DNA from: Candidatus Saccharimonadota bacterium
GTDB taxonomy: Bacteria; Patescibacteriota; Saccharimonadia; Saccharimonadales; Saccharimonadaceae
DNA: 64,000 bases
NCBI GenBank assembly: GCA_017511205.1
Contig: JAFWLE010000002.1
Coordinates: 1 to 64,000 of the forward strand
Direction of reading: 5' to 3'
A model generated the notes under the pieces. It was not told the DNA's origin. It worked only from the letters and a program-made list of their open reading frames with translations, and made no database searches. The translations under genes were made by a program, and so were the position numbers. The stretch's first letter is position 1. Every line of letters starts with the position of its first letter. Of the stretch, positions 1 through 64,000 are shown piece by piece.

Positions 1-1184
1 AGGAAGAAGACGAGGAAGAAGAAGAGTCTGATGAAGAAGAGTCCGATGAGGAAGAATCCGAGGAAGAGGACGCTGAAGATGAGGAATCTGATGAGGAAGA
101 ATCAGAAGACGAGGAATCTGAGGAAGAGGAAGAAGACGAGGAAGAAGAAGAGTCTGATGAAGAAGAGTCCGATGAGGAAGAATCTGAAGAAGAGGACGCT
201 GAAGATGAGGAATCTGATGAGGAAGAATCAGAAGACGAGGAATCTGAGGAAGAGGAAGAAGACGAGGAAGAAGAATCCGAAGATAATGAGACAGAAATTG
301 ATGCCGAGAAAAAAAATGAGATTCTTGGTGGAGTATACGATATTTGTCAACAAATAGTTGAGTCTGGCCACGCTGATCCCAAATTACTTGAAGGAGTATA
401 TAATGTTTGTAAAGGGCTAGTTGATATTGGTTACATGACTCCTAAAGAACTTGAGTTTATCACGTCATCCCTAGGTAGTATTAATAAACATAACAATGAA
501 CCGACAAATAACCCAGAGAATAAGCCATCGAATAGTTCGGAGGCTCCATCAGTACCTCTACCCGAGCAAAAAGAACGCGTTCCCGAAGAAGCTGCAATAA
601 TGCAACAAAGAGGTAAAAAGACACTTAGCCCCTTACAAAGAGCTGGTCTAAGAAGAGCCTATCACGCCAGAGTTGAAACCTTTATGGACTCAAACGACTC
701 AACTGCCGAGTCTACACCTAGCACAGAAGAGCAATCCCATTCCCCTGCAAATCCCGATGGCGCGACAGGGCCAAATAGACAATCTGGGGAAGCTAACTCA
801 GGCGGTGGTGAACGCTCCAATCAAACTAGCGCAGAGGCCGATAAATCGAGTAAAGCAGAAGAGATAAAGCAAAAATTAGATCGCTTCGACAAAGTACATG
901 CAGACATCCAAAAAACCCTTGAAAATTATGAAAAAGGCGATCCACGTGAGTTATACAGACGTTACGCACTTCTGCAAGACGAAATTAGAAAATCCATAGA
1001 TAGACGTGAAGCTGAAGCTGCCGGCTCTGAAGTGGCAAACGCCTATGAAGATACTGTCGATAAGGTCAGAAGAGCAACAAGAGAGGCTCAGGCTAAAGCC
1101 GATAACGAAAATCTGGAAAATCTTATTAAGAAAAACGCACAAAACGCTAATTCCGCCGAGTCCAATCCGGAATCAGCTGCCTAA
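1..1184 (+). CDS. Acidic repeat protein, 5' end outside window
   Basis: The reading frame is open from position 3 to the TAA at 1182-1184, so the gene starts upstream of the window. The first ~95 visible residues are almost only Glu, Asp and Ser, built from a 42-residue tandem repeat (126 bp: 3-128, 129-254, partial third copy). A short possibly folded stretch follows (GGVYDICQQIVESG, then GVYNVCKGLVDIGY, two related segments of about 20 residues). The rest is Ser/Asn/Pro-rich and ends in a charged, predicted coiled-coil helix. I recognise no family. The ATG at 435 is internal to this frame and should not be taken as the start. Confidence 0.75.
   Translation, partial: EEDEEEEESDEEESDEEESEEEDAEDEESDEEESEDEESEEEEEDEEEEESDEEESDEEESEEEDAEDEESDEEESEDEESEEEEEDEEEESEDNETEIDAEKKNEILGGVYDICQQIVESGHADPKLLEGVYNVCKGLVDIGYMTPKELEFITSSLGSINKHNNEPTNNPENKPSNSSEAPSVPLPEQKERVPEEAAIMQQRGKKTLSPLQRAGLRRAYHARVETFMDSNDSTAESTPSTEEQSHSPANPDGATGPNRQSGEANSGGGERSNQTSAEADKSSKAEEIKQKLDRFDKVHADIQKTLENYEKGDPRELYRRYALLQDEIRKSIDRREAEAAGSEVANAYEDTVDKVRRATREAQAKADNENLENLIKKNAQNANSAESNPESAA
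3..280 (+). repeat. 126-bp in-frame tandem repeat (2.2 copies)
   Basis: Copies at 3-128 and 129-254, with a partial third from 255. The two full copies differ at only two positions, both synonymous, so the 42 encoded residues are identical. The unit is rich in GAA, GAG and GAT codons. Confidence 0.9.
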
Positions 1185-1262
1185 AAAAACAATCATAAAA
1201 AGCAGGCTGTGACACCTTTTCTAAAGCCAAAAGTTATGCTATACTTATCATAAGGAGTTTTT

Positions 1263-2981
1263 GTGAAAAAGAGTAAAGAGTTAAAAAATAGCCCTTGGCT
1301 AAAGTATTATGAAGAGGAAAAAATCCCTTCTCATATTGATTATCCAGATTGCTCAATGGTAGACATGATCATGCAATCTGCTGAAAAGTGGCCTGATCAT
1401 ACCGCTTACGTTTATTATGGTCATAAGGTTACCTACAAGAATTTTGTTAAAAAGATCGAAAAGACCGCTCGTGCCCTTAAGAATTACGGTGTCAAAGAAG
1501 GCGACCGCGTCACAATCTGCATGCCTAACACCCCAGAGGGAATCACTATGGTCTATGCTGTTAACATGGTCGGTGCCGTTTGTAATATGGTTCATCCCTT
1601 ATCATCAGAGAAGGAATTGGAATATTACATCAAAGTCGCCGATTCCAAATACGTACTTGTGATTGACGCGGTTTTCGATAAAGTCTATCGCCTACGCGAC
1701 ACCGCCGGCCTAGAGCGTATTATTGTAGTCCGTCCATCTGACGGCCTCGGCTTTCTTAAGAAAAAGTTATATAATACTTTGCATGTCAAAAAAGTACGTT
1801 TGCCATCTAATGATAACCGTGTTGTTCTATGGGAAGACTTCATTGCCAACTCTTATTTCTATCAAGGGAATTATCACGAAGAAACCAGCGGTTCTGATCC
1901 AGCTGTAATTATGTATTCCGGCGGTACTACCGGTGCGCCAAAGGCGGTTTTACTTTCTAACCTCAATATTAATGCCGAATCCATCTGTGACGGTACAGTA
2001 ATTCGCCAAGTTGTTCCAGGGGCTACAGTGCTTTCTATTTTGCCACTTTTCCATTGTTTTGGTCTTGGTGTTTGCATTCATACACCTCTCTGTCGTGGTA
2101 TGGGCTGCATCTTAGTTCCAGCCTTTTCGCATAAACAATTTGCCGATATCATCAAGAAAAACAACCCTAATTTCATTGTCGGTGTCCCTACGCTTTTTGA
2201 GGCTTTGATTAATACTAAGCTAAGAAAAGACGATCTTTCTTCTGTCACAGCAGTGATTTGCGGTGGCGATGCTTTGAATCAAACTTTACGTGACAAAGTC
2301 AACGAATTCCTCAAAAACCACGGTTCTTCCGCCAAAATTCGCGTCGGTTATGGTCTCACCGAAGGTTCTGGTGCAGTTTGTCTTTCACCAGAAAATGCTT
2401 TCTCCGATGGCATCATCGGCGCACCACTTCCAGATACTTCTCTTAAAATCGTTAAAAATGATACCTTTAAAGAATTACCAGCCGGTGAAGATGGTGAAAT
2501 CTGTCTTTCTGGTCCGCTTATCATGATGGGTTACCTCGGTGATGATGCTGAGACCGCTCAAGCTCTCCGCCTGCACGATGATGGTAAAATTTGGCTCCAC
2601 ACTGGTGATATTGGCCATCTTGGCGATGATGGTTTCATTTACTTTGCCCAGCGACTCAAACGTATTATCATTTCGTCAGGTTACAATATTTATCCAACTC
2701 ACCTGGAATCCATCATTAATTCTCATGAAGCAGTGCTAACTTCAACCGTAATTGGCATCGATCACCACTATAAAGGTCAGGTACCAAAAGCCTTCATCGT
2801 TCTAAAACCAGGCTACAAAGCCAATAAGCGCCTAGAACGCGAAATCAAAGAGCTTCTAGAGCGCAATGTGCCAATTTATGCTCTTCCTGCCGCCTATGAA
2901 TTCCGCGACAAACTACCTCAGACTAAAATCGGAAAAGTTGCCTTTAAAGAACTCGAAAAAGAAGAAAAGGCTAAACACTAA
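1263..2981 (+). CDS. AMP-dependent acyl-CoA synthetase/ligase
   Basis: Class I adenylate-forming enzyme that activates a carboxylic acid, probably a fatty acid, with ATP and joins it to CoA or another thiol. At 572 residues it is the normal family length. Visible motifs are the P-loop-like YSGGTTGAPKAV near residue 218, YGLTEGSG near 362, the HTGDIG hinge near 446 and the C-terminal catalytic lysine in KIGKVAF near 556. The start is GTG at 1263, chosen because AAGGAG at 1252-1257 lies 5 nt upstream; a TATACT box sits at 1239-1244. The stop overlaps the next start as TAATG, which implies translational coupling. The substrate cannot be told from sequence. Confidence 0.88.
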   Translation: MKKSKELKNSPWLKYYEEEKIPSHIDYPDCSMVDMIMQSAEKWPDHTAYVYYGHKVTYKNFVKKIEKTARALKNYGVKEGDRVTICMPNTPEGITMVYAVNMVGAVCNMVHPLSSEKELEYYIKVADSKYVLVIDAVFDKVYRLRDTAGLERIIVVRPSDGLGFLKKKLYNTLHVKKVRLPSNDNRVVLWEDFIANSYFYQGNYHEETSGSDPAVIMYSGGTTGAPKAVLLSNLNINAESICDGTVIRQVVPGATVLSILPLFHCFGLGVCIHTPLCRGMGCILVPAFSHKQFADIIKKNNPNFIVGVPTLFEALINTKLRKDDLSSVTAVICGGDALNQTLRDKVNEFLKNHGSSAKIRVGYGLTEGSGAVCLSPENAFSDGIIGAPLPDTSLKIVKNDTFKELPAGEDGEICLSGPLIMMGYLGDDAETAQALRLHDDGKIWLHTGDIGHLGDDGFIYFAQRLKRIIISSGYNIYPTHLESIINSHEAVLTSTVIGIDHHYKGQVPKAFIVLKPGYKANKRLEREIKELLERNVPIYALPAAYEFRDKLPQTKIGKVAFKELEKEEKAKH

Positions 2982-3469
2982 TGTTTTGGAAAATCCTCGT
3001 AGTTCTACTGATCTCGATGGTCCCTCTAGTGGAACTCCGTGGTGCTATCCCAGTAGCTGTAGGTATGGACCTCGGCCTGCCAGAGTGGCTAGTCCTCATT
3101 GTAGCGATTATTGGTAATCTCATCCCCGTGCCAATCATCTACTACTTTGCTCGTAAATTCCTTGAATGGGGCGTTAAGCAGAAATGGAAGCCGCTCAAAG
3201 AGTTTTGTGGTTTTTGTCTCAAAAAAGGCGAAAAAGCTGGTGATAAGTTGCTCAAAAAAGCAGGGAATTACGGTACTTATTTCGCGCTTTTTCTTTTCGT
3301 AGCAATTCCACTTCCAGGCACTGGTGCTTGGACTGGAACCTTAGCCGCTAGTATCTTAAAGCTAGATTTTAAAAAGACTATCATCTCCATTATGGCCGGT
3401 GTTCTCACTGCTGGCCTCATCATGTTAGCTGTCTCGCTTGGTTTTTTCAAGGTGCTATTCGGCGGATAA
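2981..3469 (+). CDS. Small multi-drug export family membrane protein (COG2426-like)
   Basis: A 162-residue integral membrane protein with about four hydrophobic segments (near residues 1-20, 30-50, 95-120 and 130-158). The motif VELRGAIPVAVGMDLGLP near the N terminus and PLPGTGAWTG near residue 108 match the COG2426 'small multi-drug export' family, whose real substrate is uncertain. The ATG overlaps the acyl-CoA synthetase stop by one base, so the two genes form an operon. The pairing suggests a role in membrane lipid or small-molecule handling, but that is inference. Confidence 0.75.
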   Translation: MFWKILVVLLISMVPLVELRGAIPVAVGMDLGLPEWLVLIVAIIGNLIPVPIIYYFARKFLEWGVKQKWKPLKEFCGFCLKKGEKAGDKLLKKAGNYGTYFALFLFVAIPLPGTGAWTGTLAASILKLDFKKTIISIMAGVLTAGLIMLAVSLGFFKVLFGG

Positions 3470-3488
3470 TATATGATAAAATAAACAT

Positions 3489-4022
3489 ATGAAGTTATAT
3501 GTTGCTCGTCATGGCCAAACTGATTGGAACCTCGAAAACAGAATGCAAGGTCAGACTGACGTTCCCTTAAATGAGACCGGTATCAATCAGGCAAAGAAAC
3601 TAAAAAGAAAATTAGAGTCCTATGACTTTGATATTTGTTACTGTTCGCCGATGAAAAGAGCCGTCCAAACTGCGGACATTGCTGTTGATGGACGTGCCCC
3701 AATTCTCTACGATGACAACTTAAAAGAGAGAAGCTATGGCAGTTACGAGGGTGTAGATTGTGCCACTTGGAATGTAGACGAAAACGATAGACGGTTAAAC
3801 ACAAATGAGGGTGGCATGGAACCCATTAAAACTGTTTTAGCTCGTTCGAAAAAGGTGCTTGAACGCATCAAAAAAGAGAACCCTGACGATGCCAGAGTTC
3901 TCGTTGTTGCGCATGGAGCTTTGCTCCAGGCTTTACATTTCACTATTGTAGGCTACGACGATGATACAGATTTTGACTCTTTTGAGCTCGAAAACGCCGC
4001 TCTCGCCGAATATGATATATGA
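3489..4022 (+). CDS. Histidine phosphatase family protein
   Basis: A 177-residue member of the phosphoglycerate-mutase-like phosphatases. The catalytic motif RHGQTDWN (residues 7-14) holds the His that is phosphorylated, and VAHGALLQAL near residue 139 holds the second catalytic His. The size and single domain fit the cobC/GpmB-type branch that dephosphorylates small metabolites; the substrate is unknown. TAAAAT at 3477-3482 lies exactly 6 nt before the ATG and no Shine-Dalgarno is seen, so the transcript is probably leaderless. Confidence 0.85.
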   Translation: MKLYVARHGQTDWNLENRMQGQTDVPLNETGINQAKKLKRKLESYDFDICYCSPMKRAVQTADIAVDGRAPILYDDNLKERSYGSYEGVDCATWNVDENDRRLNTNEGGMEPIKTVLARSKKVLERIKKENPDDARVLVVAHGALLQALHFTIVGYDDDTDFDSFELENAALAEYDI

Positions 4023-4060
4023 ATGTTGTTTATTGCCTCGCTTAGAGATATAATAACGAA

Positions 4061-4513
4061 ATGGGAAAGATAAGAAAAGCTGGCACTAAAGACGCATCTA
4101 GAATCGCAGAAATACTAGTATTTTCAAAACGAAAAAATTATCGCAACATTTTTAATGACGACATTGGCTCGTTTGTAAACCTCCAGGTTTATCCTTTAGT
4201 GAAAGAATTTATTGATAAACCAGAATTACTGGAAAGTTACTATCTTTACGACGATAAAATCATCAAAGGTCTAATTAATATGGAGGGAACAGAAATCAAA
4301 GAATTATACGTAGATCCTTTCTTTGAAGGGGTTGGTATAGGTAGTGAGCTAATTGATTTTGCCACTAAAAAGCAGGGTTGCAACGAATTATGGGCAATCG
4401 ATCAAAATGACAGAGCCAAAGAGTTTTACAAACGACATGGATTTGAATTAACGAATGAAACTAGAAACGTTCCCGGCACAGATGTTCCAGAAGTAAAAAT
4501 AAAAATAAAATGA
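4061..4513 (+). CDS. GNAT family N-acetyltransferase
   Basis: A 150-residue single-domain acetyltransferase. The acetyl-CoA pyrophosphate-binding region is seen as ELYVDPFFEGVGIGSELIDF (residues ~87-106, the Q/RxxGxG/A pattern), followed by the C-terminal segment with NDRAKEFYKRHGFE typical of GNAT enzymes. The acceptor substrate is not predictable. TATAAT at 4049-4054 is 6 nt before the ATG with no Shine-Dalgarno, so a separate leaderless promoter is likely although the gene follows the phosphatase by only 38 nt. Confidence 0.85.
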   Translation: MGKIRKAGTKDASRIAEILVFSKRKNYRNIFNDDIGSFVNLQVYPLVKEFIDKPELLESYYLYDDKIIKGLINMEGTEIKELYVDPFFEGVGIGSELIDFATKKQGCNELWAIDQNDRAKEFYKRHGFELTNETRNVPGTDVPEVKIKIK

Positions 4514-4525
4514 TATGATACTACT

Positions 4526-4945
4526 ATGAATCTTAGAAAAATCGAAAAGTTTATCGCTCAGCAAAAAGTCAGCCTAATCGGCTCAATTGATGATAAGAAT
4601 TATCCCAACATCAAAGCTATGTTAAAACCTAGAAAAATGGTAGGGCTGAAAGAATTTTACTTTTCTACCAATACTTCATCCATGCGCGTCCAGCAATTTA
4701 GAAAGAATCCGAATGCCTGCATCTACTTTTACCATAAAGGTCTCATCAAATACGTGGGCGTAATGCTAAAAGGGAAAATGGAAGTTCTGATCGACCAAAA
4801 GACCAAAGATATGATTTGGAAAAGGGGAGATACGCTATTTTATAAGAAGGGTGTTACCGACCCGGACTATTGCGTTCTCAAGTTTACCGCCACTAGCGGC
4901 AGATATTATTGCGACCTCAAAACCGAAGATTTTGATATAAGCTAA
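4526..4945 (+). CDS. Pyridoxamine 5'-phosphate oxidase-like flavin protein
   Basis: A 139-residue split-barrel protein of the PNPOx-like family: LIGSIDDKNYPNIKAMLK near residue 17, FYFSTNTSSMRVQQFRKNPNACIYF at 44-68 (FMN-contacting strand and helix) and a C-terminal GRYYCDLKTEDFD. Relatives include general stress protein 26-type FMN proteins, so it is probably a flavin or F420-type reductase and not a true PdxH. TATGAT at 4514-4519 is 6 nt before the ATG. The TAA shares bases with the stop of the convergent gene (4942-4945). Confidence 0.75.
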   Translation: MNLRKIEKFIAQQKVSLIGSIDDKNYPNIKAMLKPRKMVGLKEFYFSTNTSSMRVQQFRKNPNACIYFYHKGLIKYVGVMLKGKMEVLIDQKTKDMIWKRGDTLFYKKGVTDPDYCVLKFTATSGRYYCDLKTEDFDIS

Positions 4946-5358
4946 AATGAACCATCAATATCAGAAAGTTGCTTTTTAAACTCATCCTCACTTTCTGATT
5001 CTTTATGATCTGACCCGTTGGCTAAATTATTAAATTCTTCTACAACGCTTTTATTTTCATCTAAGCCATCATTACTATTATTCCCGCCAAACTTGCTTAT
5101 ATCCTTCATTTCATCTAGTAGTTGTTGTTTTCTTTTTTCATAATATGGATCAGAGGCTGTTTCGTCGTCTGTTTTGTTGGACAGACCGTCAACCGCATCA
5201 TTTAGCCTTCTCAATGTATCGTTCAGATCTTCTTGGGACCCTTTAAACGGCACCTTTTTTAAATCATCCCAAGTTGTTTCTGTCGTTACGCGATCAAGGT
5301 GCTCAGGATCTACTTGATCTAAATCTGCACTTCTATGTCTTTTTTCTAACGAATACAT
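4942..5358 (-). CDS. Hypothetical acidic protein
   Basis: A 138-residue, strongly hydrophilic protein rich in Asp, Glu, Lys and Ser, with no signal peptide or membrane segment, probably helical or disordered. I recognise no family. Its stop (TAG, 4944-4942) overlaps the stop of the opposite-strand gene by 4 bases. On the minus strand the region upstream of the start contains a TATACTT-like box (from GTATAGC near 5366). The frame is uninterrupted and has normal codon use, but product support is weak. Confidence 0.55.
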   Translation of the reverse strand: MYSLEKRHRSADLDQVDPEHLDRVTTETTWDDLKKVPFKGSQEDLNDTLRRLNDAVDGLSNKTDDETASDPYYEKRKQQLLDEMKDISKFGGNNSNDGLDENKSVVEEFNNLANGSDHKESESEDEFKKQLSDIDGSF

Positions 5359-5400
5359 GTTTCAAGTATAGCATGCATCCATAAAAATCACAAAGCAACA

Positions 5401-5591
5401 GCTCTCGGGACTGGGCTAGACTTTTGCTAGCGCAAAAGTCTTCCGCCAGGCGTCGGCTCAAAAAATCCCAGATCAAAATCTGGGATTTTTGTTCACCTCC
5501 TACGGCGGGCGAACCAGCTTCGCTGGTTCTCACCCAGTCCCCAGAACAGTAATTAATAAAAATATGACCCTTCGGGTCATCTTTTTATTAA
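5401..5591 (-). other. tRNA-Asn-adjacent structured element (element A)
   Basis: Lies directly 3' of tRNA-Asn on the minus strand. A degenerate copy of the tRNA 3' end (5401-5417, 16/17 identical to 5594-5610) pairs 9 bp (5407-5415 with 5533-5541) around four further helices: 5419-5427/5432-5440 with a TAGC loop, 5443-5447/5504-5508, a 13-bp hairpin 5461-5473/5478-5490, and 5511-5518/5522-5529. A hairpin of 17 bp (5553-5562 and 5564-5570 with their partners) ends next to the tRNA CCA. Junction bases GGCGTCGGCTC (5449-5459) and CTCCTAC (5497-5503) recur in the element at 41932-42117. Confidence 0.75.
5553..5591 (-). terminator. Hairpin terminator directly after tRNA-Asn
   Basis: Near-perfect inverted repeat with a 10-bp A/T outer part and a 7-bp ATGACCC core, one internal mismatch and a TTC loop. 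On the minus strand it follows the encoded CCA without a gap and finishes in ATTTTTATTAA, so it fits an intrinsic terminator for the tRNA. The hairpin is symmetric enough to work in both directions. Confidence 0.65.
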
Positions 5592-5666
5592 TGGCTCCCG
5601 GGACTGGGCTCGAACCAGCAACCTCGAAGTTAACAGCTTCTTGCTCCACCATTGAGCTACCCGGGA
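5592..5666 (-). tRNA. tRNA-Asn(GTT)
   Basis: 75 nt including an encoded CCA (5594-5592). Acceptor TCCCGGG pairs with CCCGGGA; the D arm is GCTC/GAGC; the anticodon loop is CTGTTAA with anticodon GTT; the variable loop has 5 nt; the T arm is GCTGG-TTCGAGC-CCAGT. The top anticodon-stem pair (27-43) is an A-G mismatch. The discriminator base is G, as usual for tRNA-Asn. Confidence 0.96.
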
Positions 5667-5768
5667 ATACCTCTCTATTATAGCATATTTTTAGAAAATG
5701 TGATAAAATTAGATAAACGATATTTTTTTGTGTATTTAATACACTAAGAATAAACAGAAAGGAGCACT

Positions 5769-7535
5769 ATGGAACAAAAAACCATCCAAATTGCCGGTTC
5801 TATCACTGTAGATGAGCTATCAAAAGCGCTCGGCCTTTCTGTTACCGAACTTATTGGTACGCTTTTCAAAAATGGCATTGTTGCAACTATCAACCAACGT
5901 CTAGATTTTGAGACCGCCAGTATCATTATTGATGAACTTGGACTCAAAAACGTTAAACTCGAAAAAAAGAACACTTCTACTAAAACTTCAGACTATCGTA
6001 GGGAACTATCCGATAAAGCCACGGTGCGTCCACCAGTAGTTGCGGTGATGGGCCACGTAGATCATGGTAAAACTACACTTCTAGATACTTTACTCCATAA
6101 AAAGACCGTCGAAAAAGAAGCTGGTGGCATTACTCAACATATTTCCGCCTATCAGTTGAAGCATAATGACAGATTAATTACTTTCCTTGATACCCCAGGG
6201 CACGAAGCTTTTGCGGCAATTCGTCAGCACGGCGCAATGCTCACTGATATTGTCGTAATCGTAGTAGCTGCCGATGACGGTGTAAAGCCACAAACCGTAG
6301 AGGCTATCAATTTTGCCAAATCCGCAAATGCCAAGATTATCGTCGCTATCAATAAAATTGATCGCGAGGGTGCCGACATTCAGCGTACCATGGCTGATCT
6401 TTCCCAGCATGGTTTGCAACCTGAAGAGTGGGGCGGCGACATTGTAATGGTGCCAATTTCCGCTAAACAGAATCAAAATCTTGATAAACTTCTCGATATG
6501 ATTCTTTTGACTGCCGACATTGAGGAGCTTAAAGCCGACATCGACATTCCAGCCGAAGGTCTAGTTATTGAATCTCATATGGAAGTAGGCAAAGGCTCGG
6601 TTGTAAACCTCTTGGTGACTGGCGGGGAATTAAAAACTGGTGAATTTGTAGTAGCTGGTTCTACCTATGGTAAAGTCCGCACCATGCTAGATTGGAAGGG
6701 AAAACCAAAGGGCAAAGCTACTCCATCTACTCCAGTTACTATCACTGGTTTTAAGGATTTGCCAAACTTCGGTGATCGCTTCATTGAGGCTAAAGACGAA
6801 AAAACAGCTCGCAAAATGGCGCTTCTCAATGCTCAAGCCGCCGCTGATGAGTCTGCCGATGCTAATGTTACGAGTAGCGACCTCCTTCGCATGATGAACG
6901 TAGCCGATAATACAAAAACCTTTAATGTAATCGTTAAGGGCGACGTACTTGGTTCTGTTACATCAGTAGTAGACAGTCTCCGTCTGATTGATACTAAAGG
7001 TGAAATCACCCTCAACATTGTTTCTACTGGTGTTGGCGATATCAACGAGAATGATGTCTACATGGCTGCCGACGAAAATACTATCATTTACGGTTTCAAC
7101 ATCTCTGTGCCAATCAACATTTCCAAAATGGCTGCCAGAGATGGTGTTAAAATCCGTACCTTCCGCGTGATTTATGAACTTCTAGATGACGCTAAACATG
7201 AAATGGAGAATCTCCTCGACGCCGAGATTGTCGAAGAGGACAAGGGTGAGCTCAAAGTTCTCGGCGTCTTTCGTACTGAAAAAACTAGCATCATCGCCGG
7301 TGGTGAAGTCTTGAAAGGCGATGTTAAACCGACTTATCTTGCTCGTGTAATTCGTGATAAAAAGTACCTTGGTGAAGCCGAAGTCACTTCTGTTCAAAAA
7401 GAGAAAATGGATGTCGATAACTTAGTTGCCGGTGAAACTGGCGGCTTGGCGCTTTCTACTAAGTCTAAAATCGAACTCCAAATTGGTGATCGTCTCCAGT
7501 TCTTTACCCGCGAAGCCAAAAAACGCACATTGTAA
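5769..7535 (+). CDS. infB: Translation initiation factor IF-2
   Basis: GTPase that brings fMet-tRNA to the 30S subunit and promotes subunit joining. An IF2_N domain (residues ~1-60) is followed after only ~30 residues by the G domain: GHVDHGKT near 95 (G1), DTPGHE near 141 (G3), NKID near 195 (G4). Domains II, IF2-specific III and C-terminal IV fill the remainder. At 588 residues it lacks the long N-terminal extension of most bacterial IF-2, as is common in reduced genomes. AAAGGAGC at 5759-5766 sets the ATG at 5769. Confidence 0.97.
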   Translation: MEQKTIQIAGSITVDELSKALGLSVTELIGTLFKNGIVATINQRLDFETASIIIDELGLKNVKLEKKNTSTKTSDYRRELSDKATVRPPVVAVMGHVDHGKTTLLDTLLHKKTVEKEAGGITQHISAYQLKHNDRLITFLDTPGHEAFAAIRQHGAMLTDIVVIVVAADDGVKPQTVEAINFAKSANAKIIVAINKIDREGADIQRTMADLSQHGLQPEEWGGDIVMVPISAKQNQNLDKLLDMILLTADIEELKADIDIPAEGLVIESHMEVGKGSVVNLLVTGGELKTGEFVVAGSTYGKVRTMLDWKGKPKGKATPSTPVTITGFKDLPNFGDRFIEAKDEKTARKMALLNAQAAADESADANVTSSDLLRMMNVADNTKTFNVIVKGDVLGSVTSVVDSLRLIDTKGEITLNIVSTGVGDINENDVYMAADENTIIYGFNISVPINISKMAARDGVKIRTFRVIYELLDDAKHEMENLLDAEIVEEDKGELKVLGVFRTEKTSIIAGGEVLKGDVKPTYLARVIRDKKYLGEAEVTSVQKEKMDVDNLVAGETGGLALSTKSKIELQIGDRLQFFTREAKKRTL

Positions 7536-7559
7536 ACATAAGTGTGTTATAATGAAGTC

Positions 7560-7853
7560 ATGGAATTTAACGAACAATTTTTGCAAGAGATGGGCCTTTC
7601 GGCGATGCCGGAAGAGCAAAAACAAAAGTTCTTAGATTATATTCAAGAAGAACTTGAGATTCGCATTGGTGAGCGGATTTCTAGGGGCTTGACCGAAGAA
7701 CAACTTAACGAATTCGATATGATAGAGGATCCTGCCGAAGCTGCTAAATGGCTTGAAAAAAATCGCCCAGATTATCGCGAAATCGTTTCTCGCACCATCG
7801 AAGAAATGAAGGCCGAAATCCGTGCCAACCGCGCCAAGCTCGTCGGAGCTTAG
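7560..7853 (+). CDS. DUF5663-type small protein
   Basis: A 97-residue, highly charged helical protein (FLQEMGLSAMPEEQK near the start, then an EEL.IRIGERISRGL segment and EFDMIEDPAEAAKWLEKNRP). This resembles the DUF5663 family frequent in Patescibacteria; its function is unknown. An in-frame ATG at 7542 exists, but TATAAT at 7548-7553 lies exactly 6 nt before the ATG at 7560, matching the leaderless pattern of other genes here, so 7560 is preferred. The stop overlaps the convergent fmt stop (7850-7853). Confidence 0.7.
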   Translation: MEFNEQFLQEMGLSAMPEEQKQKFLDYIQEELEIRIGERISRGLTEEQLNEFDMIEDPAEAAKWLEKNRPDYREIVSRTIEEMKAEIRANRAKLVGA

Positions 7854-8626
7854 CGCCTATACCCGTTGATAAAACTTTTGGCATCCATCGGTTTTCGTCC
7901 TTCGGGTTGTAATCTGCCCACTGCCACCAGAGCCCCGTCAGCACAGGGAATCGTAAGGAGCGCTGTCTCACCTTGCTTTAATATATGCGCCTCTAAAATG
8001 ATGCAAGGCGTGCCATAGAACGTATATTTCGGTTTGGGATAGCCTTGAAAGGCCACAATTTTACGAAAAGTCTGCTCTGCTGTATCTGTTTTAGGTGTGA
8101 GGAGTGACATAGATTTATCCATTTTCCCGCAAAAAGTCGCCTTTGAATCGTCTTGTAAAACCGGTTTTGGCAAATTTTTCAAATTCTGCGCCACCCATTC
8201 CGCCCCTGTTTCTGCTAATGCTTTGTAAATTTCATTTTTACTAATCGGCAGATTCACGAGTGTTTTTTGCCAGTAAATCGGTCCTGCATCCATTGCTTTA
8301 GCGAGTTTCATTACCGATACTGAGAAGTCATTATCTCCGGCTAGAATTGCCGATTCAATTGGAGAGGCCCCCCTGTATTTTGGCAGTAGTGACGGATGGA
8401 TATTCAAAATCCCTTCTGGCTCAAACAACTCCAAAAGTTCAGCAGGGATCAGAACTCCAAAAGAGGCTAACACGGCGTGTGTCTCGGGACATTCACGTTT
8501 TAACCGAGCTACTTCTTTTAGATCCTCCTTGGTTTTTGCGTGAAAAATGATTTGGCACTCTTTATCTAGAACTGCTAATGCATATTCTGCCAGAGGTCCA
8601 TTTCCAAGAAAAATTACTTTTTCCAT
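7850..8626 (-). CDS. fmt: Methionyl-tRNA formyltransferase (short form)
   Basis: Transfers a formyl group from 10-formyl-THF to Met-tRNAi for translation initiation. The formyltransferase core is clear: NIH at residues 75-77, HPSLLPKYRGASPI at 77-90 and catalytic Asp in MDAGPI (D113). A C-terminal OB-like domain follows but is short; the total of 258 residues is ~50 fewer than typical Fmt, and the N-terminal loop region is trimmed. It lies 6 nt after def on the minus strand with a GAGGAG site inside the def 3' end, forming a def-fmt operon. Confidence 0.92.
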   Translation of the reverse strand: MEKVIFLGNGPLAEYALAVLDKECQIIFHAKTKEDLKEVARLKRECPETHAVLASFGVLIPAELLELFEPEGILNIHPSLLPKYRGASPIESAILAGDNDFSVSVMKLAKAMDAGPIYWQKTLVNLPISKNEIYKALAETGAEWVAQNLKNLPKPVLQDDSKATFCGKMDKSMSLLTPKTDTAEQTFRKIVAFQGYPKPKYTFYGTPCIILEAHILKQGETALLTIPCADGALVAVGRLQPEGRKPMDAKSFINGYRR

Positions 8627-8632
8627 CTAAAA

Positions 8633-9205
8633 TTACTCCTCGCCCCAAAGCTCTTCATTATCAGCTATTTCAGAATCGTAATCTACTGGCTCTAAATCAC
8701 CCTTGTCGTTCATCTTGTAAAAGGCATCTTTAACCCCCTTAATATGGTCGATAAACAAAATCCCGTTTAGATGATCAATTTCGTGAAGCAAAGTCCGCGC
8801 AAGCTCATCTGTTGCTTTTATTCGTACCTCTGTACCGTCTTCAAGTTTTGCTTTAACTCGTACCTTAGTCTCCCGTGGCACCATACCGTAAACTGTCGGT
8901 ACGGACAAACATCCTTCATAGTCTTTTTTTACTTTACCCTCAGCCTTAATCACCTCTGGATTAATTAAAGCTGTAAAAGAAGCATTTTTCTTATCATTCA
9001 TATCATCGCGCACAATGATGATACGTTTATTCACTCCAATCTGAGGCGCTGCCATCGCTGCCGAAAGCTCGTAAGGATGCTTTTTCTCCCAGTCTAGCGA
9101 TAGTTTTCGCATATCAGCAATAATCCCTAAAATCTCATCATCGATTCTATGGACTTTCTCTGATTTCTCCCTTAAACGCTTATCTGGCGTGGTGATTATT
9201 TCCAT
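8633..9205 (-). CDS. def: Peptide deformylase
   Basis: Metallohydrolase that removes the formyl group from new proteins. All three motifs are present: AAMAAPQIG at 49-57 (first motif, with Ala-Met in place of Gly-Leu), EGCLS at 97-101 with the metal-binding Cys, and HEIDH at 141-145 with two metal-binding His and the catalytic Glu. At 190 residues it is normal length. First gene of a def-fmt operon. On the minus strand TATAAT (9217-9212) lies 6 nt before the ATG and there is no Shine-Dalgarno. Confidence 0.96.
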   Translation of the reverse strand: MEIITTPDKRLREKSEKVHRIDDEILGIIADMRKLSLDWEKKHPYELSAAMAAPQIGVNKRIIIVRDDMNDKKNASFTALINPEVIKAEGKVKKDYEGCLSVPTVYGMVPRETKVRVKAKLEDGTEVRIKATDELARTLLHEIDHLNGILFIDHIKGVKDAFYKMNDKGDLEPVDYDSEIADNEELWGEE

Positions 9206-9247
9206 AAGCCTATTATAGCATATTTAAGGGGTGAAGTAAATAATAGT

Positions 9248-10198
9248 TTAAAGCTTAACAATCAATTCGCTAGAATCAAGCTTTTGGTCCTTAAGCGACA
9301 CACTCTTAATTGCTGGATTTTCATAAGTGTTATAGTAGTAAGTCTGTGTCGCCGTGGAGTAGCCACCGGTATAAATTGTTTTTTCGAATGTGCCATCTGC
9401 CATTGCTGCCGCTCCGTCAATCATTGCTACCCCAGTTAGAGTATGGAATAATCGAGACACATTTGACGTTTCATCCTCTTGCACGGGGTAATGCGTATTC
9501 AGATAAGCTACTCTGATGAATCTTGAAGGGGCATAGTAGTCACCAGGTAGACCCCTCATTAATGATCCGCTGCCAAATGGTTTCATTACGGCTTTATCCC
9601 ATTTTATTCCTGCGGGCATCAGTGGGAACAGATTCATATAATTGCGTAAATTCTCTTTGTGCCATGCGTAACCAGGTTGATTAGTTAGAATATCTACTTC
9701 GTTCTCAAAAATTTCCATACCTTTATCAGTATATTCTACTACAATTGACCTCTTACTATCACCAATTAGCCAATGCAATTCAGAAACTGGGTATTTTGCA
9801 TTAATTGCTTTTGCTACTATTGCAACGCTAGGCAAAGTTTTTTCTATTTCATCCACAGTTTTGAAATTTAAAGCTACCCAAAGCGGGAATTCGTATGCCG
9901 CTACATTGATTTTGCCCTCTACTGGTGTATTCTCATATTTGGCATAACCAGGGAAGTTTAACCCTGCAATCGCTAAACCATGCTCGTTTGCACAATCAAA
10001 ATATAGAGGTGTATTTTCTTCTACAATCGCCATTCCGATGATTGCTGGAGAGTTTGCCATCTCTCCCAAAAATGCTGATTTATACTTATACCCGCGCGGC
10101 GTAATTACTACTTTCTCGCCGTATCCAGTATTCCAATCTAGATTTCGCCCAAAAAACATGTTCCCGTCTTTATCGCTAAATCTCACCCCAGTACACAT
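9248..10198 (-). CDS. Linear amide C-N hydrolase, choloylglycine hydrolase family
   Basis: Ntn-hydrolase of the bile salt hydrolase/penicillin V acylase family (316 residues). After Met removal Cys2 would be the N-terminal nucleophile. The family active-site set is present at equivalent positions: C2, R18, D21, N81, N173 and R226, the last in the LPGDYYAPSRF segment. No signal peptide, so it is probably cytoplasmic. A strong AAGGAGGTGA precedes the ATG. The substrate could be conjugated bile acids, penicillin V, acyl-homoserine lactones or another amide; sequence alone does not decide. Confidence 0.9.
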   Translation of the reverse strand: MCTGVRFSDKDGNMFFGRNLDWNTGYGEKVVITPRGYKYKSAFLGEMANSPAIIGMAIVEENTPLYFDCANEHGLAIAGLNFPGYAKYENTPVEGKINVAAYEFPLWVALNFKTVDEIEKTLPSVAIVAKAINAKYPVSELHWLIGDSKRSIVVEYTDKGMEIFENEVDILTNQPGYAWHKENLRNYMNLFPLMPAGIKWDKAVMKPFGSGSLMRGLPGDYYAPSRFIRVAYLNTHYPVQEDETSNVSRLFHTLTGVAMIDGAAAMADGTFEKTIYTGGYSTATQTYYYNTYENPAIKSVSLKDQKLDSSELIVKL

Positions 10199-10248
10199 GT
10201 CACCTCCTTATTAATGCTTATTTTTATTATATCGTAAAAAAGTTGTTT

Positions 10249-12171
10249 CTACAAGAGTCCTGGCGGATCAAGGGTTATTTTAAAGCTCTTATCTAGCCCC
10301 GAGCATGCCTCTAAAAGCGCCTTCCTTGACCTACTTCTCACTACAATTTGCCAAGTATATCCCTTTAAAGTCCGTTCGTGAAACGCCGGTTGCGGTGGGG
10401 AAACTACTAAACGGCTATCATTTTTGAGTTTATTTATCAGCTCTCGCACTTTTTTTAGTACTATCGCCTCCGTTTTCATAGTGATTTCCAGTCTCATCAC
10501 AAATTTAAACGGCGGGAAACCGGCTCGCTGTCGCTTTGAGATCAAATACTTATAAAACCCCAGATAATCCTCGTCTGCCGCGAATTTCAGCACGGGGTGT
10601 TCTGGCCGAAAAGTTTGGATGAACACCTCTGCAGCCGAAAGATGCCCTCTGCCCACTCTCCCAATTACCTGGGTAAGCAGTTGGAAGGTCCGTTCTTCCG
10701 CCATATAATCTGGGAGTGATAGCCCAGCGTCCGCCTGCACTACCCCTATTGTTGCAAGTTTCGGTAAATCTAGCCCCTTGGCCAAAATCTGCGTCCCCAC
10801 CAGAATGTCCACTTCGCCGTTATGTACTTCTGGATACATCGCATCTAGTCCTTCGCCTTTTTTGTTATCGGCGTCAAACCGTCGCACTCTAGCTTTAGGG
10901 AATAGTTTACAAAGTTCCGTCTCTAATAGTTTTGTTCCAAATCCCTTATGCACTAACCCTGGCGCGCCGCATTTCGGACAAACTGTTGGCACTGGTCTAG
11001 AAAAACCGCAAGTATGACATTGTAATACATACGTATCAGCGTGTAGCGTAAGTGGTAGAAAACAATGCGGGCAAAGTAACTCCTCGCCACAGTTCTCACA
11101 GATCGTCAGCGGGGAAGAACCTCTACGATTATGGAATATCAGCGTTTGTCGCCTCTGTTCCAAATTCTCAGAAATCGCTTTTAAAAGCGAACTAGAAAAA
11201 TACCGATTTTTATTGAATTCATCTCTGTCTTTAAAATCGATAATCCTAATTTGTGGCTTCGTGGCAGCAGTTTTTGCTTTCTCTGTTAAAGTCACCACCG
11301 CATCTTGTCGCGAAGCTAGATAAAAGTCTTCTACCGTCGGAGTAGCCGAACCAAGTATTAGAGGGCAACCTAGTCTGGAAGCCATAAAACTCGCTACCCT
11401 AATTGCCGAGTAGCGTGGCGGATTTTCTTGATAGTAGCTATTTTCGTGTTCCTCATCGATAATAATTAGCCCCAAATTATTAAGTGGCGCAAATAGCGCC
11501 GATCTCGCCCCAATTACAATCAAAGGGTCCTCGTTTTCTAGAAGAGAATTAAAAATCAAATGCCTTTCTGCCTCTGTTTGACCAGAATGCATTACTACCA
11601 CTTTATCACCAAACACTTCACGGAACACTTGTACTAGTTGTCCAGTCAGGGCGATTTCGGGCACCAGTAGGATAACTGAATTTTGCCCAGAAAGGGCCTT
11701 ATCAGCCATTTTAAGGTAGATATTGGTTTTACCACTACCAGTAACGCCAAACAGCAGTTTCGTCGCTCCTGGGGCCTTTGACAGCCCTTCTAGGGCCATT
11801 TTTTGCGCAGGGTTAAGCTGAATAGACGACTTTTTAGCCCTGTCGCCAATCCCGAACATTTGTTCGGTTTTTCTGCGTTTCTTCTCGACCCCTTTAGGTA
11901 TTACCAATGACACCGCTGCCCCTAGCGGCGCTTTATAATAATCATGTACAAACTGCACTGTGTCCAAAAGATGACCCGGTAATGACTTTGAATACAAAAC
12001 TTTAGAAATTGATTTGGTCTGAAAATCCGGTTGCGCAACTTTTTTAACGACCAAGCCCGGCATGACCCGCCTTGAAATCGGCACCATTACAATCTGTCCC
12101 GGTACCAGGGAATCATCAAAATCATACGTTAGCGCCTCTGTTCTTCCTTCCGGTATCACCTCATAATACAT
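10249..12171 (-). CDS. priA: Primosomal protein N' (replication restart helicase)
   Basis: Superfamily 2 DNA helicase that reloads the replisome at stalled forks. Visible parts: the N-terminal 3' DNA-binding domain (1-~100), Walker A GVTGSGKT at 142-149, DEEH near 238, and a zinc region with paired cysteines (CENC, CPHC, CHTC, CPKC) near 357-405 inserted between the helicase lobes, then motifs V-VI and the C-terminal domain. At 640 residues it is slightly short. On the minus strand TATAAT (12183-12178) is 6 nt before the ATG. Divergent from the regulator at 12280. Confidence 0.96.
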   Translation of the reverse strand: MYYEVIPEGRTEALTYDFDDSLVPGQIVMVPISRRVMPGLVVKKVAQPDFQTKSISKVLYSKSLPGHLLDTVQFVHDYYKAPLGAAVSLVIPKGVEKKRRKTEQMFGIGDRAKKSSIQLNPAQKMALEGLSKAPGATKLLFGVTGSGKTNIYLKMADKALSGQNSVILLVPEIALTGQLVQVFREVFGDKVVVMHSGQTEAERHLIFNSLLENEDPLIVIGARSALFAPLNNLGLIIIDEEHENSYYQENPPRYSAIRVASFMASRLGCPLILGSATPTVEDFYLASRQDAVVTLTEKAKTAATKPQIRIIDFKDRDEFNKNRYFSSSLLKAISENLEQRRQTLIFHNRRGSSPLTICENCGEELLCPHCFLPLTLHADTYVLQCHTCGFSRPVPTVCPKCGAPGLVHKGFGTKLLETELCKLFPKARVRRFDADNKKGEGLDAMYPEVHNGEVDILVGTQILAKGLDLPKLATIGVVQADAGLSLPDYMAEERTFQLLTQVIGRVGRGHLSAAEVFIQTFRPEHPVLKFAADEDYLGFYKYLISKRQRAGFPPFKFVMRLEITMKTEAIVLKKVRELINKLKNDSRLVVSPPQPAFHERTLKGYTWQIVVRSRSRKALLEACSGLDKSFKITLDPPGLL

Positions 12172-12279
12172 ATTTTGATTATACCACGAAGGCCACCATC
12201 TCTATTCTGGCTTTTCATCAAATTTTTGTTGTATTTTTTACATTTTTTGTTATAATAGGGAGAGTTAAAGCGAGGTAAT

Positions 12280-12570
12280 ATGTTAGAAATATTCGTTACA
12301 TCTAGAGTGCGCCGTAAAATTTTAGTGGTATTTGCCAAATACCCTGATTTTAAGACTCACGTTCGCGGTCTCGCCAAGCTGATTAAGGAGGATCCTGGTA
12401 ATATTCAGAGGGAATTAGAGCGTATGGCGGAAGGTGGTTTTCTTTTAGTAACTAAAAAAGGCAAGACTAAGATTTATCAGACCAACAAGAGTTTCCCGAT
12501 TCTCAAAGAATTACAATCTATCGTGATTAAAAGCCAAAAAGGGAACAAACCTTCTAAAACTATCGGCTAA
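12280..12570 (+). CDS. Winged-helix DNA-binding protein
   Basis: A 96-residue winged helix-turn-helix protein, probably ArsR- or MarR-like: the helix-turn-helix spans FKTHVRGLAKLIKEDPGNI (residues ~26-44) and a wing follows (FLLVTKKGKTKIYQTNK). No metal-binding cysteine motif is seen. GAGG lies 8 nt upstream of the ATG and a TATAAT box is at 12250-12255. It is divergent from priA and 12 nt before recJ, so it may be co-transcribed with recJ. Its target is unknown. Confidence 0.75.
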   Translation: MLEIFVTSRVRRKILVVFAKYPDFKTHVRGLAKLIKEDPGNIQRELERMAEGGFLLVTKKGKTKIYQTNKSFPILKELQSIVIKSQKGNKPSKTIG

Positions 12571-12582
12571 CGGGGGCATAAA

Positions 12583-14205
12583 TTGAATAAAATTTTTGCA
12601 CAATTAATAGAAAAACGGCATTTAGACGATGGTTTTTTGCATCCTAAATACGAAAATCTCGCCGATCCCTATAAACTTCCAGATTGCAAAAAAGCTATCA
12701 CTCGTATCAAAAAAGCTCTTAAAAGCCAAGAAAACATCCTTATTTACGGCGATTATGATGTCGATGGCGTAACGGCTAGCACCGTGATGGAGGAAGCTCT
12801 CATCTTATCCGGTGCTAAACCGGAAAATATTAGAATTATGTTACCAGATCGTTTTGCTGACGGTTACGGCATGAGCCCCAAAATCATTAATGAAGTCAAA
12901 AGACATCACATTACTCTAGTAATTACGGTAGACTGCGGCTCCTCGAATCACGAAATTATTGACGAATTAAACCATCTAAAAATTGACACTATCGTCACTG
13001 ACCATCACGAAACCAAAGAGACTTTACCAGAAGCTGTAGCTATCGTCAACCCTAAACGCCGTGACTACCAGGATCAAGACAGTCTCCGAGACCTCGCCGG
13101 TGTTGGTGTGGCATTTAAAATAGCCGAAGCTTTAAAAAAGGAAGGTCTCATCAAGAACGACCAAGAAAAGTGGCTACTCGACCTCGTACTTCTCGGCACT
13201 ATCTGTGACAATATGTTACTCACCCACGAGAATCGCATTTTGAGTTTTTATGGCCTCAAAGTTTTGGCTAAAACTCGTCGCCCTGGGCTTAAAGCTTTGA
13301 TACAAAAAGCCGGAGTAAAAAACTTGAACGCCGATGCGATTGGTTTTCAAATTGGCCCGCGTTTGAACGCCGCTGGTCGCCTTGATACTGCTGAGCTCTC
13401 TTTGAATCTACTACGCAGCAAGGATGCCATCACCGCCGCTCCACTCGTTGAAAAGCTCGAAACTTTGAACAAAAAACGTAAAAATGAACAACTTTTGGCT
13501 ACCAAAGAAATCGAAAAACGTGGCGTCAAGGACGATCCTGTCATTATCGAAACCGGTCATTGGCACGAAGGTATTCTCGGCATCGTAGCGGGGCATTTGG
13601 TAGAAGATTATCATAAACCCGCCTTCGTTCTTACTGAGTTAGACAATAATATCTTCAAAGGCTCTGGTCGCAGTTTTGGTGATTTTAGTCTCGCCAAGGC
13701 CTTGGATTACACCAAAGATACCATTATTAACGGAGGCGGTCACGCTGGCGCCGCTGGGGTGAAACTGGATGGCAAGAACCTCTATCAATTTCGCGAAAAA
13801 ATCAACGATTACTACCGCTCTCTTAATCTCAAAAATCAAGCCGACTACTTCGGTTTCCATGCTGACCTCGAACTCAATGATTTTTCAGACCTAAATCTAG
13901 ATCTTTTAGATGATTTAAAGCTTCTAGAACCTTTCGGGCCAGGGAACGAAGAGCCGATTTTCCGCCTAAAAGACGTACAAATTACGAATCTCGTTCGCAT
14001 GGGCGCCGAAAAAAACCATCTTCGTCTAGACCTAAAAGACAAAAACGGTAAATTCCTCAAACTTGTCGCCTTTTACGCCCCAGAGAAATGGTTTACCGTC
14101 GACCCAGATTACGACCAGATTGAGCCTCTTATTAAACTTACCGAAAATGAATATAACGGTGTCAAATCCCTCGAGGCTCGCATTATAGACATAAATATGT
14201 TATAA
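12583..14205 (+). CDS. recJ: Single-stranded-DNA-specific exonuclease RecJ
   Basis: 5'-3' single-strand exonuclease of the DHH phosphoesterase family, used in recombination and mismatch repair. Motif I YGDYDVDG lies near residues 57-64, the DHH motif TDHHE near 147 and the DHHA1 glycine motif GGGHAGAAG near 383, followed by the OB domain. At 540 residues it is normal for a compact RecJ. The start is TTG at 12583 after a weak GGGGGC site; no in-frame ATG is close. The end carries the promoter of the next gene. Confidence 0.93.
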   Translation: MNKIFAQLIEKRHLDDGFLHPKYENLADPYKLPDCKKAITRIKKALKSQENILIYGDYDVDGVTASTVMEEALILSGAKPENIRIMLPDRFADGYGMSPKIINEVKRHHITLVITVDCGSSNHEIIDELNHLKIDTIVTDHHETKETLPEAVAIVNPKRRDYQDQDSLRDLAGVGVAFKIAEALKKEGLIKNDQEKWLLDLVLLGTICDNMLLTHENRILSFYGLKVLAKTRRPGLKALIQKAGVKNLNADAIGFQIGPRLNAAGRLDTAELSLNLLRSKDAITAAPLVEKLETLNKKRKNEQLLATKEIEKRGVKDDPVIIETGHWHEGILGIVAGHLVEDYHKPAFVLTELDNNIFKGSGRSFGDFSLAKALDYTKDTIINGGGHAGAAGVKLDGKNLYQFREKINDYYRSLNLKNQADYFGFHADLELNDFSDLNLDLLDDLKLLEPFGPGNEEPIFRLKDVQITNLVRMGAEKNHLRLDLKDKNGKFLKLVAFYAPEKWFTVDPDYDQIEPLIKLTENEYNGVKSLEARIIDINML

Positions 14206-14212
14206 TTAGTCT

Positions 14213-14746
14213 ATGAGAAGAGCAATTGTTAAGTGTAAGCTTAAAAACCGTGACGAGTTTGAGAAAAAGCTCGCCGATATCGATTTAGATTTTTCTACTG
14301 TTTATTGGCAGCATGATCGTATTTACGTGCCACGAAACTATAAGCCACACGCTAATTTCCCCCGTCTCATCATGCGCACCGAAATGCGCGCCGTGGATAA
14401 ACCAGCTAAATATAGCTTTATTTTGAAACGCCACATTGAAGATTCCGGTATCGACATCGTCGAAGAAACTGTAATCAAAGATTACGAAACTATGGTCAAC
14501 GTAATTTTGCAACTCGGTTTCAAACCGACCGCCGAAGTTTCTCGTCGCCGTCAAGACCTCAAAATGGGGGAGGGAACCGTCATCTATCTTGATAAGCTTG
14601 AGAAAAAACCCGGTTACTTTGCCAAAATTGAATCTGATTTAACCGAGAACGATTCTATTACTGCCGCCAAGAAAGATCTTAGAGAAACCTTTGAAACTCT
14701 CGGCGAATCTAACTTTGTAGAAAACACTTATTTCGAGCTAAACTGA
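14213..14746 (+). CDS. CYTH domain protein (class IV adenylate cyclase-like)
   Basis: A 177-residue CYTH (CyaB/thiamine triphosphatase) domain protein, a tunnel-shaped fold that binds triphosphates. It has alternating charged residues in strands: an RAIVKCKL start in place of the usual ExExK, LIMRTE, FILKRH, IVEETVI near residue 83, RRRQDLKMGEGTVIYLDKLE near 111 and YFAKIE. The usual N-terminal ExExK signature is altered, so catalytic type is uncertain. TATAAT at 14201-14206 overlaps the recJ stop and lies 6 nt before the ATG. Confidence 0.82.
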   Translation: MRRAIVKCKLKNRDEFEKKLADIDLDFSTVYWQHDRIYVPRNYKPHANFPRLIMRTEMRAVDKPAKYSFILKRHIEDSGIDIVEETVIKDYETMVNVILQLGFKPTAEVSRRRQDLKMGEGTVIYLDKLEKKPGYFAKIESDLTENDSITAAKKDLRETFETLGESNFVENTYFELN

Positions 14747-14777
14747 TTGATTCCAACGGAATTTATCAGACATAATC

Positions 14778-14814
14778 AAAAAATGAATTGGAATTCACTT
14801 CCAATTCATTTTTT
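14778..14814. terminator. Bidirectional intrinsic terminator
   Basis: A perfect 16-bp inverted repeat (14778-14793 with 14799-14814) around a 5-nt loop, with A6 on one side and T6 on the other. It sits between the plus-strand CYTH gene and the minus-strand gene at 14875 and can serve both. Confidence 0.85.
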
Positions 14815-14874
14815 CTAACTGGCCTTTTTTACTGAACTTTTTTCCTCCGGAAAAAAATCAAAGCGAAGCGTCAG

Positions 14875-15867
14875 TTATCCTCTTGGTGGTTCGCCATCTG
14901 GCTCGCCGAGCAGCTTCTTGCTCTTGATTTCGTATCTCTTACCATTCACCGGTGAAATATAATAATCCTCGTTAAGCAAATTCACGAACATCGTGAGGTC
15001 CTTATCGTCCATGATAATAATTGATCCGTCGTCATCCGTCATCAGCTCTAACTGCATTTCATCTGCGTAATCAAGCAGTTTATCCTGCGGCATCTCTTCA
15101 GCAATGTCCATTGCCTGCACTTTTTTCAGAATTGGCTTCTTGTCCGCGAGCAAGGCATCAAGCGTCAATCCTTCTGCAAACGACAGTTTGTATTTTTCGG
15201 CCAGTTCCTTAGCTTTTGCCTCCGCAATCACCTGGGATTTATAATCATATTGGAACAAATTCTCAAATTTCGCCTGGTTAAATACGATAATATTATCATC
15301 TACAATTGCTACCTGGTTATCTTCTGGCATCTTAAGAGCGATTTCCGCCGAAAACGGCTCAAACGATTCGCCATTGATTTCCCACGATGCCGCTCCTTTT
15401 AAAGCCGACGAAGCTGGAAGCAGTTTCGCGACATAAAACGTCTTCATTCCATCCTCGCCCGGATAGGTAAACTTCGCGATAATCCCTTTAACTTTCTTAA
15501 AATCATATTCGTTTTCAGAGAAGTAATCGATATCCTTGTATTCATTCTCAATCAAATGGATCAAGGTCTCCGCTCGTCCGACTTTAGATAGCTTGGTACG
15601 ATAAATCACCTTTTCTTCACCGTCCGAGCGCTCGTATTCCCGGCACTCCAAACCCTTATCTGCCTCTTCCAAGATGTAATGAATGGCCTCTTGCATAAAC
15701 ATCGATTTTACCGCACCAGTCAGTTTATCCGAGTATTTTATCTTATATGGTGTATAGTTTTTGTTAAACAAAAACAGCTCCGCCGAAACGTTGTTTTTTA
15801 CTTCGTCAATTTCGTTTGCCCACAGAAACACGTCAAACGGCTCACCACTTTCTTCCTTTTCTGTCAT
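14875..15867 (-). CDS. DUF4868 / Kiwa KwaB-like protein
   Basis: A 330-residue soluble acidic protein. The order of elements resembles DUF4868 proteins, the family of the anti-phage Kiwa subunit KwaB: a central beta-rich region (KTFYVAKLL, then VAIVDDNIIVFNQAKFENLFQYD near 188-210) and a C-terminal domain ending MFVNLLNEDYYISPVNGK and YEIKSKK. The usual membrane partner KwaA is not adjacent: flanking genes are a CYTH protein and a small coiled-coil protein. GAGG lies 8 nt before the ATG on the minus strand. The assignment is by remembered family pattern. Confidence 0.65.
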   Translation of the reverse strand: MTEKEESGEPFDVFLWANEIDEVKNNVSAELFLFNKNYTPYKIKYSDKLTGAVKSMFMQEAIHYILEEADKGLECREYERSDGEEKVIYRTKLSKVGRAETLIHLIENEYKDIDYFSENEYDFKKVKGIIAKFTYPGEDGMKTFYVAKLLPASSALKGAASWEINGESFEPFSAEIALKMPEDNQVAIVDDNIIVFNQAKFENLFQYDYKSQVIAEAKAKELAEKYKLSFAEGLTLDALLADKKPILKKVQAMDIAEEMPQDKLLDYADEMQLELMTDDDGSIIIMDDKDLTMFVNLLNEDYYISPVNGKRYEIKSKKLLGEPDGEPPRG

Positions 15868-15939
15868 AAATTACCTCACTTTGTTAATTTCTTTCATTAT
15901 ACCACGGGAAGCAAAAAGCATCAAAAATCTTGAGGATAG

Positions 15940-15966
15940 AAAAAGCCGGCAACTAAAGTTGCCGGC
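15940..15966 (-). terminator. Intrinsic terminator
   Basis: GCCGGCAACT pairs with AGTTGCCGGC around a 2-nt loop (15945-15966). On the minus strand it is followed by TTTTT, so it ends the gene at 15983-16288. Confidence 0.85.
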
Positions 15967-15982
15967 AGGGAAGGGTAATGGC

Positions 15983-16288
15983 TTATCTAGTAGAAATTGA
16001 GGCTTGGAACCTGTAGGAGAAATTTGCTTCCTCCCTTAAGTCCTCGATTTTCCGAATCATGCACCTGTACTCAGCCATGGTTTCATCAAGGAATTCCAAA
16101 GCATCTCTGTGAAGACAGTCAAGCCTGTCAATCACATCACAGAGTTCACTGGGATCTACATTCTGTTCGGGAACATAGCCCTTTTTAGTGCGGCTCTTCA
16201 GCTCCACTAAGTTATCCTCTACGTCCTGCAGCTCAGTCATTAACCGGTTGAATTCTTCTTTTTCACAGAATCCAGTTCTTCTTTCCAT
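15983..16288 (-). CDS. Hypothetical coiled-coil protein
   Basis: A 101-residue, predicted all-helical protein with heptad-like spacing (EFNRLMTELQDVEDNLVELK, later CDVIDRLDCLHRDALEFL). Four cysteines are scattered and form no obvious metal site. A strong AGGAGG lies ~8 nt before the ATG on the minus strand, and a clear terminator follows, so the gene is well framed as a single transcription unit. I recognise no family. Confidence 0.65.
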   Translation of the reverse strand: MERRTGFCEKEEFNRLMTELQDVEDNLVELKSRTKKGYVPEQNVDPSELCDVIDRLDCLHRDALEFLDETMAEYRCMIRKIEDLREEANFSYRFQASISTR

Positions 16289-16835
16289 GTACTCCCACCT
16301 CCTATACTAACAGCGTATCTTCTAATTATATCACAAAACATAACAAAAATCAAGAGGGAACTGTTCGGTTTTTACGACCCCATATGTTCGGTTTTTTTCG
16401 CATAAGTGTTCGGTAAATTAACAGAGAAGTTTTCCACAATTGCGAAAAACTAATATTAAAAAAAGTCCAAAAAAGCTCTTGCATTTTTTTTGAAAACATA
16501 CTAAACTTAAATCAAGCGAATAACAAACAAAAACGCTAAACAAAATCGCACATTAAAAAAGTTTGAGACCGATCATCTAGGAGCTTCGCGCGCATTAAAT
16601 ATTAAGCGAGATGCGAAAAAACAATCGTGCGCTCTTTCCTTAAACACACCTCCCAATAAAACTCTATATGGTCTAAAAACGCAATAAGTCTCTCAACGGC
16701 TATGATTATGTGATCTGACTTTAAGTTAGGTCGGACAATCGTAGTGGATTATATTGTGGGAAAACAAAAATCAAAGCAGAAACAAACCCGCTGAAGTTTC
16801 TAGTTGAACGGCCTCAAACGATGTATAATTAATAT
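16289..16835. other. Gene-free region upstream of the division cluster
   Basis: A 547-bp A/T-rich intergenic region. It holds three copies of TGTTCGGT at 16362, 16385 and 16407 (22-23 nt apart, about two helical turns), a possible promoter TTGCAT near 16480, weak hairpins around 16580-16640, and the leaderless -10 box of rsmH at 16824-16829. No open frame of note. No mraZ gene, which often starts such clusters, is present. Confidence 0.6.
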
Positions 16836-17711
16836 ATGGAGAAACTACATATCCCTGTATTACTGTCGAGAGTCCTAGCAGGGCTAAATCCTAAACCAGG
16901 CGAGTTTTATTTAGATTTGACCGCTGGCTTTGGAGGGCATGCTAGAAGTATTTTGGATGTGACACAGCAATTTAAGGGTTCGGTTCTAATTGATCGTGAT
17001 GAATTCGCTACAGAGTACTTAAAACGCGAGTTCCCCTCAACGCTTCAGATTATGAACACGGATTTTTACAGTGCGGTGCTGCAGCTTTTACAGTGTGGAA
17101 TGACTTTTGATATGATACTGGCCGATTTTGGAGTTTCTTCTCCGCAACTAGATAGAACTGAGCGGGGTTTTTCGTATCAATCGGATGGCCCACTGGATAT
17201 GCGGATGGATACTAGGCAGAAATTAACTGCGGACGATATCGTTAACCATTACGGCGAAAGGGAATTAGCGGACATTTTAGTCACCTTTGGTGAAGAGCCG
17301 AAGGGTCGCGCCAAAATGCTAGCTAGAGAAATCGTGCATCATCGTCCGGTCAAAAGTACCAAAGAGCTTGCTGATATTATTATTAGTAAATCACGTTATT
17401 CTAGAACTCACCCAGCCGCCAGAGTGTTTCAAGCTATTCGTATTGTCGTGAACGGTGAATTAGACGAAATAGAAAAGACTCTCCCGCTTTTACCAGATCT
17501 CTTAAACAAGGATGGCCGTCTAGCTATCATTACATTTCATAGCCTAGAGGATCGCCTGGTCAAGGATTATCTCAAAGAAGCCAGCAGCTTCGGTGAAGAA
17601 TCCAAACTAGAGGTCATCAATAAGAAGCCAATTGTTGCGGATAACGAGGAGTTGATTATCAACCCGCGGGCTAGAAGCGCCAAACTGCGATTAGCCAAAA
17701 AGCGGAATTGA
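16836..17711 (+). CDS. rsmH: 16S rRNA (cytosine-1402-N4)-methyltransferase
   Basis: Methylates N4 of C1402 in the 16S rRNA P site using S-adenosylmethionine. The SAM-binding motif GFGGHARSIL is near residue 30; the family signatures DFGVSSPQLD and GPLDMRMD follow near 100-125; HPAARVFQAIRIVVNGEL and the C-terminal TFHSLEDR are also clear. At 291 residues it is slightly short. First gene of the cell division and wall cluster. TATAAT at 16824-16829 is 6 nt before the ATG, and no Shine-Dalgarno is seen. Confidence 0.96.
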   Translation: MEKLHIPVLLSRVLAGLNPKPGEFYLDLTAGFGGHARSILDVTQQFKGSVLIDRDEFATEYLKREFPSTLQIMNTDFYSAVLQLLQCGMTFDMILADFGVSSPQLDRTERGFSYQSDGPLDMRMDTRQKLTADDIVNHYGERELADILVTFGEEPKGRAKMLAREIVHHRPVKSTKELADIIISKSRYSRTHPAARVFQAIRIVVNGELDEIEKTLPLLPDLLNKDGRLAIITFHSLEDRLVKDYLKEASSFGEESKLEVINKKPIVADNEELIINPRARSAKLRLAKKRN

Positions 17712-17745
17712 TAAAACAAAAACGTAAAAATAAAGGAGGCAAAAT

Positions 17746-17811
17746 ATGCCAAAACAAATTATCGTTGCGAATAAGTCTCGCAAAAAGACCGTCAAGGTAA
17801 ATTTCCGTTAA
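17746..17811 (+). CDS. 21-residue basic peptide (small ORF)
   Basis: A short ORF encoding 21 residues (MPKQIIVANKS then RKKTVKVNFR), too short for usual gene calling. Support is the strong AAAGGAGG at 17732-17739, 6 nt before the ATG. The peptide is basic, with seven Lys or Arg. It stands directly before the structured region 17812-18065. It could be a leader peptide, a tiny ribosome-binding protein or the start of a longer decayed gene. It does not look like a tmRNA tag, since it ends in Arg and lacks an AA/FA-type degron. Confidence 0.5.
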   Translation: MPKQIIVANKSRKKTVKVNFR

Positions 17812-18065
17812 CTTCTCCGTCGCTAGCATTGCGTCCGTGAGCGTTCGCTTTGCGGTGAAGCGAAAGCACCTAAGTGGTACAAGAGTGTGGAGCCACCCGC
17901 AATGCTTTAGCGGCGAATTAAACCCGCATCGAGGGGATCTCGATCGACATGGGCCTTAGGGTCCGCCAATTTAGAGTTCACACGGAGAGTGTGGAGTGTA
18001 TGACCTTCCCGGGCAAGCTTACAGTTTACTTATTGCTCTGGCTGTAAAAACTACCCGGTCTATGA
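17812..18065 (+). ncRNA. Candidate structured RNA between rsmH and ftsL
   Basis: A 254-nt region that is clearly more G/C-rich than nearby spacers and has no long ORF. Pairings seen: 17821-17833 with 17898-17912 (13 bp with a 2-nt bulge) enclosing 17845-17850/17858-17863; 17928-17933/17939-17944; 17979-17983/17989-17993; and 18009-18013/18054-18058 enclosing 18019-18024/18042-18047. I matched it to none of RNase P, tmRNA, SRP RNA or 6S RNA. It could be a leader controlling the downstream division genes or an independent RNA. Confidence 0.5.
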
Positions 18066-18132
18066 CAGGAAAAATCAAAAAATCAACATTAATAGCAAAA
18101 ATAAAAATAAAAAGCGAGGAAAATAATCAAAA

Positions 18133-18477
18133 ATGCAAAATCAAACTTTCGTCACTAGGAGAATGAACACCAGTAGTTTTGTCGTCAACCGAAATACTGT
18201 GCGTCACACCAAGAAGAGTCTTGGCTCTATTTCACAAATTGTTATCGTCAGCATGCTGACCTTGGTCTTTGGTTTGATTTACGTAGCAGAGGGCACTAAA
18301 GCTACCAGTTTTGATTATGAAATATCTGAAGTTGAATCCGAAATATCCGAAATGAATGCGAAAAAAGAAGACCTCGCTGTTGAAAAAGCACGCCTCAATT
18401 CCGTTGCAGCAGCTAAGAGTAGCGCCGTTGCAGCCACGATGGAAGATGCTACGGTGGCCGGCTATGCCACGGAATAG
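18133..18477 (+). CDS. FtsL-like division protein
   Basis: A 114-residue bitopic membrane protein: a basic cytoplasmic tail (1-37), one transmembrane segment (about 38-57, IVIVSMLTLVFGLIYVA) and an extracytoplasmic coiled coil (EISEVESEISEMNAKKEDL). Topology, length and place directly before the division transpeptidase match FtsL, although the sequence is too simple for a firm family match. The C terminus is Ala/Thr-rich. Its 3' end overlaps the start of the next gene by 14 nt. Confidence 0.72.
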   Translation: MQNQTFVTRRMNTSSFVVNRNTVRHTKKSLGSISQIVIVSMLTLVFGLIYVAEGTKATSFDYEISEVESEISEMNAKKEDLAVEKARLNSVAAAKSSAVAATMEDATVAGYATE

Positions 18478-20248
18478 TATTCCTAAACCAGAAACAAATG
18501 TAGTCTCTAAAAAGAGTCGTCTCACCATACTTAAATTTTTTGTTTTAGTCACTTTAGCTATTATCACGCTAAGGCTATTTTTTATCCAAATTATCGAGCA
18601 TGATTATTGGATTGCCAAAGCCGACAAAGAGCATACTCTACTCGAAACTATTACTGCCAGGCGTGGTGAAATCTACATGATGGATCATAAAGAACCCGTC
18701 GCGGCGGTTTTAAATCAAACGTCGTACCAGATTGTAATTGACCCAACTGTAACTAAAAAAGAGGATATTCAACACGTTATTGATACCTACGCCAAAGACT
18801 ATGCAGTAGCTAATCTAGAAGAAGTCTATAATACTGAAGGTCTACGCTATTCCATTGTCGCCAAAAATGTCCCTAGAAATGTAATTGAAGAAATTGCCAA
18901 AGAAGAACCGTCCGCCATTTGGTTCAAAAAGACCAACCAAAGGGTTTATCCCGAGGGTAGCCTCGGCTCCTCGCTCTTAGGCTTTATCAACGCCGATGGG
19001 GTTGGTCAGTATGGAGTTGAAAGGTCATTAGACGAAGTTTTGTCTGGTAAAGACGGATTATTAAAAACTACTGCTGATATTAATAACGTTGCTCTTTCGA
19101 TTGGCAACGACAACGTCAAAATACCGGCCGAAGACGGCAAAGATCTCGTTCTCTCAGTCGATCGCGGTCTCGAAAGAGGCGCCGAGGAAATTGCCGCAAA
19201 ACATATTGAAAAAACCCCTGCTACCAACGCTGCGGTACTTATCATGGACCCAAATACCAGCGAAGTTCTAGCGATGTCTAGTATTCCAAACTATGACCCT
19301 AATCATTACAGCGAAGTAGAAGATGCTTCAGCCTATCTCAATCAAGTTACCGAAGTGCCTTACGAACCAGCTTCAGTTTGTAAAAGTTTTGCTTTTTCTG
19401 CCGCTATTAATGAAGGGGTAATGACTGCTGACACTACTTATTTCAACCAAGGTTACGAAGTGGTAGATGGATGGGAAATTAAAAACGCCGAGCAGCGCTC
19501 TAGCCTCTATGGTACCATCAATATGCGCACAGCGCTTTACTGGTCTCTTAATACAGGCTCGATTTATGCACTTAAATTACTCGGTGGCAATCCTGCTGCC
19601 ATCAACCAAACTGGTCGCGAAAAGCTCTATGATTACTATTACAACAAATTCCGTCTAGGTAGAGCCACCGGTATTGAGCTAAACGAAGCCGAAGGTTTCA
19701 TTCCAGATCCTAACGACGGTTGGGGTCGTGATTCGGTCTATGCCAACATGACTTTCGGTCAGAACCTTGGTATCACCATGATTCAGACCGCTACTGCTTA
19801 TTCTGCTATTATCAACGGCGGGACTTATCACACTCCCACGATTTTGAAAGGGGAATTGAAAAATGACGAAATCATACCTCTAGAAAAATCCTCTGATAAA
19901 GTCAGTGAAAAAATCTTATCTGACGATACTTCTGCTTCTATGCGCGAGATGTTTATCAATAACCGCAGTTACAAAAAGCAGAACAAAATTGATCGCAATG
20001 GCTATCAAATCGGTGGTAAATCCGGTACTGCCCAGGTGATTAAAAACGGGGCTTATGATGATACTATGAGCGAAACTATCGGTACTTATATCGGTTTTAT
20101 CGGCACGGAAGGAGAGTTGCCAAAATATGTTATAATGGTTAAAATGTGGGGAGAGGGGCATTACATAGACGGTCAAATTGCTAGTTATTTATTCGATGAC
20201 CTCTCTAATTACGTAATAGATTATTTAAAAATTAAACCAAAGGTATAA
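18464..20248 (+). CDS. ftsI: Peptidoglycan D,D-transpeptidase (FtsI/PBP2 family)
   Basis: Class B penicillin-binding protein that cross-links septal peptidoglycan. With the start at 18464 (MPRNSIPKP) it has 594 residues; one N-terminal transmembrane segment (~20-45), a PBP dimerisation domain, then the transpeptidase domain with SVCK near residue 304 (active-site Ser), SLN near 360 and KSG near 519. The frame is open further upstream to 18356, but those codons lie within the FtsL-like gene. The order after ftsL and before mraY supports a division role. Confidence 0.9.
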   Translation: MPRNSIPKPETNVVSKKSRLTILKFFVLVTLAIITLRLFFIQIIEHDYWIAKADKEHTLLETITARRGEIYMMDHKEPVAAVLNQTSYQIVIDPTVTKKEDIQHVIDTYAKDYAVANLEEVYNTEGLRYSIVAKNVPRNVIEEIAKEEPSAIWFKKTNQRVYPEGSLGSSLLGFINADGVGQYGVERSLDEVLSGKDGLLKTTADINNVALSIGNDNVKIPAEDGKDLVLSVDRGLERGAEEIAAKHIEKTPATNAAVLIMDPNTSEVLAMSSIPNYDPNHYSEVEDASAYLNQVTEVPYEPASVCKSFAFSAAINEGVMTADTTYFNQGYEVVDGWEIKNAEQRSSLYGTINMRTALYWSLNTGSIYALKLLGGNPAAINQTGREKLYDYYYNKFRLGRATGIELNEAEGFIPDPNDGWGRDSVYANMTFGQNLGITMIQTATAYSAIINGGTYHTPTILKGELKNDEIIPLEKSSDKVSEKILSDDTSASMREMFINNRSYKKQNKIDRNGYQIGGKSGTAQVIKNGAYDDTMSETIGTYIGFIGTEGELPKYVIMVKMWGEGHYIDGQIASYLFDDLSNYVIDYLKIKPKV

Positions 20249-20249
20249 A

Positions 20250-21272
20250 ATGACTATCAACGATGAAGTATTTTACGGATTATTATTAGCTCTAGGCGGA
20301 TTCCTCTTTTCGATGGCTTTAACGCCTTTTTATACTCATTTTGCCTACAAGTATAAATTCTGGAAAAAACAGAAAAAAACCACTGTAGACGGCAAGGAGC
20401 TGCCTATCATGACCAAGCTTCATGCTCACAAATTCAAACATGTTTTCCCAACCATGGCAGGGCTGGTTGGTGTGATTTCTGTCACGGCGGTCACTTGGAT
20501 TTTTAATCTCGACCGTGGGCAAACTTGGCTGCCACTCGCCGGTTTCCTCGGTGGAGCCTTTGTAGGGGCAATTGATGACGTCATTAATATTTTTGGTTCT
20601 GGTCGCGGCGCCGCTGGTCTGCGTGGACCGGTCAAATTTTTCATGATTTCGGTAGTTGGTCTAATCCTGGGTTGGTTCTTCGCCTTTAAACTGGGTTGGA
20701 CTTCAATTATGGTGCCATTTTGTGGCGATTTTGAAGTTGGTGCCGTCGTTATGATTCTAATTTTTGCCTTTGCTGTAGTAGCTACCTCAAATGCTGTCAA
20801 TATTTCGGATGGACTTGATGGTCTTTCTGGTGGGCTCTCTATGCTTGCTTATAGCGCTTTTGGTATCATTGCACTTTTTCAAGAAAACATTATGCTCTTT
20901 GGCTTTTGTCTGACCGTAGTAGGCTGGCTTTTAAGCTATATTTGGTTCAATGTTCCACCTGCCCGGTTCATGATGGGCGATACCGGTTCCTTTGCGCTAG
21001 GCTCCGGGCTTGGCGTAGTAGCCATGATGACTAATTCATTCCTACTTTTACCGATTATCGGTCTACCTTTCGTAGTAGAAGCTGGTTCCAGCTTGATCCA
21101 ACTTGCCTCTAAAAAATTCTTGCATCGTAAAGTCTTTATCTCTGCACCTTTACATCATCACTTAGAAGCTTTAGGATGGGGTGAAGCCAAAATCGTCATG
21201 CGCTTCTGGATTATTGCCGGTGTCTGTGCTATCCTAGGAATCTTTCTGGCCGCCACCGGAGGGGCGATATGA
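20250..21272 (+). CDS. mraY: Phospho-N-acetylmuramoyl-pentapeptide transferase
   Basis: Integral membrane enzyme that forms lipid I from UDP-MurNAc-pentapeptide and undecaprenyl phosphate. Ten membrane segments are suggested by hydrophobicity. Signature motifs: DDVINIFG near residue 110, NAVNISDGLDGLSGG near 181, GDTGSFALG near 244 and the HHHLEALGW histidine motif near 305. At 340 residues it is normal length. It starts 1 nt after the ftsI stop and overlaps ftsW by 4 nt (ATGA), so translation is coupled. Confidence 0.96.
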   Translation: MTINDEVFYGLLLALGGFLFSMALTPFYTHFAYKYKFWKKQKKTTVDGKELPIMTKLHAHKFKHVFPTMAGLVGVISVTAVTWIFNLDRGQTWLPLAGFLGGAFVGAIDDVINIFGSGRGAAGLRGPVKFFMISVVGLILGWFFAFKLGWTSIMVPFCGDFEVGAVVMILIFAFAVVATSNAVNISDGLDGLSGGLSMLAYSAFGIIALFQENIMLFGFCLTVVGWLLSYIWFNVPPARFMMGDTGSFALGSGLGVVAMMTNSFLLLPIIGLPFVVEAGSSLIQLASKKFLHRKVFISAPLHHHLEALGWGEAKIVMRFWIIAGVCAILGIFLAATGGAI

Positions 21273-22501
21273 TTAAAAATCGCAAACACAAATCAGATTT
21301 AGTCATACTATTTGCGACATTAGGCCTGATGGCACTCGGTCTAATCGTGATCTACGCCATCGGTCCGAGACGTGCCGACGTTCTTAATAATACTTATGGC
21401 ACAGATTACGATTCAAATTACTTTTTCTTTGGTCAACTCCGGGCTGTAGTTTTATCAGTTTTAGCTTTTTTTGCAGCTTTTAAATGGATCCCATATAAAT
21501 ACGTCAAAAAATACGCTAAAGTATTACTAATCATCTCCTTAGCCCTCTGTATTGCATTATGGGTATTAGCCGAATTAGGTTCCGGTCTTGCCAAATGTGA
21601 ACTAGGCGAGTGTCGTTGGTTCCAGCTTGGCCCCGTTAGTTTTCAGCCCGCTGAATTCCTAAAGCTAGCCATGGTGATTTACCTGGCGGATTTTCTGGCT
21701 AGAAAAAAGGAAGAAGGGAACATTGGCAAACTACGCGAATTCTGGCTGCCCCTCTCCATAGTCTGTGGTTTGGCGCTGTTTCTAGTGGTGATTGCCGAAG
21801 GTGACCTCGGTACTGGCGTAGCATTGATCTCCATTATCTTTGGCATGCTCTTAGTCTCTGGTATCCCAGCAAGGCAGTATTTAATCCTTTCAGCGCTAGT
21901 TTTAGCGGTTGCTGTTGGCGCCGTAGCGACTTCCTCTCACCGTATGGAACGGGTCGACGCTTGGCTTGCTACTATGTCTGGTAGTGAAAGTTCCGATTCC
22001 ACCTATCATATTGAAAATGCCATCTTGGCTATCGGCACGGGTGGGTTCTTCGGTGTTGGTATTGGCAATTCGGTTCAAGCTACCGGCTATCTGCCAGAAT
22101 CCATTAACGACTCTATTTTTGCCATTCTTGGTGAAACCTTTGGCTTCGTTGGGCTATTCTTAGTCATTGTTGTTTTTGCTGTGATTCTACTTCGTATGCT
22201 AAAAGTTGCCGGCGGTACCGCCGCCTTTGATGAACACCTGTATATCGTCGGTGTCTTTTCGTGGATGTTTGCGCAAGTGGTGGTAAACATTATGGCTATG
22301 ACCGGGCTAGTGCCAGTTACCGGTATCACATTACCACTTCTATCTTATGGTGGTACTAGTATGATATTTTTAGCTTATGCTTTAGGCCTCGTTTTACAAC
22401 TTTCGTGTTATACTAGTAGAGAGGTAATTACAAATGAAGATATTAGTAGTAGGGGGCGGCTCGGGGGGTCACATCACTCCAGCCGTCGCCGTAGTTCGTG
22501 A
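21269..22501 (+). CDS. ftsW: Lipid II polymerase FtsW (SEDS family)
   Basis: SEDS-family peptidoglycan glycosyltransferase with about ten membrane segments (410 residues). Visible: WFQLGPVSFQPAEFLKL near residue 115, a conserved extracellular loop with AEGDLGTG near 171, and the C-terminal LPLLSYGGTSM near 354. Its neighbours (PBP, mraY, murG) favour FtsW over RodA. The last 22 codons overlap murG in another frame, giving an Arg/Ser/His-rich tail (SRGRLGGSHHSSRRRSS) that probably is a by-product of the overlap. Confidence 0.92.
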   Translation: MIKNRKHKSDLVILFATLGLMALGLIVIYAIGPRRADVLNNTYGTDYDSNYFFFGQLRAVVLSVLAFFAAFKWIPYKYVKKYAKVLLIISLALCIALWVLAELGSGLAKCELGECRWFQLGPVSFQPAEFLKLAMVIYLADFLARKKEEGNIGKLREFWLPLSIVCGLALFLVVIAEGDLGTGVALISIIFGMLLVSGIPARQYLILSALVLAVAVGAVATSSHRMERVDAWLATMSGSESSDSTYHIENAILAIGTGGFFGVGIGNSVQATGYLPESINDSIFAILGETFGFVGLFLVIVVFAVILLRMLKVAGGTAAFDEHLYIVGVFSWMFAQVVVNIMAMTGLVPVTGITLPLLSYGGTSMIFLAYALGLVLQLSCYTSREVITNEDISSRGRLGGSHHSSRRRSS

Positions 22502-23678
22502 AATCCTAGAAAAGAAGCCACGGGCTTCCATCGAATTCTGGACCGATTTCAAATATTATAAAAACGTCACCAAACTCACTACCGAAATCGGAGTAGCTTG
22601 GGGTGAAGAAGCTCGTCGCAAAAAATCTCCTTACATCAGAGTGCGAAGAATCTTAGCTGGCAAGTTCCATCGCTATGCCAATTGGCATCTCAAAGATTAT
22701 TTCATCCATTTTGATATCACTTTCAAAGATCTCATCATCGGCAATCTTTTGGGCTTTTTTGGTTTTCTCGGCGGGCTCATTACGGCCTTTTGCCGGCTTT
22801 TTCGTAAGGCCAATCGCCCTGATATTATCTTTCTAAAGGGCGGATATGTTTGTCTACCAGTAGGTCTGATCGCTAAACTATTCAAAATCCCGTACATCAT
22901 TCATGAGTCAGATGCTGTGGCTGGTCTAGCTAATAGACTACTCATGAAAAAAGCTAAAAAAGTCGCTTTTGGCATGCCAATACCCGAAGAATTACAGGAA
23001 AAACACCCAAATTTTGTCTGGACTGGCATACCAGTTGGCCAGGAGTTTAAGCCAGTCAGTCCCACTAAGCAGCTGTCTCTCAAAAAAGCCTTTTCATTTA
23101 ATTCTGACAAACCTTTAGTTGTAGTTACTGGCGGCTCACAGGGTTCCGAGAATATCAACGAAGCTATCCGCCAAATTTTGCCGGAACTCCTCGAATTCAC
23201 TTCTGTTGGTTTAGTGGCTGGCCGCAAGCATTACGAAAACATGGTAGATCTCAAAAAATATGAGAACTGGGACAAAGCCTCGCTCGAATCCAACTTCCGG
23301 ATGTGGGAGTTCTGTACCACTATGGACGAGCTAATGGGAGCAGCCGATGTCGTGGTCTCACGGGCTGGCGCCACTACCATTGCCGAACTAGCTGCTCTCA
23401 AAAAAGCCGTGATCCTAATTCCGTTTGCCCGTCTCCCAGGCGCGCATCAGAGTAAAAATGCCAAAAGGCTAGAAGATTCTGGTGCTACCTCTGTTATAGA
23501 TGATGCCAAAATGTTAGAAAACCCTAAAGTATTGTTAGAAGAAATCCGTCATTTAGTTAAATCTCCTCGTCTACGCGCCGATATGGCTGATCAGCTTGCC
23601 GAAGAAGCTCGTTCCGATGCCGCTAAGCGTCTCGCCGACCTAATTTTAGAGGAGGCCTTAATTGGGCAAACACAATAA
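22434..23678 (+). CDS. murG: UDP-GlcNAc:lipid I N-acetylglucosaminyltransferase
   Basis: GT-B glycosyltransferase that turns lipid I into lipid II at the inner membrane face. The N-terminal GGGSGGHITPAVAV (residues 7-20) is the MurG phosphate/lipid-binding loop; the C-terminal half has VTGGSQGSENIN and SRAGATTIAELAALKKA, which bind UDP-GlcNAc. At 414 residues it is longer than usual (~360), with an insertion near residues 60-120 that is hydrophobic and basic and may touch the membrane. GAGAGG lies upstream of the ATG. It overlaps ftsW by 68 nt. Confidence 0.95.
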   Translation: MKILVVGGGSGGHITPAVAVVREILEKKPRASIEFWTDFKYYKNVTKLTTEIGVAWGEEARRKKSPYIRVRRILAGKFHRYANWHLKDYFIHFDITFKDLIIGNLLGFFGFLGGLITAFCRLFRKANRPDIIFLKGGYVCLPVGLIAKLFKIPYIIHESDAVAGLANRLLMKKAKKVAFGMPIPEELQEKHPNFVWTGIPVGQEFKPVSPTKQLSLKKAFSFNSDKPLVVVTGGSQGSENINEAIRQILPELLEFTSVGLVAGRKHYENMVDLKKYENWDKASLESNFRMWEFCTTMDELMGAADVVVSRAGATTIAELAALKKAVILIPFARLPGAHQSKNAKRLEDSGATSVIDDAKMLENPKVLLEEIRHLVKSPRLRADMADQLAEEARSDAAKRLADLILEEALIGQTQ

Positions 23679-24285
23679 ACCTGAACCAGAGGAAGATAAC
23701 ACTCCTGAATTAGTTCGTCGTCGGGCTAATCGTAAGTCTGTAATTCGTTCTGGTCGTACCATCGGCGAGGCCAGGGAACAGCTAGAGACCAAAAACGAAC
23801 GCAATGCTGCCAGAAAAAAGGACAAAAAGAAAAAATCGCTTCGCATCCTCTTCACTATTTTCGGTTTCATCGTCATAGCCGTAGCTATTTTCTGCATCGT
23901 TTCAAACTTAGTCAGAAACCGTGATAATCTTTTGCCCAGCGAAGATACTGTAGAAAACCTCACTCCTACTGTTAAAATCATCGACGAGGATGCCACAGGT
24001 ACTTCCAAAATTACTAGCCGCATGAACACATACATTGCAGAGGCCGAATCTGACTTTCGCTCCTTTCATTTTACCCCTACAAAAGCCGTAGTTCCATCTG
24101 GCTCTATCCGTGTCATACATTTTTATCTCGAAGGTTACAACGGTTACATTAAAATGACCATCGACCGGAATGCTGCCGAATCAGTAGAAGATGCCGAACG
24201 CCTGATCCGCTATCTGAAAGAACAGGGGATCAATGATTTTGAATATCTCGATGTGCGCATCCCTAATAAAGCCTACTGGAAGTAG
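23662..24285 (+). CDS. FtsQ-like bitopic division protein
   Basis: A 207-residue protein with a ~65-residue charged cytoplasmic tail, one transmembrane segment (~66-87, ILFTIFGFIVIAVAIFCIVS) and an extracytoplasmic domain of ~115 residues. The place at the end of the cluster and the topology suggest FtsQ/DivIB, but no POTRA motif can be confirmed. The start is TTG at 23662, preceded by AGAGGAGG at 23647-23654; it overlaps murG by 17 nt. Last gene of the operon. Confidence 0.6.
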   Translation: MGKHNKPEPEEDNTPELVRRRANRKSVIRSGRTIGEAREQLETKNERNAARKKDKKKKSLRILFTIFGFIVIAVAIFCIVSNLVRNRDNLLPSEDTVENLTPTVKIIDEDATGTSKITSRMNTYIAEAESDFRSFHFTPTKAVVPSGSIRVIHFYLEGYNGYIKMTIDRNAAESVEDAERLIRYLKEQGINDFEYLDVRIPNKAYWK

Positions 24286-24302
24286 GCTACAAAAGGGAAA
24301 AA

Positions 24303-24326
24303 TTAACAGAGGTGTACCTCTGTTAA
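24303..24326 (+). terminator. Hairpin at the end of the division cluster
   Basis: A perfect 11-bp inverted repeat (TTAACAGAGGT with ACCTCTGTTAA) and a 2-nt spacer, 18 nt after the last gene. There is no long T run after it, so termination strength is uncertain. Confidence 0.55.
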
Positions 24327-24580
24327 TATAATTCTGATAATACCCTCTTTTTGTTCGGTTTTTGTTCTAGTTTTTTAGGGTCGAAAAACCGCCAGTCACA
24401 CCAAAATATGCGAAAAAACAGAGAAAAACGAAAAATAGGGAAATAAAACGGGGAAATGTCAAATTTACAAATTTGACCCCCAAAACCGCCTAAAAAACAC
24501 CTTAAACAGGGGTCGGACAAGCTAGTACAAATCACTCCATTCCAAAAGAATAAAAATCTTCAAATGTGTGAGAAGAATTA

Positions 24581-24824
24581 GCCAAAATCTAAAATATTTT
24601 TCGAAGGACTTTTATTAGATTTGTTACGTTGTAATTTCCATCAAAATCTCAGTGTACGAGCGACCCTGAGTGACTCTATAACGCCGATGTAATTTAGGGT
24701 GGCAAGAATCAATTAGCTTATGTAGGGTAATTGCAGCTCGGACTAAGTTGCGAATACCTGACAGATTTTGTGGAAATTATCAACGGAACAAGTCATTGTC
24801 CTGAGAAAAATTTTAGATTTTGGC
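24581..24824. ncRNA. Candidate long-hairpin structured RNA
   Basis: The ends pair: 24581-24595 with 24810-24824 (15 bp), plus 24598-24602 with 24805-24809. Inside, 24634-24640/24771-24777 and 24642-24649/24763-24770 form 15 more pairs with one bulge; then 24657-24661/24736-24740 closes a junction with hairpins 24663-24667/24696-24700 and 24710-24715/24728-24733. The rod shape and ~245-nt length recall 6S RNA, but no known motif confirms it. The strand is undecided because no clear promoter or T-run terminator is seen. Confidence 0.5.
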
Positions 24825-25056
24825 ATAATTCCCGCCATCCTGGAAATACTTATGCTAAATAGACAATTACTTTATCGTCTTATTTTTATAACCGTAATGT
24901 CTTAAAATCTATATTGTACGACATTAAAACCATCACGAAAAGTCGGTTGATGTTATGTTCTGAATTCACCAACTTTTGCCTACGCTGAAGCTTTTTTACG
25001 TTTTTTCTTTTTATTTAGTGCTCTCCTGCTGCTTTTATCATATAATTCTACGATAT

Positions 25057-28000
25057 TTATTTATCGTGTTTTATTGCTAAGAATCCGTCTACGGAGTTAT
25101 CTTTAGAGGCGTAGTTTTCAGCCTTTTTAACAGGGGTAGATAAGGGGAGAGAATCATGTGATGGTGAAATTGTCACAGTTGACTTTTCACGGTATTCCAC
25201 CTCTGGTTTAACAGGGGTGGACGGTTTTGTGACTAACTGAGGTTGTGGTCGAAGTCGGGAATTAAACTGGGGCTTTGGCTGGTTCTTTGGCCTAGGTGTG
25301 TTTTCAGGTCTTCTAGTCTGATTAACAGAGGGAACTACTGGGCTAGCCGTATTTTTTTGAGGGCGTCTCTTCCCCTTTCCTCCCTGGTTTCTATTCGGGT
25401 TTTTCCCTGTTTCTGGTTTTTTAAATTCTACTTTCCCCTGCTCCATAGCCAGTCGCGCCAAATCCTTTAGACCAGGTCGGACTTTACCTTCAGCTTTATT
25501 GGGACTCAGTCCAGAGCGTCTCAGATCCGCTTGAGGAGTAATGTTCGGTTTTTGTTCGGATTTAACAGAAGTGCTTCTCTCTGGTTTTGGCTTCGGAGCC
25601 AATTTAAAAACTGGTTTCTTGTCTTGGTGCAAATCGCCAATCACCAGTGCCGGCTCTGTCTGGCGACCAGAATCCGCTAATTCCCTTTTGTATTTCTCTG
25701 ATTGTTCAATTGTCTCACGAATTTCTTTTTCCACTTCTAAGCGCGGTCTAGCAAAATATTCCCGTGAATGCGCTACGATGGCGTCGAAATTATCCTTTGG
25801 TGTATCTGGTATCGACAGAGTAGAAGCAGAGAAGGCTGGCACTTTCTCGCCGTTAATAATCATCGAAATTACGAAATTGCGGTTGTTTAGTTGCAAAATA
25901 TCTGATTCTTCGAAGGTAGGTTCGAATTGTTTTACTAGAATTGGAGCATCATCAGCTGATACTCGGAAAGAAATAGTGGTACCGACGTTACCAAACACTG
26001 CATCACGTACATCATCGGTCATCTGGGCGACATACTGATTTGCCACGGTAAGATTCAGACCATATTTACGCGCCTCAGAGAGAATTATGGCAAATGATTC
26101 AGTAGCGAAGTTCTGGAACTCATCCACATAGAGGTAAAACGGCCGTCGATCTTCTATCCGTTCGATGTCTGAACGCGACATAGCTGCTAGCTGCACCTTA
26201 GTAACTAGGAATGAGCCTAAAATCGCGGCGTTATCCTCGCCAATCAGGCCTTTAGACAAGTTTACGATCAAAATTTTGCCCTCGTCCATGATTTTACGGA
26301 TATCAAACGATGATTTTGGTTGCCCCACGATATTTCTAATAATTGGGTTAGCTGTAAAGGCTCCAACCTTATTCAGAACTGGTGCGATTGACTCGTTGAC
26401 CTGTTTTTCGTTCCATTGACCAAATTCGTGTTTCCAGAACTGCAAAACCGTGACATCCTTACAATAATCCAACGTCTCCTTACGGAAATCTTTATCGGTG
26501 AGTAATCTAGAAATATCTAGCAGCGTCGTCTCTGGTCGGTCTAAAAGAGCGAGCAGAGTGTAGCGGAGAATATGCTCGAGCCTCGGCCCCCAAGAATCAC
26601 CAAACATCCGCTTCAAAACCCCAATTACTTCAGAACAAATATTTGGTTTTCTAGCCGGATCCGTTACCTCTAATGGATTGAAGGCAACAGGGAACGCCGT
26701 GTCTGCCGGGTTGAAATAAACCACGTCTTTAATTCTAGATTCTGGTATAAACTTGAGATTGTCAATCGCAAAATCACCGTGCGGGTCAATAATGCAATAT
26801 CCCTGGTTATAAAATACGTCCGAAAGCGCCAAAAGCTCCAGCATTCCGCTCTTCCCTGCCCCCGTTTGACCGATAATATACATATGTCTAGAGCGGTCTT
26901 TACGATACAAGCCAAACTGGTGATTAATTCCCCGGAAATTGGTTAGCCCAAAGGCCGAAATATTCTCGTCATTAGCTAGCTCTCCAGTGAGCACAGGTAG
27001 GCCAGCTGGCGGCTCAGCAGTCTTAGAAGTTGCCCAGACAATATTTGGTGTTTCCACAGAGGTGTGTGGCAAATGATATACCGAGGCTAACTCTGAAATA
27101 TTTAGGATAAACCCTCGATTCGAAAATTGTCGAATTTTATAAGCGTCAAGATCCTCTTTGTTAAAGCTTGCTCCAATTTGTTTAAAACCGTTTAAATTAG
27201 TTGAATTATACTGTTTAAATGTCCCAACTAGGGCTTGCATATTTAGTTTAGCATCGGTTTCATTCTGCCCGAGGTAGGCTAAGCGAATTTTTACTTCGTA
27301 ACCAAGTTTAGTGGCTTTTTCTTCAGCCTTTTCAATTCTAACCCTGTCGCGCTCAGAGAGTTCCACTGCTACCTCTGAGGTAGTACCACCAGCTGGTGGT
27401 CGAAATAAGGCCGCTACCGCTTCTACTAGCCAAGTCCAATCTATACCAGTTCCACCGAGGAATAGTTTTTTACCACTTTTTACTCTTGTAATCCATCTAT
27501 CCGTAGTCTTCTTATGCCAGTCATCTGGGATTGGTCTAGCCAAAATTTGAATCCAAAGCTCTTCGGATTTTTCAGAGCTTAGTTTCGCCAAGGTGCCAGT
27601 AATCCCCGCTAGAGGATCCACCTCGAAATTATCAAAAGTTTTAATTGGCAAAGCTTCATCCTCAGTTAATCCTAGTTCTGCAGAATAGCAAACTGGGTAA
27701 TCCTTGCGTGAATCCACATAATCCTCATTCATCTTATAGATTTGCACGGTCGGATATTGTGAATAAATCTGCCCTTCTACAAAACTTTGTAAAACCTTTG
27801 GCACCCATACGTAAAAACGGATTTGACCGCCAGTTGACACAATTTCAAACGACAAATGCTCCTGTACGCCACCAGAATTTTTTAACTCTTGTTTGTCTCT
27901 TAAAATTCCGTGTAAAGATGCAAACAACTGCTCTGCCGCTAGCTCTTTTTTGTCGTTCGTACGAGGAATTTCTAGCATCAAGAGTACCGAATCCACGTTT

Positions 28001-28113
28001 AGAACCTTCAGTTTATTAAGCTTTTTGTAATTCCTATAAGTCAAAAAAGCCAAGATAGCCACTACCGGTATCCAAAATATCGGCATCAGAATAAAATGTA
28101 TAACCGTTTCCAT
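25057..28113 (-). CDS. Type IV secretion / conjugation-type ATPase (VirB4/TraG-like), membrane anchored
   Basis: About 1018 residues. One N-terminal transmembrane segment (~5-25), an N-terminal domain of ~370 residues typical of CPR 'type IV secretion DNA-binding' proteins, then a RecA-like motor with Walker A GQTGAGKS near residue 413, a DPHGDF strand, and Walker B YVDEFQNFATESF near 680. The last ~190 residues are Pro/Lys/Gln-rich and disordered. The start at 28113 is preferred to 28119: TATAAT on the minus strand (28126-28121) leaves 7 nt to it but only 1 nt to the other. Likely moves DNA or protein across the membrane, possibly for pili or uptake. Confidence 0.83.
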   Translation of the reverse strand: METVIHFILMPIFWIPVVAILAFLTYRNYKKLNKLKVLNVDSVLLMLEIPRTNDKKELAAEQLFASLHGILRDKQELKNSGGVQEHLSFEIVSTGGQIRFYVWVPKVLQSFVEGQIYSQYPTVQIYKMNEDYVDSRKDYPVCYSAELGLTEDEALPIKTFDNFEVDPLAGITGTLAKLSSEKSEELWIQILARPIPDDWHKKTTDRWITRVKSGKKLFLGGTGIDWTWLVEAVAALFRPPAGGTTSEVAVELSERDRVRIEKAEEKATKLGYEVKIRLAYLGQNETDAKLNMQALVGTFKQYNSTNLNGFKQIGASFNKEDLDAYKIRQFSNRGFILNISELASVYHLPHTSVETPNIVWATSKTAEPPAGLPVLTGELANDENISAFGLTNFRGINHQFGLYRKDRSRHMYIIGQTGAGKSGMLELLALSDVFYNQGYCIIDPHGDFAIDNLKFIPESRIKDVVYFNPADTAFPVAFNPLEVTDPARKPNICSEVIGVLKRMFGDSWGPRLEHILRYTLLALLDRPETTLLDISRLLTDKDFRKETLDYCKDVTVLQFWKHEFGQWNEKQVNESIAPVLNKVGAFTANPIIRNIVGQPKSSFDIRKIMDEGKILIVNLSKGLIGEDNAAILGSFLVTKVQLAAMSRSDIERIEDRRPFYLYVDEFQNFATESFAIILSEARKYGLNLTVANQYVAQMTDDVRDAVFGNVGTTISFRVSADDAPILVKQFEPTFEESDILQLNNRNFVISMIINGEKVPAFSASTLSIPDTPKDNFDAIVAHSREYFARPRLEVEKEIRETIEQSEKYKRELADSGRQTEPALVIGDLHQDKKPVFKLAPKPKPERSTSVKSEQKPNITPQADLRRSGLSPNKAEGKVRPGLKDLARLAMEQGKVEFKKPETGKNPNRNQGGKGKRRPQKNTASPVVPSVNQTRRPENTPRPKNQPKPQFNSRLRPQPQLVTKPSTPVKPEVEYREKSTVTISPSHDSLPLSTPVKKAENYASKDNSVDGFLAIKHDK

Positions 28114-28131
28114 AATCATTATTATAACATA

Positions 28132-29160
28132 TTAAGCTAAAGTATAGGAATTTTTATCGACTTTTTTGAAGAGTTTTTTGTTCTGCAAATTAAGTAGGAT
28201 AGTCGTCTCTTTAACCTTGCGTGCGCGCAAGACTTGTTTAACAATCTCTTCCCTGGTCAAAGGTTTATCAGATTTTTCTAGAATCGAGGTAATAGTATCA
28301 GAAATAGTTCCCTTCTTGTAGCCCCAACTAGACAAGGCGTAAATCCCCCGGCCAATCAAAACAAAACGTGGATCTTTGATTAGCTCATTGTGGATCGCTT
28401 GGACAGTGACATTTTTACGCTTAAAATCCGAAGCCTCAATTTCTTTAGCAATTTCTGAGAAATGCATCGGTTGCTTTTTGGCTTCCAAAATCACAAAAAT
28501 CTTATCACGAATGTTTTTGGGATTCACGGCCGGCCATTTGGCTAGTCCCCACAAACCATTTAGCGTGGCTAACAGTTTAGAAATTGACGCTACGGCTTTT
28601 ATATGGTCAGGATGCTCATAATTTAGCTGGCTGTCAAGCTCTTCAATAGTCATCGGTTTCTTATTATTCTTGATAATCTGTACAATTTCGTCAACGCGCT
28701 CCTTAATAACTCTACTATTACCGTATTCGGCGATTCCCACAGCAGCATGATATTTATCATTCTCTTCTACCACAGTTAAACCTTTAGCAAAGGTCGCAAT
28801 GAAATAAATACCAGTTCTTTCTGACGCAGTAGTTTTACGGCCGTAGACCTTGTCGGCTAAATCAGACAACTTAGCAACTCTGCCCATTTCAGTTAGATTA
28901 CGGATTAAGAGTTTTTCAGCGGGAGCAATTGCCGGGATTTGATTCTCTTCTGCGGAAATTTGGAGATGAATCAAAATAGCTTTTTCTAGCTGCCTCACCC
29001 TTTCTCGCGTGATAGACAACATTTCACCAATTTGTTCAAGTGTTTCTTTTCTGCCATTCAACCCGAATCGACGTGAGACAATCTCCTTTTCACGGTCCTG
29101 TTCGATTACTTCTAGACTGCCGGAGATTGCATTTTTGAGGATTTCCGCATTTTGATCCAT
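28132..29160 (-). CDS. Sigma-70 region 4 / HARE-HTH fusion protein
   Basis: A 342-residue protein. Residues ~20-65 are a sigma-70 region 4 helix-turn-helix (EIVSRRFGLNG, then LEQIGEMLSITRERVRQLEK). The rest holds repeated winged-helix units, including a HARE-HTH-like segment (PMHFSEIAKEIEASDFKRKNVTVQAIHNEL, residues ~212-241) as in the RNA polymerase delta subunit RpoE. No sigma region 2 exists, so it cannot act as a normal sigma factor. A full promoter is visible at 29208-29236 and AAGGA precedes the ATG. It lies 18 nt upstream of the ATPase gene and may share its transcript. Confidence 0.78.
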   Translation of the reverse strand: MDQNAEILKNAISGSLEVIEQDREKEIVSRRFGLNGRKETLEQIGEMLSITRERVRQLEKAILIHLQISAEENQIPAIAPAEKLLIRNLTEMGRVAKLSDLADKVYGRKTTASERTGIYFIATFAKGLTVVEENDKYHAAVGIAEYGNSRVIKERVDEIVQIIKNNKKPMTIEELDSQLNYEHPDHIKAVASISKLLATLNGLWGLAKWPAVNPKNIRDKIFVILEAKKQPMHFSEIAKEIEASDFKRKNVTVQAIHNELIKDPRFVLIGRGIYALSSWGYKKGTISDTITSILEKSDKPLTREEIVKQVLRARKVKETTILLNLQNKKLFKKVDKNSYTLA

Positions 29161-29207
29161 TAAAATTATTCCTTGCCCCGCCCCCGTTAATGTTGCTAAT
29201 TTGTACT

Positions 29208-29236
29208 ATAATATCATAAGTTTGTACAATTGTCAA
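29208..29236 (-). promoter_or_regulatory. Sigma-70-type promoter of the sigma4/HARE gene
   Basis: On the minus strand TTGACA (29236-29231), a 17-nt spacer, then TATTAT (29213-29208), 48 nt upstream of the start codon. Confidence 0.75.
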
Positions 29237-29333
29237 CTATGAAATTATCCATTTTCTATATATATTGTAACACACTTTTTACAAAAAATGAAAAAAGTTT
29301 TAAAAACATAAACTTTTTGCCAAGAGTCTTTTA

Positions 29334-31670
29334 TTATTTGCGGCTTTTAGCAGCTGTTTTACGAGTAGTTTTCTTGGCTGTAGCCTTCTTTTTGGTGGTA
29401 GTTTTTCGCCCCCCACGCACACCACGCCGAGTAGATTTAGGCTTATTTTCTAGCATTTCGCGAGCTTCGCTTTCGGAAATTTTCTTAGGATCTTGATCCT
29501 TTGGTATTTTAGCGTTGTTACGTCGTCCTGGGCCTTTTACATATGGTCCATAGGCACCATTAATAATCAAAACATCGCCCCAGTCTGCAATAATCGAATC
29601 GATTTTTGCCTGATACAAAGGCAAAGCCTCTTTCAGAGTCACAGTATAAGGGTCCAAATCTTTCATTGGAATGTTATATTTGCCCCCTTTAAGATATGGT
29701 CCGAACGGTCCATTTGCCGCAACTAGTTCTGCTCCATCTGGCGCCTTGCCAAGCGAGCGCGGCAGAGCCGGTAGGTCTAGCTGTTTCAAAGCCTGTTCCA
29801 AAGTCACTGTCTTGACAGATTTTCGCTTAGGAAGGGGCGCAAATTGAGGTTTTTCACCAGCCTCTTTTTCATTATCGCCCATCTGGATAAACCCACCAGT
29901 CTTTCCTACTTTAGCATAAATCGGCTTGCCAGTCTCTGGATGATGCCCTAGTAATCTAGCATTATTATACCGTTCTACACCGTTTGCTGTGAGCACCGTA
30001 TTTTGAAATGGCCCGTAAAAATCCCGAAGCATTTTGACGCGCTCTAATTTGGCATCTGCTACGAGGTCAAGATCTTTTTCAATATTGGCGGTAAACTTAT
30101 AATCCACGATGTTTTTGAAATTATCAGTCAAAAAGCCAGAAACCAGCTCGCCAATTGGAGTCGGGATTAATTTGCCTTTATTAGCACCATATTTCTCTGT
30201 AACTGTTTTCTCAGATAATTTGCCGTTGATGGCGTGTAGCTCTAATACTTCCCTTTCTTTGCCTTCCGACTCGCCCTTTTCTACGTAATTACGTGCTTGA
30301 ATCGCCGTCATAATCGAGGCGTAAGTCGATGGCCTACCAATTCCGAGCTCTTCCAATTTTTTCACCAGTGAACCTTCGGTGTATCTAGCTGGGGGATTGC
30401 CAAAAGATTGTCTAGCAATCAGTTCCAAGCAGTCTACAGGGCTTCCCTTTTCGACTTTTGGCAGCTCCAAATCCTTGTTTTTACCATAAACCTTGAGAAA
30501 ACCGTCAAAAATCACCACCTCGCCTTTTGCTATGAAATCGGGTTTCAAATGAATAGTAGTCTTTGCCACCTTGGCGTTTGCCATCTGGGTGGCCAATGTT
30601 CTCGCCCAAATTAGCTGATAAAGTCGTTTTTCGTAATTATTACTACCGGCTTCCCTTCGGTTGATATCAGTCGGACGAATGGCCTCATGCGCCTCTTGAG
30701 CCGAAGCATCTTTAGTTTTAAAATGCCTGGTTTTCAGATAATTTTTTCCGAAATTACTTTCAATATATCCTGCCATCGCTTGAATCGCTTGATTTGAAAG
30801 GTTTAAAGAATCCGTACGATGATAAGTAATCAAACCGGATTGATACAGCCCTTGGGCTGCCGCCATCGTGGTACGAGACGAGAACCCCAGTTTCGCATTA
30901 GCCTCTATTTGGAGCGCCGCAGTGGTAAATGGCACCGGATTAGCCTTAGAGCCTTCAGTTTTTTCAATATCTTTCACTGAAAACTGCTCTTTAGATAGTT
31001 TCTCCAATAATTCCCTAGCAGATTCTGTTTTCACTGGCTGCACACCTTCGTAGGATGCTATGAACGTGGCATCTTTACCCCTAGAATTATTTGCAGAAAA
31101 ATTCCCCGTTATTTTAAATGAAGATTTTGAATCATACTTTTCAATTTCCTTTTCCCGCTCCACCACTAACCTCAGTGCTGGTGACTGAACTCGCCCCGCC
31201 GAAATCGCCCCTGGCACCTTTTTCCGCACGATATCAGACAAATCAAACCCCACTAGCATATCTAATGTCTGCCTTGCTTGTTGCGATGAAACCATATCCA
31301 TATCCACGGTACGAGGATTCTTGATGGCCTCTTCTAGCGCGGGTTTTGTAATCTCATGAAAAGTAATCCGAGCGGTGTTCTTCGGCAAACTCAACACTTC
31401 GCATAGATGCCAAGAAATCGACTCTCCTTCGCGGTCTTCATCGGTTGCGAGCCAGATTTTGTCCGCTGCTTTTGCCGCCTTTTTTAGCTCAGCGATAATA
31501 GCTTTGTGTCCCGGATCGATTTCGTAAGTCACGTCAAAAGTAGTCTTATCTACTTTGGTGTCTTTTCTGATATGCCCTACCGAAGCCAACACTTTAAAAT
31601 CCGATCCAAGGTATTTCTCGATCGTATGTGCTTTGGCCGGGCTCTCTACTATCACTAAATTTTTTGCCAT
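29334..31670 (-). CDS. topA: DNA topoisomerase I
   Basis: Type IA topoisomerase that relaxes negative supercoils. The Toprim domain begins at NLVIVESPAKAHTIEKYLG (residues 4-22) with the acidic DEDREGE cluster near 75; the active-site Tyr lies in ITYHRTDS near 283. The C terminus has no zinc-finger cysteines; it has two glycine-rich repeats (GPFGPYLKGG, AYGPYVKG) and a Lys/Thr/Ala-rich DNA-binding tail. At 778 residues it is typical. On the minus strand a TATCAT box lies 7 nt before the ATG. Confidence 0.97.
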   Translation of the reverse strand: MAKNLVIVESPAKAHTIEKYLGSDFKVLASVGHIRKDTKVDKTTFDVTYEIDPGHKAIIAELKKAAKAADKIWLATDEDREGESISWHLCEVLSLPKNTARITFHEITKPALEEAIKNPRTVDMDMVSSQQARQTLDMLVGFDLSDIVRKKVPGAISAGRVQSPALRLVVEREKEIEKYDSKSSFKITGNFSANNSRGKDATFIASYEGVQPVKTESARELLEKLSKEQFSVKDIEKTEGSKANPVPFTTAALQIEANAKLGFSSRTTMAAAQGLYQSGLITYHRTDSLNLSNQAIQAMAGYIESNFGKNYLKTRHFKTKDASAQEAHEAIRPTDINRREAGSNNYEKRLYQLIWARTLATQMANAKVAKTTIHLKPDFIAKGEVVIFDGFLKVYGKNKDLELPKVEKGSPVDCLELIARQSFGNPPARYTEGSLVKKLEELGIGRPSTYASIMTAIQARNYVEKGESEGKEREVLELHAINGKLSEKTVTEKYGANKGKLIPTPIGELVSGFLTDNFKNIVDYKFTANIEKDLDLVADAKLERVKMLRDFYGPFQNTVLTANGVERYNNARLLGHHPETGKPIYAKVGKTGGFIQMGDNEKEAGEKPQFAPLPKRKSVKTVTLEQALKQLDLPALPRSLGKAPDGAELVAANGPFGPYLKGGKYNIPMKDLDPYTVTLKEALPLYQAKIDSIIADWGDVLIINGAYGPYVKGPGRRNNAKIPKDQDPKKISESEAREMLENKPKSTRRGVRGGRKTTTKKKATAKKTTRKTAAKSRK

Positions 31671-31724
31671 ATATATTATGATATCATATCATGCAAGCAT
31701 AACCGCCAAAAACTTAGTCTTCTC

Positions 31725-31753
31725 TTGACAAAATCGCTAAAATTTGCTATAAT
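31725..31753 (+). promoter_or_regulatory. Consensus sigma-70 promoter
   Basis: TTGACA (31725-31730), 17-nt spacer, TATAAT (31748-31753). A perfect match to the consensus, driving the small RNA that follows. Confidence 0.9.
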
Positions 31754-31759
31754 AAAAAA

Positions 31760-31900
31760 ATATAAAAGGGGGCAGTATTTTTTGGGAGAGAGATTGTGAG
31801 CAAAGCGTAGGCTTTGCATTTGAAAAAGGTGCATGAAAAATCATGCTATACATAGCCAATACCTTTCTCCAGCCCCGGCACTTTAAGCCGGGGCTTTTCC
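31760..31900 (+). ncRNA. Small non-coding RNA with own promoter and terminator
   Basis: About 140 nt between a consensus promoter and an intrinsic terminator, with no credible ORF. Predicted hairpins: GCAAAGC/GCTTTGC with a GTAG loop near 31800-31818, GCATGA/TCATGC with an AAAA loop near 31833-31848, and a longer pairing of GGGAGAGAG near 31784 with CTTTCTCC near 31863. The SRP RNA signature (GGAAG...AGCAG) is absent. It may be a regulatory RNA; I could not assign a family. Confidence 0.7.
31871..31898 (+). terminator. Intrinsic terminator of the small RNA
   Basis: AGCCCCGGC pairs with GCCGGGGCT around a 7-nt loop, followed by TTTT. Confidence 0.85.
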
Positions 31901-31928
31901 ATTCCCTTTTAAATCTTGTTTAGTTTTC

Positions 31929-31957
31929 TTGACAGTTTATTAAACATAAGCTATTAT
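31929..31957 (+). promoter_or_regulatory. Promoter of the gene at 31992
   Basis: TTGACA (31929-31934), 17-nt spacer, TATTAT (31952-31957), about 34 nt upstream of the ATG. Confidence 0.75.
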
Positions 31958-31991
31958 ACATTCAAAAGGTTATAACGAAAAAGGAAAGAAA

Positions 31992-32804
31992 ATGGAAAAA
32001 ATCAACAATAGCCTCAGCAGTTTCGCCAGTGGTGAAGAGAAAGATGAGAAGCTTACAAAGGATGACAAATACGACATCCCAGTACGATTCAGCGACGAAA
32101 ATCTTCCAGATGATTGGGAAGAAGTAGGTATAAGAATGTCGAATGTTTCAGAAAAAAAAGCCGAAAAAGCATCAAATGATTTGGAAGAACCAAACACAAA
32201 ATTACCAGACAATTCGGAAAACCTAAGTCAAAGAAGAATGCCTAATATGCAGTTGCCAAAACGACAAAAAACCTCGCGCGAAAGGTGGGAAGAAATGAGA
32301 GGCGGTTACATTTCAGATTTTAAGAACCGTGCCAACTTCTTTGATAAAGACTTACCAGGTGACGTCTTGAAAGATCCTTACGAAAAACCTGTCGAAGAAA
32401 CGCAAAAGGAGCCAGTCGTAGAAGTTCCAGATTTGACGCCAGACCAATATGAGAAAAAAGATCTCCCTTCAGAAATCTGGGATGAATATCATAAATACGA
32501 TAAAGACCTCCGTGGAAAAGAAACTGATCCCGAAGCGAAAAAGGAGATTTTTGCTAAAATTGGCCAAAGAGCTTACGAGACCATGAAAGAATTTGAAGAT
32601 AGAAAGAAAACAGAGGAAACGTTAAAGAAGAAAATCGAAGACGGAGGGATTGATTCCCTTTCAGCCAGAGAAATAGCCGACAACTATGATTTCCTTCAAT
32701 CTAAGTATAGTTTTTCAATCACCCTGAAAGAGCTTCTCGACAAATACGATAAAGAAAAAGAAGGCAAAAAGAAATATCAGAGTCTTCCACCGGTTTTCGA
32801 ATAA
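31992..32804 (+). CDS. Hypothetical charged helical protein
   Basis: A 270-residue hydrophilic protein with many Lys, Glu and Asp, no signal peptide and no membrane segment. The N-terminal half looks disordered; the C-terminal half has predicted helices (PEAKKEIFAKIGQRAYETMKEF, KKKIEDGGIDSLSAREIADNY). AAAGGAAAG precedes the ATG and a good promoter lies upstream. Composition resembles the charged proteins at 4942 and at the window start, a recurring style in this genome. No function recognised. Confidence 0.6.
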   Translation: MEKINNSLSSFASGEEKDEKLTKDDKYDIPVRFSDENLPDDWEEVGIRMSNVSEKKAEKASNDLEEPNTKLPDNSENLSQRRMPNMQLPKRQKTSRERWEEMRGGYISDFKNRANFFDKDLPGDVLKDPYEKPVEETQKEPVVEVPDLTPDQYEKKDLPSEIWDEYHKYDKDLRGKETDPEAKKEIFAKIGQRAYETMKEFEDRKKTEETLKKKIEDGGIDSLSAREIADNYDFLQSKYSFSITLKELLDKYDKEKEGKKKYQSLPPVFE

Positions 32805-32830
32805 GTTAGCCCATCGAGAGCAATCAAAAA

Positions 32831-32860
32831 TCCCCCCTCCACTTTCGTGGAGAGGGGGGA
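32831..32860 (-). terminator. G/C-rich terminator hairpin
   Basis: CCCCCCTCCAC pairs with GTGGAGAGGGGGG (one bulged base). On the minus strand it is followed by ATTTTTG, so it probably ends the minus-strand ORF at 32862. Confidence 0.75.
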
Positions 32861-32861
32861 C

Positions 32862-33158
32862 TTAATCAGCAGATAACTTCGAGATATCTTGCATTAATCC
32901 AGACAATCCCGTCTGGGTCTTTTTCGATCCCCTTTGGGAACCATTTTTTTCCTTCCGTCGTCGCCAGGATATCTTCGACTTCGACCCAAAGTAGGAGCCA
33001 TTATTGTCAAGGTGTTTATCAGTTGTATACAACCGTGATACCTCGATAGTGAAACCCTTCTCTTTTGTTGTACCAAAAGAGTTAGTTTCATCTTTCGCGA
33101 ACCTGTCCGCTACCGGTTCTGACCGGACATTCGGGCAACTCGTGACGATTTTTATCAC
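32862..33158 (-). CDS. Small hypothetical protein, weak SH3b-like motif
   Basis: A 98-residue frame with GTG start at 33158 (GAGG 5-6 nt upstream on the minus strand) that ends next to a minus-strand terminator, which supports a real transcript. The first half (IVTSCPNVRSEP, then GTTKEKGFTIEVSRLY) recalls the LNVRSGP...G.L.KGT.V.V pattern of bacterial SH3 domains; the tail is basic. There is no signal peptide. The family hint is weak and the frame could be a chance ORF within a non-coding RNA. Confidence 0.45.
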   Translation of the reverse strand: MIKIVTSCPNVRSEPVADRFAKDETNSFGTTKEKGFTIEVSRLYTTDKHLDNNGSYFGSKSKISWRRRKEKNGSQRGSKKTQTGLSGLMQDISKLSAD

Positions 33159-33298
33159 ACTCGCCTCTTCGGTACTCAGTTAATACGGCGTTTTCCGTAC
33201 AGAAGATTATTTTGATGTATCAAGAGGTAAGCCGTTTGGCATCAAAACCTCAGTCAAGAGCAGACATCACCTGAAGAAAAAAATGGTACAATAAGTTT

Positions 33299-33691
33299 AT
33301 GGATAATAAGTCTAATATAGAATTAGCAAAAGATCGTGCCAAAAAATCTTCTAAAGAATCAAACGGGGCACTTATTGTTAGCTTCATCAATCTCTTAATA
33401 GCGGTAGTCGTAGTCAAATCATTAATAAGTATCGAACAAGATTGTGGTGGTGTAATCAGTACAGGCTGTAACGCCGACGATGCAGTGATAATGGCTCTTC
33501 TGGCCCCAATTGCTTTGATAAATGAGATTGTCATTATTTGCTCAACTGTGAGCGCATTTAAAGGTATTAAAAACATTCCTGCCTACTCTGCTGTTAGAAC
33601 GACACGCAGTAGTGTAAGAATTACTGGGTGGTTAGCTATTTGTTTTGGAGCCACACCTTTACTAGCGTGGATTATCGGCGTTATTGTCTAA
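33299..33691 (+). CDS. Small integral membrane protein
   Basis: A 130-residue protein with three predicted membrane segments (about 24-43, 62-85 and 107-129) joined by short loops; two cysteines lie in the first loop (DCGGVISTGC) and could form a disulphide outside. TACAAT at 33287-33292 is 6 nt before the ATG and no Shine-Dalgarno is seen, the leaderless pattern common here. No family recognised. Confidence 0.65.
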   Translation: MDNKSNIELAKDRAKKSSKESNGALIVSFINLLIAVVVVKSLISIEQDCGGVISTGCNADDAVIMALLAPIALINEIVIICSTVSAFKGIKNIPAYSAVRTTRSSVRITGWLAICFGATPLLAWIIGVIV

Positions 33692-34102
33692 AGTGGTTTT
33701 TGCCACACCACTCATTTAGTCTTCATTCTCTCCTCTTGTGCATTATTGTTGCAAATTTAAACATCAAAAAAGCCTCAGGTAAGGGTGGGCATCACCTGAG
33801 GCTATTTTGCCCTCTAACGCTTCACTAACTATCCCGGGTGAACCCCGGAGCGTAACCCACCTCACACAATTTGGGGCCCGCCGGTTAGAGGGATTGCTAA
33901 GCCTTCGAAATGGTCCTTTCAAAGTGGAGGTAATACTTATAAGCAATTAAACCATGAAGAAATTTAATGCCCGAAAGGGTTTCAAAAGCTCGCAATTTCT
34001 GCTATACTGGAAGTAGTATAGCTGAAATTATAACTTATTTAGGTGCGGTGTGGCACGCTTTTTGCGTACCAACTGCTTTTATTATATCACAGGAGAAATA
34101 AA
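33692..34102. other. Gene-free region with nested hairpins before dprA
   Basis: A 411-bp spacer. Stems: 33771-33780/33794-33803 (10 bp, acts as a minus-strand terminator with a T6 tail), 33810-33818/33884-33892 (9 bp) and 33893-33898/33942-33947. A 15-bp palindrome (33994-34008/34015-34029, one mismatch) lies upstream of dprA. It may encode a small minus-strand RNA. A 60-codon frame with TTG start here runs through the terminator and is not called. Confidence 0.5.
33994..34029. promoter_or_regulatory. Palindromic site upstream of dprA
   Basis: AATTTCTGCTATACT and its inverted copy (14 of 15 matching) flank GGAAGT. Each arm contains a TATACT box, so it could be an operator or two back-to-back promoters. 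It ends 74 nt before the dprA start. Confidence 0.5.
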
Positions 34103-35134
34103 ATGTCAACACCTTTTATCAACTTTTTTACAAAAATCAATCAAATATCGCCTCTGGAGCATAATTTTACAGAGGTGTTAGATGCTATTGCGCTTAAGCC
34201 TAAAACATTGTATTTTTATGGCAAATTACCAGAAAATGTGTCAAAAAATGGTAAACAGATACGGCAAAGAACGGTCGCCATTGTGGGTAGCCGCCATAAT
34301 ACCAAATATGGCGAAGAAATCGCTTACCATCTAGCCTATGAGCTTGCAAAAAAGGGCGTGATCATAGTGTCTGGTCTGGCTTACGGGATAGATAGCATTG
34401 GCCATCAGGGGTGCTTAGACGCTGGTGGCATTACCGTAGCGGTGCTCGGTACACGAATTGATGATATTTACCCCAGAGAGCACCTCTCTATTGCGAAGGA
34501 AATAGTTACCAAAAACGGCGCTATTCTTAGCGAATACGCGCCAAGTAAGGCTATAGAGGCTTCCCTTGCTCCCGGTGAGGCAGGTTGGGATGGTAAAAAG
34601 TGGGTGATATATGACGAAAACGCTAGTTCTTTATCTAAACCGTATCGGCGTCGTCGTATCGACCCAAAGATTTCCTTTCTCTACCGCAATCGCCTAATTG
34701 CTGGGCTCGCCGATGTGGTAGTAGTAGTCGAAGCTGCAGAGAAATCTGGCTCTCTCAATACTGCTACTCATGCTCTCGAACAAGGTAAAAATGTTTTTGC
34801 TGTCCCTGGTAATATTACAAATCCCTATTCACAGGGGTGTAACAAGCTAATTAAACAAGGCGCTATTCCTTATACCGCTCCGAAAGACGTTCTAGAGCTA
34901 CTATTCCCAGAGGACTACGTCAAAAACTACCGAAAAAAACGTCAGCAAAAGCTTATCGGCGACACCGATGTAGAAACACTGATTCTAGGCGCCATTTCAA
35001 AAGGCCTCCGTTCTGGTGAAGAAATCATGGACAAAACCCACCTCCCACCAGAGGTGTTCAACGAAACGATTACCCTTCTCGAAATCAAATCTCGCGTCCG
35101 TTCTCTCAGTGCCAACCACTGGGGGCTGGCATGA
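34103..35134 (+). CDS. dprA: DNA processing protein DprA
   Basis: Loads RecA on incoming single-stranded DNA during natural transformation. The Rossmann-like core is clear: VGSRHNTKYGEEIA near residue 70, VSGLAYGIDSIGHQG near 91, TVAVLGTRIDDIYP near 113, FLYRNRLIAGLADVVVVVEA near 192 and the GSLNTATHALEQGKNVFAVPGN segment. An insertion of about 30 residues lies before FLYRNR. A C-terminal winged helix follows. The ATG at 34103 is chosen because AGGAG lies 8 nt upstream; a longer open frame to 34043 has no such site. 343 residues. Confidence 0.95.
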   Translation: MSTPFINFFTKINQISPLEHNFTEVLDAIALKPKTLYFYGKLPENVSKNGKQIRQRTVAIVGSRHNTKYGEEIAYHLAYELAKKGVIIVSGLAYGIDSIGHQGCLDAGGITVAVLGTRIDDIYPREHLSIAKEIVTKNGAILSEYAPSKAIEASLAPGEAGWDGKKWVIYDENASSLSKPYRRRRIDPKISFLYRNRLIAGLADVVVVVEAAEKSGSLNTATHALEQGKNVFAVPGNITNPYSQGCNKLIKQGAIPYTAPKDVLELLFPEDYVKNYRKKRQQKLIGDTDVETLILGAISKGLRSGEEIMDKTHLPPEVFNETITLLEIKSRVRSLSANHWGLA

Positions 35135-35388
35135 CAGATAAAAAACGTTTTGACGAGTGGAATGAGCTTAAGAAAAAGCTTCACACCAAAGAAGTATTCC
35201 CGATCTACCACGAACGAGAAATCTAGTGGATATCAATTGGCGAAAACATAGCCTCGGAAATTAATGGCAAGGGAAAAGACTTCCTTCGTCCGGTCCTAGT
35301 AATAAGGAAATATGGTGATTTGTTCTTTGGTGTTCCGCTCAGCTCACAACTACATTGTGGTAGGTGGTACAAATCTGCGAATCTCTAG
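35131..35388 (+). pseudogene. Broken PemK/MazF-type toxin gene
   Basis: Starts as ATGA overlapping the dprA stop. The frame reads 31 codons ending VFPIYHEREI, meets TAG at 35224-35226, then goes on in the same frame with WISIGENIASEINGKGKDF, LRPVLVIRKYG and FFGVPLSS, ending at TAG 35386-35388. This is the start of a PemK/MazF-type endoribonuclease, where family members have a Trp at the stop position (EIWW), so TGG to TAG is the simplest event. About 30 C-terminal residues are also missing. No antitoxin gene is adjacent. Confidence 0.75.
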
Positions 35389-35488
35389 CTAAATTGTTTT
35401 TTTAAACAATAAATATTCCCCAATCATTTCTGACTGGGGAGAGCAGGTATTTCACTGACGTTATGGGGCAATTATACCCTTCCAACTG

Positions 35489-36022
35489 TTACTTGTCGAC
35501 TTCACTAGTTACTTCGTTAATCTTCCCCATCACCTCGCTCAGTATACCAGGTAGTTGCTCTTTTTCCTCCGGAGTAAATTTCGACAGCACAAACTCAATA
35601 TCTCCCATTTTGCGTCTCAATTCATCGTTCCCTGTTCCCACTCTGATACGCGGATAATCCGCCGTCCCTAGCATTTGGTCAATCGATTTAAGCCCGTTAT
35701 TCCCTGCTGCTTGCCCAGAGGAACGAAATCTCACTTTGCCAAATTCCAGATCAAAATTGTCGCAAATCACCAAAATATCAGAGGTTGGTATCTTGTAATA
35801 ATGCATGTAAGCGGCAACCGCTAAGCCAGAATCGTTGTAAAACTCCTGCGGTTTGATGAAAATCGTGTCGCCCTCTCTTCCCCACAGCGCCCCCATCCGT
35901 GGTTTTTCACTCCATTCCAGCCCTTTTACTTTAAAAAGAAAATCTAGCGCCAAAAAGCCTGTATTATGTCGCGTAAAATTATATCTATTTCCAGGATTCC
36001 CCAGTCCAACCACTAATTTCAT
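35489..36022 (-). CDS. pth: Peptidyl-tRNA hydrolase
   Basis: Frees tRNA from drop-off peptidyl-tRNA. Conserved: GLGNPGNRYNFTRHNTG (residues 6-22, with catalytic His19 and Asn9), FIKPQEFYNDSG near 62, CDNFDLEFGKVRFR near 91 and GNNGLKSI near 110. At 177 residues it is slightly short. The KPxTYMNxSG motif appears as KPQEFYNDSG. On the minus strand TATAAT (36034-36029) is 6 nt before the ATG. Confidence 0.95.
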   Translation of the reverse strand: MKLVVGLGNPGNRYNFTRHNTGFLALDFLFKVKGLEWSEKPRMGALWGREGDTIFIKPQEFYNDSGLAVAAYMHYYKIPTSDILVICDNFDLEFGKVRFRSSGQAAGNNGLKSIDQMLGTADYPRIRVGTGNDELRRKMGDIEFVLSKFTPEEKEQLPGILSEVMGKINEVTSEVDK

Positions 36023-36038
36023 ATGACGATTATACCAC

Positions 36039-36066
36039 GAAAAAGCCCTGCTAAAAGCAGGGCTTA
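36039..36066 (-). terminator. Intrinsic terminator
   Basis: AAGCCCTGCT pairs with AGCAGGGCTT around a short loop; on the minus strand it runs into a T5 tail. It ends the PIN-PhoH gene, just before the pth promoter. Confidence 0.85.
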
Positions 36067-36085
36067 AATTAGGTGGGAGAAATCT

Positions 36086-37747
36086 TTATAAACTAGATTT
36101 AGTTTTTTGTCTCATTGCAACCATTTTCACTAGTGGGTGTCTGATCACTTCGTCTTCGGTAAAGCAAACTTGCGCTACCATTGGGCTGTCCATCAGCTGC
36201 CTAGACGCATATGCTAGGCCACTGCTAGACGGATCAATGTATGGTGCATGAATCTGCTCGATATCACCGATAATCACAATCTTACCGTCCGTACCGAGTC
36301 TTTTGATCAAGGTGTCGGCTTGGCTGACATTCTGGTCTTGGAATTCGTCGTAAAGCGCTAGTTCGTACGAAAAATCCCTTCCTCTCGCGTGTTCAATCGG
36401 GATATTTGAGAACCAGTTGTCCCAAATCAAATTGGCACGGTCGTTGAGTTTGGCTTTCAGGGATCTTTTCTCTGGAACGTCTTCGCAGTCGTCTTGTGCG
36501 CTATTCTTTTTCTTCGCATCAGTACCAAACTTTTGTAGAGTTTCTAGCTCTTTCTTGAGCTTTTTATCCTCGTTTAAAAGATAGTTCCGAAGGGCGTTTT
36601 TGAGTGGCTGCACCTCTGGGTCCATTTTTTCATCTAAGTCGCCTGGGAGAGCGCCTAGTTGGTCCTTTGAATCGCATGGTACCACCGTCACGCCAATGAA
36701 TTCGCCTTTTTTGCAGGCTAAATAGCCGTAAACCGTTGCCATATAGGTTTTGCCTGATCCGGCTGGACCGGTGCAAACCACGGCGGCAATTTCTGGATCC
36801 ATCAGGGCTTCAGCGTAAATTGCTTGACCAGCATTATGGAGACAGACTGGAAAACAGCTAGCGTATCTTAGACCAGTGATAGTGTCATTCTCAGAGTCGT
36901 AGCGTCCAATGTTGCTGAAATATGGGTTATTCTCGGGGTCGAAATCTGGCGGATAATCCTCCTCGTTTTCGACTTTCATCACAATAAACTCATTTGCAAT
37001 CAGCTTCGGTTCGTCTGGCATATACTGCTCAAAGAGCTCGCGTGAGATGCCCCCATTACCGGAATTATAGAATTCTTTGAATAATTCTGCCGGTACAACT
37101 AAGTCGCGCCTGCCAGTATAAGGTTTCGGATACTTGTAGCCATAACGGCTTGTCTTCAACCCTCTTTCTCTGGCACGTATCGCCAAACCGTTGTCATTGG
37201 TTACCAGCACTACGTCATCGAATAACGTACCTTCTACTTTCGCTTCTTTGGTCGAACCATCGATAGGCATTTTGTGCTGAATCATTCCTACCGCGAGTGC
37301 AGTTAGGATGATTTGGCCATCCATATCGCCATCGTCCGGATAATACGGCAAAGAATCACGAAAATTCTTGTGTACCGGTAAAACCGAGATAATTTGTTTG
37401 CTGTTTTGAATCTCTAATGGATCCTCGATTTTTGACAAATCGTCAGCAAAACAATCTTTCACCACAATAGGGGCGTCTAAATTATAGACTTCATGCATCG
37501 TCGAGTGATTGTTTTCAATCAGACGTCTCAATCTCCTCAGCACCGTCCTGGCTGATTTCCCGCGGTCGGTTTTTTCGGTTTTAAACTTTTCCAACTCGCG
37601 TATCACTGCAGTCGGTATGACGATGTGAGCTTGATCTAGTGCAATCGTCGGCTCCACAGGGCGTTTACCATCCTCCGTCGGTATAATATCGGCGTAGTCC
37701 ACTAGCACGTTAGTGTCAAGTACATAAATCGGTTGGTTTTTTGACAT
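36086..37747 (-). CDS. PIN domain-PhoH ATPase fusion (PhoH2-like)
   Basis: 553 residues. The N-terminal PIN RNase domain (VLDTNVLVDYAD at residues 8-19, with acidic residues for metal) is joined to a PhoH helicase-like ATPase: Walker A GPAGSGKT near 328, DEFQDQ near 462 and GDIEQIHAPY near 487. Such PhoH2 proteins act on RNA and in some bacteria form toxin-antitoxin systems; here it may be a general RNA-processing enzyme. The ATG at 37747 is set by AAGGAGGGAGG upstream on the minus strand; an upstream in-frame ATG has no such site. Confidence 0.9.
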   Translation of the reverse strand: MSKNQPIYVLDTNVLVDYADIIPTEDGKRPVEPTIALDQAHIVIPTAVIRELEKFKTEKTDRGKSARTVLRRLRRLIENNHSTMHEVYNLDAPIVVKDCFADDLSKIEDPLEIQNSKQIISVLPVHKNFRDSLPYYPDDGDMDGQIILTALAVGMIQHKMPIDGSTKEAKVEGTLFDDVVLVTNDNGLAIRARERGLKTSRYGYKYPKPYTGRRDLVVPAELFKEFYNSGNGGISRELFEQYMPDEPKLIANEFIVMKVENEEDYPPDFDPENNPYFSNIGRYDSENDTITGLRYASCFPVCLHNAGQAIYAEALMDPEIAAVVCTGPAGSGKTYMATVYGYLACKKGEFIGVTVVPCDSKDQLGALPGDLDEKMDPEVQPLKNALRNYLLNEDKKLKKELETLQKFGTDAKKKNSAQDDCEDVPEKRSLKAKLNDRANLIWDNWFSNIPIEHARGRDFSYELALYDEFQDQNVSQADTLIKRLGTDGKIVIIGDIEQIHAPYIDPSSSGLAYASRQLMDSPMVAQVCFTEDEVIRHPLVKMVAMRQKTKSSL

Positions 37748-37844
37748 AACCCCTCCCTCCTTTTTAAGGTGCAATTTATGCTCTAAAAAAGAGCATCTCT
37801 GTGCTCCCACCTACCTTTATTTTACCACATCTTGCTAAATAATT

Positions 37845-39215
37845 CTAATCTTTCTTGTCGTCACGGTAGGAAAATTTAATAGGCGTACCAACTAGAGGAA
37901 ACTTTTCTCGGAGTTTACGTTCTAGAAAGCGTTTCCATGACCAGTGCAGGAGTTTTAGATCGTGTCCATGTACTACGAACCAAGGCGGGCAAATATCGGT
38001 CTGTACAATGTATTTTGGCTTCGGACGTGTATTTTTTAGCCCGGCCGGTGGATGGCTGATAATTGCTTCGTTCAAAATCGCATTTAAATCTGAGGTTTTG
38101 ACCTTTTGGTGGCGATTTTCGTTAATTTCTAGCGCCAGTTCAAAGAGTTTGGTCACATTTTGTCCAGTTTCTGAACTAGTTAGAACTACCGGCGCGTAAG
38201 GCAAAAAGTCAAAATCCCGCTCGAGGTCATCAAGTAGCTCATTAGTGTCCATTTCTAGAATATCTGTCTTCGTTACAATCACCATGATTCCCTTGCCAGC
38301 TTCTACAATCTGCCCCGCCAGAGCCTGATCTAGCTTGCTATGTGGTTCTGTGGAGTCAACAAGCAGTGCGCAAACATCTGCCTCCTCAATTGCGGCTAGT
38401 GAGCGAATCGCGCTGAATTTCTCAATTCCCACCTCACGCTTCCCTGGACGCCTTAAACCAGCAGTATCCAAAATCTCTAGTTCTCTTCCCTTGTACTTCA
38501 CTGTTACTCGATTCACGTCTCTGGTGGTTCCCTGTCTTGAGCTCACAATTGCCTGCTGTTTTTTACCTAGCGCATTAAAAAGACTAGACTTCCCCACATT
38601 CGGCCGTCCAATCAAAGCCAATTTTAGAGGAGTTTGGGAACTGTCCTCTTGAGGGCTTCCGGAGGTTACGACCGAGGTATGAGGGGCGCTCCGCCCGTGA
38701 CGACGGGCCGGAGCGACCCCGTCCCTCAAGAGGATCGTTCCCAAGCTCTTCTTTAACTCGCTTAGACCTTGCCCGGTCGTAGCTGAAGTATAATAGATAT
38801 TTTCAGGCGCTATGCCGAGAGCTCGGAACTCTGTAACGGGCAGAGACTCGCCCAGGTCACATTTGTTGAGTACCAAAAACACTGGTTTTTTCGATTTCAA
38901 TGCATCCTTCGCAATTTTCGCGTCTTTTTGGTCAAAATATTTCGTAGAATCTAGAGTTACCAGTATCACGTCTGCCGCATCAATCGCATCATTGATTTGA
39001 TCTTGAATCGAAGCTTCAAAATCATCCGTAGGGTCTTTCAGCCCAGCTGTATCAATCAAAATGAAGGCATCGTCAATCGTCGCTACCACGTTATCACGCG
39101 TAGTCCCCTCTTCCCTAGCCACAATTGCAATGTTTTTTCTTGCCATTCGGTTCAGAATGCTAGATTTTCCAGCATTGGTCTGTCCTATTAGTGCTACAAT
39201 CGGCAAATTACTCAT
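37845..39215 (-). CDS. der: Ribosome biogenesis GTPase Der
   Basis: Double-GTPase needed for 50S assembly. G domain 1 has GQTNAGKS (residues 11-18), DTAGL and NKCD; G domain 2 has GRPNVGKS near 203, DTAGLRRPG and TKTD; a KH-like domain closes the protein. 457 residues with start at 39215: TATAAT on the minus strand (39227-39222) lies 6 nt before this ATG and overlaps the alternative upstream start. The linker between G domains (~158-194) is encoded by a palindromic insertion and is of odd composition (RDGVAPARRHGRSAPH). Confidence 0.95.
   Translation of the reverse strand: MSNLPIVALIGQTNAGKSSILNRMARKNIAIVAREEGTTRDNVVATIDDAFILIDTAGLKDPTDDFEASIQDQINDAIDAADVILVTLDSTKYFDQKDAKIAKDALKSKKPVFLVLNKCDLGESLPVTEFRALGIAPENIYYTSATTGQGLSELKKSLGTILLRDGVAPARRHGRSAPHTSVVTSGSPQEDSSQTPLKLALIGRPNVGKSSLFNALGKKQQAIVSSRQGTTRDVNRVTVKYKGRELEILDTAGLRRPGKREVGIEKFSAIRSLAAIEEADVCALLVDSTEPHSKLDQALAGQIVEAGKGIMVIVTKTDILEMDTNELLDDLERDFDFLPYAPVVLTSSETGQNVTKLFELALEINENRHQKVKTSDLNAILNEAIISHPPAGLKNTRPKPKYIVQTDICPPWFVVHGHDLKLLHWSWKRFLERKLREKFPLVGTPIKFSYRDDKKD
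38634..38744. repeat. Palindromic element inserted in der
   Basis: A 111-bp (37-codon) segment whose 22-bp ends are inverted repeats (38634-38655 with 38723-38744; 20 of 22 match). Inside is a second hairpin, 38687-38698 with 38703-38715, around a GACG loop. It is much more G/C-rich than der and keeps the reading frame open between the two GTPase domains. Confidence 0.75.
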
Positions 39216-39243
39216 AGTTTTATTATACCACATCTGTTACAAG

Positions 39244-39272
39244 TTGACAAAATAAGAGTTCTGTGCTATAAT
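39244..39272 (+). promoter_or_regulatory. Consensus sigma-70 promoter
   Basis: TTGACA (39244-39249), 17-nt spacer, TATAAT (39267-39272). It drives the gene at 39395 through a ~115-nt leader in which TTCTACGAT near 39326 can pair with ATCGTAGAA near 39368. Confidence 0.85.
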
Positions 39273-39394
39273 TAAGAAATAAGCTGTAAAGCTTTGCAAA
39301 TTGACAGTTAGTCAGTTTCTCCGAATTCTACGATTCGTCTTGCTTATCTATAGGGTAGGCAGAAAGGATCGTAGAAGATAAAAAAAGGAGGAAA

Positions 39395-39895
39395 GTGATG
39401 AGGCTCGAAGATTGGTACTTCACGAAGTACGATGGCAAAACTATCACTATGGACACAAACGACGAAGTTCGTTTAGTAGGAAGAGTTTACGACTCTCCAG
39501 AATATCCAGATGATGCGGTTATCGTAACTAGCACCGTCGCAAAGTTCGAAAACGGGACTGCCGTTACCTGCTCAGGGCATAGATACGAGCTCGGTAAAAA
39601 GAGCGATGTACAGGATGCCATGAAAAAGGGTATTCCAGTGATTCAGCTTGCTAAGATGATCAGAAGGGAGTTGATGGAAGATCCACCAATGGATCTTCAG
39701 AGCCCAGACTTCGTTGAGCAGATACTGGAGGCTAAAGTAAAAATCGGTATCGTTCTGTGGGGCGAGGACAATGAAGGCAATAAGGTAGTAGGTGAAGTAC
39801 TGAGGTCGAATGGCCATATTTTCACTTTGAAGGTCTTCAACGAATTTGCCACAGAGTTCAACGAAACAGACGTTTATGTCTGCCATGTCATCTGA
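39395..39895 (+). CDS. Hypothetical soluble protein
   Basis: A 166-residue protein, acidic, mixed alpha/beta by appearance, with no signal peptide or membrane segment. Features: EVRLVGRVYDSPEYPDDAVI near residue 23, AKMIRRELMEDPPM near 85, and VLWGEDNEGNKVVGEVLRSNG near 116. No family is recognised. It has a consensus promoter, a long structured leader, AAAGGAGG 8 nt before the ATG, and a strong terminator, so it is a well-expressed single-gene unit. Confidence 0.7.
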   Translation: MMRLEDWYFTKYDGKTITMDTNDEVRLVGRVYDSPEYPDDAVIVTSTVAKFENGTAVTCSGHRYELGKKSDVQDAMKKGIPVIQLAKMIRRELMEDPPMDLQSPDFVEQILEAKVKIGIVLWGEDNEGNKVVGEVLRSNGHIFTLKVFNEFATEFNETDVYVCHVI

Positions 39896-39903
39896 CTAAC
39901 AAA

Positions 39904-39941
39904 GCCCAGGTTTTATTCCCTTAAAACCTGGGCGATTTTTT
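39904..39941 (+). terminator. Intrinsic terminator
   Basis: GCCCAGGTTTT pairs with AAAACCTGGGC around an 8-nt loop, then GATTTTTT. Confidence 0.92.
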
Positions 39942-39964
39942 ATCGGCAAAAAATAATTTGGAGC

Positions 39965-39992
39965 TTGACGAAAAATTCACCCGTTGTATAAT
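39965..39992 (+). promoter_or_regulatory. Promoter of the surface-protein gene at 40019
   Basis: TTGACG (39965-39970), 16-nt spacer, TATAAT (39987-39992). An AAGG site lies ~9 nt before the ATG. Confidence 0.8.
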
Positions 39993-40018
39993 GGTTATAG
40001 TTAAATAAGGTTATACAT

Positions 40019-41599
40019 ATGACAAATACAAATAAATATATTATTATACCAGCTAGTCTAGTAGGCTTGACTACTACAGCTGGTTTCGCTCTCGCTTCTA
40101 CTTATGTTTCCGCAGACGACGTAGTAGATAACGTAGCTATCACAGTACCAATATCTTGTACTATGAGCGGTACTGGTATGAATACTCATACCAAAGAAGT
40201 AGTAAATGGTACTTATGAAGAAAATATCGGTACTACTACTATGAAAGTACTATGTAATGATAACTCTGGCTTTTCTATTTATGCTACAGGCTTTACTAAT
40301 GAAGAGATTGGAGAAACTAATAGTAATAAACTAGTAGGAACAAATGCATCAGGAAACGCTACTATAGATACTGGTATAGCTAAGTCAGGTAATACTTCTA
40401 ACTGGGCTATAAAACTAGCTACTAACTCTCAAGCTACTTATCCAATTACTATTACAAGTGATACTGAAGGACCATTCTCTAGCTACCATACAGTTCCAAG
40501 TACTTGGACTAAAGTAGCCACTAGACTAGCTGGTACTGATATAGGAGCAGTAGCAGAAGGATCTACTATCACTTCTACTTATGCTGCTTATATCAGTTCT
40601 ACTCAACCTGCTGATACTTATACTGGTAAAGTTAAATATACTTTAGTTCATCCGAATGATGCTCCAGCTCCTACTCCACCATCACCAGTTACTCCTCCTA
40701 CTTCCTGTACTACTCCAGTACCAAACTTCACTTATATGCAAGATCTAACATCAGCCAATAAAGCTTCAGTTCTAGCTTCTATGACGGAAGATGCTCAGTA
40801 CTATTTAGCCGATAAACGTGATGATAAAACCTACTGTGTCGCTAAATTACGTGACGGTAATATTTGGATGACACAGAACTTAGACTTAGATATTGATTCT
40901 GAAACCACCTATACCAGCGCTGATACAGATATTTCTTCTGACTGGAGTCCAGCAGCTTCTACTCACGCCACTGGTGATACGGAATGGGAAAGTTATGATG
41001 AAGTAGATAATCCAGATGGTGGAGACTACTACCACCCAGAATCCTATGATCCAGGTGACTTATACTGGAACGGTACTGCAGCATATTATGATAACGAAAC
41101 AGACTGTGTAGCAGGTGGTGGCACCTGGGATAGCGATAATAGTATGTGTAATCTTATTGCCTCTAGCGGAGATTCTCACTATCATTTAGGTAATTATTAC
41201 AACTGGTCTGCCGCAGTAGCTACAAATGACACTAGCTCCTACACCACACAGTACCAAGACCTAGATCGTTCCATCTGCCCAGCCAACTGGACCTTACCAA
41301 AGAGCGGTAATAATACGTCAAACGGTTCTTTCCAGTACCTAGTTACTCAATATGGTTGGGATAGTGATGAACATAAGATGACTAATCCAAACATCTGGAA
41401 TACTCCTATTAAAAGTGCTCTTGCCGGCTCCTGGAGCGGTTCGCTGGGTGGCGTTGGCAGCAACGGCTACTTCTGGTCGCCAGTTGTGTTCGATAGCTAC
41501 AGCGCGCACAACCTCGACGCGGACGGCGATGGCTACGTCGCCCCTGTCGGCACCTACGGTCGCTACGCCGGGATTTCGGTGCGCTGTATATCGCGTTAG
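40019..41599 (+). CDS. Secreted surface protein with C-terminal FISUMP domain
   Basis: 526 residues. Signal peptide ~1-33 (hydrophobic core then YVSADD). Residues ~35-215 are a beta-rich domain shared with the gene at 63470. A Pro/Thr linker (PAPTPPSPVTPP) leads to a 'Fibrobacter succinogenes major paralogous' (FISUMP) domain: GNIWMTQNLDLD near 281, SICPANWTLPKSG near 419, GYFWSP near 481 and the final GISVRCISR. Codon use changes abruptly in the last ~58 codons: the body is A/T-rich, the end G/C-rich and full of NNC codons, as in variable regions of diversity-generating retroelements. Likely an adhesin of the cell surface. Confidence 0.85.
   Translation: MTNTNKYIIIPASLVGLTTTAGFALASTYVSADDVVDNVAITVPISCTMSGTGMNTHTKEVVNGTYEENIGTTTMKVLCNDNSGFSIYATGFTNEEIGETNSNKLVGTNASGNATIDTGIAKSGNTSNWAIKLATNSQATYPITITSDTEGPFSSYHTVPSTWTKVATRLAGTDIGAVAEGSTITSTYAAYISSTQPADTYTGKVKYTLVHPNDAPAPTPPSPVTPPTSCTTPVPNFTYMQDLTSANKASVLASMTEDAQYYLADKRDDKTYCVAKLRDGNIWMTQNLDLDIDSETTYTSADTDISSDWSPAASTHATGDTEWESYDEVDNPDGGDYYHPESYDPGDLYWNGTAAYYDNETDCVAGGGTWDSDNSMCNLIASSGDSHYHLGNYYNWSAAVATNDTSSYTTQYQDLDRSICPANWTLPKSGNNTSNGSFQYLVTQYGWDSDEHKMTNPNIWNTPIKSALAGSWSGSLGGVGSNGYFWSPVVFDSYSAHNLDADGDGYVAPVGTYGRYAGISVRCISR
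41424..41599 (+). other. Candidate hypervariable region (DGR-like VR)
   Basis: The 3' end of the surface gene. About 20 of the last 36 codons are NNC, spread over Phe, Ser, Tyr, His, Asn, Asp, Gly, Val, Ala and Thr, as expected if AAC codons of a template were randomised at adenines, while GISVRC stays conserved. A 7-bp hairpin (41616-41622/41626-41632) follows the stop by 16 nt. No template repeat or reverse transcriptase is seen in the window. Confidence 0.5.
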
Positions 41600-41931
41600 C
41601 GTTTTTGTTACATTGATGATAACAATTATCATAAGGAGGCTTCTGGGATAAACGTTTAAATCTATTCTGGATCTAATCATGGCTTTTATGCTTTAGTCTG
41701 TTTTTGGAAGCGTCATTATAACGCAAATCTCATTGCTAGTTTTGCCCCTGTCTTATCGCTGGTACTTTGTATACATTTTTCGCACTCTAAAAGTACACTC
41801 TGATATTTTCCGATAAATGAGACGAGGCGAAAAAGTTATTCTGAGACATAGCTTAGCATAATAAACTAAAAACTTCCCTATAAATAGGGAAGTTTCTGGT
41901 CTGGAGTGACTCTCCAGTTGTAACATTTTAA
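41600..41931. other. Gene-free region after the surface gene
   Basis: About 330 bp, A/T-rich, no credible ORF. It holds the small hairpin at 41616-41632, an AAGGAGG-like sequence near 41633 that serves no ORF of length, the terminator-like hairpin 41871-41894, and a 6-bp hairpin CTGGAG/CTCCAG at 41900-41916. Confidence 0.5.
41871..41894. terminator. Terminator-like hairpin
   Basis: AACTTCCCTA pairs with TAGGGAAGTT around TAAA. On the minus strand it is followed by TTTAG, on the plus strand by TCTGG; it could end transcripts coming from the tRNA-Glu locus. Confidence 0.55.
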
Positions 41932-42117
41932 TGGTAGTCTCGGCGGGAACTTGTTTTCGCTAGCGCGAAAACAATTCGTGGGGCGTCGTCTCGGAATATC
42001 TAAAACAAGTTTTAGATATTCGCTCGACTCCTACCACGAACGAACCCTACGGGTTCGTTCCCGCCTCGAGCCATTAGAGAAATAAAATAAGGCCCTTCGG
42101 GTCTTCTTTTATTTCTC
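41932..42117 (-). other. tRNA-Glu-adjacent structured element (element B)
   Basis: Directly 3' of tRNA-Glu on the minus strand. Position 41932-41948 repeats the last 17 nt of the tRNA exactly, CCA included (42118-42134). Helices: 41942-41950/42057-42065; 41951-41960/41965-41974 with a TAGC loop; 41975-41981/42034-42040; 41994-42006/42009-42021 (13 bp); 42041-42047/42051-42057. Then the hairpin 42076-42117. Junction motifs GGCGTCGTCTC (41982-41992) and CTCCTAC (42028-42034) match element A at 5401-5591, while stem sequences differ but keep pairing. Confidence 0.75.
42076..42117 (-). terminator. Hairpin terminator directly after tRNA-Glu
   Basis: AGAGAAATAAAA and its inverted copy flank a CCC-TTC-GGG core. 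It adjoins the tRNA CCA and ends in an A/T-rich tail on the minus strand, like the one after tRNA-Asn. Confidence 0.65.
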
Positions 42118-42194
42118 TGGTAGTCTCGGCGGGATTCGAACCCGCGATTGCCTGGATGAGAACCAGGAGTCCTAGACCGCTAGACGACGAGGCC
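42118..42194 (-). tRNA. tRNA-Glu(CTC)
   Basis: 77 nt with encoded CCA. The anticodon loop TTCTCAT gives CTC; anticodon stem CCTGG/CCAGG; T arm GCGGG-TTCGAAT-CCCGC; D arm GTC...GAC. The acceptor GGCCTCG/CGAGACT has a G-T first pair, usual for tRNA-Glu, and a C3-A70 mismatch, which is not usual. Confidence 0.94.
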
Positions 42195-42278
42195 AACTGG
42201 TACCAAATAAGAATACCTGATACCAATTGCGGACCCAAGGGGGGTTAGGTCCGCAAAACCATTATAGCACAATAGAAA

Positions 42279-43544
42279 TTAATATTCAACACCACCATAA
42301 TTCGGTACGGCCGAAATGAAGGTTTGGCCTGGTGCAAGTTTAATTTCAGAGCCAGATTCGTCTAAGAATTTGATTTGGTCAGATTTGGAAGTTTTACTCC
42401 AAGTACCGACTGTTGCTGTGCCGTTTTGGAAGACATAAGCCTTACCAGAACCGATGGTAGTAATTGCCTCATGATAACCGTCTGCTGCTCTGCCCTCTTG
42501 GACTATCATCGCTATTACTACGGAAGGCGCCATTTGCTTCAGTTCGCAGACGTCTTCTGGATCCTTTTCGCCTAAATCTTCGTCTGGGCAACTATACACT
42601 TCGTGAGCCAGCCCGCTTGCATAACTCCTTTTGTAGGTATTATTATCCGGATCATATTTATAGTTCACGTTGAAGGTGGCTGAGCTCCCGAACCTAATAT
42701 TGATGTCCGTAGCTTCTGCTACTATTTCCGAAGTATCATCATCACTCGGTTCGGTAATATCTAATACTTTCTCTACCACTTTTTCCATTCGCGCTTGGTT
42801 TGACTCTGCTGGCGTCAATCGCGAAAAACCTTTCAAATCTGAATTGCTAAAACCTTTGTTTTTGGCAAACTCACCTAGTTTCTCAGAAGTTGTGAACAAA
42901 TTATTCCAACGTCTTTCGCCACGGGTTCCACGGTAAAAATACGCTGGTGTCTCAGTCAAATCGCGGTATCCGCCTGCCGCTACAGCATTCAAGGCATCCT
43001 CTGCTCCGCCTGCATGTACAATTGCACAGTCAAACGGCGTATCCCACTCTAGATAATAAATTCTTAATGATCTTACTGGACCAATGATAGCTGAAGTCGG
43101 CGCCTGATAAATTGCAGCAAACCTTGTAATCCCCGCCTCAGCAATTGCTTCAAAAATTACTCCAGCTTGCTGTAAGCCTACCTGTGGCCGTCCGCCATCT
43201 GTGCCATTAGGCGTTTGAATACAATAAACCGGTGCGGTTTTTGATGCGCCCTCAGCTAGTTTTTCGCCAGTCAATAAACTATATTCTCCATCATCAGATT
43301 TCGAAGATGGAATTTCTGGGTATTCTAGAGCTCCACTGCTCGCACTCGGCAAGCAAAGCGAGACGATAATCATGATAATCCCCACTACCATTCCGACTAT
43401 TCCGCTAATAAGAAAAGTTAACTCTTTCCTCGAAAATCCGCCTGACTTCTTCTCTTTTTTGCCCTTCGAAGGTTTTCTGCTTTTCCCTTCGAAAGCTTCC
43501 TTTAAATCATCTTCACTAATTGTCATTTTATTTTTTTCGTCCAT
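42279..43544 (-). CDS. DUF3048 domain protein, membrane anchored
   Basis: 421 residues. A cytoplasmic Lys-rich N terminus, one transmembrane segment (~46-68, FLISGIVGMVVGIIMIIVSL) and an extracytoplasmic DUF3048 region, as in YerB lipoproteins: SLLTGEKL near 93, GRPQVGLQQAGVIFEAIAEAG near 118-138, IIGPVRSLRIYYLEW near 154 and the second DUF3048 half near 300-420. The molecular role is unknown; it is thought to act at the cell wall. TGGAG precedes the ATG on the minus strand. Confidence 0.88.
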   Translation of the reverse strand: MDEKNKMTISEDDLKEAFEGKSRKPSKGKKEKKSGGFSRKELTFLISGIVGMVVGIIMIIVSLCLPSASSGALEYPEIPSSKSDDGEYSLLTGEKLAEGASKTAPVYCIQTPNGTDGGRPQVGLQQAGVIFEAIAEAGITRFAAIYQAPTSAIIGPVRSLRIYYLEWDTPFDCAIVHAGGAEDALNAVAAGGYRDLTETPAYFYRGTRGERRWNNLFTTSEKLGEFAKNKGFSNSDLKGFSRLTPAESNQARMEKVVEKVLDITEPSDDDTSEIVAEATDINIRFGSSATFNVNYKYDPDNNTYKRSYASGLAHEVYSCPDEDLGEKDPEDVCELKQMAPSVVIAMIVQEGRAADGYHEAITTIGSGKAYVFQNGTATVGTWSKTSKSDQIKFLDESGSEIKLAPGQTFISAVPNYGGVEY

Positions 43545-43653
43545 TTTTACTCCACTTTTATGAACTATCTACCAGAATTATAACAAAAAACCATAACTTT
43601 TTCAAAAAATTTCCAAAAAATCCAAAATTTTTCCAAAAAAGTCAAAAAAAGTC

Positions 43654-43682
43654 TTTACATATCATTTTTCTTATGCTAATAT
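43654..43682 (+). promoter_or_regulatory. Promoter of the surface-protein gene at 43711
   Basis: TTTACA (43654-43659), 17-nt spacer, TAATAT (43677-43682), 28 nt before the ATG. Confidence 0.65.
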
Positions 43683-43710
43683 AGAAGTAGTAAAAAGTCA
43701 TACATTTAAA

Positions 43711-44772
43711 ATGAAAAGATATTATATAGGAAAAAAGTGTTTATTCAAAAAAGTTCTTGGACGCAGTATTAAATACGGTTTACCTGCCGTAGCAATTTTG
43801 GCACTTCCATTCGTCAGCTTGCCAAAAGCCGAAGCAGAAACCTGTACTACTAACCCCTGCAATACAACTTTCGAAGTTAACGTTAGAGAAACCTTAGCAG
43901 TTCAGATTACCACTCCAGCTGAAGGCGCTACTGGGGATGTCAACGACTTTTTGCGCAATAAAGTAAGCGTAGATGTTTCGACCAATAATGCTAATGGCTT
44001 TACTGCGTCAATGTATTCTACTACAAAATACGCAAGCGCTGGTAGCAATGCTACAGATTTAACTAATAATGCTGTTAATACAGCGACCATTCCTACTCTC
44101 TCAAGTTATTCCACGCGTAGCGACTTCCCGACCAATAGATGGGGTTATTCTCTAGGTTCAGCTTCGCTTGATGGAAACACTTATGGCGAAACCGATGCCG
44201 GTAGCGGCTCGAGTAGATATTATCCTTTGACTGCTAGCACTTCTACTCCAATCAAGATTCTCGAAGGTGCCACTGGCGTTACTACTGGTTCACAAAATGT
44301 TTACTTTGGTGCTAAAGCTGATACTACCAAACCGGCTGGTACTTACGAAAATACCGTGATTATTAGCGTAGTAACCGGTGCAATCGATAGCAATACCAAT
44401 CCAATTACCCCAGTTAATCCGGCTACGCCGAATCAAACTGAAAACACTGCAACTTACACCGCCGCTCCAACTGGGCACGCTACCAATGGTTCTACTACTT
44501 ATACCTATAGGAGAGCCAATACTTCTGGTGGTGTGACCGTCAGTAATACTACTACCACGGAAGTTAGCGAAGGCAACAATGTCAGTGCTTACGCTGGCTA
44601 TACTCCACCACAGGGCGTAGTCCAAAACACTGAATCAAACGTTTCGGGTGGTAATTCTCCTCTCGCAGCAGCTCTTGCTACTACCGCTTCTGTCGCAGCG
44701 ACTTCCGGATTATTCTTCTTCGTCGCGGCTAAACGCCGTAAAGATGACGACGATGACGAACAGCAAGCTTAA
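43711..44772 (+). CDS. Secreted protein with C-terminal membrane anchor
   Basis: 353 residues. Signal peptide ~1-43 (AVAILALPFVSL, then KAEAE). The body is Thr/Ser/Asn-rich and beta-type; NVRETLAVQITTPAEG near 55 and YFGAKADTTKPAGTYENTV near 200 resemble the segments seen in the secreted protein at 60423. Near the C terminus a hydrophobic stretch (LAAALATTASVAATSGLFFFVAA) is followed by KRRKDDDDDEQQA. This looks like a stop-transfer or a sortase-type sorting signal without a canonical LPXTG; a sortase is encoded at 48713. Confidence 0.78.
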   Translation: MKRYYIGKKCLFKKVLGRSIKYGLPAVAILALPFVSLPKAEAETCTTNPCNTTFEVNVRETLAVQITTPAEGATGDVNDFLRNKVSVDVSTNNANGFTASMYSTTKYASAGSNATDLTNNAVNTATIPTLSSYSTRSDFPTNRWGYSLGSASLDGNTYGETDAGSGSSRYYPLTASTSTPIKILEGATGVTTGSQNVYFGAKADTTKPAGTYENTVIISVVTGAIDSNTNPITPVNPATPNQTENTATYTAAPTGHATNGSTTYTYRRANTSGGVTVSNTTTTEVSEGNNVSAYAGYTPPQGVVQNTESNVSGGNSPLAAALATTASVAATSGLFFFVAAKRRKDDDDDEQQA

Positions 44773-44783
44773 CTAAAATCTCG

Positions 44784-44809
44784 AACCACGCCCTAGGGCG
44801 TGGTTTTTT
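44784..44809 (+). terminator. Intrinsic terminator
   Basis: AACCACGCCC pairs with GGGCGTGGTT around TA-type spacing, followed by TTTT; it ends the gene at 43711. Confidence 0.9.
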
Positions 44810-44838
44810 GATGTAGTAGATGTGATATAATATAGATT

Positions 44839-46278
44839 ATGAAAGCAGTTACTAGATTTGCGCCTAGCCCTACTGGCTATATTCATATTGGCAACGTTCG
44901 TTCCGCAATTTATCCGTATCTTTTGGCGCGCCAGACCGAAGGTAAAATGATCCTTAGAATCGAAGACACCGACCGTGAGCGCTTTGTAGAGGGGGCTACT
45001 GATTTGATTGAAGATACTCTAAAATGGTTAGGTCTTGATTGGGATGAAGGACCTATCATTGGCGGCCCAAATGGCCCGTATTTTCAAAGCGAGCGTAAGG
45101 ATATCTATTTAGCTTGGGCTAAAAAGCTCGTTAATTCTGGTCGGGCTTATGCTGACCCCACACCGAAAGAGCAAATCGATGCTTACCGCGAGGAATGTAA
45201 CCAAAAAAAGATTCCGTTTCTCTATCGTAATTTCCGCCCAGAGAATCCACCTGAATGGAAGCCAGGAATTCCACTACGTTTTAAAGCCGAGCCAAAGGAT
45301 TACGATTGGCATGACGAGGTAATGGGCGATTTGCATGCTGGCCCCGAAGCTCTAGATGATATTATTATTATCAAAAAAGACGGCTTTCCTACCTATAATT
45401 TCGCACATATTGTAGATGATTCCGAAATGGGCGTTACTCACGTAATGCGCGGCGTAGAATATCTTTCTAGCACGCCCAACTATTTAGCTCTCTACGAAGC
45501 GTTTAACCTAAAAAGACCATATTTCGTTTCTCTGCCGCATATTTTGGGGCCAAGTGGTAACAAGAAACTAGGCAAGCGTGACGGCGCCAAATCCGTCACC
45601 GAATACCGTGAAGATGGTATTTTGCCAGAAGCCATGTTGAATTACCTAGCTTGCCTTGGTTGGAACGATGGCTCCGAAAAAGAAATCTACACCAAAGCCG
45701 AGTTAATTAAAAATTTCTCCTTAGACCGCATTCAAAAATCGGGCGCTCGCTACGACGAAACCAAGTTGCTATGGCTTAACGGTGAGTGGATCCGTAAAAT
45801 TTTCGTTGAAGAAGGCGTGGATGAGCTATTTAAAAAGACTACCGACTTTTGGCCTGCAGCTGCTAAAACTGCCAACGAAAAATATCAAAAAAAGGTGCTT
45901 TCCATTATTTACGATCGGCTTAAAACCCTATCGGACCTCAAGACAATGACCGATTATTTCTTCCGCGATCCAGAGGTCAATGTTGATTTAATAGTCAATA
46001 ACAAGTTTCTAAAAAAGCTTTCCGAAGCTGACTTAGAGAATATGTTGAAAGTTACTGTGAAGGAATTGAGTGTCCTAGAAAACTGGAATGCTGATTCTCT
46101 GCAAGAAGTCTTTAATCGACTATTAGAAGAAACTGGTAAAAAGCCCGCCGAGCTGTTTAGTTTGATTCGTTTAGCGGTAAGTTTTGCTCCATTTAGTCCA
46201 GCTCTTAATCTCACTTTAGAAACTCTCGGTCAAAAAACCACTCTTTCTCGCCTTAACGCCGTGGCACGCGCAATCTAG
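44839..46278 (+). CDS. gltX: Glutamyl-tRNA synthetase
   Basis: Class Ib synthetase that charges tRNA-Glu. RFAPSPTGYIHIGN at residues 6-19 holds the HIGH motif (HIGN at 16-19), and KKLGKRDGA near 242 is the KMSKS equivalent. At 479 residues it is normal length, with a helical anticodon-binding C-terminal half. In organisms without GlnRS it can be non-discriminating; this cannot be judged here. TATAAT at 44826-44831 lies 7 nt before the ATG, no Shine-Dalgarno seen. Confidence 0.97.
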   Translation: MKAVTRFAPSPTGYIHIGNVRSAIYPYLLARQTEGKMILRIEDTDRERFVEGATDLIEDTLKWLGLDWDEGPIIGGPNGPYFQSERKDIYLAWAKKLVNSGRAYADPTPKEQIDAYREECNQKKIPFLYRNFRPENPPEWKPGIPLRFKAEPKDYDWHDEVMGDLHAGPEALDDIIIIKKDGFPTYNFAHIVDDSEMGVTHVMRGVEYLSSTPNYLALYEAFNLKRPYFVSLPHILGPSGNKKLGKRDGAKSVTEYREDGILPEAMLNYLACLGWNDGSEKEIYTKAELIKNFSLDRIQKSGARYDETKLLWLNGEWIRKIFVEEGVDELFKKTTDFWPAAAKTANEKYQKKVLSIIYDRLKTLSDLKTMTDYFFRDPEVNVDLIVNNKFLKKLSEADLENMLKVTVKELSVLENWNADSLQEVFNRLLEETGKKPAELFSLIRLAVSFAPFSPALNLTLETLGQKTTLSRLNAVARAI

Positions 46279-46300
46279 CTAGTTCGACACTTTTATAAAC

Positions 46301-47143
46301 TTATAGCGAAACTGCGATGGAACGAATCTGTTTGTGTGTAAGAGATCCACTTGTGGTGTTTAATTTATAAACGATCCCCCCATTGACCCAGGCCGCATTA
46401 CTATCACTGATATAAAGAGTTAAGCCTTGTTCTCTCACAATGGCGTAGTTGTCTTTAAAGGTCGGCTGTACATAATTAGTCATTAAAGCATTTGAATCCC
46501 AAGAAGACGACTCCTCTATCAGCGAGAATTCGTCGCCAGTCTTAGAATTTCTAAAAACGATTGTGATTTTACCATCCTCGGATGTAATACCAGAAACTCC
46601 AAAATCTCGTGGTACGTAGCTTGGATACGAAGCATTAATTCCAGTTTGCATCGCTGCCACTTTTAGTGAAATATCTGGCATATTCAAATTGACGAAATAA
46701 ACGATACCGAAAACGACAATTATTGTACAAGCCAAAGCTAGAGCTAACCGTCCAAAACCAAATTGCATCTTTGCTTTAGAATTTGACATCTCGGAGCCAT
46801 CTTCCGGCATAGCACTAGCATTGGCTAGAGCTTTTCTGATGGCCTGGTCTTTAAGCTCCTTAGCACTAGCCATCCTGATTTGCTCTTCTTGACGCTGATT
46901 ACGCTGGCGTAACTCATCGTTAGCTCGTTTCTGCATTGGATGAACCGTGACCTTTTCACGAATAATGTTAGCTTGCCTCTCGGTATGGGTATTGAAATGC
47001 GAAACTTTAGGACTCCTTTTCACTGTCGCGGTTACATTCGTCTTATCACTCTGACGTACCAAGATTTTGCGCTCCGAAGCCATAGAAACCTTCGGCTGAC
47101 GACGCGCTGTCACGACATTAGTGTCTTCTTCTGTCTTTTGCAT
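46301..47143 (-). CDS. Membrane-anchored protein with DUF4367-like domain
   Basis: 280 residues. A long basic, Gln/Arg-rich cytoplasmic part (1-~128), one transmembrane segment (~130-152, LALALACTIIVVFGIVYFV) and an outer domain that recalls DUF4367: YPSYVPRDFGVSG near 174, GDEFSLIEESSSWDSNAL near 205, and AWVNGGIVYKLNTTSG near 249 with a final IRSIAVSL. It is divergent from the PEGA-domain gene and both are bitopic surface proteins. Function unknown. Confidence 0.68.
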   Translation of the reverse strand: MQKTEEDTNVVTARRQPKVSMASERKILVRQSDKTNVTATVKRSPKVSHFNTHTERQANIIREKVTVHPMQKRANDELRQRNQRQEEQIRMASAKELKDQAIRKALANASAMPEDGSEMSNSKAKMQFGFGRLALALACTIIVVFGIVYFVNLNMPDISLKVAAMQTGINASYPSYVPRDFGVSGITSEDGKITIVFRNSKTGDEFSLIEESSSWDSNALMTNYVQPTFKDNYAIVREQGLTLYISDSNAAWVNGGIVYKLNTTSGSLTHKQIRSIAVSL

Positions 47144-47237
47144 TTAATACCTCGCTTATTCTATATCTATCATACACGTTTCATTCCAAAAACGCAAGAG
47201 CTAAATTTAATAAAAATTATGGTATAATATGCAATAT

Positions 47238-48716
47238 ATGGATGCAGAAAAAAAACAGCGTCGCCAAAGCCTCAAAGTAATTTTTTCTGAGGCCATTATG
47301 GTGCTTGCCGTGGTTGTTTCGGTCGTAGTGCTAGCTCTTATAGTCTCTGGCTACTGGATCAATTCCGATTTCAAAGTTGAACGCCAAGGCATGCTACAAA
47401 TTTCCTCTATGCCAGCTGGGGCAGACGTCAGCATCGATGGTGATACTGCTTGGCTTCAAAGGACTAATACTTCCAAGGTTTTGTCGAGTGGCGAGCACAC
47501 CGTAGTGCTTACCAAGGAAGGCTATGATTCTTGGACCAAAACTATCAATATCCAAGAAGGGTTGCTTTACAGATTGCACTACCCTAGATTATTTTTAAAT
47601 CAGCGCACCGCGCAAAAGATGCTAAATTTAGATGGCATTACTACTACTTCAATTTCTCCAGACGATAGCATTATTCTTCTAACCAATAATACTACCAAGT
47701 GGCAACTTCTTAATCTCACAGAAGATAAGCCTTCTAGCACTAAGTTAGACATTTCCAAAGTCTTTTCTAGTATCAGCCTGGCAGACGACGCTAAGGAAGG
47801 TTTATTCACTGGTGAGATAGTCACTGCAGACTGGGATTTAGACGCTTCTCATATTCTTTTTGAAGTTAAAACTGCCGATAAAAAACTCGAATGGGTACTT
47901 CTTGACGTCAAAAATCCTGAGAAGAGTTTGAATCTCACTAAAGAATTTGGCGTGGACTTTAGTACTGTGCAAATTCTTGATAATTCCTCAAGCAATCTCA
48001 TGGGTATCGAAAAAGGTAATTTACGTAGAGTTGATGTCTCAGGGCGTTCAATGTCGGCCGTACTAGCCAAAAACGTCCAAAGTTTCGATCACTATCACAA
48101 TGAAATAGTCTTTGCCGCTGAGTCCACTGAATCTGATAATCTCATTGAAGCTATGGAATCTCAAAAAGCTGAAGGATCTGGAGAGTCTGATAAATCGGAT
48201 GAAGAATTGCCTTATTTCGTAGGTAATTTCAAATTAAATGATGATAAATATACTATCTTGTTTAAAACTGCTTCTCCGACCAAAGCGGTCCTCAGTCAAT
48301 TTTATGACCAGAAGTATTATACAGTTTTAGAGGAAAGCCAGGTGAGAGTATACACCCACGACGATCTGGAAGAATATGCTAAATATGATCTAAACTTTAC
48401 GCCAGAAAAAATCAAAGTCGGTCATGATGGTGAGTTTATTCTAATGTATAGCGGCGCACATATTGCTTCGCTTGATATGGAAGCAAATTCTGTGCGTGAG
48501 TGGCAAGCTGAGGGCGAATCCTTCAGCTGGCTCGACTTTGATATGCTTTATAGCGTCAAAGACGGTGAGCTATTTGTTTACGATTTCGATGGCCTCAATA
48601 AACGTTCCCTTGCCAAAAATGTTTCCGATCATTTTTCAGTTGGTATTACTGATAATAAATGGTTATATTATTTCAGCGATAATCATTTAATGCGCGAATG
48701 GATTGTTGAGCATTAA
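47238..48716 (+). CDS. PEGA domain protein, bitopic
   Basis: 492 residues from the ATG at 47238. One N-terminal transmembrane segment (~17-40), a PEGA domain (ISSMPAGADVSIDG near 57, then SGEHTVVLTKEGYDSWTKTI) and ~370 residues of beta-propeller-like repeats (SPDDSIILLTNN, DASHILFEV, KIKVGHDGEFILMYSG). PEGA domains often bind cell-surface structures. An upstream ATG at 47229 lies directly after TATAAT (47223-47228) and would be too close to be transcribed; 47238 fits a leaderless start. The stop overlaps that of the convergent sortase. Confidence 0.8.
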   Translation: MDAEKKQRRQSLKVIFSEAIMVLAVVVSVVVLALIVSGYWINSDFKVERQGMLQISSMPAGADVSIDGDTAWLQRTNTSKVLSSGEHTVVLTKEGYDSWTKTINIQEGLLYRLHYPRLFLNQRTAQKMLNLDGITTTSISPDDSIILLTNNTTKWQLLNLTEDKPSSTKLDISKVFSSISLADDAKEGLFTGEIVTADWDLDASHILFEVKTADKKLEWVLLDVKNPEKSLNLTKEFGVDFSTVQILDNSSSNLMGIEKGNLRRVDVSGRSMSAVLAKNVQSFDHYHNEIVFAAESTESDNLIEAMESQKAEGSGESDKSDEELPYFVGNFKLNDDKYTILFKTASPTKAVLSQFYDQKYYTVLEESQVRVYTHDDLEEYAKYDLNFTPEKIKVGHDGEFILMYSGAHIASLDMEANSVREWQAEGESFSWLDFDMLYSVKDGELFVYDFDGLNKRSLAKNVSDHFSVGITDNKWLYYFSDNHLMREWIVEH

Positions 48717-49927
48717 TTCCCTGTTAAGAAGTTCCAAATTCCTTCAAAGAAGGATGGTTCATTAGATGGCAAACTCTCAGTGTTTTCTGTTGGTGTATAT
48801 TGTTCGGCCTGCTCGGCTTCGTCGGTACTCGGAGAGATTTGTTCGCCTGTCACCAGTAGACGATACCTAGACGTACCAAGTGGTGTGCAAGTAACCAAAG
48901 TGATTAAAGGTTTATTAGTCTCTACTACTAAAGCCGCTACGTTTGATGGTTCCACTACCTCTTTTTTGACTACACGGTAAGTGTATCTGACCGAATTATA
49001 ATTCACGTAAATCAAATCACCGTCTTCCAAACGTTCAAGCCCAGAAAAAATGTATTTATATGGATTAGAACTATAAATATCACCCGCTGAGTGCCCAGTA
49101 ATTACCAAATTACCAATTTCACCAGGAAAGGCACTAGCTCCTGCAATACGATAATGTGCCACGCCGTTATTCATAGCCGACATCACCTCTGAAAGTGGGA
49201 TGTCAAAATGGATTGGTACATCGATATTTAGTTTTGGAATAATCAACCGTGGCTCAGGCGAAACCGTCTGCGTAATTGTCGGATCTATCGCCTCGATTTC
49301 CGAAGCCGGTGCATTCCCCGGTGAAACATAGGCCATAATTGGCGCAAAAATTAAACGGTTGTACTGCAAGAACAGAATCAAAAGCATTACTGCGACCCCA
49401 GCAAAAATCGGTATCAAATGCCTCTTGCGATGAGTTTTTTTAGCGCTCTCCGTCGCTTTTTTACGGATTTTTAGTCTTAATTTACTCTTAATGTCATCAT
49501 CTTGATCACCATAAGGGACTGCCCCATCGGTACCAAGCGACAGCCCAGATTTGTTATCAATCTTGGCGCTAGAACGTGTCAGGGAGCTCAGGATTTCCTC
49601 TTCCTCAGCTTTTTCCCTGGCGTCTTTTAAGCGCTCCTTAGCGATATAGTCTTTCGCAGCTTTAGAATAATAGTCACTATAGTATTTTTGATAATAGTTT
49701 TGCCAAGCCGAATGATACTTTTTCCAAGATTCCGAATTGATTTTAGAAGTCACGGGAGCATCCTTCAGGCGAGCACTATCCCGACTGGTATATTCCTTAG
49801 CGCTTGCTTCCCTAGCGGCTTTCTGGGCCGCCTCAGCATAGGCCGCTAAGACTTTACGTCTAGCGATTGCTGCAGCCGCCTGCCTTTGCAGGTCAGAAGA
49901 AACTTGCCCACCGTCTTTGGAATCCAT
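48713..49927 (-). CDS. Sortase family transpeptidase
   Basis: 404 residues. The first ~155 are cytoplasmic, Ala/Lys-rich and helical; a transmembrane segment follows (~160-180, IFAGVAVMLLILFL); the C-terminal sortase domain has IPKLNIDVPIHF near 228, TGHSAG with catalytic His279, TLVTCTP with catalytic Cys347, and TSRYRLLV with the Arg. The TCTP...RYRLLV form resembles class C-E sortases. It would anchor secreted proteins, although no canonical LPXTG substrate is seen in the window. The unusually long cytoplasmic N terminus is notable. Confidence 0.9.
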   Translation of the reverse strand: MDSKDGGQVSSDLQRQAAAAIARRKVLAAYAEAAQKAAREASAKEYTSRDSARLKDAPVTSKINSESWKKYHSAWQNYYQKYYSDYYSKAAKDYIAKERLKDAREKAEEEEILSSLTRSSAKIDNKSGLSLGTDGAVPYGDQDDDIKSKLRLKIRKKATESAKKTHRKRHLIPIFAGVAVMLLILFLQYNRLIFAPIMAYVSPGNAPASEIEAIDPTITQTVSPEPRLIIPKLNIDVPIHFDIPLSEVMSAMNNGVAHYRIAGASAFPGEIGNLVITGHSAGDIYSSNPYKYIFSGLERLEDGDLIYVNYNSVRYTYRVVKKEVVEPSNVAALVVETNKPLITLVTCTPLGTSRYRLLVTGEQISPSTDEAEQAEQYTPTENTESLPSNEPSFFEGIWNFLTGN

Positions 49928-49976
49928 AGATTGATTATAGCATATTTCGCCCTTTTATGGTAAAATAGGCTTATTC

Positions 49977-50063
49977 GGGCGAATGGCGGAATTGGTAGAC
50001 GCGGCAGACTCAAAATCTACTAGTAGCAATACTGTGAGGGTTCAAGTCCCTCTTCGCCCACCA
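49977..50063 (+). tRNA. tRNA-Leu(CAA)
   Basis: 87 nt with encoded CCA. Acceptor GGGCGAA/TTCGCCC; the anticodon loop CTCAAAA gives CAA; a long variable arm (class II); T arm GAGGG-TTCAAGT-CCCTC; discriminator A, as tRNA-Leu requires. One anticodon-stem mismatch (C-A) is seen. A TAAAAT box is at 49961-49966. Unlike the other two tRNAs here it has no structured element downstream, only a weak CCAG...CTGG hairpin. Confidence 0.95.
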
Positions 50064-50094
50064 GATTTTATAAAACCTGGATGAAATCATTGGA

Positions 50095-51297
50095 CTAGGT
50101 CATTATTGAGCCAGGATCGAATTTCTTGGAATGTTTTAATAATCTATGATACGCTGTCCTCAACCGCTTTGAGTCAGCTTCTTTGCCGCCAAATGAAAAA
50201 TTTTTACCATTGTCAATCGATGCCATATCGGCTTCTATATCTTCACGTTTGCGACGATCTCCGTTAGAATCGTATTCTAATAATAAAACTGGATACTTAG
50301 CCAAAAAACCCGGGTACGCTTGCACCAAATCATCGCATAAATCAGAAATGATTTCTTCAGCTTTACCACTATATGTCTTTCTTTTAATTTTTAATGTTGT
50401 TTCATCAACCGTTAAGGTATATCCTTTGTCTACTCCAATCCGACCTTCTTTAGCGCGTCGCTCTAAGACATCCCCGACCTTATGTAATCGTTTTTGGGGG
50501 TCATTTGTATCTATGAACTCAGATTCGTAATGCGTACCACCTATCGGTAAGACTTTCGATAGAAAATCGTCTGCACTATCATTTGCTTCTCTCTCTATGA
50601 AGAAATCGTCGTGTGCATTAACATAGAAATAATTTCCGTTTTTAATCATTGGCAGGCAAGCTAACACTACATGATCGCGAGCCGTTCTTAGTGCATAGTA
50701 AGAGATTTCTCCAGAATCCAAGCGTTGTTGTTGTACATCGTGCTGTAATTCATGCTCTACCGTATATGCAAAATTGATTATTTCGTCTACTTTCTCGTAA
50801 CCGCCTAAAACCGTTTCTTGTTTCTCTCGAGATTTTTGTGTTTCGCTTCTAGGAGTTGCCGCAAAATCTATGAAGGTTCCATTTTTAGGGCTATGGTATG
50901 CTCTCGTGCCGAACCCCCATTCCTTGCCCCTGTAATGATTGCCAGTCTGCGGATCATACCGATCATAAATAATTCCAGAAGAATGGTCGTTGATTTTTCC
51001 CCACGATTCATAACGTAGGTATATATTTATCGGGGTTTTTACGCCGTGTCTTTCTCCTCGTTTTTGCGCATATTGTACCAGTTCATCATATTCCTCGCTC
51101 GGATTTAATGTCTCTTTGCCTAGTAAATTCCTGATAGTCTGTGCGCATTCTTGATCAAGTTTTTCACCCTTAACAAGCTCTGTCGCCCTTTCTCTATCAA
51201 AGGCAGGAATACCCTTTTGATATTTTTCACCCCACGGTTTCTCATCTGATATATTAGCACTAGATTTTCTGTTAATGTCCTTTATTATTTCTGTCAC
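50095..51297 (-). CDS. Hypothetical protein with HExxH motif
   Basis: 400 residues, soluble, no signal peptide. AYTVEHELQHDVQQ near residue 177 is an HExxH zinc-protease signature, and an acidic residue that could be the third ligand lies downstream; the rest matches no family I know. The start is GTG at 51297, with TGGAGG 7 nt upstream and a TATAAT box near 51330 on the minus strand. The next upstream gene also encodes an HExxH protein. The codons and frame are normal. It could be an effector or housekeeping peptidase. Confidence 0.65.
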   Translation of the reverse strand: MTEIIKDINRKSSANISDEKPWGEKYQKGIPAFDRERATELVKGEKLDQECAQTIRNLLGKETLNPSEEYDELVQYAQKRGERHGVKTPINIYLRYESWGKINDHSSGIIYDRYDPQTGNHYRGKEWGFGTRAYHSPKNGTFIDFAATPRSETQKSREKQETVLGGYEKVDEIINFAYTVEHELQHDVQQQRLDSGEISYYALRTARDHVVLACLPMIKNGNYFYVNAHDDFFIEREANDSADDFLSKVLPIGGTHYESEFIDTNDPQKRLHKVGDVLERRAKEGRIGVDKGYTLTVDETTLKIKRKTYSGKAEEIISDLCDDLVQAYPGFLAKYPVLLLEYDSNGDRRKREDIEADMASIDNGKNFSFGGKEADSKRLRTAYHRLLKHSKKFDPGSIMT

Positions 51298-51390
51298 TTA
51301 GTCGCCTCCATCGTTTTATACTCTTATTATAGCATATTCGTTATCTAGTTTCATTCGCAATATTTTCTATACAGTGTTAAGTCCCATTTT

Positions 51391-51417
51391 GCCCCGCTCA
51401 TCAATACAGAGCGGGGC
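51391..51417. terminator. G/C-rich hairpin
   Basis: GCCCCGCTC pairs with GAGCGGGGC around a 9-nt loop, followed on the plus strand by TTTCCTTTT. It lies in the spacer between two minus-strand genes; no plus-strand gene precedes it, so it may end an unseen short plus-strand RNA. Confidence 0.6.
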
Positions 51418-51480
51418 TTTCCTTTTATATGCGATATTTTATTTTTGGCACAAATCTTTTTGACTTTTATTATTTTCCGT

Positions 51481-52131
51481 TCATAAAACGATTCTAAAAT
51501 CTTCATATTTCTCGACAAAAGCATCTTCAATTCTCTTATCTGTTTTTTCAAGATACTTTTTAACTAAGCGATATCCGAGTGAATAACCTGCCCAACGTGG
51601 GAGCTCATCGTTACCATTGAAAAATATAGTATCGTAATCGTAATGTCTGGGATCTAATTGGTCGCAGAGCTCTCCGAGAATCTTTTCGTTTTCGTCGTCT
51701 GTTCGTTCTAGAATTGTTTTGATAAAATACGTTTTTTCTTCCATGTTTTTTACAAATTCAGCTTCTAAATATGTCGCAATTCCCTCGCAGATCAAGTCAT
51801 CGAATAAGGAGTTAATCCACTCGTCATTTTTGCCCCATCTTGCGGCATGGCATAATTCGTGTACCAGCATTTCAGAAATTGAGCTTTCGCGCGTTTTTTT
51901 CTCATCGATAGCAAATTCAATAAAATCTGAAGTTCTAGTACGTCCACCCACTCCGTCCTCGGGAATAATCATATCGGACAGATGATTAGTCACTAGTAGA
52001 TCAATATCCCAGTCAACTTTAAGTTTCGGAAAAACATAATCCTCGGCCTTTTTGACAGCAGTTTTAATTAATTCTCTACTGTTAGAGAGATTGCCATTTG
52101 CTTCAGTAAGTAATATATTTATTTTGCTCAT
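51481..52131 (-). CDS. Putative Zn-dependent protease (DUF2268-like)
   Basis: 216 residues, soluble. MLVHELCHAARWG near residue 88 has HExxH, and DDLICEGIATYLEAEF near 111 gives the downstream Glu ligand, a pattern like the DUF2268 family of predicted zinc proteases. A second short hydrophobic motif AGYSLGYRLVKKYL lies near 180, typical of the same family. TATGAT on the minus strand (52143-52138) is 6 nt before the ATG, so the message is probably leaderless. Substrate unknown. Confidence 0.75.
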   Translation of the reverse strand: MSKINILLTEANGNLSNSRELIKTAVKKAEDYVFPKLKVDWDIDLLVTNHLSDMIIPEDGVGGRTRTSDFIEFAIDEKKTRESSISEMLVHELCHAARWGKNDEWINSLFDDLICEGIATYLEAEFVKNMEEKTYFIKTILERTDDENEKILGELCDQLDPRHYDYDTIFFNGNDELPRWAGYSLGYRLVKKYLEKTDKRIEDAFVEKYEDFRIVL

Positions 52132-52180
52132 ATAATCATCATATCACAGTAATATCTATTCATTTTTCCACAATATTGGT

Positions 52181-52501
52181 TTATTCATCCTCTAGTCTTT
52201 TCTTTATATCCTTGCAACGGCTATTGTCTGCCGATTTGTATAGTTCTAGGCAGTCATTATACGCCTCTGTAAGTCGTTCTTTCTCTCGGCTCTTTGTGAG
52301 ATACTGTATACCAAAGTAAATACCAAAACCTGTAGCAATAAGCAGTGCAACGATGATGACAAAAGCAATAATGCCACCAACAACTTGGCTATTCTCCTCG
52401 GCCTTTTTCTTATCACGCTTCTCTAGTAAGCGTTCTAATTGCCTGGCTGTTAATGTCTGATCCCTTTTTGTTTGCTTGTCTTTTTTCGCACCTGTCGGCA
52501 T
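52181..52501 (-). CDS. Small bitopic membrane protein
   Basis: 106 residues: a Lys/Arg-rich cytoplasmic N terminus with a predicted helix (TARQLERLLEKRDKKKAEE), one transmembrane segment (~42-65) and a short outer part with two cysteines (NDCLELYKSADNSRCKD). AAGGAGG lies 3-4 nt before the ATG on the minus strand. Topology resembles division or secretion accessory proteins, but no family is recognised. Confidence 0.65.
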   Translation of the reverse strand: MPTGAKKDKQTKRDQTLTARQLERLLEKRDKKKAEENSQVVGGIIAFVIIVALLIATGFGIYFGIQYLTKSREKERLTEAYNDCLELYKSADNSRCKDIKKRLEDE

Positions 52502-52590
52502 TTTCCTCCTTACAATTTAAAATTGGTTCTTGATTTATGGATGATTATATCACAAAACAGTAACGTTAAAATGTCTTAGCTATACATCAA

Positions 52591-52613
52591 AAAGCCCTGG
52601 CTGGCTGCCAGGG
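52591..52613 (-). terminator. Intrinsic terminator
   Basis: CCCTGG pairs with CCAGGG around a 7-nt loop; on the minus strand it is followed by CTTTTT. It ends the gene at 52649. Confidence 0.8.
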
Positions 52614-52648
52614 ACATTTTGTAAGGTACTAGACCTTAAAAGAATAGC

Positions 52649-53392
52649 TTACTCGACCGGATAATAGGTCACATAGAAGATTCCATCTTCTTCTAGCTCA
52701 CTTTTTACCCAGTTACCTTCGTCATCGAGGGTGTAGAAATCCAGTTCTTCACCGTTAAATGCCGGCAGTGCCTCTTCGATGCCTGCGGCATCCAGAATGC
52801 TCAGAACGCTCGGAATTTCTTTTTCGTTTAGGACGTTGCCGTCTCTGATAGTGAGATGGTAACTCTCTCCCGCATTGACTGAAGTGTGTTCCTTGCAGTG
52901 TGGATCCCACTCGGTAGCATGCACGAAAATGCCAAATTCCACCCAGAACCATCCATCTCGTCTAAAGCAATTCAGAAACTCATCCAGCCGACCATCGAAG
53001 GGCTGAACATTGTTTTTCGGTATTGGATATTTGCGAACTATGGATTTTTCGTCACGGAACAGTTCAGCGGCCGTTTTAGGCCAAGAACCATTCCTTTGGA
53101 CATTTTTGTTGATGCGCCTAAGCAGCGGATCGCGATTGCCATAATGCACTAGAGCATTAGAAAAGACGACCGCGAAATGCGAGCCAGGAATGATGTATCC
53201 TACATCTGTAGCTTCCTGGATGTCGAATTTGACCAAGTCGACATCTCCGCGCTTAATGAGTTCGGCAAGTGCAAGCACTGCCATAGGCTCGTCATTGGTT
53301 CTCAGGGCATTACGGAAAAACTCATCGACGTCTCCCGTAGTCAAATTGAGTGATAACCAGTCTTTTAAGGTAAAATTTGAATACAAACTCAT
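52649..53392 (-). CDS. Hypothetical soluble protein
   Basis: 247 residues from the ATG at 53392, chosen because TAGGAGA lies 7 nt upstream on the minus strand; an in-frame ATG at 53425 has no such site. Acidic alpha/beta protein without signal peptide; segments include NEPMAVLALAELIKRGDVDLVKF-like helices near the start and WVEFGIFVHATEWDPHCKEH near 157-176. The His and Cys in that last segment could bind metal. No family recognised. It is a single-gene unit with its own terminator. Confidence 0.65.
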   Translation of the reverse strand: MSLYSNFTLKDWLSLNLTTGDVDEFFRNALRTNDEPMAVLALAELIKRGDVDLVKFDIQEATDVGYIIPGSHFAVVFSNALVHYGNRDPLLRRINKNVQRNGSWPKTAAELFRDEKSIVRKYPIPKNNVQPFDGRLDEFLNCFRRDGWFWVEFGIFVHATEWDPHCKEHTSVNAGESYHLTIRDGNVLNEKEIPSVLSILDAAGIEEALPAFNGEELDFYTLDDEGNWVKSELEEDGIFYVTYYPVE

Positions 53393-53546
53393 CGTTTGTC
53401 TCCTACGTTTTAGGCCCGCCGGCACTAAATTTAGGGGGCAGCAAAAAGCGACAACCCTATCTTTACATTATAGCATAAATATTATAAAAAGTCAATAATA
53501 GCGACACAAAAACACTAATAAATAAACATACCAGATGGTTATAAAT

Positions 53547-54311
53547 CTATAACTGTCTACAAGTTGTTCCGGATGATTGTTCGGCGTTCTTCTTGATTGT
53601 GTCGGCAATTTCCTGGGCGCTCTTCCCCTCTAGGCTCGAAGTTGATGCGATCTCCTTAATCCCTTCGCTATCATAGGTTAATGTCATCTTCAAATAGTCA
53701 CCTTCAGCGTAATCGTGGGTAAAGCTGCAATGATCCTTGCAGCGGTTTTCGTATTCTTCTACGACAGTATCTACAATCTCTTTTTCGTAGTTTTTATAAG
53801 TGCTACTTAACGTCTTCAAGTCTACGCTTGCAGTTATATCGCCTCCTGAAATCCCGCCATCTACCACATGAATATTGCTTTCACCCTTCATGTCAATTCC
53901 CATTACGCTGTTGTCCATCGTACAAGAAATCGTAATGCCTCCACCTGATAAGAAGACTACCAGAAGGACAATGACTAAAACAATCACGGCACCGCCTATA
54001 GCGCAACCAACAATTATTTTATTCTTATTAGGATTCGGTTTTTTGGCAGCAGAATTAGCATCAGCAGCTGGGGTACTAGCAACCGCCTGTCCAGCGGCCA
54101 GTTGAGTTGGAGCCGCAGCGGTGGATTCAGCTGGTTTTGGAGCTGACTCAGCTTTTGCCGGTTCGGCTGCCGCTGGTTCTGCTGGCGCTGTCTGTGTTGC
54201 TGGTTCGGCTGTCGCTGGTTCTGATTTCGCTGGCTCGGCCTGCTCTGGTGCAGTCTTCTCTGGCTCTGTCTGAGCTGGCTGATTTGGAGTTTCAGTTTCT
54301 TTATTATCCAT
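53547..54311 (-). CDS. Membrane-anchored protein with Ala/Pro/Glu-rich tail
   Basis: 254 residues. The first ~100 are a low-complexity Pro/Ala/Glu/Lys tail (repeated AEPAKSEPA-like units), then one transmembrane segment (~101-122, IVGCAIGGAVIVLVIVLLVVF) and an outer domain of ~130 residues (ITISCTMDNSVMGIDMKG, YLKMTLTYDSEGIKEI) that resembles the DUF1307/YehR lipoprotein fold by its strand pattern. Four cysteines could form disulphides outside. AAGGAAGG lies before the ATG. Confidence 0.65.
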   Translation of the reverse strand: MDNKETETPNQPAQTEPEKTAPEQAEPAKSEPATAEPATQTAPAEPAAAEPAKAESAPKPAESTAAAPTQLAAGQAVASTPAADANSAAKKPNPNKNKIIVGCAIGGAVIVLVIVLLVVFLSGGGITISCTMDNSVMGIDMKGESNIHVVDGGISGGDITASVDLKTLSSTYKNYEKEIVDTVVEEYENRCKDHCSFTHDYAEGDYLKMTLTYDSEGIKEIASTSSLEGKSAQEIADTIKKNAEQSSGTTCRQL

Positions 54312-54433
54312 TTAATTTCCTTCCTTTATCACCAAAATTGTTAGTTACTTTCAAGCAGGCTACCAAAAGTGGTGAAGTTATTAACATGACCTTATTATAC
54401 CGCATTTTCTAAAAAACATAAAAATCCCTAACC

Positions 54434-54461
54434 TTGATTTTTCCAATTTTTGTGCTATAAT
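54434..54461 (+). promoter_or_regulatory. Promoter of the gene at 54533
   Basis: TTGATT (54434-54439), 16-nt spacer, TATAAT (54456-54461). Confidence 0.7.
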
Positions 54462-54532
54462 TTTAAGAGGTGTTTTTTATTTTGCTCTTTAAAAAATAGA
54501 GCTTGTCGATGTGATTTTGAGGAGGTATGGTG

Positions 54533-55519
54533 ATGGATAAAGAGAAAGCGGCTTATTGTGATGGTTTAAGGCGTTATTACGCTTTGCAACGACAGAAATA
54601 CAATGTGATTTCCGCCAAAGAGTTAAATCAGCAAATCGGAGAATTTTTAGACATGAAGTCGATTAAAACCGATTCATGCCTGAGAAAGTGGCTACTTGAG
54701 GACATTTTTGTTGATCATCCTAATGATTGGCAAGAGCTTGGGCTGAACGCTTCGAATTTCGTTCTAGATTATATCTATAACGATGAAGAAAACAGTGATT
54801 TTTTATGCATGTATCTGACCGATTTCAGCAAACTCCCCGAAGGAGTTTCTGCAAATCAGTTGATTGAGGCTCTGCCACTAGATTATATCTTCGAAGAGCT
54901 GGAAGGCCTAGACTTCTGGCAGCAAAACGGTTATGACGAATACCAAGAGTTCCCAAATTGCAAATCTTTGATGGGTATCTTCTTGGAAGAATTTGAAAAA
55001 GCCGGTGGAGATATGAATTTATTCATTAAGAAGTTTGTCGACGCGGGAGGTCATTTCAACACACGTGGCTACAGATCGCACTATTATGTGGCTGCGGCCT
55101 TAGACTTACATAATGCCGGAGTCCCAGTTGATCTAACCGAAGTAGCGAGAAATGTCGATGACATGGTCTACTTTTATAAAGGTGGATATCGCACACTTTG
55201 GCCTTACGTCTTCAACATGCTTGATTTATACAAAGCAGGGGCAGAAGTTGATCTCAAGAAACTTGAATCACGGGTTAAAAGGTACAAATCTAAGATGACC
55301 TACGATGGTTATTTGATTCTCATGGAGCAGCTTATCGAAGCTGGCCTGAAAATTGATTGTACTAAATTTGCCAAGTCGGTTTTGGCTGATTTGGATAAAG
55401 CCAAAGATTTCAAGTATCAGAATTACATTAAACATAGCCATCCTAGTTTGACTAAGCTTTTAGCTAGACATGGCGTCAAGGATGAGTTAATCGACCAGCT
55501 CGATTCAAGACTAGAGTAA
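54533..55519 (+). CDS. Hypothetical helical-repeat protein
   Basis: 328 residues. The ATG at 54533 is preferred to 54527: GAGGAGGT ends at 54526, directly against the first ATG but 6-7 nt from the second. The protein is soluble and mostly helical, with recurring units of a Leu-rich helix and a phrase like AGVPVDLTEVARNV / AGAEVDLKKLESRV / AGLKIDCTKFAKSV (near 195, 240 and 278), so it may be an ankyrin- or HEAT-like repeat array. It could bind protein partners. No family assigned. A strong terminator follows. Confidence 0.68.
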   Translation: MDKEKAAYCDGLRRYYALQRQKYNVISAKELNQQIGEFLDMKSIKTDSCLRKWLLEDIFVDHPNDWQELGLNASNFVLDYIYNDEENSDFLCMYLTDFSKLPEGVSANQLIEALPLDYIFEELEGLDFWQQNGYDEYQEFPNCKSLMGIFLEEFEKAGGDMNLFIKKFVDAGGHFNTRGYRSHYYVAAALDLHNAGVPVDLTEVARNVDDMVYFYKGGYRTLWPYVFNMLDLYKAGAEVDLKKLESRVKRYKSKMTYDGYLILMEQLIEAGLKIDCTKFAKSVLADLDKAKDFKYQNYIKHSHPSLTKLLARHGVKDELIDQLDSRLE

Positions 55520-55541
55520 AAACACCCACAGCACCTTTAAT

Positions 55542-55566
55542 CCCCCAGATTTATCTGGGGATTTTT
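55542..55566 (+). terminator. Intrinsic terminator
   Basis: CCCCAGAT pairs with ATCTGGGG around TT, followed by ATTTTT. Confidence 0.9.
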
Positions 55567-55580
55567 CATACCAACATTTT

Positions 55581-57350
55581 TTATGATTCGTCTAAGAATG
55601 CTCCGCTTTGCTTAGACCAAAGTCTCGCATATTCCCCGTTTGATTTGAGTAGTTCATGGTGCGGACCACGTTCGACAATCTTGCCGTTTTTCATCACTAC
55701 TATTTCGTCTAAACCGGCCACCGTCGATAAACGATGTGCTACTACAATTGACGTCCTATCACGCATCAAATTGGCCAGTGCTCCTTGAATCAAACCTTCC
55801 GATTCTGAATCCAATGCCGAAGTAGCTTCATCTAGTACTAGAATTGGAGCATTCTTTAGAATCGCTCGTGCAATGGCTATGCGTTGCCTTTGACCGCCCG
55901 AAAGTTTGACGCCCCGTTCGCCAACTAACGTATTATAACCATCTGGCAACTCTTGGATAAACTCATCTGCATTGGCTAGCTTTGCGGCCTTCACTACTTC
56001 TTCCCGCGTGGCTCCATTTTTACCATAGGCAATATTTTCAAAAATTGAACGATGAAACAAAGAAGAATCCTGTGGCACGTAGGCGATTGCCTCACGCAAG
56101 CTTTTCTGTGTTACGTCACGAATGTCTTGTCCATCAACATAAATCGCTCCGGCCGCTATATCATCAAACCTAAGTAGTAGTTTAGTCAAAGTGGTCTTTC
56201 CAGAACCAGATACCCCAACTAACCCGATGCTTTTCCCTGCTGGCACTTTCAAATCAAAATCTTTAAACAAAGCTTCTTTTTGGCCTCGATGACAAAAAGC
56301 AACATGCGAAAAATCAATTTCTGCTTTTGAGACTTTCAAAGGTTTATCGGTCTTGTCGTCAATGATGAGCGGTAAATCTAGTATTTCTACCATTTCCTTA
56401 GCATCCCCGAATGTGCGGTTCATGGTCCTAAGGATGTAATTAACCGACCAGACGCTCGAAAGCAGTGAATTGGATAGCGAATACAAAAAGACCATATTAG
56501 CGATCGTGGTGCCAAATAAATCATGGCTCATTATTATCAGCACTAAAAGGCCTACAAAAGTAATTAGATTCACTGCGTTCATTGATAGATTTCGCCATAA
56601 AGATACTTTTGCAGTTTTAAAAGTCGCCTCCTTAGTTTTTTGTGTGGCCTTAGTAAATCTCATTTTTTCTATATTTTCATGCGCATAGGATTTTACCGAC
56701 ATTTCATTAGTAATGGCATCCGCTAGTTGTCCTGTTTGTTTGTTTTCTGCGTCGGCCAGTAACTCGTCTACATCTCTAGTCTTGTAATAAGTGACTACCG
56801 CTATGGCCATATACGTGATAGTATAAACACCTAAAATTGCAGCAAACGGTGGGCAAATCATGGCTGCTACGCCAATCGAATATAAAAGCGTCAAAATTAA
56901 TGGGTAGATGCTCCAAACGAAGCTTGATTTTAGACCGATAAAAGCTCTCGGAAATTTATTCGCGGCGCTAGTCAGCGAACCAGAGAACCTGTCATTATGA
57001 AAAGTCATCGATTGATTAATCACCGCCGTAAACGCGAGTTTCGACAAAAACTCTCCACCTATCGCATCAACCGACCAATCCAACCAATCCACTGCCCTAG
57101 TTATCAATATATTATCAGTCGCCACTGCTAGTACCGTCAAAAGTAGTATTTCAGTGTAATTTGCAATTTCAAAATCTCCACCTGATAACTGGCCAATAAT
57201 CTGCGAAGTGCAGTAAGGTATCGCTACGCTTGACAAAAAAATCAAAATTGGCACTAAAATCAAAAGTAAACCAGTTCTAACCTTACATTGCATTAAAGCT
57301 AACCAAAAATAATGCAAAGTCCGTCTGATGTTGTTTTTCTTTTTTGCCAT
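55581..57350 (-). CDS. ABC transporter, fused permease and ATPase
   Basis: 589 residues, type IV ABC exporter half-transporter. Six membrane helices (1-~330), then the nucleotide-binding domain: Walker A GVSGSGKTT near 385, Q-loop YVPQDSSLF, signature LSGGQRQRIAIARAIL near 490, Walker B ILVLDEATSALD and the H-loop AHRLSTV. Typical of MsbA/McjD-like exporters; a homodimer is likely as no partner is adjacent. The cargo may be lipid, peptide or drug. A CATAAT box lies 6 nt before the ATG on the minus strand. Confidence 0.93.
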   Translation of the reverse strand: MAKKKNNIRRTLHYFWLALMQCKVRTGLLLILVPILIFLSSVAIPYCTSQIIGQLSGGDFEIANYTEILLLTVLAVATDNILITRAVDWLDWSVDAIGGEFLSKLAFTAVINQSMTFHNDRFSGSLTSAANKFPRAFIGLKSSFVWSIYPLILTLLYSIGVAAMICPPFAAILGVYTITYMAIAVVTYYKTRDVDELLADAENKQTGQLADAITNEMSVKSYAHENIEKMRFTKATQKTKEATFKTAKVSLWRNLSMNAVNLITFVGLLVLIIMSHDLFGTTIANMVFLYSLSNSLLSSVWSVNYILRTMNRTFGDAKEMVEILDLPLIIDDKTDKPLKVSKAEIDFSHVAFCHRGQKEALFKDFDLKVPAGKSIGLVGVSGSGKTTLTKLLLRFDDIAAGAIYVDGQDIRDVTQKSLREAIAYVPQDSSLFHRSIFENIAYGKNGATREEVVKAAKLANADEFIQELPDGYNTLVGERGVKLSGGQRQRIAIARAILKNAPILVLDEATSALDSESEGLIQGALANLMRDRTSIVVAHRLSTVAGLDEIVVMKNGKIVERGPHHELLKSNGEYARLWSKQSGAFLDES

Positions 57351-57368
57351 ATCCTTATTATGGCACGA

Positions 57369-58334
57369 TTATTTATCCCAGTCAAACCCTTCGCCGAAGT
57401 GTCCATACTCGGCAGTTTTTTCATAAATCGGGCGCTTCAAATCTAGGTATTTAATAATGCCATTCGGTGTGAGATCGTAACCTTCGATTTCCTCCGGTTT
57501 GCCGTCGATAATTACAGTTTTTTCTAGTGGCTCAGCATAGCCAATTGCGTAAGCGAGCCGTACCAAAACGTCGTGAGCTTTGCGTTTTCTTAAATAATCT
57601 ACCGCGATGCGTCGTGCCATATAAGCAGCGGAGCGGTCAACCTTTGATGGATCTTTGCCAGAAAAACAGCCACCGCCAATTGCAATTCTCGGACCATAAT
57701 TATCTACAATTAATTTGCGACCAGTCAGTCCGGTATCGGCATCAAACCCGCCCTGATTCCAGTCGCCCGCTGGGTTGATGTGGAGCTCTAGTTTGCCGGT
57801 CAAATTATTCTTTTCTATAAATTCACGTACAGTTTTTTCTAGCTCAGCAAGAGGAACGTTCTGGAAACTTGCCACAATTGAATCAATTGAATCATCCGGT
57901 GCAATCGTGACCTGCGTCTTACCGTCATACGGATACTTGTCATAAATATATTGATTCAGACGTCGTGCTAGGACTACCTCACGTGGCAGCATTTCGGGAG
58001 TCTCGTCCGTGGCGTAACCAATCATAATTCCCTGGTCGCCTGCGCCGCCGGTGTCTACACCTTGGGCAATTTCTGGTGATTGTTTTACGATTTTAGTGTG
58101 AATCTCTAAGTTGTCGCCGGCAATCCTTTTGACAATAGCTGGGATATCTACGTCTTTTGCTGTGGAAGTCACTTCACCGGTCACGAAAACTACGCCGTGT
58201 CCGCCACAAGTTTCTACTGCCACACGCGCATTGGGGTCTTCTTTAAAATAAGCATCTAACACCGCGTCACTGATGCGGTCACAAAGTTTATCTGGGTGTT
58301 TCGGAGAAACACTCTCCGCAGTTCTTCTGAACAT
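57369..58334 (-). CDS. metK: S-adenosylmethionine synthetase (compact form)
   Basis: Makes SAM from methionine and ATP. Motifs: ESVSPKHPDKLCDRISDAVLD (7-27; usual ESVTEGHPDK), GGAGDQGIMIGYATDE near 96, GFDADTGLTGRK near 193 and GGGCFSGKDPSKVDRSAAY near 218. At 321 residues it is 60-80 shorter than typical MetK, mainly by trimmed loops; all catalytic regions seem kept. GAAAGG lies 4-5 nt before the ATG. It stands directly behind a SAM riboswitch, which shows feedback control. Confidence 0.95.
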   Translation of the reverse strand: MFRRTAESVSPKHPDKLCDRISDAVLDAYFKEDPNARVAVETCGGHGVVFVTGEVTSTAKDVDIPAIVKRIAGDNLEIHTKIVKQSPEIAQGVDTGGAGDQGIMIGYATDETPEMLPREVVLARRLNQYIYDKYPYDGKTQVTIAPDDSIDSIVASFQNVPLAELEKTVREFIEKNNLTGKLELHINPAGDWNQGGFDADTGLTGRKLIVDNYGPRIAIGGGCFSGKDPSKVDRSAAYMARRIAVDYLRKRKAHDVLVRLAYAIGYAEPLEKTVIIDGKPEEIEGYDLTPNGIIKYLDLKRPIYEKTAEYGHFGEGFDWDK

Positions 58335-58347
58335 ATCTTTCCTTTCT

Positions 58348-58422
58348 GGTCGGAATTACCACCTTGGCCATTGCTAGGTTGGCAGGAGGTCATCGGGCCG
58401 CTCCCTCGCTCCTTCTTGATAT
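58348..58422 (-). promoter_or_regulatory. SAM-I (S-box) type riboswitch
   Basis: On the minus strand ATATCAAGAAGGAGCGAGGG begins an S-box core: GGCCCGATGA near the middle, GCCAACC, then AAGGTGGTAATTCC and GACC at the 3' end. P2 can form from AGGAG with CTCCT and P3 from ACC with GGT. These match the conserved SAM-I positions in order. There is no terminator between it and metK; the aptamer ends only 5 nt before the GGAAAG Shine-Dalgarno, so control is probably translational. Confidence 0.88.
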
Positions 58423-58470
58423 TAGTATTAGTATTATTATTATATCATATCTCGTGATAAAATATAAAGC

Positions 58471-59703
58471 ATGAAGATCGCGATTTTTTCAGACTGCTAT
58501 TTAGATCTTACGGGAGGCATCGTTTCATCCATTAACGCCCAGAAGGCAGCGTTAGAAAAAGATGGCCACATAGTCTACATTTTTAGTACCAGCTTCCCGA
58601 AAAGCGATGAAGAGTTACAAAAATTAGCTCAGAAAAATGTCTTTGTAGTGCCCAGTTGCAAATATCTATTTAAGCACGTTACGCCAGTTTCTCGCCGTCC
58701 GAAAGTTGTCGAAGATTGGCTGCTTAAAAACCATCCAGAACTAAAAAATTTTGATGTTTTCTATATTCATTACGAAGCAGGCTGTTCTATCGTCGGACTA
58801 AGGCTTGCGAAAAAGCTCAAAATCCCTTCCGTGCAAGTAATGCATGGCCGCGAAGACATGGGCGAAAGCTTGCTGGTTCCCTTTGGCCTCAAGACCTTCG
58901 TGGCAGTTTTTCTAAATCGCACACATGCCCTTTTTATTCCACATAAAAAATCCGTCAAAAAGGACGATTATTTAGCTGATTCTTTGGCTCGAGCCAATAT
59001 GTGGAGCCTAATGGTGAATCACGCTAACTACGCTGATGTTCTTATCACGCCTTCCGAGCATTTCGCACGCAAACTCGGCCACTACGGCGTCAAGAAAAAG
59101 ATTTGGCTTTTGCCCAATGGCTATCCAGACGAAAAATTCCTCAAAAATCCTAAAAAACGCGAGTTTAAATCCGGCGAAACTCTGAAGATGATTTGGCATT
59201 CCCGCGTGTCAAAAGAAAAACGTATCCTGCCGTTTCTAGAAGCTCTTGAAAGTTTACACGGTAAATATCATTTGGACGTTTACGGCGATGGACCGGATTT
59301 AAAAAAGGCCAAAGAGTTTGCCAAAAAACATCAATTAAACGTGACCTTTCATGGCAATGCCAGCTTTGAAACTGTACAGAAAGCCATTCAAAAAGCGTCA
59401 TTGGATATTTTAGTCTCGTATAATTACGATGATTATCCTTCTACTTTGGTCGAAGACGAAGCGGTAGGCTTGCCGGTATTCATTTGCGATCCAGACATGG
59501 AAGAAGTCGTGCCGCCCAAGAGCTTTTTGATCTCCAAAAACGAATCACCCGAAAAAATGGCTGATACTCTCAATTCGCTCTTTGACTATCCAGAGAAAAT
59601 TGCCAAAATGTCCGAAGCCATGTTAAAAAACCATGATGAGGTTTTGATTAGTAAGCGCATTAAACTACTCGAAAAAATATTTAATGGTATAATTAAACCA
59701 TGA
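58471..59703 (+). CDS. GT4 family glycosyltransferase
   Basis: 410-residue GT-B enzyme. The N-terminal half has GGIVSSINAQKAALEKDGH near residue 11; the C-terminal nucleotide-sugar site shows the KEKRILPFLEAL region near 247 and the E-x7-E motif as VEDEAVGLPVFICD near 328. It resembles diacylglycerol glucosyltransferases and cell-wall mannosyltransferases. The gene after it encodes a CDP-alcohol phosphatidyltransferase with a 4-nt overlap, so a role in glycolipid or phosphoglycolipid synthesis is likely. TAAAAT at 58458-58463 is 7 nt before the ATG. Confidence 0.87.
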   Translation: MKIAIFSDCYLDLTGGIVSSINAQKAALEKDGHIVYIFSTSFPKSDEELQKLAQKNVFVVPSCKYLFKHVTPVSRRPKVVEDWLLKNHPELKNFDVFYIHYEAGCSIVGLRLAKKLKIPSVQVMHGREDMGESLLVPFGLKTFVAVFLNRTHALFIPHKKSVKKDDYLADSLARANMWSLMVNHANYADVLITPSEHFARKLGHYGVKKKIWLLPNGYPDEKFLKNPKKREFKSGETLKMIWHSRVSKEKRILPFLEALESLHGKYHLDVYGDGPDLKKAKEFAKKHQLNVTFHGNASFETVQKAIQKASLDILVSYNYDDYPSTLVEDEAVGLPVFICDPDMEEVVPPKSFLISKNESPEKMADTLNSLFDYPEKIAKMSEAMLKNHDEVLISKRIKLLEKIFNGIIKP

Positions 59704-60338
59704 GGTATTTAGCGGACTTACTGACTTCATCGAGACTGATTCTGGCCGTCATTTTGATTGTCATTTCCTTCACTGGTGCTCCCACTGAAGCCGCTTTTAT
59801 CATTTTTTTAACTGCTGAATTTACTGATGCCTTTGATGGCACTTGCGCGCGTAAGTGGCCTTTCCCAAAAAATAAAACACCCAAATATCGCAAGTACGCC
59901 GCTCAATTTGATATGGTTTCGGATATTTTACTAACCTTCGCCCAAGTACTCTTCATGACGTTAAGAATCAACTGGGTGCTGGGCGTGATCATTATTTGTT
60001 ACTATGTGCTTTCATCCGTAGGTGGTGATTTATTAGTTTATGGCAAATTGCTTGGGCACCCGGATGATTGCACCAAAGATTCCTTGGCGCATCGCAATTT
60101 CCCACTGGCTAAAAAGATTATTCTCACTCGCCGCTATATCTACACGATTTGTCTTGGAATCGTGAATGCTGTGATTCTCTTCGCTACCAATTGGCCAGAT
60201 CCAGTTAAATATGGATTGTTTGTTTTTGGCTGTTCAATTTTTGTATTCATCTGGTTCTTTTTACGCCAGCGCCGCCAGAACATTTCGCGCGATGCGGTAG
60301 ACATCGAGAAAAAACTCAGCAAAGCTTCTAAGCATTGA
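59700..60338 (+). CDS. CDP-alcohol phosphatidyltransferase
   Basis: 212-residue integral membrane enzyme that joins an alcohol to a CDP-activated lipid. The signature DxxDGxxAR is at residues 42-50 (DAFDGTCAR), followed after an insertion by FDMVSD, giving the last two Asp. Five to six membrane segments are seen. The head group (glycerophosphate, inositol phosphate or other) cannot be told. It overlaps the glycosyltransferase by 4 nt, yet TATAAT at 59688-59693 inside that gene is exactly 6 nt before the ATG, so it may also have its own leaderless transcript. Confidence 0.88.
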   Translation: MRYLADLLTSSRLILAVILIVISFTGAPTEAAFIIFLTAEFTDAFDGTCARKWPFPKNKTPKYRKYAAQFDMVSDILLTFAQVLFMTLRINWVLGVIIICYYVLSSVGGDLLVYGKLLGHPDDCTKDSLAHRNFPLAKKIILTRRYIYTICLGIVNAVILFATNWPDPVKYGLFVFGCSIFVFIWFFLRQRRQNISRDAVDIEKKLSKASKH

Positions 60339-60362
60339 CATTTAGTCTAGATAGCTTATAAT
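60335..60362 (+). promoter_or_regulatory. Promoter of the secreted-protein gene at 60423
   Basis: TTGACA (60335-60340), 16-nt spacer, TATAAT (60357-60362). It overlaps the stop codon of the preceding gene. Confidence 0.85.
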
Positions 60363-60422
60363 GGTGTTATCTAGATAAGCATAACCCTAAATGGCGGTGT
60401 TTCGTCGTTAGGAAAGGAAAAA

Positions 60423-61064
60423 ATGAAAAAAGGTCATCAAATTATCAGAAAAAAATCATTTTTCAGAATTGTTTCTGGTGTTTTTCTTACAGCATTTTGT
60501 CTCGCTGCTTTTAACTTAGTTCCCGTCTCCGCTGTAACCTACCAGAGTTCTGTAGATGTTTCCTTCACCTTCAACCCTACTATCTCTATCAACCTCTCTT
60601 CTGATACAGCGAGTTCTGACCTTATTATTAATAATCTCACACCAAGCTCTACTGCAGACAGTAATACACTTACCGTCAGTGTCACTACTAACGCTACCTA
60701 TGGCTACTATCTCACCGCTACAGCTGGCACGTCTTCTACTAATACGGATTTAGTAAATACAGAAAACAGTAACTATAAATTTTCTAGTATTGCTACTAAT
60801 GCTAGTCTAGCTAGTCTCTCCACAGACAATACTTGGGGCTATCGTACTTCCGATGATAATGGTTCTACTCGGTCTAATTATTCAGGACTTCCTAAAGATA
60901 ATGATGATGAAGGTGCTACTGGTAAAGCCTTAATAGAAACAACTAGTCCAGTAGATAATCAATCTATCAAATTTAAAATAGGTGCTAAGGCTTCTACGAG
61001 TCAGGCTGCCGGAACTTATACCAATATCATTACCTTCTATGCGGTGACTAGTCCGGAACCATAA
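60423..61064 (+). CDS. Secreted beta-rich protein
   Basis: 213 residues. Signal peptide ~1-37 (VFLTAFCLAAFNLVPVSA, then VTYQS). The mature part is Ser/Thr/Asn-rich with repeated strands (VDVSFTFNPTISINLS, LTVSVTTNATYGYYLTA) and ends in FKIGAKASTSQAAGTYTNII, a phrase resembling YFGAKADTTKPAGTYENTV in the protein at 43711, so both contain a related domain. AGGAAAGG lies before the ATG. It ends early compared with the FISUMP-tailed protein at 40019, and a decayed FISUMP end lies 60-255 nt downstream. Confidence 0.8.
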   Translation: MKKGHQIIRKKSFFRIVSGVFLTAFCLAAFNLVPVSAVTYQSSVDVSFTFNPTISINLSSDTASSDLIINNLTPSSTADSNTLTVSVTTNATYGYYLTATAGTSSTNTDLVNTENSNYKFSSIATNASLASLSTDNTWGYRTSDDNGSTRSNYSGLPKDNDDEGATGKALIETTSPVDNQSIKFKIGAKASTSQAAGTYTNIITFYAVTSPEP

Positions 61065-61122
61065 TCCTCAATTGGACGAGACCCGCTAACTACTTATATT
61101 TTAGAAACTATCGTAATGATAA

Positions 61123-61319
61123 ATCAAGTGTTTTGAGCTAAAACACGGCTATTCCTGGTCTTCTACTCGGCCCAATGGTCACGATATATACAACTTCGAC
61201 GTAAACTCAACAACCGTTGTCGTTCCAAATAAATATGACAGTCGCGGCATTCAATCAATGAAGTGCTTACCCAAGTGGTCTGGACAAATTATTGAAAAAT
61301 CGCCGTCACGGTTGCACCA
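61123..61319 (+). pseudogene. Remnant of a FISUMP C-terminal domain
   Basis: After several stops, the frame beginning at 61123 reads HGYSWSSTRPNGHDIYNFD (from 61144), then about 20 residues and SRGIQSMKCLPKW, ending at a TAA near 61317. The pattern GYxWSS...Y.F......GIxSMKC is that of the end of a FISUMP domain, in which the last part is G.SVRC. No start or upstream part exists in frame. It is probably the tail once joined to the gene at 60423. Confidence 0.65.
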
Positions 61320-62068
61320 ATAAAGTTATTTGGATTATATAGATTCATCCCCACGGTTTTAGCGGCGAGTTCTCCGTTCCAAATCGTTATAGTCGAGTAA
61401 CCAGATTTTTCAATTCCTATAGCTTTCACTACACCATTTTCCGCAATCAAAATTTGTCCGTTATTTAGCGTCACAATCGCTACCGGATAGCTCAAAGTAA
61501 ACTTATGTAACACTTCCGCCACCTGCATCAAAGGTTCAGACATCAAGAGCATTTTCGGATAATACACTGCTTTCAAGATTTTTTGTAGCTGCGGCACTGT
61601 CGCGAAGAGAATCAGATTTTCATTCATCAGTAGTCTTTCGATATTATTATCAGCTAGAAGATCCACGGCATCGCGTGTGATTAGTGTCATTTTTTCGGTT
61701 TTTTCACAGGCGCTCGTAATCGCTTTTCCGGTGATATTATTTCGCGATAAATCCCCTAGCACTAAATTAAAATCAGCCGCATTAAAACTATCCTGCAGCA
61801 TTTGGCTATCCGCTATTGAGCCAGAATCCGTAGCAGGCACGAATACGAAATTCGGAAGAGGTGGCAATTTATTTTTCAAAACTTCCGGCAAAATCAATCT
61901 CACGTTTTCTAATGGATATTTTTCGTTTAAAGACTCTGCCGTTTTTATCTCAGTGCGGAAGTTTTGTAAACTCCCACCGATAATATTCACACTTCCTTGT
62001 TTTTGCTCCGGGATATTCCAAGTCAAATCTTCGTCCGGAGCTTTTTCAATCTTCTCGAGGTATTCCAT
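61289..62068 (-). CDS. Ribokinase-like protein, possibly NAD(P)H-hydrate dehydratase-related
   Basis: 259 residues. It has VNIIGGSLQNFRTEIKTAESL near residue 27, FNLVLGDLSRNNITGKAI near 104 and LITRDAVDLLA near 127. The spacing resembles ADP-dependent NAD(P)H-hydrate dehydratases (GGS....., .viGpGLg, .lDADaln), but the catalytic Asp and glycine motifs are degenerate (RDAVDLLA where DADALN is usual). It may be inactive or have another substrate. The start overlaps the xth stop by one base (TAATG). Confidence 0.5.
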   Translation of the reverse strand: MEYLEKIEKAPDEDLTWNIPEQKQGSVNIIGGSLQNFRTEIKTAESLNEKYPLENVRLILPEVLKNKLPPLPNFVFVPATDSGSIADSQMLQDSFNAADFNLVLGDLSRNNITGKAITSACEKTEKMTLITRDAVDLLADNNIERLLMNENLILFATVPQLQKILKAVYYPKMLLMSEPLMQVAEVLHKFTLSYPVAIVTLNNGQILIAENGVVKAIGIEKSGYSTITIWNGELAAKTVGMNLYNPNNFIGATVTAIFQ

Positions 62069-62853
62069 TAGAACTCCAAATCAACCGCAATCGGGCAGTG
62101 GTCCGACCCGACCATTTCGTCATAAACTTCCGCCGACTTCAAATTCGGTAGTAAACTTTCCGATAAAAAGAAATAATCAATCCGCCATCCCACGTTATTA
62201 GCGCGCGCGTGACCCCAATGGCTCCACCAAGTATAGCGCACTTCGTCTGGGTGTAGCGTACGGAAGCTATCGACAATCCCAGCATTTATTATGTTTGTAA
62301 TTCCCTGCCTTTCTTCGTCGGTAAAACCAGCCGAATGATGGTTGGCGTCAGGTCTCGCAATATCAATCTCCTCGTGCGCCGCGTTAAAGTCACCACATAC
62401 TACCACCGGTTTAGTCTTTTCTAACTCTTTTAGGTATCTTAAAAATTCAGGATCCCACATTTTTTCACGTAGACTCAGCCGCTCTAGCTCGTTTTTAGAA
62501 TTTGGCGTATATACAGTTACCAAGAAAAACTTTTCAAATTCCGCCGTCAGCACGCGGCCTTCCGCCAATGGGTCACCGAATTGGTCTTTGAAATTTAGCT
62601 CAGTCGGCAAATTATTCCGCACCGACAAAGGCTTGATCTTGGTAAAAATCGCCGTACCAGAATATCCAGCCCGCTCCGCCGAATTCCAAAGTTCCTCGTA
62701 TTCCGGCAAATCTATCTCGGCTTGACCTTGTTTGGCCTTCGTTTCTTGCATACACAGGATATCCGGATCGTATTTATCAATAAAATCTTGCAGTGCTCCC
62801 TTCCGAATTACCGCTCGGAGTCCATTTACATTCCACGAACAAATCCTAATCAT
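62068..62853 (-). CDS. xth: Exodeoxyribonuclease III / AP endonuclease
   Basis: 261 residues from the ATG at 62853, chosen because GAAAGGGG lies upstream on the minus strand and SWNVNGLRA starts just after, as in the family. Metal and catalytic residues: N in SWNVNG, E in QETKA near 33, D and N in CGDFNAAHEEID near 146 and the final GSDHCPIAVDLEF. It repairs abasic sites. It overlaps smpB by 8 nt and the next gene by 1 nt, forming the operon smpB-xth-61289. Confidence 0.95.
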   Translation of the reverse strand: MIRICSWNVNGLRAVIRKGALQDFIDKYDPDILCMQETKAKQGQAEIDLPEYEELWNSAERAGYSGTAIFTKIKPLSVRNNLPTELNFKDQFGDPLAEGRVLTAEFEKFFLVTVYTPNSKNELERLSLREKMWDPEFLRYLKELEKTKPVVVCGDFNAAHEEIDIARPDANHHSAGFTDEERQGITNIINAGIVDSFRTLHPDEVRYTWWSHWGHARANNVGWRIDYFFLSESLLPNLKSAEVYDEMVGSDHCPIAVDLEF

Positions 62854-63262
62854 ATTTACCCCTTTCAATATCGCGTTTTTTAATAGTTTCACGTTTGTCG
62901 TATTTTTTCTTACCTTTGCCAATAGCAATGGTCAATTTAATATGGCGTGAACCGCCCAGAAGTCTTACCGGCACAATGGTAGAGCCAGCCACTTTTGCTC
63001 GTTCCAGAGCTGCGATTTGCTTTTTCGTAGCCAAGAGTTTGATGTTTCTCGCCGTGTCAGCACCCAGAGTTAGATTGTTTAGCCAGAGTTCCGCATTCCG
63101 AATTGTTACAAAAGAGCCTTTCAGCTGCACGTGATGATCGCGAATCAAACGCACTTCTGGTCCAACCAGTGCCATACCCACAGTCAGCTCATCGCCTAGC
63201 ACATAATCGTATCTAGCCCTGCGATTTACCGTTACATTGTCCGAAACTCTTTTTTTCTTCAT
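62846..63262 (-). CDS. smpB: SsrA-binding protein SmpB
   Basis: 138-residue partner of tmRNA in trans-translation. VNRRARYDYVLGDELTVGMAL near residue 11 (NRKA.. .Y.I.. ..AGI.L), GPEVRLIR near 33, GSFVTIRNAELWLNN near 47, and the C-terminal GKGKKKYDKRETIKKRD tail that enters the ribosomal A site. An in-frame ATG exists at 63289, but TATAAT on the minus strand (63274-63269) is 6 nt before the ATG at 63262, so that is the start. tmRNA itself was not found in the window. Confidence 0.95.
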   Translation of the reverse strand: MKKKRVSDNVTVNRRARYDYVLGDELTVGMALVGPEVRLIRDHHVQLKGSFVTIRNAELWLNNLTLGADTARNIKLLATKKQIAALERAKVAGSTIVPVRLLGGSRHIKLTIAIGKGKKKYDKRETIKKRDIERGKYD

Positions 63263-63408
63263 AAGATTATTATACCACTTGACAGACAATCTAATTACTA
63301 TGTTGCAACTATAGTTGCGACAATACTACTTGAAACAGGCGTGCTGATCCGTTATCTTATATATTAGATTAATGTTTTTACTTAGAGCATCTTTCGCGAT
63401 TTTCTTAC

Positions 63409-63437
63409 TTGACAATTTTTTCTATTCATCGTAAAAT
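63409..63437 (+). promoter_or_regulatory. Promoter of the surface-protein gene at 63470
   Basis: TTGACA (63409-63414), 17-nt spacer, TAAAAT (63432-63437), 32 nt before the ATG. Confidence 0.8.
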
Positions 63438-63469
63438 GGTCATGACTATTCTTAATAGGTCACACACAA

Positions 63470-64000
63470 ATGAAAAAAATAAACACAAAAACAATAGCTT
63501 TATCTGGATTAGTCGGACTAACGTGTGTTAGCGGTTTTTGGCTGTCTTCTAGCACTGTCTCCGCGGATGATGTCGTGGATAATATCACGATTAAGGTTCC
63601 AATTGCTTGTACTATGGCTGGTAGCGGAATGAATTCTCACATTACTTCTATCACGAATGGCTCTTATCGACCGAATATTGGTTCTACTACCATCAAAGTG
63701 ATGTGCAATGATGCAAGTGGTTTTTCGATATACGCTACTGGTTATACTAATGGAACTGTTGGTGCGGATATCAGCAATAAGCTCCAAGGTACAGCAGCTT
63801 CAGACAATGACACGATTGTCACTGGTCTCGCAACTAGCGCCGGAGACCCAGACGTTTCCAACTGGGCCATGAAACTGACGGCTGCGAGTGGTGCTAATGT
63901 TAATTTCCCACTTACCATCATTAGTGATGCGGAAGGAAGCTTTTCGAATTATCATACTGTACCAAGCGATTACGCCAAAGTTGCCACTAGACTAGCTGGC
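63470..64000 (+). CDS. Secreted surface protein, paralogue of 40019 (3' end outside window)
   Basis: 177 visible residues, open to the window end. Signal peptide ~1-30 (ALSGLVGLTCVSGFWLSS, then TVSADD). The following domain matches the N-terminal domain of the protein at 40019 along its whole length: SADDVVDN, VPIACTMAGSGMNSH, KVMCNDASGFSIYATGYTN, FSNYHTVPS and KVATRLAG all have close counterparts. A C-terminal FISUMP-like or other display domain is expected beyond the window. The shared domain marks a surface protein family. Confidence 0.85.
   Translation, partial: MKKINTKTIALSGLVGLTCVSGFWLSSSTVSADDVVDNITIKVPIACTMAGSGMNSHITSITNGSYRPNIGSTTIKVMCNDASGFSIYATGYTNGTVGADISNKLQGTAASDNDTIVTGLATSAGDPDVSNWAMKLTAASGANVNFPLTIISDAEGSFSNYHTVPSDYAKVATRLAG

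Follow-up and report, generated by a model that had tools for sequence, protein, structure and literature searches.

The locus behind tRNA-Glu(CTC) raises the question of why the end of a tRNA gene should be repeated a short distance downstream of it. The window analysed here (64,000 nucleotides) is part of contig C9 of a 0.8 Mb genome in 12 contigs. A sequence-only reading had reported that the last 17 nucleotides of the tRNA, CCA included, recur on its 3' side, and had proposed integration into the tRNA gene together with a possible folding switch. The recurrence is exact and lies where it had been placed (Table 1). On the letters themselves, a 17-nucleotide match that is so close and in register with the CCA is no coincidence.

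Table 1. Parts of the unit behind tRNA-Glu(CTC), and the second core copy in the window.
Feature	Position	Strand	Basis or remark
tRNA-Glu(CTC)	42118..42194	minus	intact, CCA encoded; 3' end TCCCGCCGAGACTACCA
S0, final 17 nt of tRNA-Glu(CTC)	42118-42134	minus	
T0, long hairpin flush with the CCA	42076..42117	minus	inverted repeat; GC core with AT-rich arms, terminator-like
AS, near (antisense) arm	42057..42073	minus	predicted fold; local-tRNA specificity in 80 units
Hairpin A (GAACCC-GTA-GGGTTC)	42042..42056	minus	predicted fold
Conserved core hairpin	41976..42039	minus	covariance model 84.1 bits, E 5e-22 (itself among the sequences used to build the model); covariation, 41 sequences
Hairpin C (TTGTTTTCGC-GCTA-GCGAAAACAA)	41951..41974	minus	predicted fold
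S1, exact tRNA 3' end copy with CCA	41932..41948	minus	
Second terminator-like hairpin, native downstream DNA	41868..41897	minus	
Second core copy, behind tRNA-Asn (5592-5666, minus)	5443..5508	minus	covariance model 60.6 bits, E 3.7e-15 (outside the model's training set)

The body of the unit has a folding energy of -72.4 kcal/mol, against a mean of -39.2 kcal/mol for shuffled sequences (z = -9.2). Its predicted shape is a closed four-way arrangement comprising an outer stem (GGCGGGAAC/GTTCCCGCC), hairpin A, the core hairpin and hairpin C. In this predicted fold the near arm (42057-42065) pairs with positions 41942-41950, and the TGG at 42071-42073 is able to pair with the far CCA. In hairpin A the 5' strand of the tRNA T-arm is present both as complement and as copy, with a GTA loop between them, and the core hairpin (GTAGGA ... 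GACGCC) shows an internal loop, a tandem GA and a bulged base. In folds of the complete transcript, the near arm can pair with the T-arm of the tRNA instead; its complementarity to both copies of the tRNA 3' end, pointed out earlier, is borne out.

The 215 nucleotides past the far copy (41717-41931) align gap-free, at 76% identity, with the sequence that directly follows the CCA of the genome's tRNA-Arg(TCT) gene (G000:C7, locus L223), and that tRNA has no unit behind its CCA. Because of this match behind a unit-free tRNA, the unit can be placed between the tRNA-Glu CCA and its normal downstream DNA, as an insertion of 186 nucleotides with the far CCA in the place of the tRNA CCA. The two matching sequences themselves form a separate shared repeat with its own terminator.

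The unit is not a one-off integration scar but a member of a family that had escaped the sequence-only reading. A BLAST search with the body against its own genome led to three further tRNA genes, and a pattern of the core led to more; by inspection, a unit stands behind roughly 19 of the genome's 43 tRNA genes. The one behind tRNA-Asn includes an antisense arm of its own, and the tRNA-Asn 3' end is repeated there in diverged form. The core pattern, with the fixed letters GTAGGAG..GAG..GA..CGACGCCC, was scanned over 84,980 species genomes and matched at least 117 stretches; seven GC-rich matches were dropped as chance by inspection, about six being expected by our own estimate. Approximately 123 core copies were examined, of which 87 stand behind tRNA genes (16 isotypes) on the same strand, a figure that has the strand built in since only upstream tRNAs on the same strand were counted. 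The matching records are named Candidatus Saccharibacteria and derive mostly from ruminant gut. Over 149 genomes of the order, a covariance model gave matches confined to genera of the same family, with one borderline exception. The core family is almost only found in one family of ruminant-gut Saccharibacteria.

Across 41 sequences, 93.8% of the cells in the core are paired, against 63.8% after shuffling, and 17 of its 20 pairs show changes on both sides. For the outer stem of the core, a separate count gives 89% against 56%. This pairing is not an artefact of the scan pattern. The invariance of the unpaired letters is partly a matter of construction, because the pattern fixed them. The covariance model also recovers cores that depart from the pattern, for example that at 5443-5508. 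Another type of core (CAAGGAAATGAG...CGAATGACGCAG), built on a plan like that of the main one, occupies the same position behind tRNA-Glu in L146, L148 and L166. A known RNA family as the identity of the units was rejected, as Rfam gave no match to the units (for RtT, in a cmscan of four unit loci) and its convincing matches were tRNA and rRNA. The literature searched on Saccharibacteria repeats and on tyrT yielded nothing directly on point.

Units at tRNA genes share a common order. A flush hairpin, comparable to T0 in most of the units examined, is followed by the antisense arm, the T-arm complement, a short loop, a T-arm copy, the core and a second hairpin, and the unit closes with the 3' strands of the T-arm and the acceptor stem, through to the CCA. 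Hairpin A tracks the local T-stem: it reads GAACCC-GTA-GGGTTC behind tRNAs with GGGTTC, GAAC-GTA-GTTC behind tRNA-Gly (AGTTC) and GAACTCC-GTA-GGAGTTC behind tRNA-Val (GGAGTTC). The antisense arm does likewise, with a mean duplex energy over 80 units of -16.6 kcal/mol for its own far copy and -10.5 kcal/mol for the far copies of other isotypes (p = 3e-14). Coreless units of 60–90 nucleotides and other unit types obey the same local-tRNA rule. Some loci hold arrays of at least two units, whose terminal hairpins give them a cassette-like look, and L078 contains a perfect tandem duplication of 182 nucleotides. The unit behind tRNA-Arg(CCG) bears the 3' end of tRNA-Arg(TCG), located 2.3 kb away, so a copied tRNA end can originate from another gene. 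In L006, L007, L011 and L082 the usual short flush hairpin behind the CCA is replaced by a long alternative one of about 90–100 nucleotides, for example GGCGCCATCTCGGCG...GCACTTCG...GGCGCC. At L128, tRNA-Thr(GGT) is followed in tandem by a pseudo-tRNA whose 3' end is intact but whose body contains additional hairpins; it may represent a stage between tRNA duplication and a unit.

Fixed presence in all relatives, which the earlier reading had named as part of what would refute it, is not what is found, because the presence of the unit varies among relatives and many orthologous sites are empty. At orthologous tRNA-Glu(CTC) sites in about 28 species, the downstream content ranges from nothing through a short unit, a variant-core unit or the present type to stacks, and the far copy agrees with each host's own tRNA variant. 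In the closest of the relatives sampled, whose neighbouring protein is 76% identical, the far copy is reduced to a decayed trace. The acceptor stem of the tRNA itself contains a C3-A70 mismatch and a G1-U72 pair, both also present in this nearest relative (L144). The C-A mismatch is confined to these two genes among the tRNA-Glu(CTC) acceptor stems compared, and replacement of the tRNA 3' end by the element was rejected, the acceptor stems of other species being compensated on both strands.

Cores also occur outside the layout just described. In L022, L042, L047 and L098 the core stands flush behind the tRNA CCA and the repeat is ACCA or a few more bases. Others lie upstream of promoter -35 boxes with TTGAC on either side; four promoter cores (L009, L015, L028 and L140) are located at CIRCE-type palindromes. 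Further copies were found in 23S leaders (L014 and L052) and past the stop codon of an EF-Tu-like gene (L103). At least 11 copies fall within long open reading frames that stay open throughout, in both orientations and several frames, and the genes concerned, judged by their translations, appear to be recX-, der-, pheT-, valS- and queA-like, among others. For valS, 54 of 60 genomes of the genus were matched, and the insert of about 70 amino acids is absent in all 54. By comparison of sequences, the core hairpin is thus an insertion with empty sites in relatives, both at tRNA 3' ends and in at least one gene. A single RNA-methyltransferase-like gene (L054) holds two core copies within its open reading frame.

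The predicted effect on the tRNA was assessed by folding 68 read-through transcripts to minimum free energy. With both arms present, 19 of them retain a complete cloverleaf; the number is 8 with the far copy removed, 13 with the near arm removed and 54 with both removed. According to this prediction, each arm alone would be a hazard, the two together would cancel slightly, and the tRNA would be best off without the unit. The earlier suggestion that the far copy acts as a decoy survives in part: the arms do offset each other slightly in the predicted folds, but on these counts the far copy would be at best a partial antidote to the unit's own hazard. This hazard would be masked if transcription stopped at the flush hairpin or if the tRNA folded co-transcriptionally. 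The regulatory folding switch proposed alongside it finds no counterpart here. Where far copy and tRNA differ, the near arm prefers neither (p = 0.95), so that tracking of the far copy instead of the tRNA was likewise rejected, and nothing shows a switch.

No genes were found inside the units, in agreement with the earlier remark that the body is too small for a recombinase gene. Gene-bearing cassettes between the repeats were also rejected: no gene-bearing unit was found and all repeat spacings are below about 520 nucleotides, apart from one that is explained by a second tRNA gene. The genome has a single recombinase, inferred to be XerC/D-like from its length and conservation. Mobilisation by an IS200/IS605 or RAYT activity, prompted by the TTGAC flanking the promoter copies, was dropped because the genome has no Y1 gene (PF01797; 0 in the own genome and 1 of 30 in the genus genomes). 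A reverse transcriptase as motor was rejected, as there is one in this genome and none was found in the core carriers G002, G003, G010 and G018. Carriage by phages or plasmids was rejected, no unit matches being present in phages, plasmids or viral contigs.

Three known systems resemble parts of this picture. A small RNA termed rtT or RttR, freed from tRNA read-through transcripts, has been described behind E. coli tyrT/tyrV, where the repeats encode the small ORF tpr. Behind tyrV of E. coli K-12, at the rttR locus, there are three 178-nucleotide units. Each ends in the last 19 nucleotides of tRNA-Tyr, has an antisense arm (GGGGAAGGAT) that pairs with ATCCTTCCCC of the tRNA-Tyr end copy, and carries the T-arm copy AAGGTTCGA, or a near form, ahead of a structured insert. 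The Saccharibacteria units are alike in ending in the 3' end of the preceding tRNA with its CCA (17 nucleotides here), in the antisense arm pairing with that repeated end, in forming tandem arrays and in placing a T-arm copy before a structured insert. They differ in that their core sequence is another one, in line with the missing RtT match at the four loci, and in that the E. coli repeats serve one tRNA isotype only. To our knowledge, no copies of the E. coli tyrT/tyrV repeats occur in genes. In E. coli SK1144 (L279) the next gene follows the tRNA-Tyr pair after 16 nucleotides and the 178-bp repeats of K-12 are absent.

The second system comprises the Rickettsia palindromic elements (RPE), in-frame palindromes in housekeeping genes with no known transposase. 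In-frame inserts in genes, in several frames and with empty homologues, are common to both. The Saccharibacteria units, however, are mostly at tRNA 3' ends and have target-matching arms. The RPE of R. conorii end in CGTC (PMC3733652), and the complementary letters, GACG, stand at the end of the present core. Families with this tag have a short stem of 8–9 bp, a loop of 4–5 nucleotides, the CGTC and a 3-nucleotide tail, and lack a dedicated transposase, while REPs end in GTAG (PMC3733652). The present core has GACG at its 3' foot but a longer stem with an internal loop. Like REPs it shows an unpaired GTAG at the hairpin foot and many dispersed copies; unlike them it is larger, combines GTAG at one foot with GACG at the other, and occurs in a genus in which 29 of 30 genomes have no Y1/RAYT gene. 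Elements of tyrosine integrases share the distal direct repeat of a tRNA 3' end, although the units have no integrase gene inside, and MITEs derived from IS200/IS605 differ in that the genome here has no Y1 transposase to act in trans. The most fitting place for the family is among the palindromic repeats, as a new variant that is tyrT-repeat-like at tRNA ends; with either known family this is a resemblance rather than an established formal membership.

Based on these observations, the unit is probably one copy of a gene-less, selfish family of palindromic repeats, in a form anchored to tRNA ends and comparable to RPE and to GTAG/CGTC-tagged REPs, and would not regulate the tRNA. This reading builds on the insertion itself, the target copy, the inverted copy, the core conservation, the turnover and the gene-free interior. 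The units would spread by copying to new sites without an enzyme of their own, the motor being either a host or foreign activity in trans or template switching at hairpins. The far copy may be a target duplication of variable length and the near arm an inverted copy that holds the unit as a closed hairpin, and tRNA ends and flexible protein loops could tolerate the unit by absorbing it. Several points count against this reading. Neither a transposition event nor an enzyme or an intermediate was seen. Target duplications range from about 4 nucleotides (ACCA) to about 20, which is unlike a normal transposase. Random insertion would not produce so strong a link to tRNAs (87 of about 123 copies), which could reflect an RNA function, and strong covariation in the core would be expected equally of a selected RNA.

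It is more doubtful, though possible, that the family represents a novel class of gene-less mobile elements, inserting at tRNA 3' ends and rewriting both outer arms for each target, with the E. coli tyrT repeats as a distant example. If so, arm rewriting, as an inverted plus a direct copy, would make every tRNA gene end accessible to one and the same core.

It is unlikely that the units instead encode small RNAs freed from tRNA read-through, with arms that shape processing and a core that binds a protein or ligand. The architecture equals that of the E. coli tyrV units, the core covaries and has unpaired invariant letters, the tRNA strand is shared in the 87 tRNA-linked cases, and a second terminator-like hairpin lies past the unit. 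However, the invariance of the unpaired letters is partly built in by the search, the same-strand figure is built in by the counting, and both the type and the presence of the unit turn over among species at one locus. Cores also lie upstream of -35 boxes and antisense inside genes, where a tRNA promoter would make no such RNA.

A rather improbable account does without any mobile element: tRNA and terminator hairpins would cause replication slippage and template switching, which repeatedly duplicate tRNA 3' ends and create inverted copies, with the core as a lucky passenger. It would suit the tandem S|T0-X-S|T0 arrays, in which the terminator is duplicated as well, the perfect tandem copy and the coreless units, and template switching is a proposed origin of palindromes (PMC6649704), but it leaves one covarying core at unrelated sites, genes included, unexplained.

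Least probable is that the units are remnants of integration by a tyrosine integrase in trans, with the far copy as attR and a minimal or decayed body: the direct repeats from near the T-loop through CCA and the existence of empty sites agree with it, but a single core is common to 16 isotypes, the near arm is an inverted target copy, copies lie in ORFs and promoters, the sole recombinase is the conserved XerC/D-like one, and neither a gene-bearing unit nor a match in phages, plasmids or viral contigs was found. Of the integration first suggested for this locus, the insertion-like character and the direct repeats left behind stand, whereas a site-specific recombinase is doubtful, because one core serves 16 tRNA isotypes, promoters and coding sequences.

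The selfish-repeat reading connects three things that have been treated separately, namely the puzzling tRNA-end repeats at E. coli tyrT, the palindromes inserted in frame in Rickettsia genes and the REP palindromes with their tags. A single family combines all three here, in a reduced genome whose only recombinase is XerC/D-like and which lacks a Y1 transposase. In such genomes, a copied tRNA 3' end alone is not evidence of a genomic island. Strain comparison can test how the units spread, since their arms correspond to each tRNA and there are many empty sites.

Elsewhere in the window, an ORF on the plus strand (40019-41599) ends in FWSPVVFDSYSAHNLDADGDGYVAPVGTYGRYAGISVRCISR and has a composition-shifted 3' end, reminiscent of the variable region in targets of diversity-generating retroelements. 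The single reverse transcriptase of the genome is located at G000:C7:16196.
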